Of a stretch of DNA of 64,000 nucleotides, positions 1 through 64,000 are shown piece by piece. The DNA is from Candidatus Avelusimicrobium luingense. Lineage in GTDB: Bacteria; Elusimicrobiota; Elusimicrobia; Elusimicrobiales; Elusimicrobiaceae. The first letter of the stretch is position 1. Every line of letters begins with the position of its first letter. Made by a program: the position numbers and the translations under genes. Under the pieces are notes generated by a model. It searched no databases and was not told the DNA's origin. It worked only from the letters and a program-made list of their open reading frames with translations. Location: contig OOHK01000005.1 in the NCBI GenBank assembly GCA_900315845.1, positions 1-64,000 on the forward strand, read 5' to 3'.

Positions 1-320
1 TGCCTGCCCATGCGGCAGCCGCCCATATGGACGTAGCCGCCACTACCTTAGAGTTAGCCCTTCCTAAAGGCACATCGTATTATGCTTTCGGACAAAATGT
101 GTTTGCCCCGCAAAAAGGACAAATCCCGGTGGGGATATCGGCGTATTATTGGATAACTCCGTCGGAAATGGGGCGCGTTAATGAGGATAAGACAGAACTT
201 CTCCCCGGCGCCGCTTCTGCCCTTACCGAACAAGAACGCCAAGCAGTGCGCCAACACGCCCGAGATATTCAAACCGTTACGGCGTGGCGTATTTTGCAAG
301 GCGTAGAATTAGATAAATAA
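1..320 (+). CDS. Hypothetical protein, C-terminal part only
   Basis: The reading frame is open from the left edge of the window, so the gene starts upstream; only the last ~105 residues are seen. An internal ATG at 27 has no Shine-Dalgarno sequence, which favours a partial gene over a short complete one. The fragment has an Ala-rich stretch, then a mixed region with several Pro, Gly and aromatic residues, and ends in an amphipathic helix-like segment (TEQERQAVRQHARDIQTVTA). I do not recognise the family. A strong hairpin terminator follows 20 bases after the stop. Confidence 0.6.
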   Translation, partial: PAHAAAAHMDVAATTLELALPKGTSYYAFGQNVFAPQKGQIPVGISAYYWITPSEMGRVNEDKTELLPGAASALTEQERQAVRQHARDIQTVTAWRILQGVELDK

Positions 321-339
321 TTGTTTTAGAATATAACCT

Positions 340-370
340 AAAAAGCCCCCTGTAAACAAGGGGGCTTTTT
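340..370 (+). terminator. Rho-independent terminator
   Basis: GC-rich hairpin (AAGCCCCC / GGGGGCTT) followed by a run of T. It ends the partial gene at the left edge. Confidence 0.85.
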
Positions 371-396
371 TATGAGTAAATCTAAAGGTAAAAAAT

Positions 397-617
397 TTAT
401 TTTACAGCCTTTAGATAGTTTTGTAATACACCTTTGATTCGTGTTTGCATAGACGTGGGGGAAAGCACCTTAATATGCGGTAGCCAATGCAAAATAGTGG
501 GCAAAATTTCTTCCTCTTTTGCCGCTTGGCACGAGATAACAATGCGCCCGTCTTTGAGTTCTTTTTCCAACTTTTGAAGCGGGAAATAGTTCTTTTGCTT
601 AAAGAAATGCGCGCACT
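397..617 (-). pseudogene. Truncated WYL regulator remnant (3' end only)
   Basis: The minus strand encodes the last ~73 residues of a WYL-type regulator, closely matching the C-terminus of the intact WYL gene at 5304-6224: both contain the segments CAHFFKQKNYF, LEKELKDGRI and IKVLSPTS. The frame closes with TAA at 397-399, and an in-frame TAG lies immediately before the first conserved Cys, so no complete protein can be made. The HTH and central domains are absent. Beyond position ~617 the similarity stops abruptly. This is a decayed second copy, left by duplication or recombination at the edge of the island. Confidence 0.8.
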
Positions 618-732
618 AAGTAGTTTTTCATCATAAAAATCCTGTTAGTTTAACGTTGCGTGAATGAATTTGGCGGAAAGCCAAGAGGATTTTGAGGAGC
701 AAGAAAGAGTTTGGAACGGAATATAATATGCT

Positions 733-766
733 GCGACGCTATGTTGTCGCGCGGGTTTATTATCCT
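733..766 (+). promoter_or_regulatory. Promoter with GAC-N8-GTC operator (site 1)
   Basis: Inverted repeat GCGAC (733-737), 8-base spacer GCTATGTT, GTCGC (746-750), then exactly 10 bases and a -10-like TATCCT (761-766). There is no consensus -35; the repeat sits over that position. The same layout occurs at 3852-3888 and, on the minus strand, at 6242-6275. It precedes the zinc-ribbon/DUF2779 operon by 34 bases. Confidence 0.6.
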
Positions 767-799
767 ATAAAGGTAGTTAAAACCAACTAGGAGAAAAAT

Positions 800-913
800 A
801 TGCCAGAAACAAAATACGAATGCAATAAATGTCACCAAGTATTTACCTTCGCAAACCCGACTTTGAATACCAAATGTCCGGTTTGTGGCGGTTTTTTAAG
901 CCGCAAATACTAA
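800..913 (+). CDS. 37-residue zinc-ribbon peptide
   Basis: Short ORF with a good Shine-Dalgarno (AGGAG at 789) seven bases before the ATG. The product has two CxxC knuckles, CNKC near residue 8 and CPVC near residue 26, with CGGF after the second one: a rubredoxin-like or zinc-ribbon fold. It is the first gene of the operon that goes on to the 102-aa protein, the DUF2779 nuclease and the HTH-TPR regulator. Such mini zinc ribbons resemble FmdB-type regulatory proteins but are shorter; the exact job is unknown. A GC-rich inverted repeat (923-946) lies between it and the next gene. Confidence 0.7.
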   Translation: MPETKYECNKCHQVFTFANPTLNTKCPVCGGFLSRKY

Positions 914-961
914 GTGTGGAAAATGCCCCGGTCATCACGGTGGCCGGGGCTAGGAGATAAT

Positions 962-1270
962 ATGAAATTTGAATCAATTAAAGGCAATATGAAGCGTTTT
1001 AACGATCTTATCAACGCTTGTGGCGGTACACAGGGGATGATTGATAAAGGTATCCCTTGGGAACAGGTGGTGTGGGGTAGAACATTTAGTGATAACGGAA
1101 AAGATATTTATTTTGAAATTTACTCCAAAACGGATGAAAAGGGCGAATTGCACTTGTTTGCCAAAAATGGCGAAAAACTACTAGAGCGTGCCAAACGGGA
1201 TTTGGCGTACTCGTGCGATTTGTACGACAAAGACGGCAAACTCCTTAACATTATGTTTTTGGGTCTTTGA
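962..1270 (+). CDS. Hypothetical 102-aa protein in nuclease operon
   Basis: The start at 962 is chosen because TAGGAG lies seven bases upstream; a longer frame from 914 has no ribosome site and runs through the inverted repeat. The product is small, soluble and charged, begins MKFESIKGNMKRFNDLI, and has no signal peptide or membrane segment. Residues 30-70 look like a mixed alpha/beta fold rich in Glu and Lys. I do not recognise the family. It lies 28 bases before the DUF2779 gene and is probably co-transcribed with it. Confidence 0.7.
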   Translation: MKFESIKGNMKRFNDLINACGGTQGMIDKGIPWEQVVWGRTFSDNGKDIYFEIYSKTDEKGELHLFAKNGEKLLERAKRDLAYSCDLYDKDGKLLNIMFLGL

Positions 1271-1298
1271 TGTGCTATTATAACTTTAAGAGGTGCGT

Positions 1299-2765
1299 AT
1301 GAATTTATCCAAATCACAATACACCAAATACCGCGGTTGCCCCAAGCATTTGTGGCTGTACCGTAATAAAAAAGAGGTGCTGACTCCTCCGGATGCTGCC
1401 CAGCAAAAAATCTTTGACAGAGGGCATTTTATCGGAGAGCTTGCTTGGAAGCGTTTCCCGGGTGGAGTGCTAATCAAAGACGGCTACAAAAAACCGCAAG
1501 AAGCCATTAAACGCACGCAGGAACTGATGGCGCAAGGAGTGCCGGCTATCTACGAGGCCGCCTTCTCTTATAACGGTATTTTGGTGTTTGTGGATATTTT
1601 GGAAAAAACGCCCACCGGATGGAATTTGGTGGAAGTCAAAAGCAGCGGGCGCAAAATTGATGCTATTTACGTGGACGATATTTCCATTCAGCGCTATGTG
1701 CTGAGTCATTGCGGGATTACGCCGGAGCACTGTTACCTCATGCACATCAATTCCGACTATTTTATGACGACCGACGAGCCGGATTTGAGCCAATTTTTCC
1801 TCTTAACGCCCATGGATAGCGAACTCTTTTCAGATGAGGATATTGAGGAAAATTTAGCCGCCATTGAAAAATTGCTTGCCGAGCCGGAACCAAAAGTAGA
1901 ACTGGATAAATCCGGTTGTGATGGTTGTGAGTGCCACGACTATTGCTGGAAAGATATGCCCGAGGACTCCGTATTTGACCTTTTGCGTAGCAACCGGGCG
2001 CGGGAGTATATGGCGCAAGGTATATTGCGCATAGCCGATTTGCCGCCGAATAGTTTTGATAACGATAAATACAACCGTTGGATAGAAGTGTGCCGCACGC
2101 AACAACCGTACATTGATAAATCGGCGGTGGCCGCGTGGCTAAATAAGCTAAACTATCCGCTTTATTATCTGGATTTTGAGACGACGCAACCCGTTGTGCC
2201 GCTTTGGAAATACTCGCGGCCGTATCAGCAAATCCCGTTTCAGTTTTCCTTGCATGTCCAACGCGAGCCGAACGGCAAATTTGAACATTACGAGTACCTT
2301 TCCACCGGTAAAGAGGACCCGCGCTATGGGTGTGTAAAGGCACTTTTGGAATATATCGGCAAGGCGGGCACGATTATTGCCCATAATGCCGCGTTTGAAA
2401 AGAGCCGCATTAAAGAGATGGCCCACGACTTGCCCCTGCCCGAAAAAGATGCCAAACGCTTGCAAGAGATGACCGAGCGGTTTGCCGATACGGGGGATGT
2501 GTTTAAGCAGGATTATTTGCATCCCAAAATGCACGCCAGTTGGTCTATTAAGAAAGTACTGCCCGCTCTTGTGCCGGAAATGAGTTACGAAGGCATGGCG
2601 GTTGCCAACGGTGGGGATGCCATGGATGCTTTTGACGTGTTATATGCCGGGAAATTGCCGCCCGCCGAGTTGGAGCAGTTGCGTAAGGATTTACTCAAAT
2701 ATTGCGAGCAAGATACCTGGGCCATGGTCAAAATCGTGGATGTGTTAAGGGATAGCATACAATAG
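1299..2765 (+). CDS. DUF2779 protein: Fe-S RecB/Cas4-like nuclease fused to DEDD exonuclease
   Basis: 488 residues from the ATG at 1299, which has AAGAGG just upstream. The N-terminal half has a Cas4/AddB-type arrangement: an early Cys (RGCPKHLW), the PD-(D/E)XK core motif LVEVKSS near residue 110, and a later cysteine cluster CDGCECHDYC near 205-215, together fitting a 4Fe-4S cluster. The C-terminal half has the three motifs of an RNase H-like DEDD exonuclease: YLDFET near 290, HNAAFE near 360 and YCEQDTW near 470. This order matches the DUF2779 family as I know it. It probably degrades DNA from ends; a role in repair or phage defence is inferred from context. The operon also encodes an HTH regulator. 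Confidence 0.85.
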   Translation: MNLSKSQYTKYRGCPKHLWLYRNKKEVLTPPDAAQQKIFDRGHFIGELAWKRFPGGVLIKDGYKKPQEAIKRTQELMAQGVPAIYEAAFSYNGILVFVDILEKTPTGWNLVEVKSSGRKIDAIYVDDISIQRYVLSHCGITPEHCYLMHINSDYFMTTDEPDLSQFFLLTPMDSELFSDEDIEENLAAIEKLLAEPEPKVELDKSGCDGCECHDYCWKDMPEDSVFDLLRSNRAREYMAQGILRIADLPPNSFDNDKYNRWIEVCRTQQPYIDKSAVAAWLNKLNYPLYYLDFETTQPVVPLWKYSRPYQQIPFQFSLHVQREPNGKFEHYEYLSTGKEDPRYGCVKALLEYIGKAGTIIAHNAAFEKSRIKEMAHDLPLPEKDAKRLQEMTERFADTGDVFKQDYLHPKMHASWSIKKVLPALVPEMSYEGMAVANGGDAMDAFDVLYAGKLPPAELEQLRKDLLKYCEQDTWAMVKIVDVLRDSIQ

Positions 2766-2773
2766 GAGAATTT

Positions 2774-3826
2774 ATGAAAACAAATCAAGACTTTACTAAA
2801 TTGCCTAAAAAAGCAACCAAACGCAAAAATGAGGATATGAAAAAGGGGCTCTCCCGCTTAATTAAGCTGATGATTGACTTAAATCAGGGCGTGCTAAATT
2901 TGGACCACGCCGCTAAGGAATGTGGGGTAAGCCGCCGCACGATTCAGCGCGATATAGAAACCCTAGAGCAGGCCGGGCTAACGCTATATAAGCCCAATCC
3001 GCAAAATGTAAATTACCGCGTGCGGGATGATTTTGAGTGGGCTAAATTTAATATCACTAAAGAAAATGCGCTGGATTTTGTGGATGCACTAGATGCGCTT
3101 ACCGGAGGACTAGGCAAACCCAGTAAATGGGTGCTCCCTATTCAAAAAGAAGTGGAAAAAGCCGGGCGCAAGGAGCAGAAAAAACGTAAAGAAGCCGCGG
3201 GAAAGTGGGAGCCGATGAACGCTACCAAGGAAAACGTCTTATCTATCTTTTTAGATGACGGGAGTTTAAATCGTGCCCCTTTGCAAATTTTACTGGCACT
3301 TGCAGAATTTAATAAGGTTGCTGATGATAAAGGTTTTAGGAATAGTGCCTATCGCAAGTGGCAAGAGCGTGAACTTCAAAAAATTATGATTCGTTTCCAT
3401 TGGTTGGGGCAACAACACCGCGAGGCCTTAAAAGAGTGTGCCAAACTTATTAAGGATGACCCGAAGGATGTATGGCCTTATAAACAAGCCGCTCTGATTT
3501 GCTATACCCAAAAAGATTATAAAGGCGCGCTACAATACGTGCTGGACGGGTTTAAGCAAGACAAACATGATGATACGCTTTTTACGTACTGTCTTTATTT
3601 CGCAATACTAAATAAGCAGTACGAAAGTGCCGCCCGGCTGTTTAACGCGGGTATTAACCACAAGGGGATGCAAACACATTTTGCCGCGCTGATGTACGCA
3701 AGTGCGGGGCAATTTGATAAGGCGTTAGATGTGGTGAGCAAGGCCCAAAAAGCCGACCCCGAGAATCCCAAAGCCTACGAATATATCAAAGGGCAAGTAT
3801 TAGACCTTAAGACTAAGAAACAGTAG
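2774..3826 (+). CDS. HTH (DeoR/WYL-type N-terminus) regulator with TPR C-terminus
   Basis: 350 residues, Shine-Dalgarno AGGAG, eight bases after the nuclease gene. Residues ~25-80 form a winged helix with the recognition segment CGVSRRTIQRDIETLEQAG, very like the N-terminus of the WYL regulator at 5304-6224. Instead of a WYL domain, residues ~190-345 look like tetratricopeptide repeats (for example ALKECAKLIKDDPKDVWPY and ALQYVLDGFKQDKHDDTLF). It may sense a protein partner through the TPRs and act on the GAC-N8-GTC sites; that is inference. An alternative reading is a repressor of its own operon. The Lys-rich first 20 residues may be a tail or a misplaced start (second ATG at ~2837). Confidence 0.75.
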   Translation: MKTNQDFTKLPKKATKRKNEDMKKGLSRLIKLMIDLNQGVLNLDHAAKECGVSRRTIQRDIETLEQAGLTLYKPNPQNVNYRVRDDFEWAKFNITKENALDFVDALDALTGGLGKPSKWVLPIQKEVEKAGRKEQKKRKEAAGKWEPMNATKENVLSIFLDDGSLNRAPLQILLALAEFNKVADDKGFRNSAYRKWQERELQKIMIRFHWLGQQHREALKECAKLIKDDPKDVWPYKQAALICYTQKDYKGALQYVLDGFKQDKHDDTLFTYCLYFAILNKQYESAARLFNAGINHKGMQTHFAALMYASAGQFDKALDVVSKAQKADPENPKAYEYIKGQVLDLKTKKQ

Positions 3827-3851
3827 AAACCGCTATGACGGACATACAAAA

Positions 3852-3888
3852 CGGGTGACACTATGTCGTCACCCGCTTTTGTTATCCT
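3852..3888 (+). promoter_or_regulatory. Promoter with GAC-N8-GTC operator (site 2)
   Basis: Perfect 8-bp inverted repeat CGGGTGAC / GTCACCCG with an 8-base spacer (ACTATGTC), then 10 bases and TATCCT (3883-3888). Layout is identical to site 1 at 733-766, including the shared CTATGT in the spacer. It lies 27 bases before the 24-residue peptide ORF. The hairpin could also help end the preceding operon, but it lacks a clean T-run. Confidence 0.6.
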
Positions 3889-3915
3889 AGATACAAGAAG
3901 TATTTAGGGGAAAAT

Positions 3916-3990
3916 ATGGAGATACTTTTAATGATTATTGTAGATATTATCGGCTTTGCGTTAGACGGAGCCACCGAGCGCAAAAATTAG
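3916..3990 (+). CDS. 24-residue hydrophobic peptide
   Basis: Short ORF with an AGGGG ribosome site at 3906. The peptide has one hydrophobic stretch (residues 3-16, ILLMIIVDIIGFAL) and a charged C-terminal tail (DGATERKN). It is followed by a second tiny membrane ORF with the same kind of ribosome site, both behind operator site 2. Such peptides can be toxins, small regulators of membrane proteins or leader peptides; nothing here decides between these. Confidence 0.45.
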   Translation: MEILLMIIVDIIGFALDGATERKN

Positions 3991-4024
3991 CGCATGATTG
4001 CTATACCGAACATAGGGGGAAAAT

Positions 4025-4102
4025 ATGAGTATACTGGGTTTTATCGTATTAGGGGTTTTGATGTTTATTTTTTTTATAGCTCTAGCCCAAATTGATTTTT
4101 AG
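4025..4102 (+). CDS. 25-residue membrane peptide
   Basis: Second tiny ORF, with a strong AGGGGGA ribosome site at 4014 and a stop at 4100. Nearly the whole peptide is one membrane helix (MSILGFIVLGVLMFIFFIAL) ending AQIDF. It follows the 24-residue peptide by 34 bases and shares its promoter. Both the good ribosome site and the pairing of two such ORFs argue that it is translated; the function is unknown. Confidence 0.45.
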   Translation: MSILGFIVLGVLMFIFFIALAQIDF

Positions 4103-4112
4103 GGGTAAAATA

Positions 4113-4139
4113 CCGGGCGGCAAGAAAATTGCCGCCCGG
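4113..4139. terminator. Hairpin between convergent genes
   Basis: 11-bp perfect stem CCGGGCGGCAA / TTGCCGCCCGG with loop GAAAA, between the plus-strand peptide genes and the minus-strand nuclease. T-runs are poor on both sides, so terminator strength is uncertain. Confidence 0.55.
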
Positions 4140-4153
4140 GATTAAGACATATT

Positions 4154-5044
4154 TCACACGCCTCTTTTGTTCTTTGCACTTGTGATAAGTTTTAGGATTT
4201 CCTCTTTGCTTTCATTAAAAGATTTGATAGTAGAAAAAGCAATTTGATAGTACTGTCTATATTTGCGTTCTATATCAATATGTTTGCTAGATAGAAGCTC
4301 TTCAATTTCATTATTTTCGTCGCAGTGAATACGTAATTGAACATTTCCTTTTTGCGGCACAAAAGAAATGAAATTCTTTGCAATACCATCTTTTTTTAGT
4401 CCAATATAAAATTTGTTATAGTTTAATTCAAATTCTTGACATAATGGGTTAATTTCCTTGAATATATTATCCATTAAAGTCATCATGGTAGAATTGGATC
4501 GTTGTTCCCACCACGCTCTGTTTGTAACTAATTCTTGTTCTGTATCATCATCTGCAGAACTGACGGTCAAGTCTAGTATGTTGGTAAGGTTTAACCCAAC
4601 TTTGTTGTCAGGTAGAGGAATAGCAGTTAATTGTAGGGCTATCAAGGGAATCGCCCCGTGAAACAGTGAAATTACATTAAAGAAGCGTCCAGTAATATTT
4701 TCGGCTATCAGCACGGCAATATGATCATATTTGGGATAACGTTTTCTTTCTATGTCCCAGTATTCTATGGACCGAATAATATGTGTTTCATCGGTTGCTC
4801 CCAATTGTAACTCAACTTCATATCTATTATTTTCGTCATCACCAAATAATAAGTCAATTCTTCCGCCACTAAATTGTCTTTTTTCCCTTTGTAAGGGTTG
4901 CAGGTTTTTGACTCCAATCGCATCTCCTAATATTTCAGGATGGTCGTAGAGAAAATCGCGTATATTGGCTTCTGTAATTGTTTTTTCTTCAGTTAAATTC
5001 AACTGTGTCATGGGTGTCAATTTATTGTTTGTGTTGTTACTCAT
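4154..5044 (-). CDS. NucS/DUF91-like PD-(D/E)XK nuclease
   Basis: 296 residues with a clear AAAGGAGA ribosome site. After ~25 polar residues comes an N-terminal helical region (ANIRDFLYDHPEIL), then GRIDLLF near residue 62 and YEVELQLG near 75, the spacing of the catalytic D...ExQ of a PD-(D/E)XK fold, as in endonuclease NucS and DUF91 proteins. Residues ~85-105 (THIIRSIEYWDIERKRYP) fit the conserved helix after the active site. The C-terminal half (180-296) is unassigned. It has its own strong promoter and no GAC-N8-GTC site. Likely a DNA-end or mismatch nuclease, or a restriction-type defence protein. Confidence 0.65.
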   Translation of the reverse strand: MSNNTNNKLTPMTQLNLTEEKTITEANIRDFLYDHPEILGDAIGVKNLQPLQREKRQFSGGRIDLLFGDDENNRYEVELQLGATDETHIIRSIEYWDIERKRYPKYDHIAVLIAENITGRFFNVISLFHGAIPLIALQLTAIPLPDNKVGLNLTNILDLTVSSADDDTEQELVTNRAWWEQRSNSTMMTLMDNIFKEINPLCQEFELNYNKFYIGLKKDGIAKNFISFVPQKGNVQLRIHCDENNEIEELLSSKHIDIERKYRQYYQIAFSTIKSFNESKEEILKLITSAKNKRGV

Positions 5045-5076
5045 ATTCTTTCTCCTTTAATTTCCAATCTATTTTA

Positions 5077-5105
5077 ATTATATTTGTTGTAATTGGGTGC
5101 GTCAA
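5077..5105 (-). promoter_or_regulatory. Sigma-70-type promoter for the NucS-like gene
   Basis: On the minus strand TTGACG (5105-5100), 17-base spacer, TATAAT (5082-5077). A near-consensus promoter 33 bases before the start codon. Confidence 0.75.
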
Positions 5106-5109
5106 GCCG

Positions 5110-5307
5110 TCATTTCCTCATACAAAACATACTGTGGCTAGTACCTTCTACAAAGCATTCCGTGTCGCCTAAATCGTAGCGGGTGATGTTCGCGCCGGCG
5201 TATTGGGTAATCGTTTTTACTTGTTCCATTTTGATTTGGATTTGAGCTGCGCCGTATCCAACCCCGGTGGCTAATAATAGAGCCAAAATTAAGTAAATTT
5301 TCTTCAT
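5110..5307 (-). CDS. Small secreted protein, 65 aa
   Basis: N-terminal signal peptide (MKKIYLILALLLATGVGYGAA) with likely cleavage near residue 21, leaving a ~45-residue mature peptide with two Cys (TECFVEG and MFCMRK) that could form one disulfide. Its ATG overlaps the WYL gene stop (ATGA) and its ribosome site AAGGAG lies inside the WYL 3' end, so translation is probably coupled. Family not recognised. Pairing a regulator with a small exported peptide is suggestive of signalling, but that is speculation. Confidence 0.6.
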   Translation of the reverse strand: MKKIYLILALLLATGVGYGAAQIQIKMEQVKTITQYAGANITRYDLGDTECFVEGTSHSMFCMRK

Positions 5308-6224
5308 TTTACACTCCTTAAATAATTGTTTAACACATCTTTTACACGCTTACGTAAAGACGTGGGAGAAAGCACCTTAATATGCGGTAACCAATGCAAA
5401 ATGGTTGGCAAAATTTCTTCCTCTTTGGCGGCTTTGCATGAGAGAACTATGCGCCCGTCTTTGAGTTCTTTTTCCAACTTTTGCAGCGGAAAATAGTTCT
5501 TTTGCTTAAAGAAATGCGCGCACTCGGCCGATACTTCCATTTTTACATGAAGCGGGCGGTCTTGCTCAAACCAAATGTTTGTGCTGTTTCGCAAAATATC
5601 GTCTATATTTTTATCGTATTTGAATGGTTTATTTGTGGCTTTGGCCGAAGATATTTTTTCCAAACGGAATTTTAATAATTTATCGGTATTAGTCAGTGAT
5701 AGTAAATACCAAAAGCCTTCCATCCACATGAGTTTTAGCGGTCGTACTTCATAACAGGCTAATTTGCCGCCCCTATAACATACATTTACCCACTTTCGCT
5801 CTCGTATGCATTCTTCCAGCGTTTTTGTGATAGGCGTATCTATATAGATTTCGCCATTATTTAGTTTGATAAAAAAAGGATTGTCTTGCGGCATGGCTAA
5901 CAGACGGTTTTTGAGTATAGAAAACGTACGACCGAAATTTCCACCTAGCGACGAAGCCATCTCGTTCATTACTACTAAAAGCGAGGCTTCGGCTCCGGAT
6001 AGTTTCATTCGTTGTAACGAGCAACCCGCTATAAATGCATAATCGCCGGGTTTTGGATTCCATAAGGGGAAATCCGCACTTTGTATTTCGTTCATATCGC
6101 GTTGAATGGTGCGTACATTTACACCCACTTCAGCCGCCATTTTAGCCAAATTGATGGGCCCTTTATCAAGGGAGTTAAGTTCATATAAAAGCCGGGTTAA
6201 TTTATTTTGCATTTCTTTTTGCAT
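5304..6224 (-). CDS. WYL-domain transcriptional regulator
   Basis: 306 residues, start with AGAGG upstream. Residues 1-55 are a winged helix (AEVGVNVRTIQRDMNEIQ); residues ~135-210 match a WYL domain, including the ligand-site segment KWVNVCYRGGK and the RPLKLMWMEGFWYLLS strand pair; the C-terminal WCX-like region ends the protein. WYL regulators bind nucleotides or DNA ends and control defence and DNA-damage genes. Its promoter holds a GAC-N8-GTC site, so it probably regulates itself and perhaps the two plus-strand units with the same site. A truncated copy of its 3' end is at 397-617. Confidence 0.88.
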   Translation of the reverse strand: MQKEMQNKLTRLLYELNSLDKGPINLAKMAAEVGVNVRTIQRDMNEIQSADFPLWNPKPGDYAFIAGCSLQRMKLSGAEASLLVVMNEMASSLGGNFGRTFSILKNRLLAMPQDNPFFIKLNNGEIYIDTPITKTLEECIRERKWVNVCYRGGKLACYEVRPLKLMWMEGFWYLLSLTNTDKLLKFRLEKISSAKATNKPFKYDKNIDDILRNSTNIWFEQDRPLHVKMEVSAECAHFFKQKNYFPLQKLEKELKDGRIVLSCKAAKEEEILPTILHWLPHIKVLSPTSLRKRVKDVLNNYLRSVK

Positions 6225-6241
6225 AGTTACCTCTTATTCAA

Positions 6242-6275
6242 AGTATAGCACATCTGCGCGACAAGGGGGTGTCGT
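6242..6275 (-). promoter_or_regulatory. Promoter with GAC-N8-GTC operator (site 3)
   Basis: Minus strand: ACGAC (6275-6271), 8-base spacer ACCCCCTT, GTCGC (6262-6258), 10 bases, TATACT (6247-6242). The -10 box is 17 bases before the WYL start codon. Same spacing as sites 1 and 2. Confidence 0.6.
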
Positions 6276-6394
6276 ATGGAGCTAAAACAAAGAAATATTA
6301 TGTGTGGGAAATCTATAAAAATGAATTGTGATAAAACCTAACGGAAAAACAGTTATAATAAATATAATTCGTATAAGTACATGGAGAATAGTGT

Positions 6395-7612
6395 ATGGAT
6401 GTGATTTCTTTGTTAAAAGAGTTTGAAACACTGGTGCAAATGCGGCAACGTAAATTGGGAAATTTCGGAGCCAACCCCAACCGGTTTAATTTATTCAAAG
6501 TTGTGTCCGATAAATATAGAAAAGAAAATTTACATAGTGATATTTTAGCCTATTTATTGGATAACGAGCCAAGTTTCTTGAATTTGTTTTTGGAACAGGC
6601 AGATAAGTTAGGATGTATGGATAAAAGTGGGGGTGTTCTATTAAAAGAGACATTTGATACTCATGCTAATGTATTTGTCCGTCGCGAAAAAGGCCGTATA
6701 GATATTTTGATACATAACGATAAACAGCAAGCCATTATCATAGAAAATAAATTAAACGGATTTACGGATATGGATACGCAACTGTGTCGCTATTACCAGT
6801 ATGCTGTTGAACATAACTGGAAAGTCCTTGCCATTCTTTATTTGCCGCGTGAAAAAGGCAAAGTGCCTAATATCGGCAAGTATTCGTGCGAAATATGTAA
6901 AGACAGAAAACAATGTGCCGGTTATAAAAAATTCTCCTTTGAAACGCAATTGCCTAAATTAACAAAAGTAATAGAGATAGAGCCGTTGATAGATGTATTA
7001 ACCCAATGGGTAGCAAATTCCGAGCCGGATGATGTAAGATTGTCCGATATGCAAATGTTTGTACGGCATTATGCCGATTTACTCAGAGAAATAGGAGTTA
7101 ATTGTATGACATACGACGAAAATATAGACATTCTAAAGAAAATTTTTGAAGATAAAACCTTACTGGACACGGCCAATGTGCTTGCTTTTATTTGGCAAAA
7201 TAAACAAGAGTTGCTTAAACCACTGGTGGGGAAACGTATTGCGGAAGAATTGCAAGCAAAAGGTTATAAACAAAAAGATAAAGATCCTATTTGGAAGGAA
7301 GCCGGAGGAGTCTTATATAAAGAATTGCCCGGTAATCCTTATTTTGAGTACATTATCTATAAGCCGGAGTGGCTTACATTTGCCTTAAAACCCAAGGACG
7401 GGCAAGTGGAAAAAGCCAATTACCTATTGGCAAACGAAGCCTTTGAAAAGTGTGATTACTTGTCCGAGGTGCGTGGTTCAACGGCCAATTTTAAGCACCG
7501 AAATTTTGATTTCAAAAAACTGCCCCAACCATTAGAAACCTTACATGAAATAGTGGCAAAATGTGTGGCCTGTTATGATAAATTAGAAGAACTGGTCACG
7601 CAAGAAAAATAA
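6395..7612 (+). CDS. PD-(D/E)XK nuclease family protein (PDDEXK_4-like)
   Basis: 405 residues; TGGAG lies ten bases before the ATG. Residues ~35-55 (KENLHSDILAYLLD) and the core GRIDILI (near 103) with IIIENKLNG (near 118) give the D...ExK triad of this nuclease family, followed by QLCRYYQYA. A CEICKDRKQC cluster near 170 may bind metal. The C-terminal half (230-405) is less clear. Proteins with this architecture are common in defence islands and phage-related loci. It is transcribed away from the WYL gene with a 170-base gap that contains operator site 3 and a TATAAT at about 6354. Confidence 0.75.
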   Translation: MDVISLLKEFETLVQMRQRKLGNFGANPNRFNLFKVVSDKYRKENLHSDILAYLLDNEPSFLNLFLEQADKLGCMDKSGGVLLKETFDTHANVFVRREKGRIDILIHNDKQQAIIIENKLNGFTDMDTQLCRYYQYAVEHNWKVLAILYLPREKGKVPNIGKYSCEICKDRKQCAGYKKFSFETQLPKLTKVIEIEPLIDVLTQWVANSEPDDVRLSDMQMFVRHYADLLREIGVNCMTYDENIDILKKIFEDKTLLDTANVLAFIWQNKQELLKPLVGKRIAEELQAKGYKQKDKDPIWKEAGGVLYKELPGNPYFEYIIYKPEWLTFALKPKDGQVEKANYLLANEAFEKCDYLSEVRGSTANFKHRNFDFKKLPQPLETLHEIVAKCVACYDKLEELVTQEK

Positions 7613-7643
7613 ATTTTGTTCCTGCTTTCTCGTTCTTGCGCAG

Positions 7644-7659
7644 CCCCAAGCAGTTGGAG
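7644..7659 (-). repeat. Hairpin with CCAA-CTGC-TTGG core, downstream of tRNA-Val
   Basis: Read in tRNA sense, CTCCAA-CTGC-TTGGGG forms a 6-bp stem (one G-U pair) with loop CTGC. The same loop and inner stem occur downstream of tRNA-Thr at 45491-45512 and 45694-45715 with a different outer stem. Confidence 0.45.
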
Positions 7660-7677
7660 TCGCTTTCAGCCCAAATA

Positions 7678-7703
7678 AAAACCCACCTCTTATGGTGGGT
7701 TTC
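7678..7703 (-). terminator. Terminator after tRNA-Val
   Basis: Hairpin AACCCACC / GGTGGGTT directly after the tRNA in its direction of transcription, followed by TTTTTA. Confidence 0.8.
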
Positions 7704-7706
7704 AAA

Positions 7707-7782
7707 TGGTGGACCGGAAGGGACTCGAACCCCTGACCTCCTGCGTGTAAAGCAGGCGCTCTACCAACTAAGCTACCGATCC
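7707..7782 (-). tRNA. tRNA-Val (anticodon TAC)
   Basis: Full cloverleaf on the minus strand: acceptor GGATCGG / CCGGTCC, D-arm GCTTAGTTGGTAGAGC, anticodon stem CCTGC / GCAGG with loop TTTACAC (anticodon TAC), T-arm GGTTCGAGTCC, and an encoded CCA 3' end (7707-7709). Confidence 0.95.
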
Positions 7783-7847
7783 GTAAAGCGATAATTTATT
7801 ATATCAAATTCGCTTCCACTTATACAACTATTCTTTAGCGCGAGCAA

Positions 7848-8369
7848 TTATTTTTCCGATTTCTCATGGCAACAACCGCAAGCACATGCTTCTACTTTAG
7901 GAGTGGTGCGTTCCCATTCTGCGGCTTCCGGCCCCCATTTATCTTTGACGGCTTGTGGCAATTTGAACAAAATGCTCGTGCATTTAGCCGATACCGTACC
8001 ATCGGGTAAAATTATTTCGCCTTCCACTTGTGCGCGTGAAGATCCGCCTTTAAGCAACCGTCCTACGGCACGCAAAGGTGTATTGGTAGGAGTATTTTGT
8101 TTATAGGTTACTTCCATCTTAAGCGTAACCATTAAATTATTAAAATTGTTGTTGAGCAAAACGGCACGGCCGGATGTTTCGTCCAAAATCGTTGCGATAA
8201 TGCCCCCGTGTACCGTTCCGGGATACGAACAATAATTATCACTTAAGGTAAAAGTTGTTTCTACTTGTTGTTTTTCGTCGTCATTAAACCATTCCAAATG
8301 TAAACCGAACGGATTGTTTTTTCCGCATGCAAAACAATTTAACGAAGTAGGTTGGCGTAATTTTTCCAT
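7848..8369 (-). CDS. PaaI/4HBT-type hotdog thioesterase
   Basis: 173 residues, strong AGGAGG site. A single hotdog domain: NCFACGKNNPFGLHL near residue 10, the helix motif GTVHGGIIATILDE near 55, and strands through residue ~145. This is the fold of acyl-CoA thioesterases that hydrolyse CoA thioesters. Two features are odd: two Cys in the N-terminal CFAC motif, as in the UPF0152/YbgC-like 'NCFxCG' subgroup, and a Cys/His-rich tail (CACGCCHEK) that may bind metal. The substrate cannot be told. It is divergent from the CYTH gene with 45 bases between starts. Confidence 0.8.
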   Translation of the reverse strand: MEKLRQPTSLNCFACGKNNPFGLHLEWFNDDEKQQVETTFTLSDNYCSYPGTVHGGIIATILDETSGRAVLLNNNFNNLMVTLKMEVTYKQNTPTNTPLRAVGRLLKGGSSRAQVEGEIILPDGTVSAKCTSILFKLPQAVKDKWGPEAAEWERTTPKVEACACGCCHEKSEK

Positions 8370-8394
8370 AAATTCCTCCTAACTTATATTATAC

Positions 8395-8408
8395 TTTTTT
8401 GCTACACT
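8395..8408 (+). promoter_or_regulatory. Extended -10 promoter, leaderless start
   Basis: T-tract then TGC-TACACT (-10 at 8403-8408), with six bases to the ATG at 8415 and no ribosome site. Transcription should start at or next to the A of the start codon. Confidence 0.5.
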
Positions 8409-8414
8409 ACCTAT

Positions 8415-9041
8415 ATGAAACATACGGAAATTGAATTTAAGTGGGAGGCAAATTCTCCACGAGCATTTACTAACATGCGTGAAGCGCTTAGTACAACGTG
8501 TGAAAAAATTTCTTTAGCGAAGAAATGGAAAATTGTAGATACTTATTTGGAGACGCCTTCTCAAACATTAACAAAACAACAAATTGCTTTTCGGGTGCGG
8601 CATGTGAATCAAAGTTGGGAAGCCACTTTTAAAACACGTACCGAAATCAAAAACGGAAAAGCTGTCCGGCGCGAAGAAACGCTTGCATTACCTGATGTGA
8701 AAAATATATCGCAAGCATTACGATTTTTACAACATAAGAAAACATGGAAGGGTTTGCAGTTGACCGAATTGCGGCCGATTTTTACGCTCAAAAACCGTCG
8801 GGAAACATATGATATTATCCTACGCAACATGCGGGCCGAACTCGCCTTTGATACTTGCGAACTTAATGTGTGCGGGCGGCGGGTACATTTTAAAGAAATA
8901 GAATTGGAACATAAAAAAGGCTCAGCGATAATTTTTGAAAAATTGGCCGCGCAACTTACACAAACAAGCAAATTAAAACGCGCAGAAATCTCTAAAGTAA
9001 AAACAGCATTTTTATTACTGAAATTATGGGGGGAAAAGTGA
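8415..9041 (+). CDS. CYTH-domain phosphohydrolase/cyclase (CyaB/ThTPase-like)
   Basis: 208 residues. The N-terminus has the CYTH signature ExExK (EIEFKW), followed by pairs of basic and acidic strand residues typical of the triphosphate tunnel: FRVRHVN near 60, TFKTRTEIKNGKAVRREE near 75, ETYDIILR near 135 and KEIELEHKKG near 165. The family binds organic triphosphates with Mg2+; members include class IV adenylyl cyclase, thiamine triphosphatase and inorganic triphosphatase. The substrate is not predictable here. The mRNA appears leaderless. The stop overlaps the start of the next gene (GTGA). Confidence 0.82.
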   Translation: MKHTEIEFKWEANSPRAFTNMREALSTTCEKISLAKKWKIVDTYLETPSQTLTKQQIAFRVRHVNQSWEATFKTRTEIKNGKAVRREETLALPDVKNISQALRFLQHKKTWKGLQLTELRPIFTLKNRRETYDIILRNMRAELAFDTCELNVCGRRVHFKEIELEHKKGSAIIFEKLAAQLTQTSKLKRAEISKVKTAFLLLKLWGEK

Positions 9042-9454
9042 TTGCGGCGCTTGCTCTTTTGTTTAGTTTGATTGCCCCCGGATCCGGACACGCATTGACG
9101 GGAAATTGGACTCAGGCCATTATTATCGGTGCGCTTTTTGCACTTGGTAAAAATGCACTGTTGCCGCTTTGTTTGCGTTTGTTTAAGGTGCAAACATTGC
9201 GTAGCGTTTTGATGTTTTTTTATGCATGTAACTGCTTGCAAATTGTGTTGATTTTTTATGCATGCATCAGTGCATTTTGGTATGGCCTTCAAGCACATGA
9301 AATGTATTTTTTGCGTGCATGTTTAGTGGCAGTTGCCATAATTTTAGTACAGAAAAATACAAAAAATAAATTTATTTTTACGGCACTTTGCGGGCGCGAA
9401 GGAATGTGGGAGTTAATGCAAAAAATGCGTAAATCTCCGACGAGAAAAAAATAA
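9038..9454 (+). CDS. Small membrane protein, TM2/DUF5683-like
   Basis: 138 residues if the GTG at 9038 is used; GGGGGG lies just upstream and the start overlaps the CYTH stop. An ATG at 9026 would add four residues. Three to four hydrophobic segments: ALALLFSLIAPGSGHAL with the GxGH turn, QAIIIGALFALG, and two C-terminal ones. The PGSGHxLTGNWxQA turn resembles TM2/DUF5683 small membrane proteins. The C-terminus is basic. Probably translationally coupled to the CYTH protein; the function is unknown. Confidence 0.7.
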   Translation: MIAALALLFSLIAPGSGHALTGNWTQAIIIGALFALGKNALLPLCLRLFKVQTLRSVLMFFYACNCLQIVLIFYACISAFWYGLQAHEMYFLRACLVAVAIILVQKNTKNKFIFTALCGREGMWELMQKMRKSPTRKK

Positions 9455-9524
9455 TTTTGTTTTTTCTGACGGCAAATAAGAGACTTGATTTTTTTGTGAA
9501 AAATTTTTTAAGACGGAAAAATAG

Positions 9525-9553
9525 TTGCATTTTTTTAGAATTTGTGCTATTAT
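9525..9553 (+). promoter_or_regulatory. Promoter for the H1-like gene
   Basis: TTGCAT (9525-9530), 17-base spacer with a T-tract, TGC-TATTAT (-10 at 9548-9553). Confidence 0.65.
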
Positions 9554-9591
9554 TTTTATGAGGTTAAAACTAATTGTCTTAGGAGAGTAAT

Positions 9592-9819
9592 ATGGCTGTT
9601 AAAAAAACCGTGAAAAAAGTAACAAAAAAAGTCGCCGCTAAAAAACCGGCCAAAAAAGTATGCGCTAAAAAAACCTGCAAAAAAGCGTGTGCTAAAAAAG
9701 TAACCGTCAAGAAAGCCGCTGTAAAAAAGACGGCCAAAAAAGTAACGAAAAAACCGGCCAAAAAAGTAACGAAAAAAGTTGCTAAAAAACCGGCCAAAAA
9801 AGTAGCCAAAAAGAAATAA
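9592..9819 (+). CDS. Histone H1-like Lys/Ala-rich protein
   Basis: 75 residues, AGGAG ribosome site. Almost entirely Lys, Ala, Val, Thr and Pro in imperfect repeats of the form KKPAKKVTKK/KKVAKK, with three Cys in the middle (KVCAKKTCKKACAKK). Such tails resemble eukaryotic H1 and chlamydial Hc proteins and bind DNA or RNA without sequence specificity. It has its own promoter and terminator. The Cys cluster is unusual for H1-like proteins and could allow disulfide or metal cross-linking. A similar repeat tail is fused to ribosomal protein S2 at 60911-61972. Confidence 0.85.
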   Translation: MAVKKTVKKVTKKVAAKKPAKKVCAKKTCKKACAKKVTVKKAAVKKTAKKVTKKPAKKVTKKVAKKPAKKVAKKK

Positions 9820-9833
9820 TTTAGTACCGAAAC

Positions 9834-9873
9834 AAAAAGTACCGCCTGTTGAAAGATAGGCGGTACTTTTTTT
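9834..9873 (+). terminator. Terminator of the H1-like gene
   Basis: AAAAAGTACCGCCT / AGGCGGTACTTTTTTT hairpin with T-run; A-rich on the other side, so it may also serve the minus-strand pilin. Confidence 0.9.
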
Positions 9874-9884
9874 ATGAAAATGCT

Positions 9885-10457
9885 TTATGGTAATTTATAA
9901 GCGCGCCAACTCTCGGACGGCGTAGTAGACGTTCCCTTTTCTATCTTCTCGCAGAACGCACCGGTCCCCGCTGTGTACTTGCTTGAATTTCTCATTTCTC
10001 GGCAGTGCAGTTGGCTCATGTCCGGATAACTCGGATGCCACCAAATACCAAATCCGGCGCAAGCATATTTCCCCGTACTGTAATAGGCCACCACTCCGCC
10101 GGAAGACAAATCGGCCGCGGTTGCATTAAGAACTACGTAGAAGTCTTTTCCGGCACGAGAAGCATCTGTTCCTTGCGTGGATGTACCACATGCGCCGGTT
10201 CCTCCGCCTACGGTGGTTGCTACCGGAGTTAAGGGTAAGTCAATGTCTAATTCGTCAAAATTAGCGGGGTATTTCCCGTTGGCCATGTGATAGGCTTGCG
10301 CTGCTTGGGCCACCGACGAAACAATTTGCTTGAGTTGCGTATTGCGTGATTTCCATACGGCTTTTTGATATTGCGGCAAAGCAACACCTGCCAATATGCC
10401 GATAATCAGTACAACGACTAATAATTCAATAAGTGTAAAGGCTTGGTTGTTTCTCAT
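9885..10457 (-). CDS. Type IV pilin-like protein (copy 1)
   Basis: 190 residues. Class III prepilin signal: short basic leader MRNNQA then [17 protein letters not shown] with Glu5. The residue before the cleavage site is Ala, not Gly as in the other seven copies, which may slow processing. Then [14 protein letters not shown] and a globular domain with LDIDLPLTP, a Cys near residue 110 (GACGTS), SRAGKDF, and Cys pairs near the C-terminus (HCREMRNSS, GAFCEK). The head is most like copy 2 at 15640. It is a single gene with its own ribosome site CAGGAG; nothing nearby encodes pilus machinery. It could be a major pilin, minor pilin or T2SS pseudopilin. Confidence 0.9.
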   Translation of the reverse strand: MRNNQAFTLIELLVVVLIIGILAGVALPQYQKAVWKSRNTQLKQIVSSVAQAAQAYHMANGKYPANFDELDIDLPLTPVATTVGGGTGACGTSTQGTDASRAGKDFYVVLNATAADLSSGGVVAYYSTGKYACAGFGIWWHPSYPDMSQLHCREMRNSSKYTAGTGAFCEKIEKGTSTTPSESWRAYKLP

Positions 10458-10518
10458 GACTAATCTCCTGGTGATCTTTACTACTATAATTATTATAACT
10501 TTTTAACTGCCTATAGCG

Positions 10519-10553
10519 TAAAAAACTCCCCAAGTGAGTAAACTTGGGGAGTT
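10519..10553 (-). terminator. Terminator after the LOG gene
   Basis: AACTCCCCAAGT / ACTTGGGGAGTT hairpin followed on the minus strand by TTTTTACG. Confidence 0.85.
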
Positions 10554-10573
10554 ATAGTTGTCTTAAAACTACT

Positions 10574-11389
10574 TTATTTAATCTTGCAAGATTTGGAAAC
10601 AATTTCCCATGCTTCCTCGGCAGTTTCCACAATGGGGCACAGGTGCGTATCTTCTTGAGAAATGACACCGTACTCGGCAAGTGCTTCTACATTGATGACT
10701 TTTGTCCAAAATTCCTTGCCTACGAGTACCACCGGGATGTTGTTCTTTTTGCCCGTTTGGATAAGCGTTAAGATTTCAAACAATTCATCAAATGTACCGA
10801 ACCCGCCCGGGAACACTACAAATGCTTTTGCGCGCATCACAAAGTGAATTTTGCGGATAGCAAAGTAGTGAAATAAAAACGCCATATTTTTGCAGATATA
10901 GTCGTTGGGGCGTTGTTCGTGCGGCAAGGTAATGTTAAGCCCTACACTTTTACCGCCGTTTTCAAAAGCGCCGCGGTTGGCGGCTTCCATAATCCCGGGG
11001 CCACCGCCGGTAACTACGGCATATTTATCACCGGCTTGTTGGGCGACGATTTTTGCGAAATTACGTGCTTCATCGTAGTATTTAGATAATTTAAGAAGGC
11101 CTTTGGCTGCTTTTAATTGCATTTGAAGTTTTTTATCTTGCGGTTTTTTAGCAAGTTCCGCTTCCAACTTTTTTACGCGTTCTTTGGCTTTGTCGGTTTC
11201 ATAAATGCGGGCGCTGCCAAAGCAAACGATGGTTCGTTCAATATCAAAATATTTAAGGTACAATTCCGGCTTTAATACTTCTAATTCCATGCGGATAGGG
11301 CGCATAACATCGTGCTTTAATAATTCCATATCTTCATACGCTTTAATGTATGAAGAATCGTGCGGAAAAGATTTCGGGTCGATTGCCAT
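10574..11389 (-). CDS. LOG-family (TIGR00730-like) nucleotide-processing protein
   Basis: 271 residues from the ATG at 11389, chosen for the AAGGAG seven bases upstream; a longer frame from 11413 overlaps nothing but lacks a site. A Rossmann fold carries the LOG motifs GGGPGIMEAANRGAF near residue 125 and PGGFGTFDELFE near 205. LOG proteins cleave cytokinin- or purine-type nucleoside 5'-monophosphates, releasing the base. About 100 extra N-terminal residues precede the Rossmann core, including a Lys-rich helix pair (60-100), as in the longer subfamily. It follows dxs by 11 bases and is probably co-transcribed with it. Confidence 0.85.
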   Translation of the reverse strand: MAIDPKSFPHDSSYIKAYEDMELLKHDVMRPIRMELEVLKPELYLKYFDIERTIVCFGSARIYETDKAKERVKKLEAELAKKPQDKKLQMQLKAAKGLLKLSKYYDEARNFAKIVAQQAGDKYAVVTGGGPGIMEAANRGAFENGGKSVGLNITLPHEQRPNDYICKNMAFLFHYFAIRKIHFVMRAKAFVVFPGGFGTFDELFEILTLIQTGKKNNIPVVLVGKEFWTKVINVEALAEYGVISQEDTHLCPIVETAEEAWEIVSKSCKIK

Positions 11390-11400
11390 AAGTTTCTCCT

Positions 11401-13254
11401 TTACTTCATCCAATTTGAAATTTTATCAGCCTGATGTTGCGCGTCCAAATCATACTGTGCGTACAACAAGGCCGATTTACCATGTTCTACAAATTCATCG
11501 GGATATCCTAAGCGCAGTAAATGAAATTTGGCTTGTTTATCCACTAAATACTCGGCGACGGACGAACCGAACCCGCCGGCCAGTACGTTATCTTCTACCG
11601 TTACAATATATTGTGAATTTTTGAGCGCTTCGTCAATAGCATTTGTATCTAACGGTTTAACAAAACGCATATTGACTACACCCGCTTTGATGCCTTTTTC
11701 CGCTAACAATTCGGCGGCTTTTTCGGCGGGGTGCACACGGTTTCCGATAGCAAGAATAGTTACATCTTTGCCTTTTTTAAGCCATATGCCTTTTCCTACC
11801 GGCAACGCTTTAGGTTTATCATCCATGGGTACATTAAAACCCGCGCCGCGCGGATAACGTAATACAAAAGGTGCCTTGGCATCAAACGCGGTTTTGAGTA
11901 AATGCTGAAGTTCGTTTTCATCGGCGGGAGCAGCAATGAGTAGTTGCGGAATTTCGCGTAAGAAACTAATATCAAAAACGCCATGGTGGGTGGGGCCGTC
12001 TTCGCCTACAATGCCTGCGCGGTCTAATGCAAACACAACGGGCAGATTTTGTAAGGCGATATCATGCAAGATTTGGTCAAAGCACCGTTGGGCGAAGGTA
12101 GAGTACAAGGCGACAACAGGCTTTAATCCGTTAGCTGCCAAACCGGCCGCGAACGTAGCGGCGTGTTCTTCGGCAATACCGACATCAAAATAACGAGCCG
12201 GATATTTATCGCGGAAGGCATCCAGGCCGGTTCCTTCGGGCATGGCGGCGGTAATGGCGTTGATTTTTTCATCCTTGTCCGCCAATTTTAAGAGTGCTTT
12301 TGAAAACGCTTGTGTAAAAGAAATACGATCGGACTTGCCTAAACTATCACCCGTTTCCACATCAAAAAGTCCTACTCCGTGAAATTTGGTGGGGGAGTCT
12401 TCAGCGGGTTTGTAACCTTTTCCTTTTTTAGTTACAACGTGTAAAATGACGGGGCCTTTGACATTTTTGACGTTTTCCAATACGTCAATCATGGCGTCTA
12501 TGTCGTTGCCGTTGACCGGGCCGAAATAGCGAAAACCCATTTCTTCAAATAAAGTGCCCGGGAATAAAATAGAACGCGCCCGTTTGGCTAGTTTCGCGGC
12601 ATTGTTGCCCAGTTCGTCAAAGCGTTGTAAGAAGTTGGTGGCTTTTTCTTCGGCGAGTTGGACGTATTTGGTAGTTAAAAGTTTGGTTAAAGCCTTGCCT
12701 AATGCGCCTACGCGTTGAGAAATAAACATTTGGTTATCGTTTAAGATAACTAACAAATCGGTGCGTAATAGGCCGGCATTTTGCATGGCTTCATAGGCCA
12801 TGCCGCCCGTCATACAACCGTCACCCACGACGGCAATAACGCGGTCTTGCGAATGTTGTTGGTCGCGTGCAATCGCCATGCCTAACGCTGCCGAAATGGC
12901 AGTTGAAGCATGGCCGACACCGAAAGTATCAAATTCGCTTTCGTAGCGTTTGGGAAATCCGCTGATTCCGCCTTTGGTGCGTACCTTGGTAAATTCTTTT
13001 TGGCGGCCTGTTAGCAGTTTGTGTGCATAGGCCTGATGCCCGGTATCAAACACGATTTTATCGTCGGGAGTATTAAACACATAATGCAAGGCCGTAATAA
13101 TTTCCACCGCGCCTAAACTGGAGCCTAAATGCCCGCCGTTATGGCTGGCGGTTTGAATAATTTGCTCGCGCAGTTCCTCGCAAAGGGTGGGAAGCAATTC
13201 CCTTTTAATAAGTCGTAAATCGCGGGGAGATTTGATACTGGGAAGAACTTTCAT
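11401..13254 (-). CDS. dxs: 1-deoxy-D-xylulose-5-phosphate synthase
   Basis: 617 residues, normal length. Condenses pyruvate and glyceraldehyde 3-phosphate to DXP with thiamine diphosphate, the first step of the MEP isoprenoid pathway. Visible motifs are HNGGHLGSSLG (near 40), the ThDP site GDGCMTGGMAYEAMQNAG (near 145), and the pyrimidine-domain segments GIAEEHAATFAAG and DRAGIVGEDGPTHHG. It lies nine bases after the prenyl synthetase gene on the same strand, so ispA and dxs form an operon, a common arrangement. Confidence 0.97.
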   Translation of the reverse strand: MKVLPSIKSPRDLRLIKRELLPTLCEELREQIIQTASHNGGHLGSSLGAVEIITALHYVFNTPDDKIVFDTGHQAYAHKLLTGRQKEFTKVRTKGGISGFPKRYESEFDTFGVGHASTAISAALGMAIARDQQHSQDRVIAVVGDGCMTGGMAYEAMQNAGLLRTDLLVILNDNQMFISQRVGALGKALTKLLTTKYVQLAEEKATNFLQRFDELGNNAAKLAKRARSILFPGTLFEEMGFRYFGPVNGNDIDAMIDVLENVKNVKGPVILHVVTKKGKGYKPAEDSPTKFHGVGLFDVETGDSLGKSDRISFTQAFSKALLKLADKDEKINAITAAMPEGTGLDAFRDKYPARYFDVGIAEEHAATFAAGLAANGLKPVVALYSTFAQRCFDQILHDIALQNLPVVFALDRAGIVGEDGPTHHGVFDISFLREIPQLLIAAPADENELQHLLKTAFDAKAPFVLRYPRGAGFNVPMDDKPKALPVGKGIWLKKGKDVTILAIGNRVHPAEKAAELLAEKGIKAGVVNMRFVKPLDTNAIDEALKNSQYIVTVEDNVLAGGFGSSVAEYLVDKQAKFHLLRLGYPDEFVEHGKSALLYAQYDLDAQHQADKISNWMK

Positions 13255-13263
13255 TTTTCCTCC

Positions 13264-14274
13264 TTAATACGTCCGTGTCTTGAAAAATTCAGCCATTTCA
13301 TAGAGCGGCCACAAATTTTTCTTACGGGCGGTTTTCAGGCTGTCTAACGCCTTTTGTGCTTTGGAAATTAACAATTGGGCGTGTTTGCGGCTACCTTCCA
13401 AACCGTACAAACTGACAAATGTAAGTTTGCCGTTTTCGGCGTCGCTGTTAGATTTGCCGAGTTGTTTGGCGGTGGCGGTAACATCCAAAATGTCATCTAC
13501 AATTTGGAACACCAGCCCGATACTGTTGGCATAGGTTTTAATGAGTTTTAAGTCGTTGCCTTTTACGCCGGCCAGTAAGGCGCCCGTTTCCACGCTGCCG
13601 CGGATAAGCGCGCCGGTTTTGTTGGCGTGAATATAATTCAAAATGTTTTCCGGAGTTGTTTCTTTAACAGTGGGGGGCAACATAAAATAGTGCAAGGTCT
13701 TTTTGGCTAACGGTTTAGAGGTTTTGCGGAGTTTATCGGCCCGAAAACTATGCGTATCTTGCGTGTTTACGCCTTCGGCATATACGTCGGCCGTTTGCCC
13801 GCCGACCATACCGGATGCACCCGTGCAGTGTGCAAAATTTAATAAGGCGTTTAACGTATTTTCCGCACCGATAGATTTTACTTTCCCGTTTTGCGCAAAC
13901 ACTTCAAATACGTAGGTTAAAAGTGCGTCGCCCGCGAGCAAAGCCAAATCTTCGCCGAACACTTTGTGGTTGGTGGGTTTGCCGCGGCGCAGATCGTCGT
14001 TATCCATACAAGGCAAATCGTCGTGAATTAAAGAATAGGTGTGGAGCATTTCCGTCGCGCACGCAGCGGGCATAACATCTTGAGCTTTTTTGCCAAAGGC
14101 TTCGGCGGTAGCCATAACGAGGATTGGGCGCACGCGTTTGCCGCCCGCTTGCAAGGAATAGTCCATGGCATCAGTTAAGATTTTCGGTGCGTTAGGAATT
14201 TTGGCGATATATTTAGATAGATTTTTCTCTACCAGTTTAGCCCGTTCTTTTAAGTAAGTATCAAATTTGTTCAT
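13264..14274 (-). CDS. ispA: Farnesyl/geranylgeranyl diphosphate synthase
   Basis: 336 residues from the ATG at 14274 (GGGGAG upstream; a frame from 14304 is open but lacks a site). Condenses IPP with allylic diphosphates. The first Asp-rich motif DDLPCMDNDDLRRGKPT is near residue 85 and the second, DDILD, near 240; GGKRVRP is near 45. The residues before the first motif and the length suit a short-chain (C15) enzyme, but a C20 product is possible. It is the first gene of the ispA-dxs-LOG operon. Confidence 0.92.
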   Translation of the reverse strand: MNKFDTYLKERAKLVEKNLSKYIAKIPNAPKILTDAMDYSLQAGGKRVRPILVMATAEAFGKKAQDVMPAACATEMLHTYSLIHDDLPCMDNDDLRRGKPTNHKVFGEDLALLAGDALLTYVFEVFAQNGKVKSIGAENTLNALLNFAHCTGASGMVGGQTADVYAEGVNTQDTHSFRADKLRKTSKPLAKKTLHYFMLPPTVKETTPENILNYIHANKTGALIRGSVETGALLAGVKGNDLKLIKTYANSIGLVFQIVDDILDVTATAKQLGKSNSDAENGKLTFVSLYGLEGSRKHAQLLISKAQKALDSLKTARKKNLWPLYEMAEFFKTRTY

Positions 14275-14403
14275 AATTTCTCCCCATAAGGTATATACAC
14301 TCATTATACCTTATATAGAAGAAAAAGGGGGGAGAGATTAGGGATAGATATACTTTCTTGTGTCTTTATGGTAAAACCGGAAAGGAAAGACGGAAGTAAG
14401 ATT

Positions 14404-14412
14404 TGCTATACT
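14404..14412 (+). promoter_or_regulatory. Extended -10 promoter, leaderless hydF
   Basis: TGC-TATACT with the -10 box at 14407-14412, exactly six bases before the ATG at 14419. Confidence 0.55.
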
Positions 14413-14418
14413 AAAACT

Positions 14419-15585
14419 ATGGTAAAGACAAATCGGCCTCATATTGGCATTTTCGGAAAAATGAACGTAGGGAAAAGTTCCCTGATTAACGCCCTTACCG
14501 GGCAACATACGGCCGTCGTATCCGAACAACCCGGTACGACAACGGACCCTGTTAAAAAAACGATGGAAATTTTAGGCATTGGCCCGGTGGTACTCATTGA
14601 TACGGCCGGAGTGGATGATACGTCCGACTTGGGTACGCTTCGTATCCAACGCGCGCACGAAGCATTAGATCACGTAGATTTAGCGATACTTGTTTTTGCG
14701 GGAGAATTCGGCCCGTACGACCAAAGTTTAATGGAATCGTGTGTGGCGCGAAAAATTCCGTTTTTCTTTGTACATAATAAGGAAGATATTGAGCCAATGT
14801 CGGTGGATATTCGCGGGGCCGATGTGGTACGTTTTTCGTGTAAAGAGCCCAACGTGGCAGCCGTGTTGGATAAAATCAAACAACTTCTTCCCAAAAGTGC
14901 TTACGCGCAAGATGTGTTATTAGATGATCACGTCCGTCCGGGTGATGAAGTGGTGCTGGTCATTCCCGTAGATTCTTCCGCGCCCGAAGGCCGGCTCATT
15001 TTACCGCAAGTACAAACCATACGTAATTTGCTGGATATCGGCGCGTGGGCGGTGTGCTTAAAAGATACCGAACTGCGCGAATATCTGCAAACGCATACGC
15101 CCAAATTAGTGATTACCGATTCGCAAGTGTTTGAGTATGTAAATGCTGTGGTGCCGACAGAAATTCCGTTAACGAGTTTTAGTATTTTATTCTCGCGCCT
15201 GAAAGGTGATTTTGATATGTATTTGAAAGGGACGCGTACCATTAGCCGCTTGCAAGACGGTGATAAGGTGTTGATTATGGAATCTTGCTCGCACAGCGTC
15301 AATAAATGTGATGATATTGGGCGCACCAAACTGCCTAATTGGTTGCAAAAATTTACCGGAAAAAATTTACAATTTAATGTAATCGCCAGTTTGGACGCTT
15401 TGCCGCCAGATGTAGAAACGTACAAGTTGGCCATCCAATGCGGCGGATGTATGGTTACGCGCACGCAGATTTTACACCGCTTGGAAATGCTCGCACAAAA
15501 GGGCGTGCCTGTTTCCAACTACGGTTTAGCGATTGCCTATTGCAACGGTATCTTTGACCGTGCTACCGAAATTTTTAGGAAATAG
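14419..15585 (+). CDS. hydF: [FeFe]-hydrogenase H-cluster maturation GTPase HydF
   Basis: 388 residues from the ATG at 14419; an upstream ATG at 14368 has no ribosome site, and the family begins close to RPHIGIFGKMNVGKSSL. HydF is the scaffold that carries the diiron subcluster to HydA. Visible are the G1 loop, the TTTDPVKKT switch, DTAG, and the C-terminal cluster site with CSHS (near 298) and QCGGC (near 345). The usual His before CGGC is Gln here. HydG is at 22990; HydE is not in the window, nor is a hydrogenase. The transcript appears leaderless. Confidence 0.92.
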   Translation: MVKTNRPHIGIFGKMNVGKSSLINALTGQHTAVVSEQPGTTTDPVKKTMEILGIGPVVLIDTAGVDDTSDLGTLRIQRAHEALDHVDLAILVFAGEFGPYDQSLMESCVARKIPFFFVHNKEDIEPMSVDIRGADVVRFSCKEPNVAAVLDKIKQLLPKSAYAQDVLLDDHVRPGDEVVLVIPVDSSAPEGRLILPQVQTIRNLLDIGAWAVCLKDTELREYLQTHTPKLVITDSQVFEYVNAVVPTEIPLTSFSILFSRLKGDFDMYLKGTRTISRLQDGDKVLIMESCSHSVNKCDDIGRTKLPNWLQKFTGKNLQFNVIASLDALPPDVETYKLAIQCGGCMVTRTQILHRLEMLAQKGVPVSNYGLAIAYCNGIFDRATEIFRK

Positions 15586-15586
15586 T

Positions 15587-15616
15587 TATTTTTTTTGCTA
15601 GAATTGTACTAACAAT
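15587..15616 (+). promoter_or_regulatory. Pilin promoter, T-tract plus TGn-extended -10
   Basis: Run of eight T followed by TGC-TAGAAT, ~35 bases before the pilin start. The same form (T-tract, TGn, -10 hexamer) precedes several other pilins here. Confidence 0.55.
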
Positions 15617-15639
15617 CATTTACAAAAAAGGAGTTAAAA

Positions 15640-16164
15640 GTGAAACAGAATAATTTCGGCGGTTTTACGCTCATAGAATTACTTGTCGTTGTGCTGATTA
15701 TCGGTATTTTGGCCAGCGTTGCTTTGCCGCAATATAAAAAGGCGGTGTGGAGAAGTAAAAATACGCAGTTAAAAGCATTGGTCAGAAGTGTGTGGGAAGC
15801 CCAAGAAGAATACCATTTGGCCAATGGGGAATATTCTTCCAGTTTTGAGCCGCTATCGGTAGATTTACCGCTTACGCCTAAAGATACTCCGTTTACGGGT
15901 TATGTAACTTGCGGTCCAACCGATACCACCCGGGCTGGTAAAGATTTTGAAATTATTCTCAATTGTAATACAACTGCTTCCGTGTCTACCTTGGGCATGT
16001 GGAAAGAAGGGGAATATCGCGGCCGGGGAATCGTTGCGTTTCCTGATGGGAATATGTATTGTATAGAACCCCAAAGCGATACGTCTCATTTCTGTGCCCA
16101 GATAGAAAAAACCGCTACCGTTTCTCACACGGGGGGCGGACATAACTACTACCTGTTACCTTAA
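15640..16164 (+). CDS. Type IV pilin-like protein (copy 2)
   Basis: 174 residues, GTG start preceded by AAAGGAG. Leader MKQNNFGG, then [17 protein letters not shown] with Glu5, VALPQYKKAVWRSK, and a head with the segment LSVDLPLTPKDT, CGPTDTTRAGKDFEIIL, and Cys near residues 90, 110, 140 and 150. The head closely parallels copy 1 (LPLTP and RAGKDF at the same places), so these two form a subfamily. It is a single-gene unit between hydF and fba with a strong bidirectional terminator after it. Confidence 0.92.
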   Translation: MKQNNFGGFTLIELLVVVLIIGILASVALPQYKKAVWRSKNTQLKALVRSVWEAQEEYHLANGEYSSSFEPLSVDLPLTPKDTPFTGYVTCGPTDTTRAGKDFEIILNCNTTASVSTLGMWKEGEYRGRGIVAFPDGNMYCIEPQSDTSHFCAQIEKTATVSHTGGGHNYYLLP

Positions 16165-16203
16165 CAGAAAATTTTAGTCAGTAGGTTTTATTATGGAGCG
16201 CGT

Positions 16204-16246
16204 AAAAAATACGCGCTCTCTGTTAACAAGAGAGCGCGTATTTTTT
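16204..16246. terminator. Bidirectional terminator, pilin / fba
   Basis: Long stem AAAATACGCGCTCTC / GAGAGCGCGTATTTT between convergent genes, with T-runs on both strands. Confidence 0.92.
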
Positions 16247-16261
16247 GTGCTATAAGAGAAC

Positions 16262-17239
16262 TTATTTCACTCTGCCGGCGGAACCGAATACGGTTTCGTT
16301 CTTTTCGGCATACATCTTAATCAAGGCTTCGCGGGCCGGGCCGAGATATTTGCGCGGGTCAAATTCGGCGGGCTTTTCGGCGAAGATTTTGCGGATGGTG
16401 GCGGTCATCACTAAGCGGCCGTCCGAATCCACATTGATTTTGCATACAGCCGATTTGGCGGCTTTGCGTAATTGTTCTTCCGGGATACCGGCGGTGTTAT
16501 CCAATTTGCCGCCGTATTTGTTGATTTGTTCAACAGCCCATTGCGGTACGGAAGACGAACCGTGCAGTACAATCGGGAAACCGGGCAAGCGTTTGGAAAC
16601 TTCTTCCAAGATATCAAAGCGCAGTTCCGGTAATTTTTCGCCGGGTTTTACTTTGAATTTGTATGCGCCGTGGCTGGTACCAATGGAAATAGCCAACGAA
16701 TCTACACCGGTGCGTTTAACGAAATCTTCTACTTGGGCAGGATCCGTATAGGTGTGGTGTTCGGCGGAAACTTCATCTTCAATACCGGCCAAAACGCCGA
16801 GTTCGCCTTCTACGGTTACATCATGTTGATGTGCATAGTCCACTACTTTTTTGGTGAGTGCTACGTTTTCTTCGTACGGCAAGTGAGAACCGTCAATCAT
16901 GACCGAGGAGAAACCATTGTCAATGCAATCTTTGCACAATTCAAAACTATCTCCGTGGTCTAAGTGTAAGCAAAGCGGAACGGGTTTGCCGATTTCTTTC
17001 ATCATTTCTACGGCACCGCGGGCCATCCAGCGAAGCAAAGTAGCGTTGGCATATTGGCGCGCGCCTTTAGATACTTGCAAGATAACCGGAGAACCGGTTT
17101 GCACACAAGCGGTAACGATCGCTTGGAGTTGTTCCATATTGTTGAAGTTATACGCCGGAATGGCATAACCACCGGCCATTGCATCTTTGAACATTTGGCG
17201 CGTATTTACGAGGCCAAGTTCTTTGTAAGAAACAGTCAT
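16262..17239 (-). CDS. fba: Class II fructose-1,6-bisphosphate aldolase
   Basis: 325 residues. Cleaves fructose 1,6-bisphosphate to DHAP and glyceraldehyde 3-phosphate in glycolysis. The zinc-site motif HLDHGDSFELCKDCIDNG (near 85) and SVMIDGSHLPYEENV are typical, with GVDSLAISIGTSHGAYKF (near 180) and HGSSSVP (near 225) forming the phosphate and zinc sites. Good AGGAGGA ribosome site. A stand-alone gene. Related tagatose-bisphosphate aldolases cannot be fully excluded, but the motifs and length favour Fba. Confidence 0.93.
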   Translation of the reverse strand: MTVSYKELGLVNTRQMFKDAMAGGYAIPAYNFNNMEQLQAIVTACVQTGSPVILQVSKGARQYANATLLRWMARGAVEMMKEIGKPVPLCLHLDHGDSFELCKDCIDNGFSSVMIDGSHLPYEENVALTKKVVDYAHQHDVTVEGELGVLAGIEDEVSAEHHTYTDPAQVEDFVKRTGVDSLAISIGTSHGAYKFKVKPGEKLPELRFDILEEVSKRLPGFPIVLHGSSSVPQWAVEQINKYGGKLDNTAGIPEEQLRKAAKSAVCKINVDSDGRLVMTATIRKIFAEKPAEFDPRKYLGPAREALIKMYAEKNETVFGSAGRVK

Positions 17240-17405
17240 GTATTCCTCCTAAAAATTAAACTTCTTCACTCTTATTCTACAATTTTTTACGGCGGGTGTA
17301 ACATTTTTTCTGGATTTATGAAGGTGTCAAATTCAATTTAACTTGCAAAAAAAAATGTTTGAGAGTATAATGTAAATACCAAAATTATCAAAAAACGGAG
17401 GATTT

Positions 17406-18449
17406 ATGACGGAAAAATTAGATTTTGCTGTGCTTGAAAAACTAACTAATCTGGCGGGCGTTTCCGGCCGCGAAACCCCGGTCCGTGAATATCTTACACA
17501 AATTTTAACGCCGTACGCCGACGAAATCCGCACCGATGTTTTAGGTAATTTAATCGTATATAAAAAAGGTACGTCGGACAAAAACCTGCTTTTGTGTGCC
17601 CATATGGACGAAGTGGGCCTCATGGTACGCTATGTAGATGATAACGGGTTTTTGTATTTTGTTCCGGTAGGCGGGATTGACCCGCGTACGTTACTTGCTC
17701 AACGGGTGCGCGTACAAACTAAAAAAGGCCCGATTTTGGGCGTCATCGGTACGAAACCGGCGCACATCACTACGGAAGCCGACCGCGCCAAAGCCGTTCC
17801 TATGAATGACCTTTATATTGATACCGGTTTGCCCGCCGGAAAAGTGCACGAAATCGTAGAACCCGGTGATAGTGCCGTGTTAGACCGCCAATATGAAGAA
17901 TTTGGCGACGGCCGCATTTGCGCTAAAGCATTAGATGACCGCGCGGGTGTGTTTGTGCTGGCCGAACTGGTGCGTCATGCTAAAAATCCGTTTTATAATA
18001 TTTATGCTGTATTTACCGTACAAGAAGAAGTGGGACTGCGCGGGGCCACAACCGCAGCCTTTGGCATTGATGCCGACTTGGGTTTTGCGTTAGACTCCAC
18101 CGGAGCGGCCGATATCCCCGGTTGCAGTGCGCCTAATTACATTGTACGTGTGGGGGGCGGGGTTGGCGTGTCTGTCATTGATGGGCGCACGATTACGCCC
18201 GATTGGCTTTTTGAAGGATTAAAACAAATTTGCCGTCAGGAAAAAATTAACTGGCAAGTGCGTTGTGCGCCGCGCGGCGGTAATGACGCGGGCGTGATTC
18301 ACTTGTCTAAAACGGGTATTCCCGCTTGTGCCTTATCGCTTGCCGCACGCAATATTCACTCGTGCGTAGAAGTATCTGCCAAGGCCGATATTGAAGCAAT
18401 GTTCCAACTTGTTTCGTATGTGGCACATCACGGGGTAACTCGCTCATAG
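17406..18449 (+). CDS. M42 family metallopeptidase
   Basis: 347 residues, GGAGG site. Co-catalytic two-metal aminopeptidase of the glutamyl-aminopeptidase/FrvX type. Visible are AHMDEVGLMV (near 65, first metal His and Asp), ALDDRAG (near 180, bridging Asp), QEEVGLRGA (near 212, catalytic Glu pair), ALDSTGAADIPG (near 235) and a late His in NIHSC (near 320). Acts on short peptides in the cytoplasm, in keeping with a peptide-fermenting lifestyle. Nine bases before the transketolase-like gene; probably an operon. Confidence 0.9.
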   Translation: MTEKLDFAVLEKLTNLAGVSGRETPVREYLTQILTPYADEIRTDVLGNLIVYKKGTSDKNLLLCAHMDEVGLMVRYVDDNGFLYFVPVGGIDPRTLLAQRVRVQTKKGPILGVIGTKPAHITTEADRAKAVPMNDLYIDTGLPAGKVHEIVEPGDSAVLDRQYEEFGDGRICAKALDDRAGVFVLAELVRHAKNPFYNIYAVFTVQEEVGLRGATTAAFGIDADLGFALDSTGAADIPGCSAPNYIVRVGGGVGVSVIDGRTITPDWLFEGLKQICRQEKINWQVRCAPRGGNDAGVIHLSKTGIPACALSLAARNIHSCVEVSAKADIEAMFQLVSYVAHHGVTRS

Positions 18450-18458
18450 TGTTTTTAT

Positions 18459-20810
18459 ATGAATAAAAAAATGGTACTGGGAAATAAACGCGGCGTTTTT
18501 GTGGATGTATCCGATTATAATAACAAAACCGGATATGCCTTGAGCGCACAAGAAATCGCCGCGCTGACAAAATTAGATTTGGCCTATCGTACGTTAGTGG
18601 CTCTCTTATATAATTATGTGCCCACTTCGGGCCACCCGGGGGGAAGTATTTCCAGCGGACGGATGGTGGAACACCTTTTATATAAGGAAATGGCCTACGA
18701 TTTGAAACGCCCCCATATCAATGAAAACGATATTATTTCGTATGCCGCCGGACACAAAGCGCTGGGATTATATGCCATGTGGGCGTTGCGTAACGAGTGT
18801 GCGCGTATTGGAAATGCTACGTTGTTGCCGACGAAAAAAGAACAACAATTACGTTTGGAAGATCTGCTCGGGTTTCGTCATAATAGCGTACAAAATACGC
18901 CGTTGTTTAATAAGTTTCGCTCCAAACCCCTTGGCGGACATCCCGAGCCGCTCGTGCCGTTTGTCCGCACCAGTACCGGGGCAAGCGGAGTCGGCGACGG
19001 CTCTGCTGTCGGCCTTGCCTTGGCCGCGGCTGATGTGTACGGAAAGAAATGCCCCGTAGTACATATTATAGAAGGGGAAGGCGGTTTAACTGCCGGACGC
19101 GTTAGCGAAGCGGCGGCAGTGGCGGCTACGGCGCAACTGAAAAACGTGGTATTTCACATTGATTGGAACGAGGCCTCTATTGAAACAAACCGCGTAACTT
19201 CCGACGGGGAAAACCCCGGCGAATATGTCCAATGGAATCCGTGTGAGTTTTTCCGTATCCACGATTTTAATGTGATTTACGTGCCTGACGGACATGATTT
19301 TAATCAAATTCATCTCGCCCAGCGTTTAGCCGCGGATATGAAAAATAATCAGCCGACGGCGATTATTTACCGCACGGTTAAAGGATGGAAATACGGTATT
19401 GAAGGCAAGGCATCCCACGGGGCCGGGCATAAATTTGCCTCTGAAGGATTTTATCAGGCACTTGCCGAATTTGAAAAGACGTTTGGCGTGTCGTTCCCGC
19501 GTTTTGAAGGCGATAAAACTCCGGCTAATATAGAAAAGTATTTCTGGGCCAGTTTGCAAACGGTGCGTCAAGCCCTTGAAAAAGAAAAGACAACCGCCAA
19601 ATACATGGCTAAATTACTGACGGCGCGCGCGTCTGCCCTTACAAAGGCTAAACGTACGGCGCGTAAAAATTTGGGAAATAGTCAGTATCTTTATACTAAA
19701 TTTTTACCGTCAAAAATTCCGGCGGAATTTGTTTTTGAAGCCGGGAAATCATACACAACACGTGGCGTATTAGGTAATGTGCTTGGGTATCTTAATAAAC
19801 AAACAAAAGGCACGTTGTTCGTCGGCTCGGCTGACTTATACGGCTCAACGGGTGCGGTGGGAGTAGCAAAAGATTTTCCCGCGGGGAATTTTAATACGCT
19901 TACCAATCCGCTTTCTCGCCGAGTGGCGATGGGGGGAATTTGTGAGGACGGTATGGCGGCGGTATGTAGCGGTATTTCGTCGTTTGGTGCGCACACGGCT
20001 GTCTGTTCATCTTACGGTGCGTTTGTGGCGTTTGAACATGTAGCCGCACGGTTGCATGCAATCGGTGTGCAAGCGGCGCGCGAAGTGGGTCTTACTCCTA
20101 ATACGCTTATTTTGTTTAACGGACATGCCAGTTTGCCCACGGGAGAAGACGGCCCCACTCACGCCGACCCGCAATCACTTCAATTATTGCAAGATAATTT
20201 CCCGACGGGTTCATGTATTACGGCAACCCCGGTAGAAGTAGATGAAATTTGGCCGCTTGTAACAAAATCTTTATCGTTACATCCGGCAGTATTTGCACCG
20301 TTTGTGGCGCGCCCTTCGGCCCAGTTTGTTGACCGCAAGGCATTGGGAATGGATCCTGCGCAACAGGCCGTGAACGGACTGTATTATATGCACCGTGCTA
20401 AAGGCAAAGCCGACGGTACGGTTATTGTTCAGGGAGCAGGTGTAGGACGTATTGTTTTACAAGAAGTCTTACCTGCGCTTGCTAAACATAAATTAAATGT
20501 AAATATCGTTTATATTACCAGCCGCGAACTGTTTGAAGCGTTACCGGAAAAACAACAAGAAAAACTTTTACCGCTTTCGCTTCGTCAAACGGCTATGGGA
20601 ATTACCGATTTTACCCGCCCGACATTAGATGCGTGGCTGTTAAGCCAAGCCGGGCGCAAGCATACGCTTTATCCGCATAAAAACGGAAAGTTTTTAGGCA
20701 GCGGCAGTGCTGGCAAAGTCTATGAAGAAGCCGGCATGTCCGGTGTGGATATGTTGCGTGCAATTAAGGCGTATGTTCACGATTTGAAAAAAGCCAAACA
20801 GTGGCTGTAA
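18459..20810 (+). CDS. Transketolase-like thiamine diphosphate enzyme
   Basis: 783 residues, longer than the usual ~660. The N-terminal ThDP domain has SGHPGGSISSG (near 48) and GDGSAVGLALAAADVYG, then EGEGGLTAGR...HIDWNEASIETNR (the GDG-N type cofactor site, here with EGE in place of GDG). The pyrimidine domain has GICEDGMAAVCSGISSFG (near 500) and GEDGPTHADPQ; a C-terminal transketolase domain follows. Shuttles two-carbon units between sugar phosphates if it is a true transketolase. The altered GDG motif and extra length make a divergent relative possible. No clear ribosome site at the ATG. Confidence 0.8.
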   Translation: MNKKMVLGNKRGVFVDVSDYNNKTGYALSAQEIAALTKLDLAYRTLVALLYNYVPTSGHPGGSISSGRMVEHLLYKEMAYDLKRPHINENDIISYAAGHKALGLYAMWALRNECARIGNATLLPTKKEQQLRLEDLLGFRHNSVQNTPLFNKFRSKPLGGHPEPLVPFVRTSTGASGVGDGSAVGLALAAADVYGKKCPVVHIIEGEGGLTAGRVSEAAAVAATAQLKNVVFHIDWNEASIETNRVTSDGENPGEYVQWNPCEFFRIHDFNVIYVPDGHDFNQIHLAQRLAADMKNNQPTAIIYRTVKGWKYGIEGKASHGAGHKFASEGFYQALAEFEKTFGVSFPRFEGDKTPANIEKYFWASLQTVRQALEKEKTTAKYMAKLLTARASALTKAKRTARKNLGNSQYLYTKFLPSKIPAEFVFEAGKSYTTRGVLGNVLGYLNKQTKGTLFVGSADLYGSTGAVGVAKDFPAGNFNTLTNPLSRRVAMGGICEDGMAAVCSGISSFGAHTAVCSSYGAFVAFEHVAARLHAIGVQAAREVGLTPNTLILFNGHASLPTGEDGPTHADPQSLQLLQDNFPTGSCITATPVEVDEIWPLVTKSLSLHPAVFAPFVARPSAQFVDRKALGMDPAQQAVNGLYYMHRAKGKADGTVIVQGAGVGRIVLQEVLPALAKHKLNVNIVYITSRELFEALPEKQQEKLLPLSLRQTAMGITDFTRPTLDAWLLSQAGRKHTLYPHKNGKFLGSGSAGKVYEEAGMSGVDMLRAIKAYVHDLKKAKQWL

Positions 20811-20827
20811 TTGGGAGGAAATAAAAC

Positions 20828-21256
20828 ATGGCAGAAGAAAAACCTTATTTAACCGGACGGACGTATTTGTTCAAACTTCCGAAAGGGAAAGATTTGTTGG
20901 AATCTTTGTGTGATTTTTGCCACGACAATCAAGTAAAATGCGGAGTGGTTCACGTAATCGGTTCGGTAGCCAATGCCACTATCGGTTACTACGACCCGGC
21001 TAAAAAACGCTACGAAAAACAAACGGTGAATCAGCCGTTGGAACTGCTTAACTTATCGGGCAATATTTCAATTCAAGATAACCGCCCGATGGTGCATGCT
21101 CATGTGACATTGTCTGATGAGGAATTTAATGTCATCGGCGGGCACTTGATGTTAGGTACGAAAATTCACGTTTGCGAAGCGTACGTACAAGAAATTGTCG
21201 GTGAGCCGAAAGTGCGGCGTACGGACAAAGTAACCAAACTCGCCCTTTGGAACTAA
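20828..21256 (+). CDS. PPC/DUF296-domain protein
   Basis: 142 residues, GGAGG site, 17 bases after the transketolase-like gene. A single PPC (plants and prokaryotes conserved) domain: LPKGKDLLESL, a central VIGSVANATIGYYD, and the C-terminal GGHLMLG with conserved His residues (VHAHVTL, GGHL) that can bind metal at the trimer interface. In plants the domain is linked to AT-hook proteins; in bacteria the role is unknown. No AT-hook is present. Confidence 0.85.
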   Translation: MAEEKPYLTGRTYLFKLPKGKDLLESLCDFCHDNQVKCGVVHVIGSVANATIGYYDPAKKRYEKQTVNQPLELLNLSGNISIQDNRPMVHAHVTLSDEEFNVIGGHLMLGTKIHVCEAYVQEIVGEPKVRRTDKVTKLALWN

Positions 21257-21286
21257 TGTAAAGATTATTTATAATCTCTAAAAAGC

Positions 21287-21323
21287 AAACACGGGCCTAA
21301 CTAATTGTTGGGCCCGTGTTTTT
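21287..21323 (+). terminator. Terminator after the M42-transketolase-PPC operon
   Basis: AACACGGGCC / GGCCCGTGTT hairpin followed by TTTT. Confidence 0.9.
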
Positions 21324-21597
21324 GCGTTTTTTTGTTTCACGAACTAAAATGAGTTCAAAAAATCATGCAATTTTTTGCCGGATGAGTCTTTTTTGTACGA
21401 GAAGCATTTTATCCCTTTCTTGTGTTTCTCGTCGGAACGACGGGAAAAAATCAAAATTATCGTCTAAAATGTGTAAAAGATATCAATTTCGTTTTAGAAT
21501 GTCAAGTGTATTTTGAAAAAGGGGTTGCAATTTTTTTCGCAAAGAGTTTTAATAATTAGGTAGGGTAGTTAAACTTAAACAGGAGGAAGTACTTAGC
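21324..21597 (+). promoter_or_regulatory. Long leader and promoter region of the porin gene
   Basis: No gene fits in these 270 bases. A probable promoter is TTGCAA (21525-21530) with a T-tract spacer and TAATAA/AATAAT near 21550-21556; a strong AGGAGG ribosome site is at 21583. Upstream is AT-rich with a short inverted repeat near 21436 (CGTCGGAACGACG). Nothing else is clear. Confidence 0.5.
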
Positions 21598-22875
21598 ATG
21601 AAAAAACTACTAAGCTTGTTAGCCTTGGCTGCTTTGTTACCAGTCTCTGCTAACGCTGACGTATTGAAAAATGTAAACCTCAAAGGCGATATTCAAACTA
21701 TCACCTCTGATGTTAACCACAATATGGTTGTGGCTGTCGATCCGATTACCGGTGAAAATGTAAAAAATTATAACGAAGGCACCAGTGTTCGTGTATTAGC
21801 CGGTTTATCCGCTGATTTAGTGGAAGATGTAACCGCTAATTTAATGTTCCAATATGCGAACGTCTGGGGCAATGATGTCTCCACCGGTAAAACCGTAAAC
21901 CAATATTGGAACGATGTTCGTTTAGTAGAAGCCAATGTGGTACTCCACAATTTATTCTGCTGCTTAGAAGCGACCGTCGGCCGCCAATTCTACGGTGATG
22001 AAGACAGTGCTGTAATGTACATTGGTCCGAACCACTACAATGCCGAATTTAACGGTTTAACCAACTCGTTAGATGCTGCTAAAGTGACCTATGGTGATGA
22101 CGTTAAAGCCTTAACGTTAATCGCCGGTCGCATCAAAATGGTTGATGATGACCTCGTTGATCCTACGATCGTTGTAGACGAAGTTGATGCTACCTTAATC
22201 GGTGGTGACTTCAAATTGAACTTGACCGATGCGTTGAAACTTCAAGCCTATGCTTATAACTTCAGCGATATGAAATTCACCGATCATACCGTTTTCCCGG
22301 CTCTCGTATACCCGGTAGACGGCAACGGTGGTTTCTATGGTGCTAAACTCGGCTTCGACGGCGAAGCTGTCCGCATGGCTGCCGAATATGCCCGCAACTA
22401 TGGTTTCCGCAATGGTCTTTTCAAAGAAAACAAAGACACCGGTCACATGGTTAAAGTGGACTTAGCCACTGATATCAAAGCGGTAACTGCCCGCGGTGCT
22501 TTCTTGTATGCTAACGAAGGCTTCTGGGCCTTGGGTAACTACACTCCCGGCTTGCTTATCGGTCATCGCTTAGGCGGAGATATCTTTGATTACTCCAACA
22601 ACGGTGTTGCCATGTTCAACCTCGGTTTTGATGTAAAACCGGCTGACAAATGGACCGTATCTTTGGACGGTTATTCCTTCCAAGATCACCGCATGGATCA
22701 CTCTTCCACCTGGGAAGGTGACGTAACGGTTAAATATGCCCACAATGAATATGTGGAATTATTCGCCGGTGCCGGTTATGCCAAATACACTTCTTGGGAT
22801 GGTACTGACTACAACAGAGACAACTATAACAAGGACAATGTAAAAGGCCAACTCGGTATGTTAATCAAATTCTAA
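21598..22875 (+). CDS. Outer-membrane porin-like beta-barrel protein
   Basis: 425 residues with a signal peptide (MKKLLSLLALAALLPVSANA, cleaved before D21). The mature part is a run of alternating polar and aromatic strands (for example AKVTYGDDVKALTLIAGRIKM, WTVSLDGYSFQDH, YVELFAGAGYAKYTSW) and ends in a final strand with terminal Phe (GQLGMLIKF), the usual BAM recognition end. The codon use is noticeably more biased than in its neighbours, suggesting high expression. It is likely a general or alginate-export-type porin; the substrate is unknown. It has its own promoter and terminator. Confidence 0.85.
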   Translation: MKKLLSLLALAALLPVSANADVLKNVNLKGDIQTITSDVNHNMVVAVDPITGENVKNYNEGTSVRVLAGLSADLVEDVTANLMFQYANVWGNDVSTGKTVNQYWNDVRLVEANVVLHNLFCCLEATVGRQFYGDEDSAVMYIGPNHYNAEFNGLTNSLDAAKVTYGDDVKALTLIAGRIKMVDDDLVDPTIVVDEVDATLIGGDFKLNLTDALKLQAYAYNFSDMKFTDHTVFPALVYPVDGNGGFYGAKLGFDGEAVRMAAEYARNYGFRNGLFKENKDTGHMVKVDLATDIKAVTARGAFLYANEGFWALGNYTPGLLIGHRLGGDIFDYSNNGVAMFNLGFDVKPADKWTVSLDGYSFQDHRMDHSSTWEGDVTVKYAHNEYVELFAGAGYAKYTSWDGTDYNRDNYNKDNVKGQLGMLIKF

Positions 22876-22890
22876 GTAAATTAGAAATTT

Positions 22891-22925
22891 GTAAAGCCCC
22901 GCTCTTAACGAGCGGGGCTTTTTTA
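22891..22925 (+). terminator. Terminator of the porin gene
   Basis: AAAGCCCCGCT / AGCGGGGCTTTTTTT hairpin with T-run. Confidence 0.92.
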
Positions 22926-22945
22926 TGTCCTATAATATGGCCAAT

Positions 22946-22978
22946 TAAAACGCCCTGTGCGCTTGCACAGGGCGTTTC
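22946..22978 (-). terminator. Terminator of hydG
   Basis: AAACGCCCTGTGC / GCACAGGGCGTTT hairpin; minus-strand T-run TTTTAATT. Confidence 0.85.
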
Positions 22979-22989
22979 GGTATAACTAT

Positions 22990-24372
22990 TTAGAAATACA
23001 AATCACGCTTGCCTGATTTGATTTTGGACAAATTCTCTTTAATCAGCAGTTGTATCGGAGAATCCGCCGGGAACGCTTCTTTCGCCGTGCTTTCAATCAG
23101 CGCATATCCTTTGGCTTTGAGCGGGGCAGGCGCAAAGTCTTCCAAATACTCGGCAAATGTGAACATAGCATTAGGCAAGCAGTGCGTCTTAATTAAGCCC
23201 GGTTTTGCCATATCCATAAAATCTTTGCCTACGCGTCCTAACCGGTAACACCCGGTGCAGAAAGACGGCATATGTTTGGCATCTACCACCGCGTCAATCA
23301 CTTCGGCTAACGAACGGTCATCGGTTAACGTGAATTGGCTGCCATTGTCTTTATCATACGAATAACCGCCCGGGTTCACACGGGATGCCGCGGAAATTTG
23401 CGATACGCCGAGTTCCAAACAGGCATTACGCATGGCAGGGCTTTCGCGCGTGCTTAAAATAATACCTGTATAAGGAACAGCCAAGCGTAGTACGGCTACG
23501 CATTTCTTGAAATCGTCATCGGATAATACGTCGTTGGGGTGCTGGCTGAAATCACTCCCTTCCGCCGGTTCAATGCGCGGAATGGAAATAGTGTGCGGCC
23601 CAATGCCGTATTTTTGATCCAAATACCACGAGTGTTCCAACGTGGCTAAAATCTCGTATTTGTGGTCGTATAAGCCAAGCAGCGGCCCAATGCCCACATC
23701 ATTGATCCCTGCTTCCAAGGCGCGGTCCATAGCGTCTAAACGGAATTGATAATCTTTTTTGGCTCCCGCAATATGCAACTTTTCATACGTTTCTTTGTGA
23801 TACGTTTCTTGAAAAAGTTGATAGGTACCGATATTGCACTTTTTGAGTTCTTCAAATTCGGGTTCTGTCAGCGGTGCGATATTAACGTTAACGCGGCGGA
23901 TATTTTGTCCGTTCCAGCGTGTGTCGTAAATCGTTTTAATGCTGTCATACACATATTGTAAGCCGCCGCCGGGGTATGCTTCTCCGGCCACCATTAAAAT
24001 ACGTTTATGGCCTTGTTGTAACAGGGCGGTAACTTCTTGTTTGATTTCATCTTGTGTGCTGGCATGACGTTTTAACTTCGTGTTAGAACGGCGAAACGCG
24101 CAGTACACACACTCGTTGGAGCATAAGTTGGAAATATAAAGCGGAGCAAATAATACAATACGATTTCCGTAAATGGCTTCTTTGACAAATTTTGCAGTAT
24201 CGTAAAGTTTATTTAACAATTTGCGGTCGGTTAAGTTAAGTAATACGGCCGCCTCCGTCAGCGATATTCCGTGTAGGGCTTTCGCTTTATCTAAAATAGC
24301 CGTCACGTCGGAATCGGTATGCGATTTGGCATCTTCCAACGTTCGTTGTAGTTTTTCATCATCAATGATCAT
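22990..24372 (-). CDS. hydG: [FeFe]-hydrogenase maturation radical SAM enzyme HydG
   Basis: 460 residues from the ATG at 24372; ATG codons further upstream fall in the promoter. HydG cleaves tyrosine to supply the CO and CN ligands of the H-cluster. The radical SAM motif CSNECVYC is near residue 90, GEAYPGGGLQYV near 135, and the C-terminal auxiliary cluster motif CTGCYRLGRVG near 390 distinguishes HydG from ThiH. It works with HydF at 14419 and a HydE encoded elsewhere. No ribosome site is seen before the start; the transcript may be very short-leadered. Confidence 0.92.
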   Translation of the reverse strand: MIIDDEKLQRTLEDAKSHTDSDVTAILDKAKALHGISLTEAAVLLNLTDRKLLNKLYDTAKFVKEAIYGNRIVLFAPLYISNLCSNECVYCAFRRSNTKLKRHASTQDEIKQEVTALLQQGHKRILMVAGEAYPGGGLQYVYDSIKTIYDTRWNGQNIRRVNVNIAPLTEPEFEELKKCNIGTYQLFQETYHKETYEKLHIAGAKKDYQFRLDAMDRALEAGINDVGIGPLLGLYDHKYEILATLEHSWYLDQKYGIGPHTISIPRIEPAEGSDFSQHPNDVLSDDDFKKCVAVLRLAVPYTGIILSTRESPAMRNACLELGVSQISAASRVNPGGYSYDKDNGSQFTLTDDRSLAEVIDAVVDAKHMPSFCTGCYRLGRVGKDFMDMAKPGLIKTHCLPNAMFTFAEYLEDFAPAPLKAKGYALIESTAKEAFPADSPIQLLIKENLSKIKSGKRDLYF

Positions 24373-24393
24373 ATATATATGATACCATTTTAG

Positions 24394-24428
24394 ACGCAAA
24401 AAAACCCCGGTTTAAGCCGGGGTTTTTT
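24394..24428. terminator. Terminator between LemA-like gene and hydG
   Basis: AAAAACCCCGG / CCGGGGTTTTTT hairpin. It ends a transcript from the LemA gene on the minus strand, upstream of hydG. Confidence 0.85.
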
Positions 24429-24440
24429 AGATTATTTGGA

Positions 24441-24965
24441 TTATAAACTGGAATCAAAATCAAAATAATCGTACGGTTCCATTTCAAACATCTTCGCAAT
24501 CAGGTTGAGTGGAATTACCGTCGTAATAATGTTAAATGTGTGTGCCGTAGAATTATATTTCTTTTTGGCCCGTTGAATTTTCTGTTCCGATTGAATAATA
24601 CTGTCTTTGAGTTTGGAAAAATGTTCATCGTTGGTAAGTTCGGGGTGCTTGCTGGCGGCTTCAAATACCGTTTGGAACGCATGCGTAAGTTTTGCTTCGT
24701 GTTCTACCCGTTCTTTTAACGAAAGTTTTTGCGGGTTTGGCATTTTGAACGAACTTAACTGATATGCAAATTCCCGGTCCAATTCTGATAAAGACGCCGC
24801 CGATAACGCCAACGACGGAATAAATTCCATGCGGAATTTGAGTTGGTGATCCAACTGTTGCCACGCTTTTTGGGTTTGTTTGCTTAATGAAGCAAATTTA
24901 AAATACGCTAAAATAAAGATAAGTACCAAAACGCACATGGCGCCAAATAAAAACCACACTACCAT
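24441..24965 (-). CDS. LemA family membrane-anchored protein
   Basis: 174 residues from the ATG at 24965, chosen for the AAGGAG seven bases upstream (a frame from 24989 is open). One N-terminal membrane helix (VVWFLFGAMCVLVLIFILAYF) is followed by a long helical region with the LemA pattern QKAWQQLDHQLKFRMEFIPSL (near 35) and KKYNSTAHTFNIITTVIPLNLIA (near 140), ending in PYDYFDF. LemA proteins are helical and membrane-attached with no settled function. Single gene. Confidence 0.82.
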   Translation of the reverse strand: MVVWFLFGAMCVLVLIFILAYFKFASLSKQTQKAWQQLDHQLKFRMEFIPSLALSAASLSELDREFAYQLSSFKMPNPQKLSLKERVEHEAKLTHAFQTVFEAASKHPELTNDEHFSKLKDSIIQSEQKIQRAKKKYNSTAHTFNIITTVIPLNLIAKMFEMEPYDYFDFDSSL

Positions 24966-25098
24966 AAGTTTTCTCCTTGTTTGTAGCAAATTGCTTACTC
25001 TTTAAGTATATGTTTAACTCCGAGAAAAATCAAGCCTTTTGTAAAAGAAGTATCTTCTAAGCCAAAACTTGTTATAATACTTGTAACGAGGAACCTCT

Positions 25099-25944
25099 AT
25101 GACACAACAACGTATTAATATTATGCAAGATACCCCTGTTGTTACTGATACCCAAGAACAACCGAAAATTATTTATGCAACCGTGGCCGAACGGTTCGTG
25201 GCACTGCTAATTGATTACGGCATTGTCTTTTTACCTAGCCAATTTATCACTTGGTTGTGGATTAAGTTAGCCAACCCGGAATTGGAATTGTGGCAGGGGG
25301 TGGCTATTGTAGCCATTATCAATGGACTATTTGTGTTGTATGAAACTATTTTTTCATGTGGCGATCGTATGACATTAGGCAAGGCATTGGTCGGCATCGC
25401 CGTTGTTAAACAAGATTTAAGCGGCTCTGTGTCGTTTGTACGGGCTTTTTTACGGGCGGTAGGTTATTACATTAGTTTCGGATTGTTCGGCTGTGGTTTT
25501 TTGTGGGCATTTTTTGATGATAGACACCGCGCGTTGCATGATTTTTTGGGTGGAAGCGTGGTCGTGCAAATTCGTGAAAAAAGCGGCGCGGAAACCTTGG
25601 TTTTACGCGGTTTGGGCGTGATATTGTTGTTGCTGTTTGCCGGGACAATCTATTTTCACTCATTCGGTGGGGGGGCTTTGGTAGATAGATGGTATATCCG
25701 CCATGCCCGTATGCAACTAAGTCAAATTGCGAAGTTGGAAGAAGCCCACAAAAAAATGTATGGTTATTACACAAATGATTTGTTGCGTTTGGCCCTTTTG
25801 TCCGGGGATCCGGTACAATTTCAACGCGATACCCGTAAGATATTGGAACCGAAAGGATTCAAAATCGGAGTGAGTGAAAACAGTTACAAAATCAGCGCGG
25901 TGGCTAAAGATAAAAAGCATACACGTGTGGTATTTGAACCGTAA
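25099..25944 (+). CDS. RDD-family membrane protein with pilin-like C-terminal domain
   Basis: 281 residues, CGAGGAA site. Residues 28-160 form an RDD domain: RFVALLIDYGIVFLP with the Arg-Asp pair, two more hydrophobic segments, DRMTLGKALVGIAVV and DDRHRALHDFLGGSVVV. A further membrane helix (175-195) leads to a ~85-residue exported domain beginning RHARMQLSQIAKLEEAHKKM, GYYTNDL. This last part resembles the start of type IV pilin head domains (helix, then xxxxGxYxxxL). RDD proteins are poorly understood, some are Na+/H+ antiporters. Single gene with a terminator. Confidence 0.75.
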   Translation: MTQQRINIMQDTPVVTDTQEQPKIIYATVAERFVALLIDYGIVFLPSQFITWLWIKLANPELELWQGVAIVAIINGLFVLYETIFSCGDRMTLGKALVGIAVVKQDLSGSVSFVRAFLRAVGYYISFGLFGCGFLWAFFDDRHRALHDFLGGSVVVQIREKSGAETLVLRGLGVILLLLFAGTIYFHSFGGGALVDRWYIRHARMQLSQIAKLEEAHKKMYGYYTNDLLRLALLSGDPVQFQRDTRKILEPKGFKIGVSENSYKISAVAKDKKHTRVVFEP

Positions 25945-25960
25945 AATTATTTGTCATCAA

Positions 25961-25996
25961 ATAAACACCCCGCTTGCTTAAGCGGGGTGTTTTTAT
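25961..25996 (+). terminator. Terminator of the RDD gene
   Basis: AAACACCCCGCTT / AAGCGGGGTGTTTTT hairpin. Confidence 0.92.
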
Positions 25997-26024
25997 TAAA
26001 AACCGCGTTTATTTGATAGACAAA

Positions 26025-26402
26025 TTAGTGATTGCGGTGTTCGTTGGTATGTTGACAATTGACGCAATAGCGCGCAAACGGTAAGGCTTTGATGCGTTTT
26101 TTAGGAATAGGTTGACGGCAATATTCACACGTACCGTAAATGCCTTTGTCGATTTTGCGTAAAGCCGCCTCGATTTGCTCAATAGTATTATGGGCATTAC
26201 CGGAAAGTTCAAAAAGAATTTCTTTATCTAAACTGCGCGAAGCATCGTCAATCGGATCTCCTACTTCTGCTTCAGGCATATCCATGTCTTTTTTATCTTT
26301 TAACCGCGCAGCCGCTTCTTCTTTTAATTGTAAAAGATGTTTTTTTATCTCTTTGAGTTCAGTAGCGGTTAAGGCTTCTTTATTAGTTTTTTTAATCGGC
26401 AT
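26025..26402 (-). CDS. DksA/TraR-type zinc-finger regulator
   Basis: 125 residues. An N-terminal helical coiled-coil region (LTATELKEIKKHLLQLKEEAAARL, DDASRSLDKEILFEL) and a C-terminal C4 zinc finger, CEYCRQPIP...ARYCVNC, as in DksA/TraR proteins. These bind the RNA polymerase secondary channel and tune promoters with ppGpp. The coiled-coil tip lacks an obvious DxxDxA motif at the usual place but has DPIDDASR, which is close to it. It may be a true DksA or a TraR-like relative. Ribosome site is weak. Confidence 0.85.
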   Translation of the reverse strand: MPIKKTNKEALTATELKEIKKHLLQLKEEAAARLKDKKDMDMPEAEVGDPIDDASRSLDKEILFELSGNAHNTIEQIEAALRKIDKGIYGTCEYCRQPIPKKRIKALPFARYCVNCQHTNEHRNH

Positions 26403-26511
26403 AACTGGTAAAACCCCTTATCAAAAAATGAGGCGTTCGGGCCACAAATTGCCGGACGCTGTTTGATAGTTTAGCAAAGTACGGTAGGTTTTGCAAGCCC
26501 TTTTGACTAAA

Positions 26512-26889
26512 AATAAAAGAGCCCCGCATTTATTCAATGCAGGACTCATTGTACCGACATGTTCATTAGTCGCTCTCTTACCTAAAAAAGTGCAGTCAAG
26601 AATTTTGTTCTGCCGCATACCGCCTGAGACGGGGTGCTCCGGCCCATATCCTTAAGGGCTCCCATTATTCGCAAATAACAGGCTTAAGGCTTGTGCACCG
26701 AACGCTGCATCCGCGCCGTCCTACTGTATCGCATCTAAACAAAGAACTCTTATTTTCTGCTACGCCCGCAACCTAAACTACGCTCTTCGCGCCTGCCTAG
26801 ATTACGTTACATAACAGTTTCTCCTTTTCAGACCGATAAGCCATGCCCATCGGCCGACCAAAAGAATTTTTCTGCAACTATCTTCAGGT
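26512..26889 (-). ncRNA. Unidentified structured RNA, ~378 nt
   Basis: No protein gene fits. A near-consensus promoter (TTGATT at 26923-26918, 16-base spacer, TATACT at 26901-26896) and a perfect 12-bp hairpin terminator with T-run (26548-26512) bound it on the minus strand. Inside are strong helices: GGCCGAT / ATCGGTC (near 26850), CCTTAAG / CTTAAGG enclosing CCTGTTATT-TGCG-AATAATGGG (26660-26700), GGTGC / GCACC and GACGG / CCGTC around them. I find neither the tRNA-like ends of tmRNA nor the conserved P4 bases of RNase P RNA, and it is too long for 6S or SRP RNA. A strong ribosome-site-like AAGGAG followed by ATG-TAA near 26820 is notable. Confidence 0.65.
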
Positions 26890-26895
26890 ATAGAT

Positions 26896-26923
26896 AGTAT
26901 AATGATATTTCGGCGAAAATCAA
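26896..26923 (-). promoter_or_regulatory. Promoter of the structured RNA
   Basis: TTGATT, 16-base spacer, TATACT on the minus strand, eight bases before the presumed RNA start. Confidence 0.7.
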
Positions 26924-26931
26924 GGGAAAAT

Positions 26932-27603
26932 TTATAATTGGCAAATTTGCCGGGTTACTACGCCAATAGGCGAAAAATGTTGTGCCGGAAATTTATCCCC
27001 GTCTTCTGTTTCCAAAATCAAACCATTTGTTGTTCTTTTGACACGGAATAATAAATATTCTTTTACACCCATTCCAAGCATATACTTACCTGCTTTCCAT
27101 GAATTGCAAGGCTGAATAAATAATAACCGTTCCCGATCCGTATCGCTTGGCAATACAAATAAAAACCGGGCTTTTTTAGCCTCTGATTGCGGTATTGTCC
27201 ACCACGCCCGTACTTGCGTATGCCGAAAAAGCGGATAAGAGGTGGGTACTTTGGTAAAAACAGGCAAAGATACCGTTTTTTCTGTCGGTGTTAAAAGGGT
27301 TGTGTAAGGCTCTACTGTGTATATATCCGGACCCGGTGAATCACATAATACCCCGGTTTGTGTCGTGGCGGTAAAAGACACGGAAGTATGATTTGGCGTC
27401 ATAAATAATCGTTGCACATCGGCAATAGTTGAGTTAAATAGTTGGGCCATTTTGGCAATATATCCTTTAGAAGGGCGGCGTTTGCCGGTAGTCCAAAGGG
27501 CTACGGTAGCCGTAGTGACTTGTAGGCACTTTGCTAACTTAGCTTGTGCCCCGCGTAAAATGCCATTATTCCATTTTTCCAGTTGTTTTTCAAAGTTATT
27601 CAT
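26932..27603 (-). CDS. Phage-type HTH repressor
   Basis: 223 residues from the ATG at 27603; upstream ATGs fall within the promoter region. An N-terminal helix-turn-helix (RGAQAKLAKCLQVTTATVALW, SKGYIAKMAQLFN) is followed by a linker and a C-terminal domain (100-223) with strands resembling the LexA/S24 fold. The usual Ser-Lys dyad is not evident, so self-cleavage is uncertain. It is transcribed divergently from the phage-like genes, and three tandem 9-mers lie over the divergent promoter. Likely keeps the element silent. No good ribosome site precedes the start. Confidence 0.7.
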   Translation of the reverse strand: MNNFEKQLEKWNNGILRGAQAKLAKCLQVTTATVALWTTGKRRPSKGYIAKMAQLFNSTIADVQRLFMTPNHTSVSFTATTQTGVLCDSPGPDIYTVEPYTTLLTPTEKTVSLPVFTKVPTSYPLFRHTQVRAWWTIPQSEAKKARFLFVLPSDTDRERLLFIQPCNSWKAGKYMLGMGVKEYLLFRVKRTTNGLILETEDGDKFPAQHFSPIGVVTRQICQL

Positions 27604-27643
27604 CGTCGGTAAAAAATATATTGAAGCATTTATAAAAAATTGC

Positions 27644-27680
27644 TTGACAAATGCTAACAATACTTACTATACTAACAATA
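27644..27680 (+). promoter_or_regulatory. Rightward phage promoter with three tandem 9-mer operators
   Basis: TTGACA (27644-27649), 18-base spacer, TATACT (27668-27673). Overlapping it are three contiguous 9-mers, CTAACAATA (27654-27662), CTTACTATA (27663-27671) and CTAACAATA (27672-27680). This is the expected place and form of repressor operators. Confidence 0.65.
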
Positions 27681-27727
27681 TGAAAAACGGGCCAACTTCT
27701 TGTTTTTCATCTTGCCAGCGCATTTGA
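27680..27727 (+). CDS. Possible 15-residue leaderless peptide
   Basis: ATG exactly six bases after the -10 TATACT, encoding MKNGPTSCFSSCQRI and a stop. There is no ribosome site. It would be the first thing translated from the rightward promoter. The peptide has two Cys. It may be a leader peptide or chance. Confidence 0.25.
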   Translation: MKNGPTSCFSSCQRI

Positions 27728-28064
27728 AAGTTCCTGTCTTGTAGGAAATCTCAAACGGAGAGGTCGGACTCACATGCGACTGCGCCGCTCCCAGCGGCGG
27801 GTGTGCTCTGTTGTGCGCAACTGCATAATTCTGCCCTGAACTATGTGGTTTAATTGTAGCAAATAAAAAGTTGGTTGGGTTAGCAAAGTTAACATCCGGT
27901 GCCGGCCGGCCTATATTAAAAAGTGCTTCGGAAGCGCGGGTTAACTTTGCTTCCCAGACGTAAAAAACTGAATCTGTTGCCGAAAAATATACTCTTAAAT
28001 TAACCCTTTTTTTAGTGTTGCATTTGTCGCGCGGACCGTATTTTTATCGCGCGCGGGGGGATGA
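27728..28064 (+). other. Non-coding stretch of the phage control region
   Basis: No convincing gene in 340 bases. It contains GC-rich hairpins (CGCCGCT / AGCGGCG near 27790; GTTG-TGCG-CAAC near 27815), an 11-bp interrupted inverted repeat GCAAAGTTAAC (27883-27893) / GTTAACTTTGC (27940-27950), and CCGGCCGGCC near 27905. A 21-residue ORF at 27774 is possible but weak. It may be a leader RNA or an origin-like region. Confidence 0.4.
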
Positions 28065-28349
28065 ATGTCTGAAAGATATGCAAAAAAACTGTATTTGGAA
28101 AATTTTATTTTTGCGCGTGCTGCCTTTTTGAAAGTACAAGTTAATAGTGCGTATGGAAAATTGTATAGCACCAGTTTGGAACCTTATTTATATGTCAGTA
28201 TTTTCTTATACAATACGTGTGTCGCGCAGAATCAAAGAGAACAGGATGATTTGGCTGCTATCGCCGATTGGCCGTTTGGTGGCATTAAAAATGGTTGGCT
28301 TTTGCCGATGTTAAATAAATTTGACAAAATATCAAAATTTATGCTATAA
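28065..28349 (+). CDS. Hypothetical phage-element protein, 94 aa
   Basis: ATG with GGGGGGATGA just upstream. The product is rich in aromatic residues (SAYGKLYSTSLEPYLYVSIF) with a short hydrophobic stretch near residues 40-50. The 3' end of the gene contains the terminase promoter. Family not recognised. It is the only gene between the repressor and terminase, where early and replication genes are normally found. Confidence 0.5.
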   Translation: MSERYAKKLYLENFIFARAAFLKVQVNSAYGKLYSTSLEPYLYVSIFLYNTCVAQNQREQDDLAAIADWPFGGIKNGWLLPMLNKFDKISKFML

Positions 28350-28350
28350 T
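28321..28350 (+). promoter_or_regulatory. Late promoter of the terminase operon
   Basis: TTGACA (28321-28326), 18-base spacer, ATGC-TATAAT (-10 at 28345-28350). A nearly identical promoter occurs at 30875-30904. Confidence 0.75.
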
Positions 28351-28361
28351 ATATTTATCAT

Positions 28362-28394
28362 TACAAAGCAACTTACTTCGCTTTGTATTTTTTT
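28362..28394 (+). terminator. Promoter-proximal terminator/attenuator
   Basis: TACAAAGC / GCTTTGTA hairpin followed by seven T, starting about 5 bases after the presumed start of the late transcript. It suggests control by antitermination, or it ends the 28065 gene's transcript. Confidence 0.65.
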
Positions 28395-28473
28395 ATCTTC
28401 CTTTTTATTTCCTTTTTTATTTCCGGTATTTTCAGGGCCCGTTCGTCGGGTGATTTTGTATGGGAGAAAATTT

Positions 28474-28905
28474 ATGTCCCGTAAAAGAACAACTGCTGAT
28501 GTTGCAAACAAACCTACACTTCTTCGTTATAAACCGGAATTTTGTGAGCGATTACTTGCCTTTTTTGATGTTCCGGCTTTTCGTGTTACAGAAGTGCAAA
28601 AGCGAGACGGCTCCGTCGCTCTGGTGGAAACTGCTGCCGAACTGCCCACTTTTGCTGCCTTTGCCAAACAATTGGGCACGACGTGCGAAGTACTAACTAA
28701 TTGGGAAAATGCTCACCCCGCTTTTCATGAAGCGGCTCAAAAAGCGCGTGATTTACAAAGTAATATTCTTATTCAAAATAGTTTGCGCGGTAATTATTCT
28801 GCCTCGTTTGCCGTATTTACTGCAAAAAATCTGCTCGGTTGGCAAGACGGTAAAGAAACGGCCGCAATTCATACACCTATTACTGTGAGTTGGGAAAACG
28901 AATGA
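28474..28905 (+). CDS. Phage terminase small subunit
   Basis: 143 residues from the ATG at 28474 (GGGAG upstream; the longer frame from 28321 runs through the promoter and attenuator). Helical protein with an HTH-like segment AFAKQLGTTCEVLTNW and the small-terminase pattern HPAFHEAAQKARDLQSNILIQN, then NLLGWQDG. It recognises the packaging site and recruits the large subunit. Its stop overlaps the large subunit start (ATGA), which is typical. Confidence 0.82.
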   Translation: MSRKRTTADVANKPTLLRYKPEFCERLLAFFDVPAFRVTEVQKRDGSVALVETAAELPTFAAFAKQLGTTCEVLTNWENAHPAFHEAAQKARDLQSNILIQNSLRGNYSASFAVFTAKNLLGWQDGKETAAIHTPITVSWENE

Positions 28906-30212
28906 AACAAAATCACATTACAATTCCCTATAAACCCCGCCCGGTACAAGCCAAAATTCACGCCGCGTTGGAGACCCACCGTTTTTGCGTGCTTGTTACT
29001 CACCGGCAACTGGGCAAAACGGTTTGCGCCGTCAATCATTTGTTAAAAAAAGCACTGCAAAATTCACGTGCGCATGCCCGCTATTTTTATATAGCTCCTT
29101 TTTTGAAACAAGCCAAATTGATTGCATGGGATTATCTTAAACGATACTGCGCGCCTTTACCGGATATTACGATTAATGAAACCGAACTGTGCATTAAACT
29201 CCCTAACGGCGCGCGGTTATGGGTAGGCGGTGCGGATAACCCCGATGCTTTGCGCGGTACGTATGCCGACGGTGTTGTGCTAGATGAATATGCCCAAATT
29301 AAGCCCGGGTTGTTTGCGGAAATTATCCGGCCTATGTTATTATCGCGTGACGGATGGGTGGTTTTTATGGGAACACCTAAAGGGCAAAATGCGTTTTACG
29401 AACTTTTTAATCAAGCCCAAAAATTAGCCCAAACCCACCCTACCGTTTGGTGGAGCGGTGTATTTAGGGCCGACGAATCGGGCGTTATTTCTCCGGCGGA
29501 ACTTGAGCGTATTAAGCAAGAAACGCCTGCTACCATTTTCCGTCAGGAATATCTGTGCGATTTTACGGCAAGTGCGGAAAATATTTTAATTCCCATTGAT
29601 GCGGTGTTGGCAGCCATGCAGCGGCATTATGCGCCTAGCGAGTTGCGGTTTTCTCCGAAAATTTTAGGGGTTGATCCGGCTCGTTTCGGTGACGATAGAA
29701 GTGTTATTTTTCGTCGTCAGGGAGTGCAGGCCTTTGCACCGATCGTGCTGACGCAGGTAGATAATATGACATTAGCGTCTTATGTGGCGCGCGAAATAGA
29801 GTCCTTCCGTCCCGACGGAGTTTTTATAGATGCGGGTTGTGGCGGCGGGGTTATTGATCGTTTGCGGCAGTTGGGTTTTTCGGTAACGGAAGTGCCGTTT
29901 GGCGGGGTGCCGATTAAAGCCGGACAATATGCCAACAAACGTGCGGAAATGTGGGGGGAAATGGCGGCGTGGATAAAATCGGTAGGCGCATTGCCCGACG
30001 TAGCGGAACTGAAAGCCGATTTGTGTCAAACCGCCTACGATTATGATGCGGCGGGGCGACTTCGTTTGGAGCCGAAAGAAAAATTAAAAGCGCGTACCGG
30101 AAAAAGCCCCGATTTAGCAGATGCTCTCGCTCTTACTTTTGCGGCGCCTGTGTGTGCGGGAGCGGCACAACGCACAAACGAATTCGCCAAAAGTGAGTAC
30201 GAAGTTATTTGA
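28902..30212 (+). CDS. Phage terminase large subunit
   Basis: 436 residues. N-terminal packaging ATPase: Walker A variant THRQLGKT (near 37), Walker B VVLDEYAQ (near 130), coupling motif MGTPKGQN (near 160). C-terminal RNase H-like nuclease: GVDPARFGDDRS (first Asp, near 258), VFIDAGCGGG (second Asp, near 308), and SPDLADALAL (last Asp, near 405). All catalytic residues are present, so packaging could work. Translation is coupled to the small subunit. Confidence 0.95.
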   Translation: MKQNHITIPYKPRPVQAKIHAALETHRFCVLVTHRQLGKTVCAVNHLLKKALQNSRAHARYFYIAPFLKQAKLIAWDYLKRYCAPLPDITINETELCIKLPNGARLWVGGADNPDALRGTYADGVVLDEYAQIKPGLFAEIIRPMLLSRDGWVVFMGTPKGQNAFYELFNQAQKLAQTHPTVWWSGVFRADESGVISPAELERIKQETPATIFRQEYLCDFTASAENILIPIDAVLAAMQRHYAPSELRFSPKILGVDPARFGDDRSVIFRRQGVQAFAPIVLTQVDNMTLASYVAREIESFRPDGVFIDAGCGGGVIDRLRQLGFSVTEVPFGGVPIKAGQYANKRAEMWGEMAAWIKSVGALPDVAELKADLCQTAYDYDAAGRLRLEPKEKLKARTGKSPDLADALALTFAAPVCAGAAQRTNEFAKSEYEVI

Positions 30213-30238
30213 ACGTAGCATCCTCTGTACGATGAAAG

Positions 30239-30265
30239 TTTGACATGTTTTTTTGTTAAATTTGA
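30239..30265 (+). promoter_or_regulatory. Promoter of the pilin inside the phage element
   Basis: TTGACA, T-tract, TGT-TAAATT, similar to the promoter of copy 8 (TTGACA, T-tract, TGT-TAAAAT at ~62159-62187). Confidence 0.55.
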
Positions 30266-30290
30266 TAGAATCAAACCAGGGGGACTCATT

Positions 30291-30851
30291 ATGAAAAATA
30301 TTAAATCAGATTGTTTAGACGGATTTACACTCATTGAATTATTGGTCGTCGTTCTTATTATCGGTATTTTGGCTGCCGTAGCACTTCCGCAATATCAAAA
30401 AGCCGTGCTGAAAAGCCGGTTTGCTACTCTTAAAGACATGACCCGTTCATTAGCCGATGCCCAAGAACGATATTACATGGCCAACGGTAGTTATACGCTA
30501 AGTATTGACGACTTGGATATTGATTTTTCCAAAACGCCTTTGAAAGTACAAGACATACAATCCGGAAAAAATAGAATCTATTTTTTTGATTGGGGCTGGT
30601 GTAATTTTATTATTGGATTAGATACTGATGATCGGGTGGTTTGTACGTTGGGCGTTCCGGGTAAATACAATGGACAAAGTACGGATTTTCCTAATATCGG
30701 TTTTGCTCATGAATTATCAGTTTCTCCCGACAATACATTCGCCGGAAAACAAGTCTGCAAGGCTATGAGCGGAACTAATCTTGTACATCAAATTTGTAAG
30801 CAAGAAACCAACCGTTCCGCGCCCAACAGTGCGTATGATTATATCTACTAA
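30291..30851 (+). CDS. Type IV pilin-like protein (copy 3), within phage genes
   Basis: 186 residues, AGGGGG site; a longer frame from 30240 lacks one. Leader MKNIKSDCLDG, then [31 protein letters not shown]. The head has WGWCNFI, a second Cys at VVCTLG, QVCKAM and HQICKQ: the same four-Cys plan as copies 7 and 8. It lies between the terminase and portal genes with its own promoter, so it is cargo (a moron) and not part of the virion. Its close kinship to chromosomal copies shows movement between the two. Confidence 0.92.
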   Translation: MKNIKSDCLDGFTLIELLVVVLIIGILAAVALPQYQKAVLKSRFATLKDMTRSLADAQERYYMANGSYTLSIDDLDIDFSKTPLKVQDIQSGKNRIYFFDWGWCNFIIGLDTDDRVVCTLGVPGKYNGQSTDFPNIGFAHELSVSPDNTFAGKQVCKAMSGTNLVHQICKQETNRSAPNSAYDYIY

Positions 30852-30874
30852 AATCAGTTTTACAAAGGACCTAC

Positions 30875-30904
30875 TTGACAAATGATTATAATTTATGCTA
30901 TAAT
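30875..30904 (+). promoter_or_regulatory. Late-type promoter upstream of the portal gene
   Basis: TTGACA (30875-30880), 18-base spacer, ATGC-TATAAT (30899-30904), nearly the same as 28321-28350. It would restart transcription of the structural genes after the pilin. Confidence 0.7.
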
Positions 30905-30982
30905 TATAAAATCTTAGTAGTACTTCCTTTATTTTCCCGCTAAATTGATTTTGTTGTAATAAGTTGTCTGTTTTTTGCGTAA

Positions 30983-31008
30983 AAAAACCGCCTATTTTCA
31001 GGCGGTTG
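30983..31008 (-). terminator. Terminator of the small membrane protein gene
   Basis: AACCGCCT / AGGCGGTT hairpin with TTTTTTTA on the minus strand only, so plus-strand late transcription can pass. Confidence 0.8.
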
Positions 31009-31033
31009 TGTATCAAACTTATCGGCTCGTTTT

Positions 31034-31216
31034 CTATTCGGGCCAATTTCCAAGTAGCAGTAAGGCTAACCCCGCTATAAATAGTGCCGTTAAAATTAAC
31101 GTCGTCCACACCGCCGAGCGTTTGCTGTTCTTCGGAAACACTTTGCGTGTGATAATATAGAACCCCGGTACTGCCATCAGTACCGCAAAAATAAAAATCA
31201 CAATTAATCCTGCCAT
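31034..31216 (-). CDS. Two-helix membrane protein, 60 aa (moron)
   Basis: ATG at 31216 with AGGAGGA upstream. Two membrane helices (GLIVIFIFAVLMAVPGFYII and WTTLILTALFIAGLALLLLG) joined by a basic loop (RKVFPKNSKRSA). On the minus strand between the terminase and portal genes, with its own terminator. Holin is possible by size, but the lysis genes are elsewhere and the orientation is wrong, so a host-benefit or exclusion gene is more likely. Family not recognised. Confidence 0.65.
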   Translation of the reverse strand: MAGLIVIFIFAVLMAVPGFYIITRKVFPKNSKRSAVWTTLILTALFIAGLALLLLGNWPE

Positions 31217-31280
31217 AATTTTCCTCCTGTTTTCTACATAGTAGTAAATTTTCTTCACTTCTGCTTTCCTTTTACTGATT

Positions 31281-32873
31281 ATGAAAAAGTTACATACCGA
31301 TTACAAGCGTCAATATGACGCACTCAAAAACGAGCAATCTTCGTGGTTGCCCGTTTGGAAAGAATTGGGGGCGTATCTTGCGCCTACCCGCGGTTTCTTT
31401 GACGGGCAATTGCCTAATCAAGGGCGCCGCATTGACCATAAAATGCTACTGGACTCTGCACCGTGTCTTTCGGTAGAAGTCTTGTGTGCGGGGATGATGT
31501 CCGGGTTAACAAGTCCGTCAAGAAGTTGGTTTGATTTGTCCCTTGCTCCCGAAGAAATGATGGATTTGCCCGGCGCACGCGAGTGGATATTTGACGTCAA
31601 AAAACGGTTGGAAGAAGTGTTTGCCAAAAGCAACGTTTACGGTGTCTTGCACGGATTCTACGAAGAAATTGCGGTTTTTGGTACGGCGGCATTTTTGGTA
31701 GAAGAAGATAAAGATAAAGGCATTTATTGCCGTCCGTTTACGATTGGCGAGTATTGCTTGGGAACGGATGAAAAAGGTCGCACGAATCGCTTTGGACGCG
31801 AGTTCTTTTTAACGGCCGAGCAACTAATTGAAAAGTTCGGGGCTGAAAATGTACCGGCACAAATCTGCGCACTCCCCGCCGAACAACAAAGTGCTAAATA
31901 CTACAAAGTATTTCATTTAATTACACCTAACACCCACCATTCGCCGCTCTTGCGCGATCATCACCACATGGCATTTACCAGCGTCTATTTCTTGGAAGAC
32001 GGTCATATTTTGCGTCGGGGCGGATACAAAGAATTTCCGGTAATTGCCGCCCGTTGGGAAGTGAAAAATGCTTCCGACGTTTATGGTAAAGGCCCGGGGT
32101 GGAAGTGTTTGGGTGATGTTAAAATGCTGCAAAAAATGCAGAAAACAAAACTGGTTGCTTTAGATAAAAGTACCAATCCGCCCGTGATGGTTTCCGCCAA
32201 TGTGCAAGGTGAAGTTAATTTGCTTCCGGGCGGAGTAACCCGCTACAACGGTACGGGGGATGGGGCGGTACGTCCGGCGTATCAAGTGCAACCCGACTTG
32301 AACTCATTGGATGCCGCTATTGAGTCGGTGCGTGCCACGATCCGTTCGCAGTTTTTTGCAGATGTCTTTCTTGCGCTTTCTGCGCAAAATTACACGGGTA
32401 TGACTGCTACCGAAGTGGCCGAGCGTCATCAAGAAAAAATGCTGGTGTTAGGCCCGGTGTTGGAGCGGCTTAAAAACGAACTGTTAGACCCGCTTATTGA
32501 CCGTGCATTTAATTTGCTTGTGCGGCAAGGATTGCTTCCTACACCGCCGCAAAGCATACAAGGTATGCCGATTAAAGTGGAATATGTATCTATGATTGCA
32601 CAAGCACAGAAGGCAGCGGGGTTGTCGTCCTTAGTGCAAGGGTTAAATTACGCCGCGAGCGTTGCGGCCGCCCAACCCGAAATTCTAAAGCGCGTAGATT
32701 ACGAATGTGCGCTGGAAGAAGGGTTAAAAGCACTCGGCGTTGCACCTGCACTGTTAAAAAGCGCCCAAGAAAACACAACCCCGGCGGGGGAGCCGGAAAA
32801 TCAACCGGTTTCCCCGCAAGCGGCGGATGAAAATAAAATGACGTCCGCGTCCTCTCAGTTTGCGGAAAACTAA
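31281..32873 (+). CDS. Podovirus portal (head-tail connector) protein
   Basis: 530 residues matching the T7/BPP-1-type head-to-tail connector family: YDALKNEQSSWLPVWKELG at the start, APTRGFFDG, LLDSAPCLSVEVLCAGMMSG and LTSPSRSWF near 75-95, and the late MTATEVAERHQEKMLVLGP (near 375). It forms the dodecameric DNA channel at the capsid vertex. The C-terminal ~40 residues are low-complexity. No clear ribosome site; the start is set by the family alignment. Confidence 0.92.
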   Translation: MKKLHTDYKRQYDALKNEQSSWLPVWKELGAYLAPTRGFFDGQLPNQGRRIDHKMLLDSAPCLSVEVLCAGMMSGLTSPSRSWFDLSLAPEEMMDLPGAREWIFDVKKRLEEVFAKSNVYGVLHGFYEEIAVFGTAAFLVEEDKDKGIYCRPFTIGEYCLGTDEKGRTNRFGREFFLTAEQLIEKFGAENVPAQICALPAEQQSAKYYKVFHLITPNTHHSPLLRDHHHMAFTSVYFLEDGHILRRGGYKEFPVIAARWEVKNASDVYGKGPGWKCLGDVKMLQKMQKTKLVALDKSTNPPVMVSANVQGEVNLLPGGVTRYNGTGDGAVRPAYQVQPDLNSLDAAIESVRATIRSQFFADVFLALSAQNYTGMTATEVAERHQEKMLVLGPVLERLKNELLDPLIDRAFNLLVRQGLLPTPPQSIQGMPIKVEYVSMIAQAQKAAGLSSLVQGLNYAASVAAAQPEILKRVDYECALEEGLKALGVAPALLKSAQENTTPAGEPENQPVSPQAADENKMTSASSQFAEN

Positions 32874-33077
32874 AGGGAATAAAAATCCGCACGCGGGCGC
32901 GTCCTTATAAGCGTTACGGCCCGGTGCGGTGCGGAAAAATAAACGTCCCGCGAACTTATTTTTCCGTTGGCTTATCACATCGGAAACGGTCTAAAACAGG
33001 CGTCTAAAATTAGCGAACGCTGTTTATGTACCGTCGGAGCCGGACTTGTCCGGGCAGGTCGGCTCCTCTATTCTCTT
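32874..33077 (+). other. Structured 204-base gap in the head module
   Basis: Contains GC-rich repeats (CCGCACGCGGG, GGTGCGGTGCGG) and a hairpin GGAGCCG / CGGCTCC (33036-33066) just before the next gene. A frame from 32967 reads into the Bbp19-like gene but does not look coding. It may be a leader structure or a degraded gene. Confidence 0.35.
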
Positions 33078-33386
33078 ATGAACGAAAAACAACTTAAAAA
33101 ACGAAATACTGCTGATTTGCAAACCGTTCTAAAAACGGTACAGGGTCGCCGCTTATTGTGGCGTATCTTGCAAGCCGCACGCGTGCACCAACATTCTTTT
33201 GTGCCCGGCGACAATGCGGCCACAGCGTTTCATTGCGGGCAACAAAGTATCGGGCTTTTTTTGTTGCGCGAAATTGAGGACGCTTCTCCTTCTGCATACC
33301 TGCAAATGCGGGGGGAATATCTTTCCGAAGTTACTTCGGAACAAAACGAAATTAACCGCTTAACACAGGAGTTAACTAATGTCTGA
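33078..33386 (+). CDS. Bbp19-like phage protein
   Basis: 102 residues from the ATG at 33078. The segment GRRLLWRILQAARVHQHSF, then GDNAATAFHCGQQSIGLFLL and PSAYLQM, matches the Bbp19-like family found between portal and scaffold genes in Bordetella phage BPP-1 relatives. Function unknown, probably head assembly. It overlaps the scaffold gene by eight bases. No good ribosome site; the long upstream frame is treated as noncoding. Confidence 0.7.
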   Translation: MNEKQLKKRNTADLQTVLKTVQGRRLLWRILQAARVHQHSFVPGDNAATAFHCGQQSIGLFLLREIEDASPSAYLQMRGEYLSEVTSEQNEINRLTQELTNV

Positions 33387-33966
33387 AACTACACCTACTG
33401 CGCTTGAAAATACCGATTTAACAAACTCGTCTGCTACGGCGCAAAACGCGCAAACTCCGGGCGAAACTGACAGCACTGCCAGTGCCGACCGGACTACCGA
33501 GCAGATGCCGGATACACCGGACCCGTCTATTGTTCCTTCCCGTGAAAATACGCCGTTTCAAGCGGCGGATTACGAAGTGTTTAAGCAATTGGCGCACGAA
33601 TTAAATTTGTCGTCAGAACAAGTGGAAAAATGGCTCGCATTTGAGAAGAATTGCGTGCAACATTATACGCAACAGACACAAGATAAAAAACGCGAACAAG
33701 TTACCGCTTGGGCACAACAAACACGCGCTATGTATGGGGAAAAATTAGACCAAGAAATTGCGTTTGCTTTGCGCGCTGCCAATACGTTCGGCGGCCCGGA
33801 CTTGCGCGAGCTTTTGGAAGAAACGGGGCTGGGAAATCATCCCGTTGTGATCCGTACGCTCAGCGGGATCGGACGCACCATTAGCGAAGATATTTCGGCA
33901 GGCGGTATGCCGTCTGCTCCGCAAGATAAAACCTTCGCTGAAGCGTTGTACGGAAAACGAAATTAA
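33379..33966 (+). CDS. Phage scaffold-like protein
   Basis: 195 residues, AGGAG site. The first ~65 residues are low-complexity Thr/Ser/Pro/Glu-rich; then a helical part (FKQLAHELNLSSEQVEKWLAF, EKLDQEIAFALRAANTFGG), as in scaffolding proteins upstream of capsid genes. It should guide capsid assembly and leave the head. The assignment rests mainly on position and composition. Confidence 0.7.
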   Translation: MSETTPTALENTDLTNSSATAQNAQTPGETDSTASADRTTEQMPDTPDPSIVPSRENTPFQAADYEVFKQLAHELNLSSEQVEKWLAFEKNCVQHYTQQTQDKKREQVTAWAQQTRAMYGEKLDQEIAFALRAANTFGGPDLRELLEETGLGNHPVVIRTLSGIGRTISEDISAGGMPSAPQDKTFAEALYGKRN

Positions 33967-33978
33967 AGGAGATATAAA

Positions 33979-34956
33979 ATGGCAATTATTGCTGATAAAC
34001 AATATAGTCTAGTTGATTACGCCAAACAATTTGACCCGTCGGGCCAAGAGTTGGCGATTGCGGAAGTGCTTAGCCAATCTAACGATATTATCGGCGACGC
34101 ACTTGTCTGTGAAAGTTCGCTTGACAGCGGACATGAATATGCTGTTCGCACCGGTATCCCGGAAGGAACTTGGCGTCGTGCGTATCAAGGTATTGAACCG
34201 GCCAAAGCCACCACGAAAGTTGTTGTAGAAAGTTATGGCACGTTGTCGGCTTATTCCGTAGTGGATAAATTGGTAGCCGAAAAAGGCGGTCATGTAGAAG
34301 CCGTACGTACCGGGCAATCCCGCGCAATTATCGCCGGAATGTCTAACACCATGGCGGCTAACTTGATTTACGGTAACGTAGGCAAAAACCCCGAACGCTT
34401 TACCGGTCTTGCCGCGCGTTATTGTGAACTCTCCGGTGCGGAAAGTTCCCGCAACGTTATTGACGGGGGGAGTAGCACTGCCGATAAAAACTCGTCTATT
34501 TATTTGGTCGTTTGGGATACCGATAAGGTGTTTACTTTCTTCCCGAAAGGATCTAAAGCCGGTATCCAACGGGTAGATCATGGACTTGTCAATCACGTGG
34601 ATGCTAACGGAAACGAATATCCTGCCTACAAGGAATATTTTGAGTGGAAACTCGGTCTTGCCGTGCAAGATTGGCGTTTCGCCGGACGTATCTGCAACAT
34701 TGATACAACCAATGTTCCGTCTGACTTGATTGATAAAATGTGCGATTTGGAAGAACGTATCCAAAGCCTTTCTATGGGCAAACCGGTGTGGTATATGAAC
34801 CGTACCGTCAAAGCGGCACTTCGCAAACTGGCCAGCAGCCGCACCAACGTCCAATACACGCCGGACCAATTAACGGCTCGTCCACTTATGACGTTTAACG
34901 AAATCCCGGTACACATCTGTGATGCGATTACCGACACGGAAGCCATCGTGGCCTAG
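33979..34956 (+). CDS. Major capsid protein
   Basis: 325 residues, AAGGAGA site. N-terminal YSLVDYAKQFDPSGQELAIAE, EGTWRRAYQGIEPAKATT, and the long central domain with NLIYGNVGKNPERFTGLAARY match the capsid proteins of BPP-1-like podoviruses, position after the scaffold gene agreeing. Codon use is more biased than in the neighbouring genes, as expected for a highly made protein. It ends with AIVA, without extra domain. Confidence 0.88.
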   Translation: MAIIADKQYSLVDYAKQFDPSGQELAIAEVLSQSNDIIGDALVCESSLDSGHEYAVRTGIPEGTWRRAYQGIEPAKATTKVVVESYGTLSAYSVVDKLVAEKGGHVEAVRTGQSRAIIAGMSNTMAANLIYGNVGKNPERFTGLAARYCELSGAESSRNVIDGGSSTADKNSSIYLVVWDTDKVFTFFPKGSKAGIQRVDHGLVNHVDANGNEYPAYKEYFEWKLGLAVQDWRFAGRICNIDTTNVPSDLIDKMCDLEERIQSLSMGKPVWYMNRTVKAALRKLASSRTNVQYTPDQLTARPLMTFNEIPVHICDAITDTEAIVA

Positions 34957-34965
34957 GAGGAGATT

Positions 34966-35352
34966 ATGTTGTTAGATCAAAATAGCGTATTATCCGATAA
35001 ACAAGCCGTTACCACTACGGCGGCTTCCACGAATATCGTGGACTTGAAAAGTGCCGGGAATTTTGTCCCCGGCGGGATGTTTGCCGTCTGCCGCGTGGAT
35101 GTAAATTTCGCTACGTTGACCAGTTTGAAAATTGCGTTGGAAACTGCAGACAATGCGGAATTCTCTAATGCGGTGGAATTAGCATCCGGTTCGTTCTTGG
35201 CGGCTGCCTTAACGGCCGACAAACAACTGATGGCGGTAGCCGTTCCGGTGGGCGTCAAACGCTACTTGCGCGCCAAATATACCGTAACAGGTGATGCCGC
35301 TACCGCTGGCAAGATTTCGTTCTTCTTGACCGATGCGGTAGATATGCACTAA
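34966..35352 (+). CDS. Capsid cement protein (Bbp16-like)
   Basis: 128 residues, GGAGG site, nine bases after the capsid gene. Beta-rich with SAGNFVPGGMFAVCRVD and a Pro/Val-rich sandwich (AVAVPVGVKRYLRAKYTV), matching Bbp16-type cement proteins that stabilise the BPP-1 capsid. One Cys. Good match in size and position. Confidence 0.78.
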   Translation: MLLDQNSVLSDKQAVTTTAASTNIVDLKSAGNFVPGGMFAVCRVDVNFATLTSLKIALETADNAEFSNAVELASGSFLAAALTADKQLMAVAVPVGVKRYLRAKYTVTGDAATAGKISFFLTDAVDMH

Positions 35353-35873
35353 ACGGTGCCTTCTTGCCGCCATGCTCCATAACTTGGCGGTGATCAAAAG
35401 ACCCCGATTGGTAACTCCCGGGGCCAACCGAAAAAGGGATAGGGACGGGCGGTTTTTCTGTTCCGCCCGCCTCCCAAAAAGCCTTTTTAGGGATATTTGG
35501 ATAGGGGAAAGTCCTGAAAAAATCCGCCAAGGGGCCAATTTGCTCAAAATAGGGGCAAAATTAGGGATTTCTCTGTGTAAAATGCCCCGGAAAGGGGAGA
35601 TAATGAAACATTTTCTTGGTTTTTGATTTTCTTAAGGGGATTTTAAAGAAATCTAAAAAAATAACCTAAAAGAATTAGTTTTTGAAACTTTTTGTCGGTT
35701 TAAATTAAAAATGTTTTGTATCTTTTTTTATCTTATTTTGTAATCGCAAAAATAACATTAAAAATAAAAATGCTTAAAAAATAAGTAAAAATAAATTCAG
35801 CATTAAAATTTTTTTTATAGTAAATAATAAAAAATATATTAAATAATAAATAAAATTAAAATGGAGTATAAAA
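35353..35873 (+). other. 521-base non-coding island in the structural module
   Basis: Two parts. 35353-35640 is rich in runs of three to four G and has hairpins (GGGCGG / CCGCCC at ~35445-35467 and CCCCGG pairs). 35641-35873 is extremely AT-rich, nearly free of G and C. A frame of 84 residues at 35372 has no ribosome site or coding character. The sequence is unlike its neighbours and may be a packaging site, an origin, or an insertion scar. Confidence 0.5.
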
Positions 35874-36455
35874 ATGATAACAAAAATACATATTTGTAAT
35901 TTAGCCTTGGCACAGTTGGGGCAATCCCCGATTTTGTCTTTAGAGCAGGAAAATGAAAAAGCCCGCCGCTTAAATTTGTTTTATGCTCCGGTGCGAGATG
36001 AAGTCTTACGCACCCATAATTGGGCATTTGCTGCGGCACAAGAGCCCCTAACGTTGCTGGAACAAGAAGCCGATAATCAGGGGCGGTTTGTGTATAAATA
36101 TCCGGCAGAGTGCTTGTTTATGCGCCGTGTTTTTGATCAAGGCAATACCCGCTTGCCCTTTGAGGAGTTTTTCCGGACCGATTTACATAGCCGGGTGGTG
36201 GTAACGCCATCAGACAAGGCTTATGGGGAGTTTACCCGCCGTATTACGGATGAAAACCTGTTTGATGCGGCGTTTATCAAAAGTTTTTCATTAGCCCTAG
36301 CTTGTGATTTGGCGGTATCTTTAACGGCAGATACGCAACTGGCAGCGCAACTCTTGCAAAAATATACGATCAGTTTACAGGAAGCACGTAGGACTAATTC
36401 CTCCGAATCGTTTACCATCCGAAACGAAAAAGATGCTTTTAGTGAGGTGCGTTAA
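35874..36455 (+). CDS. Tail tubular protein A-like head-tail adaptor
   Basis: 193 residues, start TGGAG upstream. Begins KIHICNLALAQLGQSPI, with LFYAPVRDEVLRTHNWAFA (near 40) and FVYKYPAECLFMRRVF (near 75), the pattern of T7 gp11/BPP-1 adaptor proteins that join portal and tail. The C-terminal helix pair (SLALACDLAVSLTAD) is also typical. Two bases before the nozzle gene. Confidence 0.85.
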   Translation: MITKIHICNLALAQLGQSPILSLEQENEKARRLNLFYAPVRDEVLRTHNWAFAAAQEPLTLLEQEADNQGRFVYKYPAECLFMRRVFDQGNTRLPFEEFFRTDLHSRVVVTPSDKAYGEFTRRITDENLFDAAFIKSFSLALACDLAVSLTADTQLAAQLLQKYTISLQEARRTNSSESFTIRNEKDAFSEVR

Positions 36456-36457
36456 TT

Positions 36458-39067
36458 ATGTTTACCCGTCATATACAACCTTCTTTTGCCGGCGGAGAAG
36501 TCAGCCCGTCTTTGCATGCGCGTGTAGATAGTGCGGCTTATCAAACTTGGCTTAAAAATGCTTGTAATTTTTACGTCCATCCGCAAGGCGGGGCCTCTAA
36601 CCGGCCCGGTACGGCTTACATGGGAACGGCCAAATATACACAAAAACCGTGCCGTCTGATTCCTTTTGTCGTTGGGGAAAACGAATCGTATGTGTTAGAA
36701 TTCGGGGAGAAGTATATTCGCGTTTTTACATCGGCAGGACAGGTTCTTAACGATCGTGCCGAACCTTACGAAATCGTTTCGCCGTTCTCGGCACTTGATT
36801 TACAAACTCTTTCATATACCCAATACGGACAAAAATTGTTTTTGGCGCATCCCAATTATCCGCCTTATGTCCTTACCCGCGTGGATAACGGACGTTTTTC
36901 TTTGAATCAGCAACCCATTACATTTGGGCCGTTTCAGCCGTCTAATACCGACGAAACCCATAAAATGCGTATCGTGGCTACGGAGCAAACGGTGGAAGTA
37001 GAAGGGGTGTCGGCCTCATTATCTTTTTCTCCGGTGGTGGATAGTAGGTATTTTGTGTATGGATATTTTCAAAATGAACTCTTTTCGGTAGCGCATGGTT
37101 ATGGGTTAGATATGGCCCAATTAGTGGGCGATTTTAATGCCCGTTATAATGCGTATGGCCTGACGGCACAAAATTTAGGCGGTGTGATTAAGATTACTTC
37201 TCCCCAAGCCACCGGCGGAGATTGGAACGGGGCCGTATTACGTTTGACGTATCGCGATAGTTTCGTCCACGAGCCCAGTATTGTGATTGAGCAGGCCCTT
37301 TCCGGCGGTATTAACGACGGCGGAAGCGTCTCTACCGGTGAGACAACTTATATATTGGAGAGCAATTTTGATGCATTTTCTCCATTGGATGTGGGCGGCA
37401 AATACAGCCTGACACATACCATAGAAGCCCAAAAACAAACCGGAGCCCTCGGCTATGAAGATACTTCGGCTATTATCAAATCTGCCGGCGATTGGCGGGT
37501 ACAGACTTCCGGTACATGGACGGGGACGCTGGTGGTGGAAAAATCGGAAGATTTGGGAATCACCTGGCAAGCCGTTCAATATTTGCAACGTGTTAATGAA
37601 GAAGGTAATTTAGTTAAATTCGGTACTTTAGAAGATACGGGGCATATTTATTATATACGCGTACGGGCACAAGGTATTACCGGACAAGCGGGGTTTGAAA
37701 TGTCGTCGGTAACTTTCCGCCAAGAGGGGGTAGTAGTGATTAGTGAATTTGCTACGGCCCGTAAAGTAGCCGTAACGCTGGAACGTCCTTACGGTTCTGC
37801 CGATTGGACCACCGATTGGGCAGAAGGCTCATTTAGTGAAAAAAACGGCTATCCGTCATGTGTGTTTTTCTATCAAAACCGTTTGGGCTTGGCCGGAACT
37901 TCGCATGAACCGCAAACCCTTTGGTTTTCTAAAACAGGCCATCATGAAGATTTTGGGCATGCTCGCGGGGCTTTAGTGGATAGCGATGGTATCAGTATTA
38001 ATTTGTCGGGGAAAAAATTAAATGCGATTCACAGTGTGTGTGCCGCCAGGCGATTGTTGGTTTTTACTGCCGGAAGCGAGTGGACGATTTCTTCGTCGGG
38101 TGCGCTGACTCCGTATAATATCCAACTGGAGCAACAAAGCGAGCGCGGCTCCAGCCGGGCCGCTGGGGTAATGGTGGGAAACCGGGCCTTATATGTGCAA
38201 GCACGCGGCGGGGCCGTACGCGATTTCTATTACGATTATAATTCGGCTGCCTATACCGGAGAAGATTTAACGCTGTGTGCCAAACACTTATTTCACAATA
38301 AAACGATTGTGGAAATTGCTCATCAGCAAGAACCGGATAATGTGGTCTGGTGTGTGCTATCCGACGGTATGGTGGCGGCGCTTACTTATGTAGCCGAACA
38401 AAATGTCTGTGCGTGGACACATCATCAAACCCAGGGTGCATTTCGCAGTGTATGCGTAATTCCCAACCGTGGTTATGATGAGGTATGGTTTGCCGTAGAG
38501 CGTAATGGGAAGTATTTGATAGAAAAATTATTGCCGCGTATGGTCAGCAAAGCACCGCAAGACCAGATTTTTTTAGATGCAAGCGTATCTAAAAAATCAG
38601 ATGTTACTTTTAATGAAGTGGATGGCCTGTCCCATTTGGAAGGGATGAAAGTTCGTGTGCTTGCCGACGGAAATCCGCTGGAAGAAATGACCGTAACTAA
38701 CGGTAAAATCCAATTGCCTCGTGCTGTGAATTGTGCGCATGTGGGGCTTGCTTATCAAGCCAAATTGCAAACGTTACCGGTGGTATTTGCACTTGCCAAC
38801 GGTATCTCTGCCGATCAAAAGAAACGGGTGGTTTCGGTTACATTACAACTGGCCGATAGCCGGGGTGGAAAAATTGCTATAGACGGAGAAACAGGCGAAG
38901 AAATTATTCAACGTACCGGTGAGCCGTACAATACGCCGTTGGCTCTGAGGACGGAAAATTATGTATTGCCGCTTTCCGGTATGCATACGTTGGGGCCGTC
39001 GGTAATTTTTACTCAAGATGAACCGTTGCCCGTTACGTTACTAGCCATACTTTGCCGTATCGCATAA
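36458..39067 (+). CDS. Tail nozzle / tail tubular protein B-like
   Basis: 869 residues. Starts QPSFAGGEVSPSLHARVD, LKNACNFYVHPQGGASNRPG and PCRLIPFVVGENESYVLEFG, all typical of podovirus nozzle proteins. The middle has GLAGTSHEPQTLWFSKTGHHEDF (near 485) and AVRDFYYDYNSAAYTGEDLT (near 590). Forms the distal tail tube. Translation is probably coupled to the adaptor gene (GTTAATTATG). Confidence 0.9.
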   Translation: MFTRHIQPSFAGGEVSPSLHARVDSAAYQTWLKNACNFYVHPQGGASNRPGTAYMGTAKYTQKPCRLIPFVVGENESYVLEFGEKYIRVFTSAGQVLNDRAEPYEIVSPFSALDLQTLSYTQYGQKLFLAHPNYPPYVLTRVDNGRFSLNQQPITFGPFQPSNTDETHKMRIVATEQTVEVEGVSASLSFSPVVDSRYFVYGYFQNELFSVAHGYGLDMAQLVGDFNARYNAYGLTAQNLGGVIKITSPQATGGDWNGAVLRLTYRDSFVHEPSIVIEQALSGGINDGGSVSTGETTYILESNFDAFSPLDVGGKYSLTHTIEAQKQTGALGYEDTSAIIKSAGDWRVQTSGTWTGTLVVEKSEDLGITWQAVQYLQRVNEEGNLVKFGTLEDTGHIYYIRVRAQGITGQAGFEMSSVTFRQEGVVVISEFATARKVAVTLERPYGSADWTTDWAEGSFSEKNGYPSCVFFYQNRLGLAGTSHEPQTLWFSKTGHHEDFGHARGALVDSDGISINLSGKKLNAIHSVCAARRLLVFTAGSEWTISSSGALTPYNIQLEQQSERGSSRAAGVMVGNRALYVQARGGAVRDFYYDYNSAAYTGEDLTLCAKHLFHNKTIVEIAHQQEPDNVVWCVLSDGMVAALTYVAEQNVCAWTHHQTQGAFRSVCVIPNRGYDEVWFAVERNGKYLIEKLLPRMVSKAPQDQIFLDASVSKKSDVTFNEVDGLSHLEGMKVRVLADGNPLEEMTVTNGKIQLPRAVNCAHVGLAYQAKLQTLPVVFALANGISADQKKRVVSVTLQLADSRGGKIAIDGETGEEIIQRTGEPYNTPLALRTENYVLPLSGMHTLGPSVIFTQDEPLPVTLLAILCRIA

Positions 39068-39075
39068 GCCAACCC

Positions 39076-39111
39076 ATAAAAACGGGCTTGCGCTTATTAC
39101 ACGCAAGCCCG
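39076..39111 (-). terminator. Terminator of the 39130 gene
   Basis: CGGGCTTGCG / CGCAAGCCCG hairpin with TTTTTA on the minus strand. Confidence 0.8.
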
Positions 39112-39129
39112 ACTGAAACAATCTGTCTG

Positions 39130-39855
39130 TTAAGGTAATTGCAAACTATCTACTAGGCTTTTTGCTTCTTGAAATGAAATTTCATTTTCACTTAGCGTAG
39201 AGGCAAAAACATAAGTAATAACCCCGTCTTTATAGATCGCTTTTAACCATACCGGGAACGGCCCGCGGTTTGTATACATCGTACCGTGTATATAATATCC
39301 CGGCATACCGTTTATCGTTTGTGGGCCATATTCTTCTAAGTTGAAACGACGGTCTTGTTGCGAAGTTAAAGCCGCTTCCAATTCGCCAAATGGATTGGTG
39401 GTATCTACATTTTGGGTTTGGCGTACGATGGCACTAATGGTGACCGGTTCGGTAATTTTTTTACCGGCGGCGTCTTTTTTGAAAAGATTGGTATTTATCC
39501 CTAATTTCGTTTCCACACCGGGAAAAGATATCCACTCCGAATAATCTACGCCTTCGGGCAGTTGTAACGAAAAGTTGTATACGGGATCGGTATAGGCCAC
39601 GGTTTCATACCGGGGTTGCGGATTGCTTTCAATACGTTGTTGTAACGGACGGAACGGGGAAAGCAATTTACCTACGCCCCAAGCAATCAATCCGGCAACA
39701 AGTAAACAGGAAATAAATGTACTGATTCCCGCCAAAATAAGCGGCCATTTATTTTTATGTTTTTTGAATAATAACCATATCAGTTTGAAGAACAGAAAAA
39801 ATAAACCGTATATGGCGGCCAGTACAAATAACAACAAAATAAGTAATCCAGTCAT
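39130..39855 (-). CDS. Membrane-anchored hypothetical protein (moron)
   Basis: 241 residues. Two N-terminal membrane helices (LLILLLFVLAAIYGLFFLFF and LILAGISTFISCLLVAGLIA) with a basic KKHKNK loop, then an exported domain (85-241) with YNFSLQLPEGVDYSEWISFP and GYYIHGTMYTNRGPFPVWLKA, resembling host domains for envelope or stress proteins. It is on the opposite strand between two tail genes with its own terminator, so it is a host-type cargo gene. Ribosome site AGGAGCATAT. Family not recognised. Confidence 0.65.
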   Translation of the reverse strand: MTGLLILLLFVLAAIYGLFFLFFKLIWLLFKKHKNKWPLILAGISTFISCLLVAGLIAWGVGKLLSPFRPLQQRIESNPQPRYETVAYTDPVYNFSLQLPEGVDYSEWISFPGVETKLGINTNLFKKDAAGKKITEPVTISAIVRQTQNVDTTNPFGELEAALTSQQDRRFNLEEYGPQTINGMPGYYIHGTMYTNRGPFPVWLKAIYKDGVITYVFASTLSENEISFQEAKSLVDSLQLP

Positions 39856-39940
39856 ATATGCTCCTTAGTTATATTTTCTTTTATTATATGTTTTTTTAAG
39901 CATATTATAAATTTTATTTTTAGGTTATTTAGGAGGAATC

Positions 39941-40432
39941 ATGCAAGAAATGTTAGCAGGAATCGGGAAAGGGGTAAACACTTTTCTCAAAGAAATAAAA
40001 ACACAAAAACAAACCGAGTCTGCCTATCGTAATTTGGCTCAACAAGAAGAATATCAAGCCGCTTTGGTAGCGGCACAAGCCCAACAACAAAACGGTTATT
40101 TGTTGCAATCGGCTGCGGAAAAAGCGCGAAAAAATTATCGGGATTTTTTCCAAACTCAAGGTACTCAAAATGCCAATTTTGCAGTCGCGGGATTGGATGC
40201 ATCATCGGCGACGGTGCAATATATTTTGAAAAACAGTCGTTTCCAAGCCTTGTTAGACGAGCAAATCATTGCCGAAGATTTACAAACACAAGTTGCCCAA
40301 AATAACGAACAGGCTGTCGCGCAGGTACGTGCGCTGAAACAAGCCGCGTATCAAAACCGCAAAGCCGCTAATTCAGGGGCTACGTCGTGGTCAATCGGTT
40401 CGGCTTTATCTAAATTTTTAGGAGGATTTTAG
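39941..40432 (+). CDS. Phage internal virion protein, 163 aa
   Basis: AGGAGGA site. Starts MQEMLAGIGKGVNTFLKEI, then a Gln/Ala-rich helix (residues 20-60), AVAGLDASSATVQYIL and a Gln-rich tail ending LSKFLGGF. The layout (helix, Gly-containing VAGLD turn, helix) is typical of small internal core proteins such as T7 gp14 and P22 gp7. It would be ejected with the DNA. Confidence 0.72.
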   Translation: MQEMLAGIGKGVNTFLKEIKTQKQTESAYRNLAQQEEYQAALVAAQAQQQNGYLLQSAAEKARKNYRDFFQTQGTQNANFAVAGLDASSATVQYILKNSRFQALLDEQIIAEDLQTQVAQNNEQAVAQVRALKQAAYQNRKAANSGATSWSIGSALSKFLGGF

Positions 40433-40435
40433 TGT

Positions 40436-41659
40436 ATGCCGCAGGTACCTTTTTTACCACAACAAACGATAGATAAAGAAAAATTTGTTCCTAGCCCGAC
40501 GGAAATACCCGCTGTATCTGCTGATAAAGAGATTCGGAAACAATTTGAGCAGTCTGTTAAACACGAAATTGCCGCCACGGGGGGAGTAACGGTCTCGTTT
40601 TTAGATCAGTTTGCCGCTTCTCATTTTGATAAGACGATGGCAGACGCTCCCGTTGTGGCAGACTATGCGGCCCTTCGTCAGGCGGCCCGGCAAGAAGAAA
40701 ATCAACGCACTCGCCAACAAGCGCAACAGCAAGCATTGCATGAAGGCGAGTGGATGGTAAAAATAGGGGCTTTATTACCGGACAATGCATCGTTGCATGC
40801 TTATTTAGAGACGCAACTGCCTATGCAACAAATGCGATTAGAACAAAGCGGGTTATCTGCGCAAGAAGCCGCCGGACAAACGAATCGTTTTCGTGCCCAG
40901 ACGGTAGAAAAGCATATCTTGCGTTCGCTATCTGACGATGATTGGCAAACGGCCCAACAGGTTTTAACAGTGCAAGGAGCGTGTTTAGACGATTCTGTCC
41001 AAGCCAGATGTGCCCAACAAATCCGTCATACATTTGCCAAACAACAAGCCAAGCAATTATTTCAAGCGGCCTTATCTCAACATGATAATCAGCCGCAACT
41101 GGCACAAACGCTTGCTTGCGAACAACTCCAAGAACCCGATGAAGAATTAAAGAAAGATATCCAACGTGAAATTGTTGATTTGGCCCATCAAACACGTCAG
41201 CAACAAGCATTAGCGCAGGCTGATTTGTTTGGGCAACTTTCGCAAGTTGATAATGAACAAAAAACACAGTTGCTGGCCCGCCAAACCTTGTTACGAGGGG
41301 ACGATTTCGCTATTGCCTGTGAAGCCGCCCAGCAACCGGAACAGCCGGCAAGCCCTGCACAACAAGCGTGGTTTGTTAAAAATTATTTTAATTCCACGAC
41401 GGATATGGAACAAGCCTATGCGAAAGGACTTTGTTCTCCACAAGATTATTTTCATCTTAAATCTGTCCAACAAAAACTGCGCGGTGGGAAAGAAGCGCGT
41501 GCCCAACATTGGTTATGCCGGGCCATAGAAACTTGGATGAACAAACAAGGGTTTTCTTCTCAAGATATAACACAAGCCTCTTATCAGGTGTTAGGCGGCT
41601 CGTCTGAAGAAGAACAACTACAAATTTGGAAACAATTAAAAACATTATTAACGTATTAG
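40436..41659 (+). CDS. Gln-rich phage internal virion protein
   Basis: 407 residues, AGGAGG site three bases after the previous gene. Strongly rich in Gln and Ala (QQAQQQALHEG, RQQALAQADLFGQL), all helical, no membrane segment. It probably forms part of the internal core or ejectosome, by position and composition. No lytic domain is seen. Family not recognised. Confidence 0.65.
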   Translation: MPQVPFLPQQTIDKEKFVPSPTEIPAVSADKEIRKQFEQSVKHEIAATGGVTVSFLDQFAASHFDKTMADAPVVADYAALRQAARQEENQRTRQQAQQQALHEGEWMVKIGALLPDNASLHAYLETQLPMQQMRLEQSGLSAQEAAGQTNRFRAQTVEKHILRSLSDDDWQTAQQVLTVQGACLDDSVQARCAQQIRHTFAKQQAKQLFQAALSQHDNQPQLAQTLACEQLQEPDEELKKDIQREIVDLAHQTRQQQALAQADLFGQLSQVDNEQKTQLLARQTLLRGDDFAIACEAAQQPEQPASPAQQAWFVKNYFNSTTDMEQAYAKGLCSPQDYFHLKSVQQKLRGGKEARAQHWLCRAIETWMNKQGFSSQDITQASYQVLGGSSEEEQLQIWKQLKTLLTY

Positions 41660-41668
41660 GAGAAAAAA

Positions 41669-43177
41669 ATGACAGTTTCAATGCAACTGACTAAACGTAT
41701 TTATGCGGGCAATGGTATTACCCGTCAATGGGAAGTTGATTTTCCCTTATATGCGGCGGATAATTTACAAGTATTTATTACGTCTCCGCAAGGTGTGCAA
41801 ACACAAGTAACTACGGGCTATGCCTTAAATGTTACTAATGATATGTTAACGTATCCTGTCGAAGAAAGCGGACAAGAACCGTTAGCCAGCGGTTGGACAA
41901 TTACGCTCGTACGTAACACACCGCCTACCCAACAAATCGATTTGCTTAGGCAAGGAGAATTGGATGCCGAAGTATTAGAGCAAGGATATGATAAATTAAC
42001 CTTGATTGCGCAAGAATTATCGGAAAAAATAGACCGTTGTATCAAATATCCCGTTTCTACCCAACCGGGGGCATTAGATACCGATACTTTTTTTAATGAA
42101 GTAATGACAGCCAAACAGAGTGCTGTAACGGCTTCCGTCGAAGCGGCCGCGGCCGCCAATACGGCTTCTGCCAGCGCGGCTATAGCCACCAGCACTGCCC
42201 AGCAAGCCGTAAGCGATATTGCGATGGCGAAACAAAATGCTACCGGGGCAATTAGTGCGCAAACACAAACGGCTTGCCAACAGGTAGAACAATCTACGGC
42301 AGCGGCTGTCGGCGCTGCACAAACGGCTCAATATTATGCCGAACATACATTAGGAAAATTTGTCGGCGAAGTGTTTTATTCGCAATCTTCTTCTGCTCAA
42401 GATAACCCCGGCGGTCTTCCGTTATTTACCGGTGAAACGATTGCTAATGCCGATGAACTCTATCCGGACTTTTATCAATGGGTAGCGACACATACGGAAT
42501 TACAAATCTCTGCCGCTGATTATGAAACCGCCATTACGACTTATGGCGAATGTCCGAAATATGTCATTGATACCACTAACAAGACTATCCGTCTGCCTAA
42601 ACTTACCAACTATGTGAAAATGGCTAATACGACAGATGGTATCACGCAAAGTGGCGCTGTGCCGTCTGGTGCAGGTGCCGGAAATTCTTCTCAATGCGGG
42701 GCAACTCCGGCGCATACAACCTTGTATCCGTGGGTGTGTGCTTATAATGCTGCTATTCCGGCAAGCACCGCACAAGCCGCCCAGTTTCAACAAGCATTGA
42801 CGGGGAAAACGGATACTGATTTGAGCAATATAGCAAATGTAAGCCAAACTGCCCGTGCAGAAATTGTTTCGTGGATGATGCCCGATTATGAATCGGCGGT
42901 GGCTATTACCGCTACGGTTGTTGGCACCTATAATTGGGTGCAGATTCCTTGCGACGCTATCGTTTGCGTACACGACCCTGCAAACCAAGACCACGATTTG
43001 TTTATTTCAAAAACAGGCAGTACGGCTGATGCTATACCGTTGATTATATTTCAAGATGCCTCTAACGGTAGTGGTTTCGGAAACGGCTGGGCATTAGTGC
43101 CGAAAGGTTGGTATGTTTCGTGTCAAGGGTTTGCGGGAACTACCGCTACTTATTATCCGTTAAAAGGAGTGAACTAA
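41669..43177 (+). CDS. Phage tail fibre protein
   Basis: 502 residues, AGGAGA site. The N-terminal ~150 residues (LTKRIYAGNGITRQWEVDFPLY, QLIAQELSEKIDR) match the T7-type fibre N-terminus that attaches to the tail. Then an Ala/Thr/Ser-rich helical stalk (145-225) and a C-terminal head (235-502). The end has aromatic-rich sequence (NGWALVPKGWYVSCQG). It recognises the host surface. I see no reverse transcriptase or template repeat for sequence diversification. Confidence 0.88.
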   Translation: MTVSMQLTKRIYAGNGITRQWEVDFPLYAADNLQVFITSPQGVQTQVTTGYALNVTNDMLTYPVEESGQEPLASGWTITLVRNTPPTQQIDLLRQGELDAEVLEQGYDKLTLIAQELSEKIDRCIKYPVSTQPGALDTDTFFNEVMTAKQSAVTASVEAAAAANTASASAAIATSTAQQAVSDIAMAKQNATGAISAQTQTACQQVEQSTAAAVGAAQTAQYYAEHTLGKFVGEVFYSQSSSAQDNPGGLPLFTGETIANADELYPDFYQWVATHTELQISAADYETAITTYGECPKYVIDTTNKTIRLPKLTNYVKMANTTDGITQSGAVPSGAGAGNSSQCGATPAHTTLYPWVCAYNAAIPASTAQAAQFQQALTGKTDTDLSNIANVSQTARAEIVSWMMPDYESAVAITATVVGTYNWVQIPCDAIVCVHDPANQDHDLFISKTGSTADAIPLIIFQDASNGSGFGNGWALVPKGWYVSCQGFAGTTATYYPLKGVN

Positions 43178-43178
43178 T

Positions 43179-43502
43179 ATGTTTGCAAAAATCGTAAATG
43201 AAGAAACTAAACTTTGCGAAGTCGGTTTAGGAACTAATACAAAGTTTTATAAGTCTATCGGTATGACCGAAATGGAAGTGGAAAAATCATATAACGGCTG
43301 TTGGTATGTGAAAGGTTATGCGCCGCAAAAACCGCACCGTCAAGAAATAGAAGAACAAGTGGCGCAATTAGAGTCGCAAACAGGGCTTATTCGGCCCATG
43401 CGCGAAATGGTGCTTTCCGAAAATAGCGGTGCCAGCGAGTATGTGAAAATGAAAGCGCAAGAAATTGAAGAACTCGCCGAGCAATTACGGGAATTGTTAT
43501 GA
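43179..43502 (+). CDS. Phage protein after the tail fibre (assembly-like)
   Basis: 107 residues, two bases after the fibre stop. Begins FAKIVNEETKLCEVGLGTN, EMEVEKSYNGCWYVKGYAP, and ends in a coiled coil (QEIEEQVAQLESQTGLIRP, QEIEELAEQLREL). Similar genes often follow fibre genes in gut phages and may be fibre chaperones. The family name is unsure. Confidence 0.6.
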   Translation: MFAKIVNEETKLCEVGLGTNTKFYKSIGMTEMEVEKSYNGCWYVKGYAPQKPHRQEIEEQVAQLESQTGLIRPMREMVLSENSGASEYVKMKAQEIEELAEQLRELL

Positions 43503-43729
43503 ACCCGGCAGATATCGGTTTAACGTGGAAAGAAGTGCTATATCTTACTTTTATGGCGGGGTTTGTGTGGTTTGAACTCAAAGCCATTCGGCGGGATATC
43601 GCACGACTTGATAAGAAAGTGGAAAAGCATAACAACTTTGACCGCCGTATTATCCGGCTTGAAACTTTGGTAGAAGTTAAGGAACACGAACAATGCCAAA
43701 ATTCAGTAACGCAAGCAAACAACGATTAG
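43499..43729 (+). CDS. Holin-like membrane/coiled-coil protein
   Basis: 76 residues, overlapping the previous stop (ATGA). One membrane segment (VLYLTFMAGFVWFEL, residues 13-27) then a charged coiled coil (AIRRDIARLDKKVEKHNNFD), similar to XhlA-type lysis accessory proteins. First gene of the lysis cassette. It overlaps the endolysin by 37 bases. Confidence 0.6.
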   Translation: MNPADIGLTWKEVLYLTFMAGFVWFELKAIRRDIARLDKKVEKHNNFDRRIIRLETLVEVKEHEQCQNSVTQANND

Positions 43730-44079
43730 CCACTTGCCACCCCGATTTACAGGCCGTTTGTAACGAGTTAATCAAGCAATATGATTTCTCGGTACTGTGC
43801 GGGCGTAGGGGGGAAAAAGAGCAAAATGCCGCTTACAGGCAAGGCACAAGTAACGTGAAATATCCACACTCGGCGCATAACAAAACGCCGTCTTTGGCGG
43901 TGGATATTGCGCCCTATCCTATTGACTGGGATAATTTAAGCCGCTTTAACGAAATGATAGTCCGCTTTGATACGATAGCCAATATGTTACGCCAAAGCGG
44001 GGAAATCACAAGCCATTTTGTTTATGGCGGTAAATGGGCCAAGTTAAAAGACTGGCCGCACATTGAAATCAAGGAGTAA
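43693..44079 (+). CDS. Endolysin, M15C peptidase family
   Basis: 128 residues. L-alanyl-D-glutamate-type or D-Ala-D-Ala peptidase: the zinc motif SAHNKTPSLAVDIAP (near 55, SxHxxxxAxD) and the final His in DWPHIEI (near 122), with GRRGEKEQNAAYRQGTS upstream. It cleaves peptidoglycan cross-links at lysis. The whole protein is one domain with no signal peptide, so it needs a holin. Confidence 0.9.
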   Translation: MPKFSNASKQRLATCHPDLQAVCNELIKQYDFSVLCGRRGEKEQNAAYRQGTSNVKYPHSAHNKTPSLAVDIAPYPIDWDNLSRFNEMIVRFDTIANMLRQSGEITSHFVYGGKWAKLKDWPHIEIKE

Positions 44080-44083
44080 TAAT

Positions 44084-44263
44084 ATGGACTGGATCATGCA
44101 ACATTGGAAAGATATTTTAGCCATTATCGGCGGAGTGGTAACGGTATGCTCTATTATCGTTAAACTTACGCCCACGCAAAAAGACGATGGAGTATTAGCC
44201 AAGATTATCAAAATCTTGTCGGCGTTGGGTCTTTTCAACCCCGACGGCTCCATGACGAAATAA
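44084..44263 (+). CDS. Small holin
   Basis: 59 residues from the ATG at 44084 (AAGGAG upstream; a longer frame at 44063 overlaps the endolysin). One membrane segment (ILAIIGGVVTVCSIIVKL) and a C-terminal amphipathic part (IKILSALGLFNPDGSM). The size and place right after the endolysin fit a class III-like holin. The stop overlaps the Rz start (TAATG). Confidence 0.7.
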   Translation: MDWIMQHWKDILAIIGGVVTVCSIIVKLTPTQKDDGVLAKIIKILSALGLFNPDGSMTK

Positions 44264-44466
44264 TGCAGTATTTATTAGCGTTAGTGTTTGGGTGCGGTTT
44301 AATCGGTTTGGTTGTATATTTTGCCAAACAAGACGGCGAACGTGCCGAGCGATTAGCCGCACTCAAACGAGAAATCAAAGAGCGTGAAAATGCCCAAACT
44401 ATTATGGATCATGTGCGCCGTACTGATATTGACCGGGTGCGCGACAAATTACAACAAACGAAGTAA
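44263..44466 (+). CDS. Inner-membrane spanin (Rz-like)
   Basis: 67 residues: one N-terminal membrane helix (YLLALVFGCGLIGLVVYF) and a charged helical periplasmic domain (RAERLAALKREIKERENA). The out-of-frame overlapping lipoprotein at 44390 makes this a nested Rz/Rz1 pair, which disrupts the outer membrane at lysis. It shows that the host is Gram-negative. Confidence 0.78.
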   Translation: MQYLLALVFGCGLIGLVVYFAKQDGERAERLAALKREIKERENAQTIMDHVRRTDIDRVRDKLQQTK

Positions 44467-44575
44467 CGCTTGCATGGTGGGCTTTGATTACAAAGATACG
44501 GGCGTGAACGACCAAAATGCGCGGGCATTACTCGCGCATTATTGTATATGCGTGGATGATAGTTTATGTCAATGA
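44390..44575 (+). CDS. Outer-membrane spanin lipoprotein (Rz1-like), nested
   Basis: 61 residues, starting inside the Rz-like gene in another frame, at ATG 44390 (a GTG at 44384 is also possible). Lipoprotein signal MPKLLWIMCAVLILTGC with lipobox LTGC, then a 44-residue mature part with four more Cys. It extends 109 bases past the Rz stop. Overlap of these two frames is the hallmark of spanins. Confidence 0.75.
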   Translation: MPKLLWIMCAVLILTGCATNYNKRSNACMVGFDYKDTGVNDQNARALLAHYCICVDDSLCQ

Positions 44576-44592
44576 AATAATTGAATTGACCA

Positions 44593-44625
44593 TAAAAAAA
44601 GCGGGACAGGGTGTCCCGCTTTTCT
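44593..44625. terminator. Terminator at the right end of the phage genes
   Basis: AGCGGGACA / TGTCCCGCT hairpin with A- and T-runs on both sides; also ends the minus-strand pilin (copy 4). Confidence 0.85.
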
Positions 44626-44643
44626 CTTGTTGTAAAAAGTCAA

Positions 44644-45192
44644 TTAGAATTTACCGTCTCCGGCATGACCGTTAGTGACGGCGAAGCAGAATTTAGACGC
44701 TTCCGTACCATCATTAACATCCGCATCGGCTTCGGTAGTATCGTTTGTCATTTTTACACAAGTGCGTCTATGTGTAAATGTCCCGTTGGCTTGTTCGGTA
44801 ATAACGGTTTTGAGTCTGTATTTTTGTGTACCGGGCAAATCACGGGTGGCATTGATGGTAATGGCGTTGGCATCGGTTGCTGTGGCGGTCATGGACATAA
44901 TAAAGGATTTACCACGATAAACGTTACCGATCATAGGAATTTCAACATCTAATTTGGTAAATGCGGTATCACAGGAAACACTACCGCCACAGGGCCATAC
45001 ATCTTTTTGTAAACGATAACGTTCAACAGACCCGGCCATCGCGCTCATTAAGGTTAACGCTTCTGCGGCGCGCGATTTTTCTACAGCCGTAGTATATTGC
45101 GGTAATGCTACTGCCGTCAAAATACCGATGATCAGTACTACTACTAATAGTTCAATTAAAGTAAAACCACGACGATTTTGTTTGTGTTGCAT
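44644..45192 (-). CDS. Type IV pilin-like protein (copy 4)
   Basis: 182 residues, GGGAG site. Leader [46 protein letters not shown]. The head is unlike the other seven: [10 protein letters not shown] (two Cys near 75), a [17 protein letters not shown] stretch, RRTCVKM and SKFCFAV. This resembles classical pilin E-type heads with paired disulfides. It sits between the phage lysis genes and the tRNA-Thr repeats. The -10 (TGC-TATACT after a T-tract) is ~40 bases upstream. Confidence 0.9.
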
Positions 45193-45214
45193 AATTTTCT
45201 CCCTATATACTTAA

Positions 45215-45242
45215 AACCAACTACTCATAGTATAGCAAAAAA
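45215..45242 (-). promoter_or_regulatory. Pilin copy 4 promoter
   Basis: T-run, TGC-TATACT on the minus strand, the extended -10 form seen for other pilins. Confidence 0.55.
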
Positions 45243-45326
45243 CCGCTTAAACGCAATAGGATAAATAAAAAAATCTATAAGGCTATATAATATTTGAAAT
45301 GAGAATAATTGAATATAATATCCAAT

Positions 45327-45732
45327 AAAAAACCCCGCTTACACGGGGTTTTATATCCAGCCAAGACGGGGCCTTCGCCTTCCGGTAAAACTCCTGACGG
45401 AGTTTTCCTGCAGGCCGGGCTCGCGGTTTTTGCCTTTCGCGGCTTGCACACGCTCAAACAAAAACAACGCTGCGCCTTTCGCTCCCCCACGGATACCAAG
45501 CAGTTGGTATCCTGTCTTGATTCGGACATAAAAAACCCCGCTTATGCGGGGTTTTTATATCCAGCCAAGACGGGACTTCGCCTTCCGGTAAAACTCCTGA
45601 CGGAGTTTTCCTGCAGGCCGGGCTCGCGGTTTTTGCCTTTCGCGGCTTGCACACGCTCAAACAAAAACATCGCTGCGCCTTTCGCTCCCCCACGGATACC
45701 AAGCAGTTGGTATCCTGTCTTGATTCGGACAT
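45327..45732 (-). repeat. Two 203-bp tandem repeats copying the tRNA-Thr 3' end
   Basis: The unit 45327-45529 is repeated at 45530-45732; a third, partial copy (45733-45777) runs into the real tRNA-Thr. Each unit holds, in tRNA sense, the last 12 bases of the tRNA (CCCGTCTTGGCT), a hairpin terminator, the CCAA-CTGC-TTGG hairpin (45491-45512 and 45694-45715), and a GC-rich tail. Copies differ by only a few bases, so the duplication is recent. Minus-strand ORFs in it (84 and 105 residues) repeat each other in shifted frames and are not genes. Confidence 0.85.
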
Positions 45733-45765
45733 AAAAAACCCCGCATAAGCGGGGTTTTTATATCC

Positions 45766-45838
45766 AGCCAAGACGGGGGATCGAACCCCGGACCTATCGC
45801 TTACGAAGCGATTGCTCTACCAGCTGAGCTATCTTGGC
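45766..45838 (-). tRNA. tRNA-Thr (anticodon CGT)
   Basis: Cloverleaf on the minus strand: acceptor GCCAAGA / TCTTGGC, D-arm GCTCAGCTGGTAGAGC, anticodon stem ATCGC / GCGAT with loop TTCGTAA (anticodon CGT), T-arm GGTTCGATCC. The discriminator is T; CCA is not encoded. Confidence 0.95.
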
Positions 45839-45912
45839 GACAAATTCTTAATACCCTTATATTTTACAAAAAAAGTAAAATTTTTGCACGTCTCTTTTCG
45901 GGAAGGCGGGGG

Positions 45913-48141
45913 TTAACGGACATTTTGTTTGGCTCGCCGGGCATTAAGTTGGGCTTGCAGTTGCAAGGCGGGGATATAATTGCGGTTTCTTTGCAAAAAT
46001 TCCGGCTCGGTTACTCCGTCGGGCCCTTTGTATAATTTATCTAACCAGTTTTGGGCTTCTTCTACATTGTTTTCCAATAGTCCGATTTGTGCCAAATAAA
46101 CATAGGTTTCGGGGTTTGTCGGGTTGCTTTGTAAGGAACGCTCAAACGATTGTTTAGCATGGGCCATATGGTCTATGGCTTCTTGTCTTAATTGTTGATG
46201 TTCTTCTAATGATCGCGCATGGGCGGACATTTCAGAGCGTGTCAGTGCCATTTTATAATACAGTTGGCCCATGTTGTGATACAACAGCGCATGGTTGGGC
46301 GAGCGTTTTGCAACGATTTGAAAATCGGCTAATGCGCGGGAAAAATCGTCGGATGCTGTTTTTTTATCGCCGCGGTTAGGAAGTATCGATTTATCCAAAT
46401 TCCACAGTCCCATAAAGATATTGGCGCGAAATTGGCGATATTCGCTTTGTAAAGGGTTAAGCCGTACGGCTTTGGTAAAATACATGGCCGAACTTTCTAA
46501 ATCGCGTACGTTGTTAAGCGCAATGGCCAAACTGTAAAAATGATTGGCTTGGAACGGACAATAAGCAATAACTTCCAACGGAAGTAATAAAAATAACGGA
46601 ATAAAAGCAAGCGCAGAGCGTAATTTTTTAGCACTTTGCCAAACAACAATTCCCGCTCCGATTACACAGGCGCCCAAACATATTCCCGCCGCTAAAATTT
46701 GTAACCAATCGCCCAGTGTCTTAAAAGTCAGTACATGCACAATGTCTTTGAACGATAACAAAATCCAACCGGCCAGTCCCGCCGTCCCGACCGTTAAACC
46801 CCACCGCAAGGCGATAAGCAATTTTGGATGTTGAACCGGCAAAGGTTGACTTTCTTCCGGTTTTTTAGGATAACACAAAGCGGGTAAGACACCCATAAAT
46901 AACGCAAAGAAATATCCGCTGGAAGCAAAGTGTATGCTGATATCTACCCAACTGTGCACAAACATTCCGAGTAAGGCCGCCGTATAACCTAGCAAATAAT
47001 ACTGCTTTTCGGGGGGGAGTTCTTCTCGGCGTAGCGTGCGCACGGATAAGTAAAACAAAAATCCCATCCACCATAAAAACACCGCTAACCCGATAATACC
47101 GCAAACAGCGGCTTGCTCTAATAATTCATTTTCGGCGTGTTGGGTTTCGGTATTATGGGAATTTTCAATATAGAAAATTTGCGGGCGGCGGTAGGCACTG
47201 TAAATGGTTTTGAAATTGCCGATTCCCACCCCTAAAACGGGCGAATCTTTAATCATTTCTACCGTTCCGCGCCATGTGTGGGTACGGAAATTGACCGATT
47301 GAAACCGTTTGGCGGTATAAAAACCCACTAATACCGCCGTGGCCACTATTGCGCATAACGTCACTACATTGATACGCAAACGGTATTTTTTGATACGTTC
47401 GTTGAAGTTGGCCCATAACAAGGCCCCGGCTGCTAACGCAACGGCATACGCAATCCACGCCCCTTTACTCTCGGTAAAAAAGAGCAGTATAAGCCCTATC
47501 CCATTTAAGAACAGGTATTTTTTTTGTCGGGTTGCCAAATAAACGCCCGATAAAATACACGACGAGAAAATAATAAAATCAGCAAAAAAGTTGGGATTAG
47601 CGTGCGTGGAAAAAATACGTTTTGTAAAAAAACCGCGCCAAGGCATGGGGTCTAACCCGGGGGAAAATCCGTCTGCTACTTGTACTACGCCATACGCAAA
47701 CGAAATTACCACGGCCCAAATAATCCATTTGGTAATGCATTTGACATCTTGAAATGTAAATTCGGTAACGGCAAGAATCGTAATGAAACCATATAATAAA
47801 AACCGGATAAATTCTTCGGCGGCTTCCAAGTGTAGCGGGGCAAAGATATAGCACACGATATTCCAACCAAGATATACAAATAGAGGTAATAAAGATAAAA
47901 TAGTTTGTTTGGAAAAGGGGTTTTTTCGGCGGGAAATTTGCAATGCACTCCATAACGCAAGTAGCAAAAATCCACCCATATGCAACAAGGTTAATTTCAC
48001 TTGTGCCGAATCATACGTGGCCGTAAAAAAAGAAATGCTGATTAAACACCCTAATGCTCCGGTAATGTGTACCAGCGCGCGGTGAATATATGATTCTGCA
48101 GTTTGGGAAGTTGCTGCATTTTTGTGTGCTTTTTTTACCAT
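45913..48141 (-). CDS. Wzy_C/PglL-type O-antigen ligase family protein with TPRs
   Basis: 742 residues. About 11-13 membrane helices up to residue ~540, with the Wzy_C periplasmic loop containing SPVLGVGIGNFKTIYSAYR and YIENSHNTETQHAENELLEQ (near 325-345), where the His and Glu match ligases. The C-terminal ~190 residues are TPR-like (KAVRLNPLQSEYRQF, ALADFQIVAKRSPNHALLYH). Such proteins are O-antigen ligases, polymerases, or pilin O-oligosaccharyltransferases (PglL/PilO). It is divergent from pilin copy 5. Leaderless promoter: TGT-TACTAT six bases before the ATG. Confidence 0.82.
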   Translation of the reverse strand: MVKKAHKNAATSQTAESYIHRALVHITGALGCLISISFFTATYDSAQVKLTLLHMGGFLLLALWSALQISRRKNPFSKQTILSLLPLFVYLGWNIVCYIFAPLHLEAAEEFIRFLLYGFITILAVTEFTFQDVKCITKWIIWAVVISFAYGVVQVADGFSPGLDPMPWRGFFTKRIFSTHANPNFFADFIIFSSCILSGVYLATRQKKYLFLNGIGLILLFFTESKGAWIAYAVALAAGALLWANFNERIKKYRLRINVVTLCAIVATAVLVGFYTAKRFQSVNFRTHTWRGTVEMIKDSPVLGVGIGNFKTIYSAYRRPQIFYIENSHNTETQHAENELLEQAAVCGIIGLAVFLWWMGFLFYLSVRTLRREELPPEKQYYLLGYTAALLGMFVHSWVDISIHFASSGYFFALFMGVLPALCYPKKPEESQPLPVQHPKLLIALRWGLTVGTAGLAGWILLSFKDIVHVLTFKTLGDWLQILAAGICLGACVIGAGIVVWQSAKKLRSALAFIPLFLLLPLEVIAYCPFQANHFYSLAIALNNVRDLESSAMYFTKAVRLNPLQSEYRQFRANIFMGLWNLDKSILPNRGDKKTASDDFSRALADFQIVAKRSPNHALLYHNMGQLYYKMALTRSEMSAHARSLEEHQQLRQEAIDHMAHAKQSFERSLQSNPTNPETYVYLAQIGLLENNVEEAQNWLDKLYKGPDGVTEPEFLQRNRNYIPALQLQAQLNARRAKQNVR

Positions 48142-48147
48142 ATTTAT

Positions 48148-48156
48148 ATAGTAACA
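48148..48156 (-). promoter_or_regulatory. Extended -10, leaderless start of the Wzy-like gene
   Basis: TGT-TACTAT on the minus strand with six bases (ATAAAT) before the ATG at 48141. Confidence 0.45.
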
Positions 48157-48279
48157 AATTATAGCGCGTCGGGTTTGAGAAGCCTGCCCATAGTGTGGTT
48201 TTTTTCAAGTGGAAATACTTGATGTTTTTTTTTATACTATAATTTAACTGTTGGAATAATTTAGTAAAGAGGATTTATT

Positions 48280-48813
48280 ATGAAAAAACAACTGTCGGGG
48301 CGTTTAGAGGGATTTACGCTTATAGAATTATTAGTGGTAGTTCTTATTATTGGCATTTTGGCAAGTGTAGCCTTGCCGCAATATAAAGTGGCGGTAATGA
48401 AAGCGCGTTTTTCCGAAATTCGCGGGGCGGTAAGCAGTTTTGCCAAAGCATTTGAACTTTACTATATGGCTAATGGGGAATATCCGGGGGGAACGGGTTG
48501 GTCAAGTTTCAGAGATTCGTTGGATATTGATTTTGATAATTGTACGGCATCCGGCGATTATTTAACATGCCCGAATTTTACTATTGATATTCGTGAACAC
48601 AGCCATCGTGCTAATTTAGGGTATGCGCCAAATTATCAGTATGGTTATGCCCAATGGTACAGCAATTCTGATTATCCGGATCGTAAGGAATGTTTGGCTT
48701 GTTCTACAAATCCTACGGCGGTCAGTATGTGTAAAAGTATGGGTAGTACGCAAGTAAGAACCATACAATACGGCGGCGGTTGTGTAATGAACGCATACGA
48801 GATTGCATTATAA
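48280..48813 (+). CDS. Type IV pilin-like protein (copy 5)
   Basis: 177 residues, AGAGGA site. Leader [48 protein letters not shown]. The head is Tyr-rich (NYQYGYAQWYSNSDYP) with Cys near residues 90, 97, 145, 148, 157 and 171 (CTASGDYLTC, KECLACS, MCKS, GGCVM), a different pattern from the other copies. Divergent from the Wzy-like gene. Own promoter (T-tract, TATACTATAAT) and terminator. Confidence 0.92.
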   Translation: MKKQLSGRLEGFTLIELLVVVLIIGILASVALPQYKVAVMKARFSEIRGAVSSFAKAFELYYMANGEYPGGTGWSSFRDSLDIDFDNCTASGDYLTCPNFTIDIREHSHRANLGYAPNYQYGYAQWYSNSDYPDRKECLACSTNPTAVSMCKSMGSTQVRTIQYGGGCVMNAYEIAL

Positions 48814-48846
48814 AAATACCCCGGGGTTGAAGCCCGGGGTTTTTTG
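48814..48846 (+). terminator. Terminator between pilin copy 5 and proS
   Basis: ACCCCGGG / CCCGGGGT hairpin with TTTTT; convergent genes. Confidence 0.88.
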
Positions 48847-48847
48847 T

Positions 48848-50569
48848 TTATTTAACTTTTTCAATAAGTTGCTTTACTGCGTCGCCTAATTTCCACCGCA
48901 CGGCCTCTTTTTCGCGGCGGTTTTTATATTCACACTCGCCGTCTTTGACGGTGCGACTGCTAACGACCAAACGGTGCGGCAGACCGATTAAGTCCATGTC
49001 TTTGAATTTGATGCCGGGGCGTTCGTCGCGGTCATCTAGCAAGACGGAAATTCCCGCACTTTCCAATTGCGCGCAAATTTCGTCGGTATATTTTTTGACT
49101 TCGGGGTTGGAGTCGTAATCAATGGCTACGAGTGCCACATCAAACGGGGCTAAAGGCTCGGGCCAAATAATACCGTTGTCGTCGTGGCTTTGCTCAATGG
49201 CGGCGGCTACTACGCGGCTGATACCGATACCATAGCAACCCATAATCATCGGTTGGGCTTTTTGGTTTTCGTCTAAAAAGGTGGCGTGCATAGCGGCAGA
49301 ATATTTGGTGCCGAGTTTGAACACGTGTCCCGTTTCAATGCCGCGCTTAAACGTGAACGGTGCTCCGCACCGCGCGCATTTATCGCCGGCGGAAGCCATT
49401 TTAAGGTCGGCATACACGTCCACTTGAATATCGCGCTGGGGGGTAACGTTAACGGCGTGGACATCTTTTTCATTGCCGCCCGCTACACCGCTCACAATAT
49501 TTTTTACGTAGTTATCAGCGTAAATTTTAACGTTCGGGTTTTTGGCTTTCAACCCTTGGGCCCCCGCAAACCCGACGGGCGAACCGGTCACTTGCGTATA
49601 GACTTCTTCGCTGGCTTTTTCCAGTTCGTTACATTTTAAGAGGGCTCTAAACTTAAATTCGTTTAACTCGTGGTCGCCGCGAACAAGTGCGATGACGGGT
49701 GTCCCGTCGGCGGTGAAAACGAGTAGTTTGATTAGTTTTTCACTCGGTACGCCCAATAGTTGGGCTACGTCTTCTACGCTATGCGCGTTAGGCGTGTTGC
49801 GCTTTTCGATAGGTTTTAAGTCGGCCATGTTAATTTGCACGTCGGCCGGTTTTAGAATTTCCGCTTTTTCCGTATTGGCGGCATATCCGCAGGCCGTACA
49901 GTTGGCAATAGTATCTTCGCCGGTGTCGGCCAGTACCATAAATTCGTGCGAAAAATTCCCGCCGATAGATCCGGTGTCGGCTTCTACTGCGGCAAATTCA
50001 AACCCACAGCGTTTGAAAATGCGCTGATAGGCGTCATACATTTTTTTATACCAGGTAGAAGCATCTTCATCGGTGGCGGCGAAAGAATAAGCATCTTTCA
50101 TATAAAACTCACGCGCACGCATGACGCCAAAACGGGGGCGGATTTCGTCGCGGAATTTGGTGCCGAATTGATACAAACAAACGGGTAATTGTTTGTAAGA
50201 AGATACGTCTTTGCGTACGAGATCGGTGATGACTTCTTCGGCGGTCGGAGCGATACAAAACTCGGCCTGTTTGCGGTCTTCAAAACGCAGTAATTCTTTG
50301 CCGTAAAAAGTCCAACGTCCGCTTTCTTCCCAAAGTTCTTTGGGTTGCACCACGGGTAACCATACTTCGCACGCGCCGGCTTTTTCCATTTCTTCGCGCA
50401 CGATATTTTCTACTTTTTTAAGAACGCGCAAACCAAGCGGTAACCATTCATATAGGCCGCTGGCGAGTTTGCGAATGAGTCCCGCGCGAATCATCAGTTT
50501 TGCCGAGAGTGTATCAGCATCTTTCGGTGCTTCTTTTAAGGTTGGAATATAGTAATTTGATAATTTCAT
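48848..50569 (-). CDS. proS: Prolyl-tRNA synthetase
   Basis: 573 residues, bacterial type with the editing (INS) domain. Class II motif 2 region (FRDEIRPRFGVMRAREFYMKDAYSF near 135), the INS domain (240-390, with LIKLLVFTADGTPVIALVRGDHELNE), motif 3 (GCYGIGISRVVAAAIEQSHD near 435) and the anticodon-binding domain at the end. Charges tRNA-Pro. Last gene of the uppS-cdsA-dxr-rseP-ispG-proS cluster. Confidence 0.97.
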   Translation of the reverse strand: MKLSNYYIPTLKEAPKDADTLSAKLMIRAGLIRKLASGLYEWLPLGLRVLKKVENIVREEMEKAGACEVWLPVVQPKELWEESGRWTFYGKELLRFEDRKQAEFCIAPTAEEVITDLVRKDVSSYKQLPVCLYQFGTKFRDEIRPRFGVMRAREFYMKDAYSFAATDEDASTWYKKMYDAYQRIFKRCGFEFAAVEADTGSIGGNFSHEFMVLADTGEDTIANCTACGYAANTEKAEILKPADVQINMADLKPIEKRNTPNAHSVEDVAQLLGVPSEKLIKLLVFTADGTPVIALVRGDHELNEFKFRALLKCNELEKASEEVYTQVTGSPVGFAGAQGLKAKNPNVKIYADNYVKNIVSGVAGGNEKDVHAVNVTPQRDIQVDVYADLKMASAGDKCARCGAPFTFKRGIETGHVFKLGTKYSAAMHATFLDENQKAQPMIMGCYGIGISRVVAAAIEQSHDDNGIIWPEPLAPFDVALVAIDYDSNPEVKKYTDEICAQLESAGISVLLDDRDERPGIKFKDMDLIGLPHRLVVSSRTVKDGECEYKNRREKEAVRWKLGDAVKQLIEKVK

Positions 50570-50582
50570 AATTTATTTGTCC

Positions 50583-51023
50583 TTATTTAATAGAGTGATT
50601 TCCTTGTAAATCAGTACGATTAGGGCAAGTTTCCGATGATTGCGCCGGATGTGTACGATAATAACGAACAAGGCGCACATAAATATGTTCACAATACCCT
50701 TTATAGTCGCTGTAGTAGATATGATCGATAATGTTAGATTCATTTACATTAGCATGAACGACACATCTGCCTTTCATAAAGGACCACTCAAAATATTTTT
50801 TTCCATCTACGGTTTTTTCTCCGGTAGGAAGTCCTATTGTTTCAAAAGCAAATTCTTTTTTGCAACCTTCTAACCCTTTAATAATTTTGTCCACATTACG
50901 GGGAATATTATAATTTGGATAAGCAGGTTTTGCGTGGTCTTTTTGTGATGCTTGCTTCGTTGTTGAAGTGACACACGCACTCAATAAACTAGAAAATATA
51001 ATTAAAACTATTATTTTTTTCAT
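50583..51023 (-). CDS. Lipoprotein, 146 aa
   Basis: Signal peptide MKKIIVLIIFSSLLSAC with lipobox LSAC. The mature part has four further Cys (GLEGCKKEF, GRCVVH, GYCEHI, ETCPNR) and no repeats. It sits between ispG and proS in the conserved cluster, one base after ispG in transcription order, with a GGGAG site. Not part of the usual cluster. Family not recognised. Confidence 0.75.
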   Translation of the reverse strand: MKKIIVLIIFSSLLSACVTSTTKQASQKDHAKPAYPNYNIPRNVDKIIKGLEGCKKEFAFETIGLPTGEKTVDGKKYFEWSFMKGRCVVHANVNESNIIDHIYYSDYKGYCEHIYVRLVRYYRTHPAQSSETCPNRTDLQGNHSIK

Positions 51024-51024
51024 A

Positions 51025-52107
51025 TTATTTCTCCCAAGTGTTAATTTTTTCTATTAAAAAATCTACCCATTTTTCTTGCGGGAGTTTGAACATCGTTTGT
51101 CCGTGTTCAAAGTAAAGACCTTCACCTTTGCCGCCGGCAATACCAAAGTCCGCATCGCGCGCTTCGCCCGGGCCGTTGACAATACAACCCATCACGGCAA
51201 TTTTTAAGCCGGTGGCTTTTTGGCGCAAGGCACTGTCGTTATAAATTTTTTCTTCTAACGCGTGTACGGTGCCCGTTACGTCCACTTGTGTACGTCCGCA
51301 CGTCGGGCAGGAAATCAAATTCGGGCCGTATTCGCGCAAATTTAGCGCTTTTAAAATCTCATACGCGGTGCGTACTTGCAAGCGCGGATCTTCGGTTAAC
51401 GAAACGCGAATCGTCGCGCCGATTCCTTGTTGTAAAAGCGTTCCTAACGCTACCGCGCTCTTGACGGTACCGCTTAAAAAACTGCCCGCTTCGGTAAGCC
51501 CGATATGTAAGGGAATATCGCTTTGTTTGGCAAAAAGTTCGTTGGCTAAAACGGTGCGTTTGAAACTATCTGATTTAAGCGAAACGACGACATCTTTGAA
51601 ATTCAGTTGCTCTAAAATGTTGGCTTGTTCCAGCGCCTCATTGACCATAACTTCGGCCCATTTATCGTCGGATAGTTCCATGCGGCCCTGTACTTGTTTT
51701 AAGTATTTTACACTTCCCGCATTCACGCCGATACGAATGGCCACGCCGTGGTCTTTGGCGGCACGCACCACTTCTTTGGTGTTTTCTACCGCACCGATAT
51801 TCCCCGGGTTAATGCGCACTTTATCTACGCCTTGTTTGATGGCTTCCAATGCAAGTTTATAGTCAAAATGAATGTCCGCCACCAAGGGGGAGTGAATTTT
51901 CTTTTTAATTTCGCCAATGGCTTTGGCGGCGTCCATATCCGGCACGGCTACGCGGTTGATTTCGCAACCGGCTTGTTCCAACGCGCAGATTTGCGCGGCG
52001 GTTTCTTGAGGGTTGCGCGTGTCGGTATTACACATACTTTGCACGCGTACCGGGTGCCCTGTCCCTAAAGTATAAGGCCCTACTTTTACTTCTCTAGTCT
52101 TGTACAT
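51025..52107 (-). CDS. ispG: 4-hydroxy-3-methylbut-2-enyl diphosphate synthase
   Basis: 360 residues, the short bacterial form. Reduces MEcPP to HMBPP with a 4Fe-4S cluster in the MEP pathway. Motifs: VQSMCNTDTRNPQ (near 25), DIHFDYKLALEAI, VRINPGNIG (near 98), and the cluster Cys in SCPTCGRTQVD (near 272) and GCIVNGPGEARDADFGIAGG (near 315). Overlaps the end of rseP by 14 bases, so translation is coupled. Confidence 0.96.
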   Translation of the reverse strand: MYKTREVKVGPYTLGTGHPVRVQSMCNTDTRNPQETAAQICALEQAGCEINRVAVPDMDAAKAIGEIKKKIHSPLVADIHFDYKLALEAIKQGVDKVRINPGNIGAVENTKEVVRAAKDHGVAIRIGVNAGSVKYLKQVQGRMELSDDKWAEVMVNEALEQANILEQLNFKDVVVSLKSDSFKRTVLANELFAKQSDIPLHIGLTEAGSFLSGTVKSAVALGTLLQQGIGATIRVSLTEDPRLQVRTAYEILKALNLREYGPNLISCPTCGRTQVDVTGTVHALEEKIYNDSALRQKATGLKIAVMGCIVNGPGEARDADFGIAGGKGEGLYFEHGQTMFKLPQEKWVDFLIEKINTWEK

Positions 52108-53221
52108 TTTTAACCTCGGGTGAAGATGTTTTTTCGTCAGCCGTCTGCGTTACAGCGGCGGCGGGTTTGGCGGGGAAAAATATGCGTTTAATGTCGGAAT
52201 AAGACGCATAGACCACCAGTAAAATCAGTAAATACAGTCCGCAATTTACGGCAATATTTAAAGTTTTTTCCGTCGGTAATTTGTGTGTCAATCCTTCCCA
52301 TAAATATACAAGCGCATAACCGCCGTCTAATATCGGGATAGGAAATAAGTTAAACATCCCTACCGCTACGGATAATAAGGCAATTAAAAAGATAAAATCT
52401 ACGATATTGCGGTGCGCCGCTTTATGAATGACGTTTACAATACCAATCGGCCCGGCCAGTTCCGGGGCTTTTTTCTGCTTGAAACTGTGCGCTAACGACG
52501 TAAGCGATAAAGCCGTCCAATAATAACATTGATAAAACCCTAACCCAACGGCTCTCCACACGCCGACATCTTCATATTCCGGTTGCACGGTAATGCCGAG
52601 CACCTTGGGCTTATCGGCGTTGAATTCGTTGTCTTTAATAATTTTTGTTTGCGTTTGACCGTCGCGCAAAAACGTAATGGTTAAATCGCCTTCGCGTGCG
52701 GCAAGCGCGTCATTGAGTTCTTGCCAATTGTGAATATCTTTGTCGTTTAACTTTACAATCACGTCGCCGGGTTGTAAATCTATTTTTTCGGCCGGATACC
52801 CTGTAACTGTTTCGCCGACGGTAGCCGATAAACGCGTGGGATCCGTTTGCGGTACCCCTTTGAAGTAGGCCAGCCCCATAAATAACACCGCCGCAAGCAG
52901 ATAGTTAAACAGCGCTCCGTTAACTACCATAAAAAATTTGGCGTACCATTTTTTAGCGGCAAATTCGTAGGGCTTAGGCGGCTCGGTGGCGTTTTCCGGG
53001 TGGAACATCGGCCCGGCCGGCTCTACAAAACCGCCGAACGGAATGGCACGGATTTGATAGTCGGTATCGCCTGATTTTTTATGCCACAGTATTTTGCCAA
53101 ATCCGAATGAAAATTCATTGACACGAATGCCTGTTAAGCGGCAGGCTAAAAAATGCCCAAACTCGTGCACGATGACAATCGGACTTAGTACAACCAGAAC
53201 AGCAAGAATAGAAAGTAACAT
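52094..53221 (-). CDS. rseP: Site-2 (RseP/RIP) membrane metalloprotease
   Basis: 375 residues. HEFGHFLACRL (near 19) gives the HExxH-type zinc motif, here HEFGH; a PDZ domain spans ~115-205 (TGYPAEKIDLQPGDVIVKL); the second zinc ligand motif is PILDGGYALVY (near 305), with Tyr in place of the usual His after DGG. Four membrane segments. Cleaves membrane-bound anti-sigma factors. Gene order dxr-rseP-ispG is the common one. AGGAG site. Confidence 0.94.
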   Translation of the reverse strand: MLLSILAVLVVLSPIVIVHEFGHFLACRLTGIRVNEFSFGFGKILWHKKSGDTDYQIRAIPFGGFVEPAGPMFHPENATEPPKPYEFAAKKWYAKFFMVVNGALFNYLLAAVLFMGLAYFKGVPQTDPTRLSATVGETVTGYPAEKIDLQPGDVIVKLNDKDIHNWQELNDALAAREGDLTITFLRDGQTQTKIIKDNEFNADKPKVLGITVQPEYEDVGVWRAVGLGFYQCYYWTALSLTSLAHSFKQKKAPELAGPIGIVNVIHKAAHRNIVDFIFLIALLSVAVGMFNLFPIPILDGGYALVYLWEGLTHKLPTEKTLNIAVNCGLYLLILLVVYASYSDIKRIFFPAKPAAAVTQTADEKTSSPEVKNVQD

Positions 53222-53229
53222 AGATTCTC

Positions 53230-54429
53230 CTAGATAATGGCCTTGCGGTAACTTTTATCTGCCAGTATTTCTGTGGCTTTTTCGCGCGCCCACCGGTCGG
53301 CTTCTACCGCTTGGTTGAGCGTGGCATCGCCGGGAGTTTGCGGGGCTGCTTTAAGAACCGAATACACCAGTTTGGCTATATCGGTAAATTTGATTTGGCC
53401 GTTCAAAAACGATTCTACGGCAATTTCATCAGCCGCACTTAATACGGCGGGGAAAATACCGCCTTGCCGCGCCGCGGCTAAAGCCAGTTCTAAGCAGGGA
53501 AAGCGGTTCAAATCAGGTGCGGAAAATTCCAATTTGGCAACTTCAAATAAATTTAATTTTTTAACCGGGCCGGGCAAGCGTTTGGGATATGTAATAGCGT
53601 ATTGTATCGGCACACGCATATCCGGCTCACCCATTTGGGCTAAAATCGCCCCGTCGTAAAATTCTACCGCAGAGTGGACAATAGATTGCGGATGAATAAC
53701 AATTTGTACTTTTTGCTCGGGCAAATTAAACAAATTCATAATCTCAATAGATTCAAACCCTTTGTTCATCAGCGTTGCCGAATCAATGGTAATTTTTTTA
53801 CCCATTTTCCAGCGTGGATGATTTAGTGCTTCTTCGGGGGTGACCGTAGAAAGCGCCCCTTTGCGTTTGGCAAACGGCCCGCCGGATGCCGTTAAAAAAA
53901 TGCGGGAAATATCTTGCGAAATCGTAGGATAAGAATGTTCGTCTGCCATGCCTGTTAAACATTGGAAAATCGCTGACGGTTCGCTATCTACCGGTAAGAT
54001 GGCTCCTTTCCAACGCTGACATTCTTTCATTAAGGTCTTGCCGGCCATAACCATGGGCTCTTTGTTGGCAAGGGCTACTGTTTTGCCCGCTTTGATGGCA
54101 GATACAAGCGGTTGAAAGCCTATGGCTCCGACGACACCGTTAATAATTAAATCGGCACTGGGAAGTGAAGCCATAAAGCAAAGACTATCAATTTCCGGCG
54201 GTAAAAGCCGGGTGCAAGTAGGTATTTGATCTTTGATTTTTTCGTAAGTGGCCGGATTCATAACGGCCGCAAAACGGGGCTTAAATTGATGAACTTGTTT
54301 TAAGAACAAATCAGCGTTGTTGTTGGCCGACAAACCGAGCACTTGATAGTTTTGCCCCAGACGGGAAATTACATCTAAAGAGGACGTGCCGATGGACCCG
54401 GTAGAACCTAAAATGACAATGTGTTTCAT
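53230..54429 (-). CDS. dxr: 1-deoxy-D-xylulose-5-phosphate reductoisomerase
   Basis: 399 residues. Converts DXP to MEP with NADPH. N-terminal LGSTGSIGTSSLDVI binds NADPH; ALANKEPMVMAG (near 122), PVDSEPSAIFQCL (near 148) and MNKGFESIEIMNLF (near 218) are active-site and metal-site segments. Overlaps the cdsA stop by four bases (ATGA). Confidence 0.97.
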   Translation of the reverse strand: MKHIVILGSTGSIGTSSLDVISRLGQNYQVLGLSANNNADLFLKQVHQFKPRFAAVMNPATYEKIKDQIPTCTRLLPPEIDSLCFMASLPSADLIINGVVGAIGFQPLVSAIKAGKTVALANKEPMVMAGKTLMKECQRWKGAILPVDSEPSAIFQCLTGMADEHSYPTISQDISRIFLTASGGPFAKRKGALSTVTPEEALNHPRWKMGKKITIDSATLMNKGFESIEIMNLFNLPEQKVQIVIHPQSIVHSAVEFYDGAILAQMGEPDMRVPIQYAITYPKRLPGPVKKLNLFEVAKLEFSAPDLNRFPCLELALAAARQGGIFPAVLSAADEIAVESFLNGQIKFTDIAKLVYSVLKAAPQTPGDATLNQAVEADRWAREKATEILADKSYRKAII

Positions 54430-55241
54430 AACGTATAAAGTACCACGTAATAAAATAACGGTGCAAGCAGTAAATAAGAATCAAAACGGTCTAAAAATCC
54501 GCCATGACCGGGCAGCAGGGAAGAAGAATCTTTTACTCCTGCAGAGCGTTTAAGTACCGATTCGGCCAAGTCGGATACTTGCCCGATAATAGCCACTAAA
54601 AGCCCTAACCAAATGGCCGTTTTAACAGACATATAGGTCGGTAAAAATAAATGTTGCATGAGTACGGCTGCTCCGATGGCCAGTAACGTTCCGCCGATGG
54701 CGCCTTCCCATGTTTTTTTGGGGCTGACTTCAGTATTAAGTTTGTGGCGTCCAAAAAACCGGCCCGAGAAATATGCTCCGGTATCGGAAACCCAAATCGT
54801 AATCATCATAAACAACGTCAAATATTCGCCGTATTGCGGGATATCGCGCAAGTTGATTAAATGCGCCAAAGACCAAGGAATTAGGAATATTCCCGCCAAT
54901 GTATTGCATACACGTTCCCAGGAGCGTTTGGGTGTAATGACTTCTAAAAATAATACGCCGCACAGCACCACACTAATGGCAAAGGGGTATAAGTTATCGG
55001 GCAGTTCGCTTTGAAGTGAGGTGCGGCCTAAAATAGCCACGGTGGCCATGATGGCACCGAATAATAATAAACTAAGTGTATGAATGGGTTTTTTACCCAT
55101 GGTCAACACTAAACTGTATTCGTATAGACACAGTAAAATTACACAGCCTACAAAGACCATGTACACAATACCGCCAAAATGGATAGCGGCTAAAATAACG
55201 GGAAGGCCGATAACGGCCGTTAAAATTCTAGGTAATAGCAT
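54426..55241 (-). CDS. cdsA: Phosphatidate cytidylyltransferase
   Basis: 271 residues with about eight membrane helices. Makes CDP-diacylglycerol. The signature SPKKTWEGAIGGTLLAIGAA (near 170) and KDSSSLLPGHGGFLDRFDS (near 237) are clear. Between uppS (42 bases away) and dxr as in most bacteria. Confidence 0.95.
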   Translation of the reverse strand: MLLPRILTAVIGLPVILAAIHFGGIVYMVFVGCVILLCLYEYSLVLTMGKKPIHTLSLLLFGAIMATVAILGRTSLQSELPDNLYPFAISVVLCGVLFLEVITPKRSWERVCNTLAGIFLIPWSLAHLINLRDIPQYGEYLTLFMMITIWVSDTGAYFSGRFFGRHKLNTEVSPKKTWEGAIGGTLLAIGAAVLMQHLFLPTYMSVKTAIWLGLLVAIIGQVSDLAESVLKRSAGVKDSSSLLPGHGGFLDRFDSYLLLAPLFYYVVLYTL

Positions 55242-55283
55242 ATTTTTATTTTACTAAATTTCCGTACGCGCGTGCGCAAGGTT

Positions 55284-55970
55284 TTAGATGCCGCCGAATC
55301 GGCGCGAGCGGTTTTGATAAGCGGCAAGGGCTTTTTCAAATTCGGTTTCATCAAAGTCCGGCCACAAAACGGGGGTGAAATAAAATTCACTATACGCGGC
55401 TTGCCAAAGCAAAAAGTTGGAAAGTCGCTCTTCTCCCGATGTGCGGATAATGAGTTCCGGATCGGGTAAATCGGGATGATAAAAATAGCGGCGTAAAGTA
55501 TCAGGGGAGATGTCTTTTTCTCCGGCGGCGATGGCCGCATTTATAGCGTGTGTGATTTCTTGTCGCGCTCCATAATTAAGGGCTAGGTTGACGGTTAATC
55601 CGGTATTTTGCGCCGTTGCGGCGATAGCCTCATCAATTTGGGTAAGCAAAGCGGGGGGGAGCGGTTCTCGCTCGCCGCTGACCCACAAGCGAATATTTTC
55701 TTTAGCGGCAGTTTTGGTATAGTCTTGCAAGGTTTTTGACAACAGTTTCATCAGTCCGTCTATTTCTTCTTGCGGACGACTCCAATTCTCCGATGAAAAT
55801 GCATATAACGTAATAAACGCAATTCCGTACTTGCGCGCGGCTTTTAACGTGCGCTCTACGGCCTTGGCTCCGGCATTGTGCCCGGCTAAACGCGGCAAAT
55901 GGCGGGCTTTGGCCCAACGTCCGTTACCGTCCATAATAATGGCAATATGTTTGGGATGTGCGCTTATCAT
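55284..55970 (-). CDS. uppS: Undecaprenyl diphosphate synthase
   Basis: 228 residues. Cis-prenyltransferase that makes the lipid carrier for cell wall synthesis. IIMDGNGRWAKARHLPRLAG (near 12) holds the catalytic Asp, with YAFSSENWSRP (near 58) and ELIIRTSGEERLSNFLLWQ (near 180). No ribosome site precedes the ATG; TAAAAT lies seven bases upstream, so the transcript may be leaderless. First gene of the transcript through proS. Confidence 0.95.
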   Translation of the reverse strand: MISAHPKHIAIIMDGNGRWAKARHLPRLAGHNAGAKAVERTLKAARKYGIAFITLYAFSSENWSRPQEEIDGLMKLLSKTLQDYTKTAAKENIRLWVSGEREPLPPALLTQIDEAIAATAQNTGLTVNLALNYGARQEITHAINAAIAAGEKDISPDTLRRYFYHPDLPDPELIIRTSGEERLSNFLLWQAAYSEFYFTPVLWPDFDETEFEKALAAYQNRSRRFGGI

Positions 55971-56006
55971 ATATGATATTTTACTTTATTAGAGAGACTA
56001 AAAAAT

Positions 56007-56037
56007 AGAGCCCTTTGGAGGAACTCTATTTTTTAGT
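56007..56037 (-). terminator. Terminator after frr
   Basis: AAAAATAGAG / CTCTATTTTTT hairpin; separates frr from uppS, which are often one operon. Confidence 0.75.
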
Positions 56038-56054
56038 AATTATGTATGGCGAAG

Positions 56055-56618
56055 TTATATCTTCATGATTTCGGCTTCTTTGTTGGCGATGACTTTATCA
56101 ATCTGCGCGATGTTTGCATCGGTCGCTTTTTGGACATCACCTTCGTAGCGCTTGAGATCGTCCTCGGTAATTTCAGACGCTTTTTGCGCTTTTTTAAGTT
56201 TTTCCATGACGTCGCGGCGGACGTTGCGTACCGCTACTTTGAAATCTTCGCTCATTTTGGAAATGTTTTTGGCGAGTTGTTTGCGGCGTTCTTCCGTCAT
56301 GGACGGGAGCGTAATACGAATTACTTTGCCGTTGTTAACAGGGCTGGCCCCCAAATCGGCTTGTTGGAGTGCTTTATCAATATCATTAAGCGAACTGATG
56401 TCCCACGGTTGAATTTCCAACGTTTTGGCGTCTAAAATGTTAATGACGGCCATTTGTTTAATCGGGGTAGGCGTGCCGTAGTAATCTACGCGGATGTTTT
56501 CCAAGAGTCCCGCGCTGGCGCGTCCGGTGCGGATAGTAGCCAAATCGCGTTCCAAGCGGGCAACGTGTTCGGCCATATCGGTTTTCGTTTTAGCGAGTAA
56601 AGTGCTGATTCCTTCCAT
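56055..56618 (-). CDS. frr: Ribosome recycling factor
   Basis: 187 residues. Splits the post-termination ribosome with EF-G. LERDLATIRTGRASAGLLENI (near 22) and PLxxxA-type elements, with ITLPSMTEERRKQLAKNISK (near 105) and the C-terminal helices, are standard. Ribosome site GAGG. Confidence 0.96.
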   Translation of the reverse strand: MEGISTLLAKTKTDMAEHVARLERDLATIRTGRASAGLLENIRVDYYGTPTPIKQMAVINILDAKTLEIQPWDISSLNDIDKALQQADLGASPVNNGKVIRITLPSMTEERRKQLAKNISKMSEDFKVAVRNVRRDVMEKLKKAQKASEITEDDLKRYEGDVQKATDANIAQIDKVIANKEAEIMKI

Positions 56619-56655
56619 AATAACCTCACAAATAAAGTTAATTTATTATAGCAAT

Positions 56656-57822
56656 TTATTTCTTCTTGCACCCTTTTGGATATAAATCGCAATAGGTGGG
56701 TGCTCGCGTCTCTTCGGTAGCGGCGGGGAAAATCATGCCGTTATCCAGCACGGTAGCATGGTTTTCGTTTTCTTTCCATGATCCGTAATACCGGTTGGTG
56801 TGACCGTTTTTGGTTTCCGCCAATCCGTAGCGGCGCGGGGTATTTTCCGTGCTGACAGACGGCCAAATAATTTGTACATATAATTCATAATCCGCGGAAA
56901 CATTGGCCGGATTTTCTGTCAGTTGCGTAAGATGTCTTACGGAAAAAGAATGAAAATGATGTTCACTGTCGTATCCGATATCTTTAATGGTTTTAGTAGC
57001 AAAATCGCGTGTCAGTTTACTGATTACAATTCCGTCCCCGTCAAAGGTAAGATCTTTATAAGGAAGTAAATTCCCGTTATATAAATGAGCACCCCACACC
57101 CGTCCGGCCAAAACAGGGCGTATTAAATGCTGATGGGGGGAATTGTAAAACGGCGGTGTATGGAAAATATAACGCGTTTGCAAAATATTTTGGTCGAAAT
57201 CGTCGCGTTCGTGCAGGACGTCATCTGAAAAATAGAAAATACTTTTTAATTCTTTCGGATATTTATATTCGTAACACATCATTCCCGTTGTTTTGCCGCC
57301 CCACATGTCCGTGGTAGGGCAATCTATTTTTTTGTGGGAAACCGGGCGTTTGCCGGTAGCACTGCGGAAGGTTAAATTGTCGCGGTGTAGGGGTAATTTT
57401 TTACGCCAGCGTTCATTTTCCGCTTGAAAGAATTGCTCTTGCAATTTTTTATTGTCCGCACGGCGTTTGGCATTGTTGAATAAAATGTTTTCTACTTTGG
57501 TGGTGTCCTCTTCCATTTTGGCTAAATCGGCTTCGGACGGGTTTTCGCCGTATTTGAATTTGACGGCGGTTTGGGCGTTAACGGGTATCAGTTTCTTGGT
57601 AAATGTTATGTTGGTATTACCGAGTTTACTGAGTTTGGCAACCGTTTCGGCAATTTTCGGTGGCAAAACGGTAGATAAATCTTGCGCGTCTAATCGGTCG
57701 AGTTCTTCTTCGGTAAGCGGTTTTTGATTGGGGGATTGTGTCTGCTTACGGGAAGCCAAAAAAACTACAAGCCCGGTAAATAAAATAAAAATTCCAATCA
57801 AAGGGATAATACGTTTTTTCAT
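56656..57822 (-). CDS. Hypothetical anchored periplasmic protein, 388 aa
   Basis: One N-terminal membrane helix (IIPLIGIFILFTGLVVFLA), an acidic linker (PLTEEELDRLDAQDL) and a ~330-residue exported domain with RPVLAGRVWGAHLYNGNL, HFHSFSVRHLTQLTEN and a Cys pair near the end (TYCDLYPKGCKKK). GGAG site. It occupies the place between pyrH and frr in the conserved cluster and may be transcribed with frr. Family not recognised. Confidence 0.7.
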   Translation of the reverse strand: MKKRIIPLIGIFILFTGLVVFLASRKQTQSPNQKPLTEEELDRLDAQDLSTVLPPKIAETVAKLSKLGNTNITFTKKLIPVNAQTAVKFKYGENPSEADLAKMEEDTTKVENILFNNAKRRADNKKLQEQFFQAENERWRKKLPLHRDNLTFRSATGKRPVSHKKIDCPTTDMWGGKTTGMMCYEYKYPKELKSIFYFSDDVLHERDDFDQNILQTRYIFHTPPFYNSPHQHLIRPVLAGRVWGAHLYNGNLLPYKDLTFDGDGIVISKLTRDFATKTIKDIGYDSEHHFHSFSVRHLTQLTENPANVSADYELYVQIIWPSVSTENTPRRYGLAETKNGHTNRYYGSWKENENHATVLDNGMIFPAATEETRAPTYCDLYPKGCKKK

Positions 57823-57947
57823 TCAGATTTCTCCGGATAAAGTCAATTTTATTATATCAGTTTTGGGTTGGATGATTTGTGCCATTTGATTACATTTTTT
57901 TGCTGAATTTTTTGTATTAAAGTAAAATATGAAAAAGGAGACTAATT

Positions 57948-58499
57948 ATGGAAAATAAAATGGCGCGTCGTTCGTATGGTTTTACGTTGATAGAATTATT
58001 GGTAGTGGTGTTAATTATCGGTATTTTGGCCGGTGTGGCACTGCCGCAGTATAAAAAAGCGGTTTTGAAAGCGCGTCTGGTGGAAGTGGATACGACGATG
58101 GATACTATTTTTAAGGGCATGCAACTGTATGTGTTAGCAAACGGGGCTCCCAGTTCGGGTATTTATGTAACGGACGAACTTGCTACGGAAGCAAAATTTA
58201 CCAGTTATGATGACGCGGGCAACCATTATAATAAGTTAGGAAATTGGCGTTTTGGAATTGATAGCGGTTCCGGGTGGGTACATTTGTACGCCGGAAGTTG
58301 GATACATAACGGATATATTTCTCAATACTTATATTGGGATACGGGTAAGCGTGTATTGTATGCTGTTCCGGATAATTTGTCGGACCGAAAAGTCGTTTGC
58401 CAATGGTGGGCCGAGCGGTTTGGAGTAGATTCTATGATAGATGTCAATGGTTCTTGGGGACAGGCTAAAACGCATTGTGCCGCCGTCGGTGTTCAATAA
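57948..58499 (+). CDS. Type IV pilin-like protein (copy 6)
   Basis: 183 residues, AAGGAG site. Leader [48 protein letters not shown]. The head is Trp/Tyr-rich (YAGSWIHNGYISQYLYW) with only two Cys near the end (VVCQWW and KTHCAA). Plus-strand insertion between the 388-aa gene and pyrH. Own terminator. Confidence 0.92.
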   Translation: MENKMARRSYGFTLIELLVVVLIIGILAGVALPQYKKAVLKARLVEVDTTMDTIFKGMQLYVLANGAPSSGIYVTDELATEAKFTSYDDAGNHYNKLGNWRFGIDSGSGWVHLYAGSWIHNGYISQYLYWDTGKRVLYAVPDNLSDRKVVCQWWAERFGVDSMIDVNGSWGQAKTHCAAVGVQ

Positions 58500-58510
58500 A
58501 AATATCGCAT

Positions 58511-58551
58511 AAAAAATATCCGGAGTCTTTGGTGACTCCGGATATTTTTTT
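58511..58551. terminator. Terminator between pilin copy 6 and pyrH
   Basis: AAAAATATCCGGAGTC / GACTCCGGATATTTTTT hairpin; works both ways. Confidence 0.92.
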
Positions 58552-58558
58552 GTTTTCT

Positions 58559-59275
58559 TTAGTAAATTAAAGTACCGATTTCTTCGCCGCACAAGGCTTT
58601 TTTAATATTGCCTTTTACGTGTAAATTAAATACTTGTATCGGCAATTGTTTCTCCATACACAAGGCAAGCGCCGCTGTATCCATAAATTGCAAGCGTTTG
58701 GCGATAGCATCGGTATATGAAATTTTGCGAATGAGTTTGGCATCGGGATTTTTGCGCGGGTCGCTATCGTACACGCCGTCCACTTGCGTGGCTTTGAGCA
58801 AAATATCGGCATTGATTTCAGAGGCACGCAAAGCCGCTGCGCTGTCGGTAGTAAAGAACGGGTTGCCGGTGCCGCCCGCAAAAATAACGACGCGGCCTTT
58901 TTCTAAATGGCGAAGTGCTTTTCTGCGCACAAATGCTTCGGCCAGTTGGTAAATGTTGATGGAAGTTTGCACGCGGGTGGGAACGCCGGCTTCTTCAATG
59001 GCAGACTGCAAGGCAATAGCATTGATGACCGTGGCGAGCATGCCCATACTGTCCGAATTGACGCGGTCAATAACGCCGCCCCCGTCGCGTACGCCGCGCC
59101 AAATGTTTCCGCCACCGATGACGATGGCTAGTTCGCAATTGCTATGGCGGTAAGCGTCGGCAATTTCTACGGCGATTTCTTTTAAGGATTGCGGGTTAAT
59201 TCCGCGGTGGCCTTCGGCCGTCAGTGCTTCGCCGGATAATTTTAATAAAACTCTTTTTTTCTTGGTGGGGGTCAT
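58559..59275 (-). CDS. pyrH: UMP kinase
   Basis: 238 residues. Phosphorylates UMP to UDP. LLKLSGEALTAEGHRGI (near 12), IVIGGGNIWRG (near 52), VIFAGGTGNPFFTTDSAAALR (near 135) and ILLKATQVDGVYDSDP (near 160) are standard motifs. GGAG site. Ends its transcript at the terminator shared with pilin copy 6. Confidence 0.97.
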   Translation of the reverse strand: MTPTKKKRVLLKLSGEALTAEGHRGINPQSLKEIAVEIADAYRHSNCELAIVIGGGNIWRGVRDGGGVIDRVNSDSMGMLATVINAIALQSAIEEAGVPTRVQTSINIYQLAEAFVRRKALRHLEKGRVVIFAGGTGNPFFTTDSAAALRASEINADILLKATQVDGVYDSDPRKNPDAKLIRKISYTDAIAKRLQFMDTAALALCMEKQLPIQVFNLHVKGNIKKALCGEEIGTLIY

Positions 59276-59357
59276 AGCATTCTCCTTATGATTTTTTACA
59301 GTATAGCAAATTTGATATGATAATAACGCAATATGTTGTTGATTCTTAACAAGACTC

Positions 59358-59383
59358 TTGACAATGTTTTTTTTTGTTATACT
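59358..59383 (+). promoter_or_regulatory. Pilin copy 7 promoter
   Basis: TTGACA, T-tract, TGT-TATACT. The -35/-10 spacing is only 14, so the extended -10 probably drives it. Confidence 0.5.
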
Positions 59384-59420
59384 TTATAAAAGTGATGTTA
59401 AATATTAAAGGAGAAAATTT

Positions 59421-59963
59421 ATGAAGAACACAAAAGCGGGTCATTTAGACGGTTTTACGCTGATTGAATTATTGGTAGTGGTGTTAATCATTGGCATTTT
59501 GGCGGCGGTGGCGGTACCGCAGTACCAAAAAGCGGTGTGGAAAAGCCGCTACGTTCAAGTAAAAACGATAGCCAAAAGTATTGCTGATGCACAAGAAGTA
59601 TATTATTTAGCCAATGGACATTATAGTAGTTCTTTAACCGATTTGGATATAGATTTGCCTGCCACGAGCTATTCTAACGGTGCTTACACGGCCTCGTTTC
59701 CTTGGGGTTGGTGTGGATTGGATATTTTATCGGATGTTGTCCGCTACGATATTCAATGTATATTAAAAAAGAACGGATCGGATTATTTAAGGTATGTACT
59801 CGGGTTTGACCACAGTGCATTTCCGTCGGATGGTGGGGGCGCTGTGTGTGTTTCTCACAGCACTAATGCCAGCGATGTGAATTACCAGGTCTGTGTAAAT
59901 GAAACGGGCACGAAATCTGGCAGTAGTTGGGGCACAAATACAACGGGCTTTTATTATCAATAA
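59421..59963 (+). CDS. Type IV pilin-like protein (copy 7)
   Basis: 180 residues, AAAGGAGA site. Leader [48 protein letters not shown]. The head has [43 protein letters not shown] and VNYQVCVNE: four Cys in the same places as copies 3 and 8. It is inserted between pyrH and tsf on the opposite strand. Confidence 0.93.
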
Positions 59964-59966
59964 ACA

Positions 59967-59999
59967 AAACCCCCGCAAAAAATCTTGCGGGGGTTAATC
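59967..59999. terminator. Terminator between pilin copy 7 and tsf
   Basis: AACCCCCGCAA / TTGCGGGGGTT hairpin between convergent genes. Confidence 0.85.
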
Positions 60000-60016
60000 T
60001 TACCACAACTTTTCAA

Positions 60017-60838
60017 TTAGAAACGCACAAAGCGTACAACGCTCAGTTCGCAACCTAATTTTTTAGATTCTTCCTTTAAGTAGTCCGCTACGGTTTTTTT
60101 GTTATCTTTAATCGTAGGTTGTTCTAAAAGGCAGTTATCCTTGGCAAACTTTTTGACTTTGCCGGGGAGCATTTTTTCAATGGCTTCGGCGGGTTTGCCT
60201 TCGTTTTGCGCTTGCGTGCGATAGATGTCGAGTTCGCGGTCAATGACTTCTTGCGGAATATCTTTGGCATCTACCCAACCGCTTTGCATACCGACGGTGT
60301 GCATGGCAAGTCCGCGGGCGATTTCGGTCGCGGCGGCTTTGTCGCAATTACCTTTGACGGCCAATTCCAAAATGGAGGCTTTTTTATTGTCCGAGTGGAC
60401 ATAATAAGCCATGACGGAATTTTCGGCGGGCGTCCAGTTAAAAGCACCTTTGAAGGTGGTGTTTTCACCAAATTTCGGGGCGCGTTCGGTAATTTGGGCT
60501 TTGATGTGTTCATCATTCATGTAGTCCAAACCCGGGTGCTCGAGCACATATTGGGCGAGTTCGTCGGCGAGTTTAATAAAATCGTCGGTTTTGGCCACAA
60601 AGTCGGTTTCGCAACCCAAGTACGCCATAGCGAAATTTTTGCCGTCGGTTTTGACGCTTACGCGGCCTTCTTTGGTGTCGCGGTCGGCGCGTTTAGCCAT
60701 AGCGGCCAAGCCTTTTTTGCGCAAGTACACGATGGCTTGTTCCATATCGCCTTTGCATTCCGTAAGGGCTTTTTTGCAATCCATCATACCGGCGCCGGTT
60801 TTTTCTCTTAAGGTTTTAATATCATCCATTAAAGACAT
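60017..60838 (-). CDS. tsf: Elongation factor Ts
   Basis: 273 residues. Nucleotide exchange factor for EF-Tu. N-terminal domain LREKTGAGMMDCKKALTEC, then AYLGCETDFVAKTDDF (near 73) and the core dimer region GLAMHTVG (near 172). AGGAGA site. Downstream of rpsB, 72 bases apart, with a hairpin-like GTTCCC / GGGAAC in the gap. Confidence 0.96.
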   Translation of the reverse strand: MSLMDDIKTLREKTGAGMMDCKKALTECKGDMEQAIVYLRKKGLAAMAKRADRDTKEGRVSVKTDGKNFAMAYLGCETDFVAKTDDFIKLADELAQYVLEHPGLDYMNDEHIKAQITERAPKFGENTTFKGAFNWTPAENSVMAYYVHSDNKKASILELAVKGNCDKAAATEIARGLAMHTVGMQSGWVDAKDIPQEVIDRELDIYRTQAQNEGKPAEAIEKMLPGKVKKFAKDNCLLEQPTIKDNKKTVADYLKEESKKLGCELSVVRFVRF

Positions 60839-60910
60839 GGTTATTTTTCTCCTAATATCGGCTAATTTTACGGAAAGTTCCCGCGGGGGGAACTCTCCGC
60901 AGAAGCAAAA

Positions 60911-61972
60911 TTATTTGGCTTCTTCTTTGGCAGTTGTTTCCGCTTTTTTAGCCGCCGTTTTTTTGGTAGCGGTGGTTTTTTTAGCGGTGGTTTTTTTGGC
61001 TTTGGGTTTATCTTCCGTAGCCGTTTCTTCCGCTTTTTTAGTCGCTGTTTTTTTGGTAGCGGTGGTTTTTTTAGCGGTGGTTTTTTTCGCTTTGGGTTTA
61101 TCTTCCGTAGCGGGTTTTTCTGCCTTTACTTCTTCTTTAGCCGGTTCTTCGGCGGGTTTTTCTTCCGCGCTAACTTCTTCGGCGGCTTGTTCTTTTTGTT
61201 CGGCGGCTAACATCGCGCTTTCAAAGGCTTGTGCCATGACCGGGTTTTCTACGGCCTTTTCTTCTTCTTTGGCGGCTTTGGACGGATCGGCTTCGGCGCG
61301 ACCTTCTAAAATAGAGTCGGCCATCGCGGCGCAGAACAATTTAATAGAGCGAGCGGCATCGTCGTTACCGGGTACGGGAACGCTGATCATATCGGGGTCG
61401 GCGTTGGTATCGCAAACAGCGACTACCGGGATGCCTAACGTGTAAGATTCGCGTACGGCACCGGCGGTATCTACCGGGTCAATTACAAAAACTACATCGG
61501 GAAGAACCTTCATATCGCGGATTCCGCCCAATAATTTTTGCAAGCGTACCATTTCTTTGGTTAAGCGGCTGGCTTCTTTTTTGGAAATGGCTTTGAAAAC
61601 ACCCGAGGCTTCCCATTTTTCAAGTTCGTTCAAGCGTTCAACCGATTTTTTTACGGTTTGAAAGTTGGTTAACGTTCCGCCGAGCCATTTCTCGTGGATG
61701 CAATAAGCACCGCAGCGAGCGGCTTCGGTTTGAATGGCTTCTTGGGCTTGTTTTTTCGTGCCGACGAACAAAAATTTAGCACCTTTTTTGCTTTCTTCTT
61801 TTACAAAAGCGCAGGCTTTTTTAAGTTCTTTAGCGGTTTTTTGTAAGTCTAAGATATGGACACCGTTTCTTTCACCGAAGATAAAGCGTCCCATTTTCGG
61901 ATTCCAGCGGGAAGTTTGGTGACCAAAATGCACACCGGCTTCCAACATGGCTTTCATTGATACATTACTCAT
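60911..61972 (-). CDS. rpsB: Ribosomal protein S2 with Lys/Ala-rich C-terminal extension
   Basis: 353 residues; S2 usually has 225-260. Residues 1-235 are normal S2 ([56 protein letters not shown]). After residue ~245 comes an Ala/Glu-rich part, then Lys/Thr/Ala repeats including two near-identical blocks of [20 protein letters not shown], like the H1-like protein at 9592. The tail may bind rRNA or DNA. AGGAGA site. Confidence 0.96.
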
Positions 61973-62103
61973 TTATTTTTTCTCCTGTGGCTTGCGCCTA
62001 AATTAAGGTAGAGGATACCTCGGTGGCGTTTGCCTTGGTGATGTCGGAACAGGCATTTGATTTACTGACTTTTTTCGCCTTTCCGCTCAATTTCACCTAT
62101 TAC

Positions 62104-62132
62104 ATTATATAAAAAAGGGGAAAGTGTGGCAA
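62104..62132 (-). promoter_or_regulatory. rpsB promoter
   Basis: TTGCCA (62132-62127), 17-base spacer, TATAAT (62109-62104), giving a leader of ~125 bases before rpsB, long enough to carry a regulatory structure. Confidence 0.75.
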
Positions 62133-62158
62133 ATTTTATATCCGTGAGAAATTTTTAT

Positions 62159-62187
62159 TTGACATGGTTTTTTTTTTTGTTAAAATT
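62159..62187 (+). promoter_or_regulatory. Pilin copy 8 promoter
   Basis: TTGACA, 16-base spacer with an 11-base T-tract, TGT-TAAAAT. Divergent from the rpsB promoter. Confidence 0.6.
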
Positions 62188-62222
62188 TGTTCAATGATTG
62201 ATTGTATTAAAAGGAGAAAAAA

Positions 62223-62765
62223 ATGAAAAATACGGTCTTTGATTGTCCAAAAGGTTTTACGTTGATTGAATTATTAGTAGTTGTATTAATTATTGGGATT
62301 TTGGCAAGTGTGGCTTTGCCGCAATATCAAAAAGCAGTATGGAAAAGTCGTTTTACGCAGGCCAAAGTCGCTGCGAAAAGTATTGCAGATGCCGAGGAAG
62401 TTTATTATATGGCCAACGGAACCTATACAACCGATTTTGAACAACTGGCCGTTTCGCTGCCATCATCATGGGTGGACGAAGGAAACCATATCGTTGGTTT
62501 TTCGTGGGGATCTTGTACGATAAGCGTTAGCAATGCAAGCAGGAGTGTTGTCTATTGTGTATTGAGAAAAAATGAGAGTGATTATTTGGCGTATTATATA
62601 GACTTTCTAAACAGTGCCTTTGATCCCGGACAAATTTATTGTTTGGCATGGGGATCGGGAAGCAAACCTACAGCCTCGGATATCAATTATCAAATTTGCA
62701 AAAGTGATACCAATGACCCTTATCCTAATTCTTGGTCGGAGCAAGCATACGGTTGGAATTACTAG
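62223..62765 (+). CDS. Type IV pilin-like protein (copy 8)
   Basis: 180 residues, AAAGGAGA site. Leader [48 protein letters not shown]. The head has FSWGSCTISV, VVYCVLRKNESDYLAYYIDF, IYCLAWG and INYQICKSD: the same four-Cys subfamily as copies 3 and 7. Divergent from rpsB. Confidence 0.93.
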   Translation: MKNTVFDCPKGFTLIELLVVVLIIGILASVALPQYQKAVWKSRFTQAKVAAKSIADAEEVYYMANGTYTTDFEQLAVSLPSSWVDEGNHIVGFSWGSCTISVSNASRSVVYCVLRKNESDYLAYYIDFLNSAFDPGQIYCLAWGSGSKPTASDINYQICKSDTNDPYPNSWSEQAYGWNY

Positions 62766-62776
62766 ATAATACAAAT

Positions 62777-62817
62777 AACACCCCCGGTTGCTGTATGAGC
62801 GAAATCGGGGGTGTTTT
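62777..62817. terminator. Terminator between pilin copy 8 and the DUF167 gene
   Basis: AACACCCCCG / CGGGGGTGTT hairpin with TTTT. Confidence 0.85.
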
Positions 62818-62845
62818 ATGTGTACGTTAAACGGCTTGGAAAAGT

Positions 62846-63112
62846 CTACGGGATAGAGTCCATAATTTGACGGAGTTCTTCTTCGCTTTTATCACGCACT
62901 TCCACTGTTTTTTCTTTGCCTTTGTTCCCTTTGACAATAATAATACTTGTTTCGGGTACGTTAAAAAAATCTGCCAAAAATGTTTTCATAAGAGCGTTGG
63001 CCGGTTCGTCATCTACCTTTTTATTTTTAATTTTCACACGTAGCACGCTACCGATGCGGCTAATCACTTCGTTGCGTCCCGCGGTGGGAATTAAACGGAC
63101 TTTAATAATCAT
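62846..63112 (-). CDS. DUF167/YggU family protein
   Basis: 88 residues from the ATG at 63112 (AAGGAG upstream; a longer frame overlaps yggS). LIPTAGRNEVISRIG, KIKNKKVDDEPANALMKTFLADF and IIVKGNKGKEKTVEV match the DUF167 fold. Function unknown. Often next to yggS, as here (16 bases), in one operon. Confidence 0.88.
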   Translation of the reverse strand: MIIKVRLIPTAGRNEVISRIGSVLRVKIKNKKVDDEPANALMKTFLADFFNVPETSIIIVKGNKGKEKTVEVRDKSEEELRQIMDSIP

Positions 63113-63128
63113 ATAACGACTCCTTAAT

Positions 63129-63815
63129 TTAGGTAAATAACTTGCTGCCAATTCTCGGTAACGTAGAGCCTTCTTCCACAGCCACCATGAAATCTTCACT
63201 CATTCCCAAAGATAAATACCTTTCTTGCTCTTTTGGGAAATCCTCGTCAAACGCTTTTTTCAGCGGTGCAAATAAGGCACGTAATTCGTTTTCCGTTGCA
63301 CCTTGCGGAGCGATTGCCATATACCCGCACGCTTGTAAGTTTTCTAACCCGCGTATTTGTTTAACCAACTTGCGCGCTTCTTGTAAAGACAAGCCCGATT
63401 GGGTTTCGCGTTGGGTTAATTTTACTTGCACAAGCACCCGTAATTTTTTTCCGGCTGGCGTGTGCTTATCTAAAATTTCCGCGGTTTCAAAATTATCCAG
63501 CGAATCAATAAAATCAAAAAATTGTGCGGCTTTGGCCGCTTTGTTTTGTTGCAAATGCCCGATTAAATGTTTTACTACGTTAAAACTTGCAAACTGCGGG
63601 CTTGTCCAACGTTTGAGTGCTTGTTGCACCCGCGACTCGCCGATGTGTTTTAATAGACCTTGTTGCAACAAAAATAGTACATCGGTATCAGGGGCATATT
63701 TAGTAACGGCCAGTAAGGTTATTTCTTGCCGGTTACGTCCGGCTTTTTTACATGCCGTTGCCAGGGAATTTTGCACGTCTTGAAAATTTTGGAGTAATTT
63801 TTCTTCCCTGTTCAT
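63129..63815 (-). CDS. YggS-type PLP homeostasis protein
   Basis: 228 residues, AAGGGG site. Alanine racemase-like TIM barrel that carries PLP without known catalysis. The PLP Lys is in LLAVTKYAPDTD (near 37), with GESRVQQALKRW (near 60), HLIGHLQQNKAAKAAQFFDFIDSLD (near 82) and the phosphate site SLGMSEDFMVAVEEGSTLPRIG (near 203). Balances cellular PLP and amino acid pools. Confidence 0.93.
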   Translation of the reverse strand: MNREEKLLQNFQDVQNSLATACKKAGRNRQEITLLAVTKYAPDTDVLFLLQQGLLKHIGESRVQQALKRWTSPQFASFNVVKHLIGHLQQNKAAKAAQFFDFIDSLDNFETAEILDKHTPAGKKLRVLVQVKLTQRETQSGLSLQEARKLVKQIRGLENLQACGYMAIAPQGATENELRALFAPLKKAFDEDFPKEQERYLSLGMSEDFMVAVEEGSTLPRIGSKLFT

Positions 63816-63912
63816 AAAAACCCCTTGACATATTATACAAAAATTTACTTTAATACGCCATTTTTTTTAGCAAAATAAGGCGGCGCGGTGCTAAATTTCA
63901 TAAAATATAACT

Positions 63913-64000
63913 ATGCAAGCCGTTACCCGAAAAGGCATGTGGCTCGTGGCTGTAGCCAACGGAATTTTATTATTTGGTTATGGGCTGTCCTTGCCGTTTT
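63913..64000 (+). CDS. Start of a membrane protein (partial)
   Basis: ATG at 63913, open to the right edge. The 29 visible residues begin MQAVTRKG, then a hydrophobic stretch (MWLVAVANGILLFGYGLSL), probably a first membrane helix. No ribosome site; TAAAAT (63901-63906) ends six bases before the ATG, so the start looks leaderless. The family cannot be told. Confidence 0.5.
   Translation, partial: MQAVTRKGMWLVAVANGILLFGYGLSLPF

Follow-up and report, generated by a model that had tools for sequence, protein, structure and literature searches.

A GAC-N8-GTC repeat with fixed spacing to the -10 box points to a probable DriD-like WYL regulon of repair and defence genes in Elusimicrobia

The question raised by this locus is which protein reads an inverted repeat that stands in front of three neighbouring transcription units, and whether it turns these genes on or off. 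In the window, i.e. the whole 64 kb stretch of DNA that was analysed, an earlier note had claimed three promoters in which the repeat RYGAC-N8-GTCRY keeps the same spacing to the -10 box, and both parts of this claim were borne out. RYGACN8GTCRY has exactly three matches in the window (Table 1) compared with a mean of 0.42 in shuffled sequence, where 0 of 100 shuffles contained three, and the extended pattern GACN8GTCN12TANNNT also matches three times (shuffle mean 0.16; 0 of 100 shuffles with three). Exactly 10 bases lie between GTCRY and the -10 hexamer at each of the three sites.

Table 1. Promoter sites and genes of the island in the window, with their occurrence in related genomes
Feature	Position	Strand	Details
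Site 1	733..766	+	operator GCGAC-N8-GTCGC, 733-750; -10 TATCCT, 761-766; extended match 735-766; at the same operon also in G044, G048, G083, G159, G102
Zinc-ribbon peptide, 37 aa	800..913	+	first gene of the operon; weak Zn_ribbon_8 match, below cut-off
ORF, 102 aa	962..1270	+	family not assigned; homologues in relatives' island copies
DUF2779 protein	1299..2765	+	Cas4/RecB-like region; probable nuclease
HTH-TPR protein	2774..3826	+	WYL-type HTH fused to TPR repeats; lacks WYL and WCX domains
Site 2	3855..3888	+	operator GTGAC-N8-GTCAC, 3855-3872; arms of 7 bp, 3853-3859 and 3868-3874; -10 TATCCT, 3883-3888; extended match 3857-3888; with peptides also in G048, G083, G159
Hydrophobic peptide, 24 aa	3916..3990	+	MEILLMIIVDIIGFALDGATERKN; downstream of site 2
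Hydrophobic peptide, 25 aa	4025..4102	+	MSILGFIVLGVLMFIFFIALAQIDF; similar peptides in G048, G083
ORF, 65 aa	5110..5307	-	overlaps the end of the WYL gene
WYL regulator	5304..6224	-	HTH_11, WYL and WCX domains; downstream of site 3
Site 3	6242..6275	-	operator ACGAC-N8-GTCGC, 6258-6275; -10 TATACT, 6242-6247; extended match 6242-6273; also in G044, G048, G034, G083, G159, G102

The first site precedes an operon in the order zinc-ribbon peptide, 102 aa ORF, DUF2779/Cas4-like probable nuclease and HTH-TPR protein, the second site two tiny peptides, and the third the WYL gene together with the 65 aa ORF that overlaps its end. This assignment of targets was upheld by the relatives, in which the sites recur at the same genes. 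Homologues of the zinc-ribbon peptide lie downstream of a site in five genomes, copies of the 24 aa peptide that follow the same site are 96%, 81% and 67% identical, and copies of the 65 aa ORF (72-92% identical) adjoin the WYL gene or a site; a Pfam search with the 102 aa ORF at 0.1 gave no match. Judged by its position behind the sites, the DUF2779 gene is a recurrent member of the predicted regulon. The full site stands directly before the DUF2779 frame in five of the seven sister-family loci with enough upstream sequence, compared with 0 of 8 weak-hit controls, and also in L218, L231 and L289.

Among 81 related genomes the strict motif occurs 206 times, whereas the reversed control pattern gave 38 occurrences, and this distribution marks it as a promoter class used throughout the order. 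In the genome of the window a broad pattern has 14 matches, several of them within genes, against 6 for its reverse. A search of the same genome with the half-site and a variable gap, TTGTCG-N{0,25}-TATNNT, gave no overall excess (90 versus 95 for the reversed pattern), hence the signal is the whole palindrome together with the fixed spacing. The rigidity of this spacing is also seen when the gap is counted: among 150 listed of 225 matches in 15 genomes, a gap of 11 was found in 82, and the other 25 gaps had a mean of 2.7 and a maximum of 10. Moreover, at recA, where the -10 played no part in locating the palindrome, TANNNT follows at exactly N12 in all 23 cases found. A chance origin of the motif was rejected on the basis of the window shuffles, the comparison of relatives with the reversed control and the rigid spacing.

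The absence of a proper -35, which had likewise been claimed, agrees with the wider collection of promoters. Over 238 distinct sites from the collected loci, most of which were fetched by the motif itself, the best TTGACA match with a spacer of 16-18 reached a mean of 2.03 of 6, compared with 2.49 of 6 in letter-shuffled sites. The repeat may still contain a remnant of a -35, since it shows a preference for A at -32 and for G at -30 in two sets that were not selected for these bases, namely with frequencies of 0.56 and 0.71 among 85 sites of family f1, and in 15 and 19 of 23 recA sites. The spacer asymmetry was not read from the 81 motif-fetched stretches, because their search pattern fixes A at -32, Y at -31 and G at -30.

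The most obvious candidate for the protein reading the repeat is the WYL regulator itself. Among 13 close WYL orthologues, 12 have GACN8GTC in the 120 nt before the gene, compared with 1 among 17 WYL genes that are more distant. The earlier note would have been refuted by a motif no commoner at the WYL and DUF2779 genes of relatives than elsewhere, and the outcome at both genes speaks for the note. Within the genus of the window, 54 sites (control 4) are spread over the 13 genomes in which a close WYL orthologue is present, whereas the 24 genomes without WCX carry 7 (control 7), and WCX presence is associated with the occurrence of any site (Fisher p 0.0005). Five of these 24, which are draft genomes, carry one or two sites. 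A double site in one genome without WCX (G035) resembles one in the genome of the window. Used by itself, the WYL sequence of the window found no relative in the PDB; the WYL profile matched DriD (8tp8) nearly from end to end (E 5.8e-16, positions 5-302 of 308) and also PafBC (6sj9), and R38 and R42 of the recognition helix are invariant in 46 WYL homologues. It is therefore likely that the WYL protein is a DNA-binding activator of the sites.

The comparison with DriD of Caulobacter crescentus is instructive, a WYL activator of an SOS-independent damage response whose operator ATACGAC(X)7GTCGTAT covers the -35 and keeps a constant distance to the -10 (PMC12340889). DriD also shares the bidirectional use of sites and has repair genes and a membrane protein, DidA, among its targets (PMC12340889). 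DidA belongs to the small membrane proteins. Self-activation of the WYL gene is suggested in the window, whereas DriD is reported not to activate its own gene (PMC12340889). Common to both are the wHTH-WYL-WCX architecture and a palindromic CGAC...GTCG operator over the -35 of promoters without a good -35, with a constant distance to the -10; the half-sites agree, whereas the spacer is N7 in DriD and N8 in the window and its relatives. The Elusimicrobia regulon differs further in being much larger and in including recA in the sister family. In a consensus scan, the promoters of didA and of driD have GGC and GTC, respectively, N12 before CAAGGT and CAATCT. For bapE the best match of the same scan lies elsewhere (7/14), so the spacing shared with DriD is drawn from two of the three promoters and from the figure legend of the paper.

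Collectively, we favour, with a probability of roughly 0.8, a DriD-like WYL activator that acts across the -35 region of damage-inducible promoters, the WYL protein of the window running the regulon. Very probably, then, a WYL-type regulator uses the repeat to switch on genes of DNA repair and defence. Direct binding by this protein, activation rather than repression and a single-stranded DNA signal are what we infer for its action. A WYL dimer would bind GAC (-38 to -36) and GTC (-27 to -25), flanking the degenerate -35, and would then recruit or stabilise housekeeping RNA polymerase at promoters with a -10 and no proper -35. By analogy with DriD and PafBC, the WYL domain would be bound by single-stranded DNA that arises from damage or during phage attack, which would activate the protein, and active WYL would raise its own synthesis together with that of repair and defence proteins.

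A protein sitting over the -35 region could also block RNA polymerase, and the WYL protein might accordingly be a repressor that is released by a damage or phage signal. The WYL repressors BrxR and CapW are reported from defence loci (PMC9122589, PMC9122601, PMC9122588); they resemble the present case in the WYL protein adjoining defence genes, and defence genes do belong to the regulon, whereas local defence loci are controlled there and a genome-wide, repair-centred regulon here. Repression is unlikely, because the sites replace the -35 with no good -35 underneath, the fixed -10 distance is not needed for it, and DriD, which is the nearest relative of known structure over the full length, is an activator.

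The genes behind the sites recall the SOS response. They encode RecA, SSB, UDG, RadC, RmuC, ERCC4, a UvrD/RecB-like helicase, a PDDEXK_1 nuclease, a PNKP-type phosphatase, DUF2779, DUF1016, restriction-modification and an IetA-like ATPase, in lists that are raw tallies without matched background. The earlier suggestion of a WYL regulon linked to damage and defence is supported by this genome comparison. In the sister family the site stands before recA in 23 of 29 loci, or in 24 of 31 genomes when G078 and G077 are added; it is found in 24 of 28 genomes with WCX-WYL and in 0 of 3 without, i.e. all 24 genomes with a recA site encode the WYL-WCX protein, yet four WCX-positive genomes (G050, G054, G069 and G072) have recA without the site.

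With recA, ssb and other repair genes as targets, the palindrome was also considered as the operator of a LexA-type repressor, with the WYL gene merely one of its targets. LexA is autoregulated in other bacteria, and in genus g5 a LexA-like S24 gene is divergent to recA in eight genomes. This reading was rejected mainly because 13 of the 24 genomes with a recA site have no match to PF01726, the LexA DNA-binding domain, although draft genomes can hide genes. Conversely, 45 of 49 genomes of the window's own genus have such a match, including nearly all site-less ones, and the palindrome is absent from the six lexA regions examined there. Unlike in the LexA/SOS system, the operator is fixed relative to the -10, the promoters lack a -35 and LexA is not needed; a LexA operator is thus highly improbable. 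In the window's genus recA has no site in any of seven tested regions and LexA is usually present, hence the regulon is accessory there.

We would likewise give very little weight to another DNA-binding protein reading the motif, with WYL only a common target. In the sister family the WYL genes seldom have the site (operator within 120 nt upstream in 0 of 5 loci), so the role of WYL there is based on co-occurrence. Among the regulators screened, however, it is WYL-WCX that occurs together with the sites in both families, and the characterised WYL homologue DriD has a matching operator (PMC12340889).

The RecA-NDp promoter of mycobacteria, which is controlled by the heterodimer PafBC, has the non-palindromic motif tTGTCRgtg-8nt-TannnT ('-26 motif'). 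It shares with the present sites the identical GTC-N12-TANNNT geometry, recA as target and a regulator with WYL domains, whereas the Elusimicrobia have a palindrome and in many genomes one WYL-WCX protein: a single WCX protein was found in 10 of 12 g5-type genomes and many others, without a pairing of PafB and PafC. The earlier note had proposed two related HTH regulators, which became doubtful. Close copies of the HTH-TPR protein occur in few genomes (93% in G048, 31-36% in five others among the 81; 84-89% identity in two island copies) and the motif is far wider; going by this distribution, HTH-TPR is not a conserved regulator and at most accessory. A PafBC-like pair of WYL and HTH-TPR, which are island neighbours with WYL-type HTH domains, the latter with a weak HTH_PafC match (E 0.017, below cut-off), is the least probable reading, as the operator is symmetric and full-length HTH-TPR matches occur in 7 of 81 genomes while the motif and the WYL protein occur widely.

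LexA-independent damage responses have been described chiefly in mycobacteria (PafBC) and Caulobacter (DriD), and the bacteria studied here seem to have such a response replacing LexA or beside it. Whether a single WYL protein governs recA and the SOS-type set throughout the family as their master activator, replacing LexA in part of it, with a geometry of ancient origin shared by DriD, PafBC and WYL, is in our view an even bet. If true, WYL-driven damage induction would be an old and general second SOS system, as is suggested by GTC-N12 before the -10 being common to all three. One switch would join repair and phage-defence genes, and the motif allows a damage regulon that includes recA to be predicted from sequence alone in the little-studied Elusimicrobiota, with sites in Omnitrophota. 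The promoter rule GAC-N8-GTC-N12-TANNNT might be applied to find such genes in uncultured bacteria, and it offers clues to what DUF2779 nucleases and the tiny hydrophobic peptides do.

The motif had been called undescribed. This holds for these phyla, as a search among open-licence papers found none describing it in Elusimicrobiota or Omnitrophota; however, the PafBC RecA-NDp promoter has the same half-site and spacing, and the DriD operator is almost the same palindrome. Searching 84,980 genomes by the motif alone gave 81 stretches, of which 11 contain a WYL gene; as L229 and L272 cover the same gene, 10 distinct genes are represented. Fifteen stretches came from other taxa, with about 7.5 chance matches expected in all, and C at -39, present in 0.85-1.00 of Elusimicrobia and Omnitrophota sites, reached only 0.47 among them, so most of these matches may be due to chance. 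Exceptions are L218, with DUF2779, and L233 and L254, where a WYL gene adjoins the site.

The palindrome GAC-N8-GTC, followed by N12 and a TANNNT −10 element, represents a real and widespread promoter class; a DriD-like WYL activator very probably reads it and thereby controls genes of repair and defence. The three RYGAC-N8-GTCRY copies that the earlier note had described in the window, each with a −10-like hexamer exactly 10 bases downstream, were confirmed, while shuffled sequences gave 0.42 expected occurrences for the repeat alone and 0.16 for the repeat with TANNNT. Counted from the −10 element, GAC occupies −38 to −36 and GTC −27 to −25 at these sites, and the usual −35 position falls within the N8 spacer. 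The own genome (1.46 Mb) contains 14 matches to GACN8GTCN12TANNNT versus 6 for the reversed control pattern, and the stricter GACN8GTCGYN10TATNNT is found 7 times versus 0, while half-sites are not in excess there (90 versus 95). At least three of the own-genome matches (L006, L013, L014) lie inside genes or overlap them, which suggests chance occurrences. At the two-way site C7:155607-155656 (L008, L009, L315) the gene that reads leftward is broken up into frames of only 33, 75 and 104 aa; its counterpart in the related genomes G044 and G048 is one frame of 226 and 221 aa, respectively. Given the WYL remnant listed in the table, the island may have originated by duplication or recombination.

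Features of the window island and further motif sites in the own genome
Feature	Position	Strand	Gene context
Remnant of a second WYL gene	window 400-624	-	last 75 residues (83% identity, single stop); immediately upstream of site 1
Site 1	window 733-766	+	DUF2779 nuclease operon
Site 2	window 3855-3888	+	two tiny peptides
PDC-S11-like gene	window 4154-5044	-	adjoins island, without own site
WYL regulator gene	window 5304-6224	-	behind site 3
Site 3	window 6242-6275	-	WYL regulator
PDDEXK_4 nuclease gene (PDC-S26-like)	window 6395-7612	+	adjoins island, without own site
Own-genome site			63 nt before rmuC
Own-genome site			31 nt before AAA ATPase gene (IetA-like in PADLOC)
Own-genome site			25 nt before PNKP-type phosphatase gene; gene of unknown kind on opposite side
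Own-genome two-way site	C7:155607/155625		
Own-genome site			directly before TPR gene

Among 81 related genomes, own included, the strict pattern occurs at 70 sites versus 12 for the control in the own genus (49 genomes) and at 136 versus 26 in the sister family f2 (32 genomes). The counts are uneven, with 18, 16, 14 and 13 sites in G051, G067, G053 and G078 and none in many genomes. A phylum-wide draw of 198 genomes gave a match in 68, and genomes outside the order mostly had 0-3 matches each, near control level. Scanning 84,980 genomes with the strict pattern returned 81 stretches, with about 7.5 expected by chance, of which 50 are labelled Elusimicrobia (-ales, -aceae, -um), 3 Endomicrobium/Proruminimicrobium (also Elusimicrobiota), 13 Omnitrophota and 15 other; C stands at −39, a base left free by the search pattern, in 17/17 Omnitrophota sites. 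A WYL gene is present in 11 of these 81 stretches (10 distinct genes) and in 0/30 of the recA loci, which are shorter. Two viral contigs from IMG/VR (L299, L300) also match, both with a WYL gene at the site, and in L299 a DUF2779 gene is divergent to it across the site.

The window WYL protein comprises HTH, WYL and WCX domains. A profile built from 46 sequences of its family aligns with DriD (8tp8) over positions 5-302 of 308, and also with PafBC (6sj9) and PafC (7p5x). Two recognition-helix residues, R38 and R42, are invariant in the family; in DriD, the guanines of GAC/GTC are touched by arginines (PMC12340889). The earlier note had proposed a search for the motif before WYL and DUF2779 genes of relatives, and both associations were borne out. 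GACN8GTC lies within 120 nt of the start in 12/13 loci of close orthologues of the window protein (the close clade) versus 1/17 other WYL loci, 30 loci being fetched by protein; with motif-fetched loci added, this palindrome lies within 130 nt of the start in 23/47, and in 15/16 of the close clade. In the own genus, the 13 genomes with a close-clade protein hold 54 sites versus 4 for the control, the 12 with other WCX proteins 9 versus 1, and the 24 without WCX 7 versus 7. A variant, GACC(N)...TGTCG, occurs in G027, G024, G001, G043, G041 and G064, which also encode another paralogue of WYL with 38-45% identity. In most of these genomes the variant and that paralogue are a few kb apart at most, and the variant possibly reflects a separate specificity.

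The DUF2779 and recA tests started from genes and not from the motif. Among 20 strong DUF2779 loci (L321 is cut off), the site stands directly ahead of the frame in 5/7 f2 loci with upstream sequence, and 0/8 weak-hit loci of an unrelated gene family have it. In the available flank of the 12 own-genus loci it is seen in the window's own locus only, because other genes intervene; in longer stretches it precedes the whole operon in G044, G048, G083, G159 and G102, but not in G034, G043 and G015.

A full site lies just upstream of recA in 23 of 30 loci fetched by family (29 from f2, one from the own genus), and in 24/31 f2 loci after adding G078 (with site) and G077 (without). All 24 f2 genomes with a recA site have a WCX match; G057, G065 and G077 lack both, and G050, G054, G069 and G072 have WCX but no recA site. 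Since 0/7 own-genus recA regions carry the site, recA control is assigned to f2, and the regulon is smaller in the window's genus. LexA might be considered as the reader of such sites, and its PF01726 domain is matched in 58/81 genomes (45/49 in the own genus), but it is not the explanation, because 13 of the 24 genomes with a recA site have no such match. LexA rather coexists with the motif: in eight genomes of the relatives' genus g5 (L168, L169, L170, L172, L173, L174, L183, L184) recA has a divergently oriented LexA-like S24 gene as its neighbour, and the WYL-type site is located towards recA.

The spacing resembles known WYL-controlled promoters. It matches PafBC promoters exactly (PMC11804915, PMC6789036), the mycobacterial consensus being tTGTCRgtg - 8 nt - TannnT (PMC5656591); it matches DriD promoters in 2/3 cases in our own scan and by statement in PMC12340889 (PMC8223512 and PMC7739468 were also drawn on). 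When the gap before TATNNT was left free (0-25, 15 genomes), gap 11 accounted for 82 among the matches listed (150 of 225), where the other 25 gaps had a mean of 2.7 and a maximum of 10. All 23 recA-upstream palindromes, located without using the −10 element, have TANNNT at N12. Across 238 different sites, for the most part retrieved with the motif itself, C at −39 (91%), T at −15 (77%), G at −14 (52%) and a purine at +1 (84%) are preferred, and TTGACA is matched less well than in shuffled controls. These promoters have a −10 element that is often extended, but they lack a −35. Even site sets not selected for A at −32 and G at −30 favour these bases, as though sigma region 4 still contacts the palindrome centre; for DriD, a preprint (PMC12340889) describes two DNA-binding domains that sandwich sigma 4 at the operator centre.

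For 159 distinct motif-chosen sites, 134 different downstream proteins were picked, for which raw counts without matched gene background gave WYL 9, Y1 transposase 8, RecA 4, UvrD helicase 4, DUF1016 4, ORF6N 4, AAA 4 and DnaB_C 3 (Pfam, 25 of 100 families listed). With NCBIfam, RecB-like helicase and anti-phage ATPase IteA have 4 members each, and PADLOC adds type I R-M, DUF1016-type PDC-S02 and IetA. Single scans confirm SSB, UDG, RadC, Bro-N, UvrD helicase, PDDEXK_1, radical SAM, ERCC4, metallophosphoesterase and RmuC. Genes of REP-associated tyrosine transposases lie behind the site in L104, L113, L114, L118, L121, L122, L127, L220 and L285; Y1_Tnp is matched by 8/134 of the downstream proteins.
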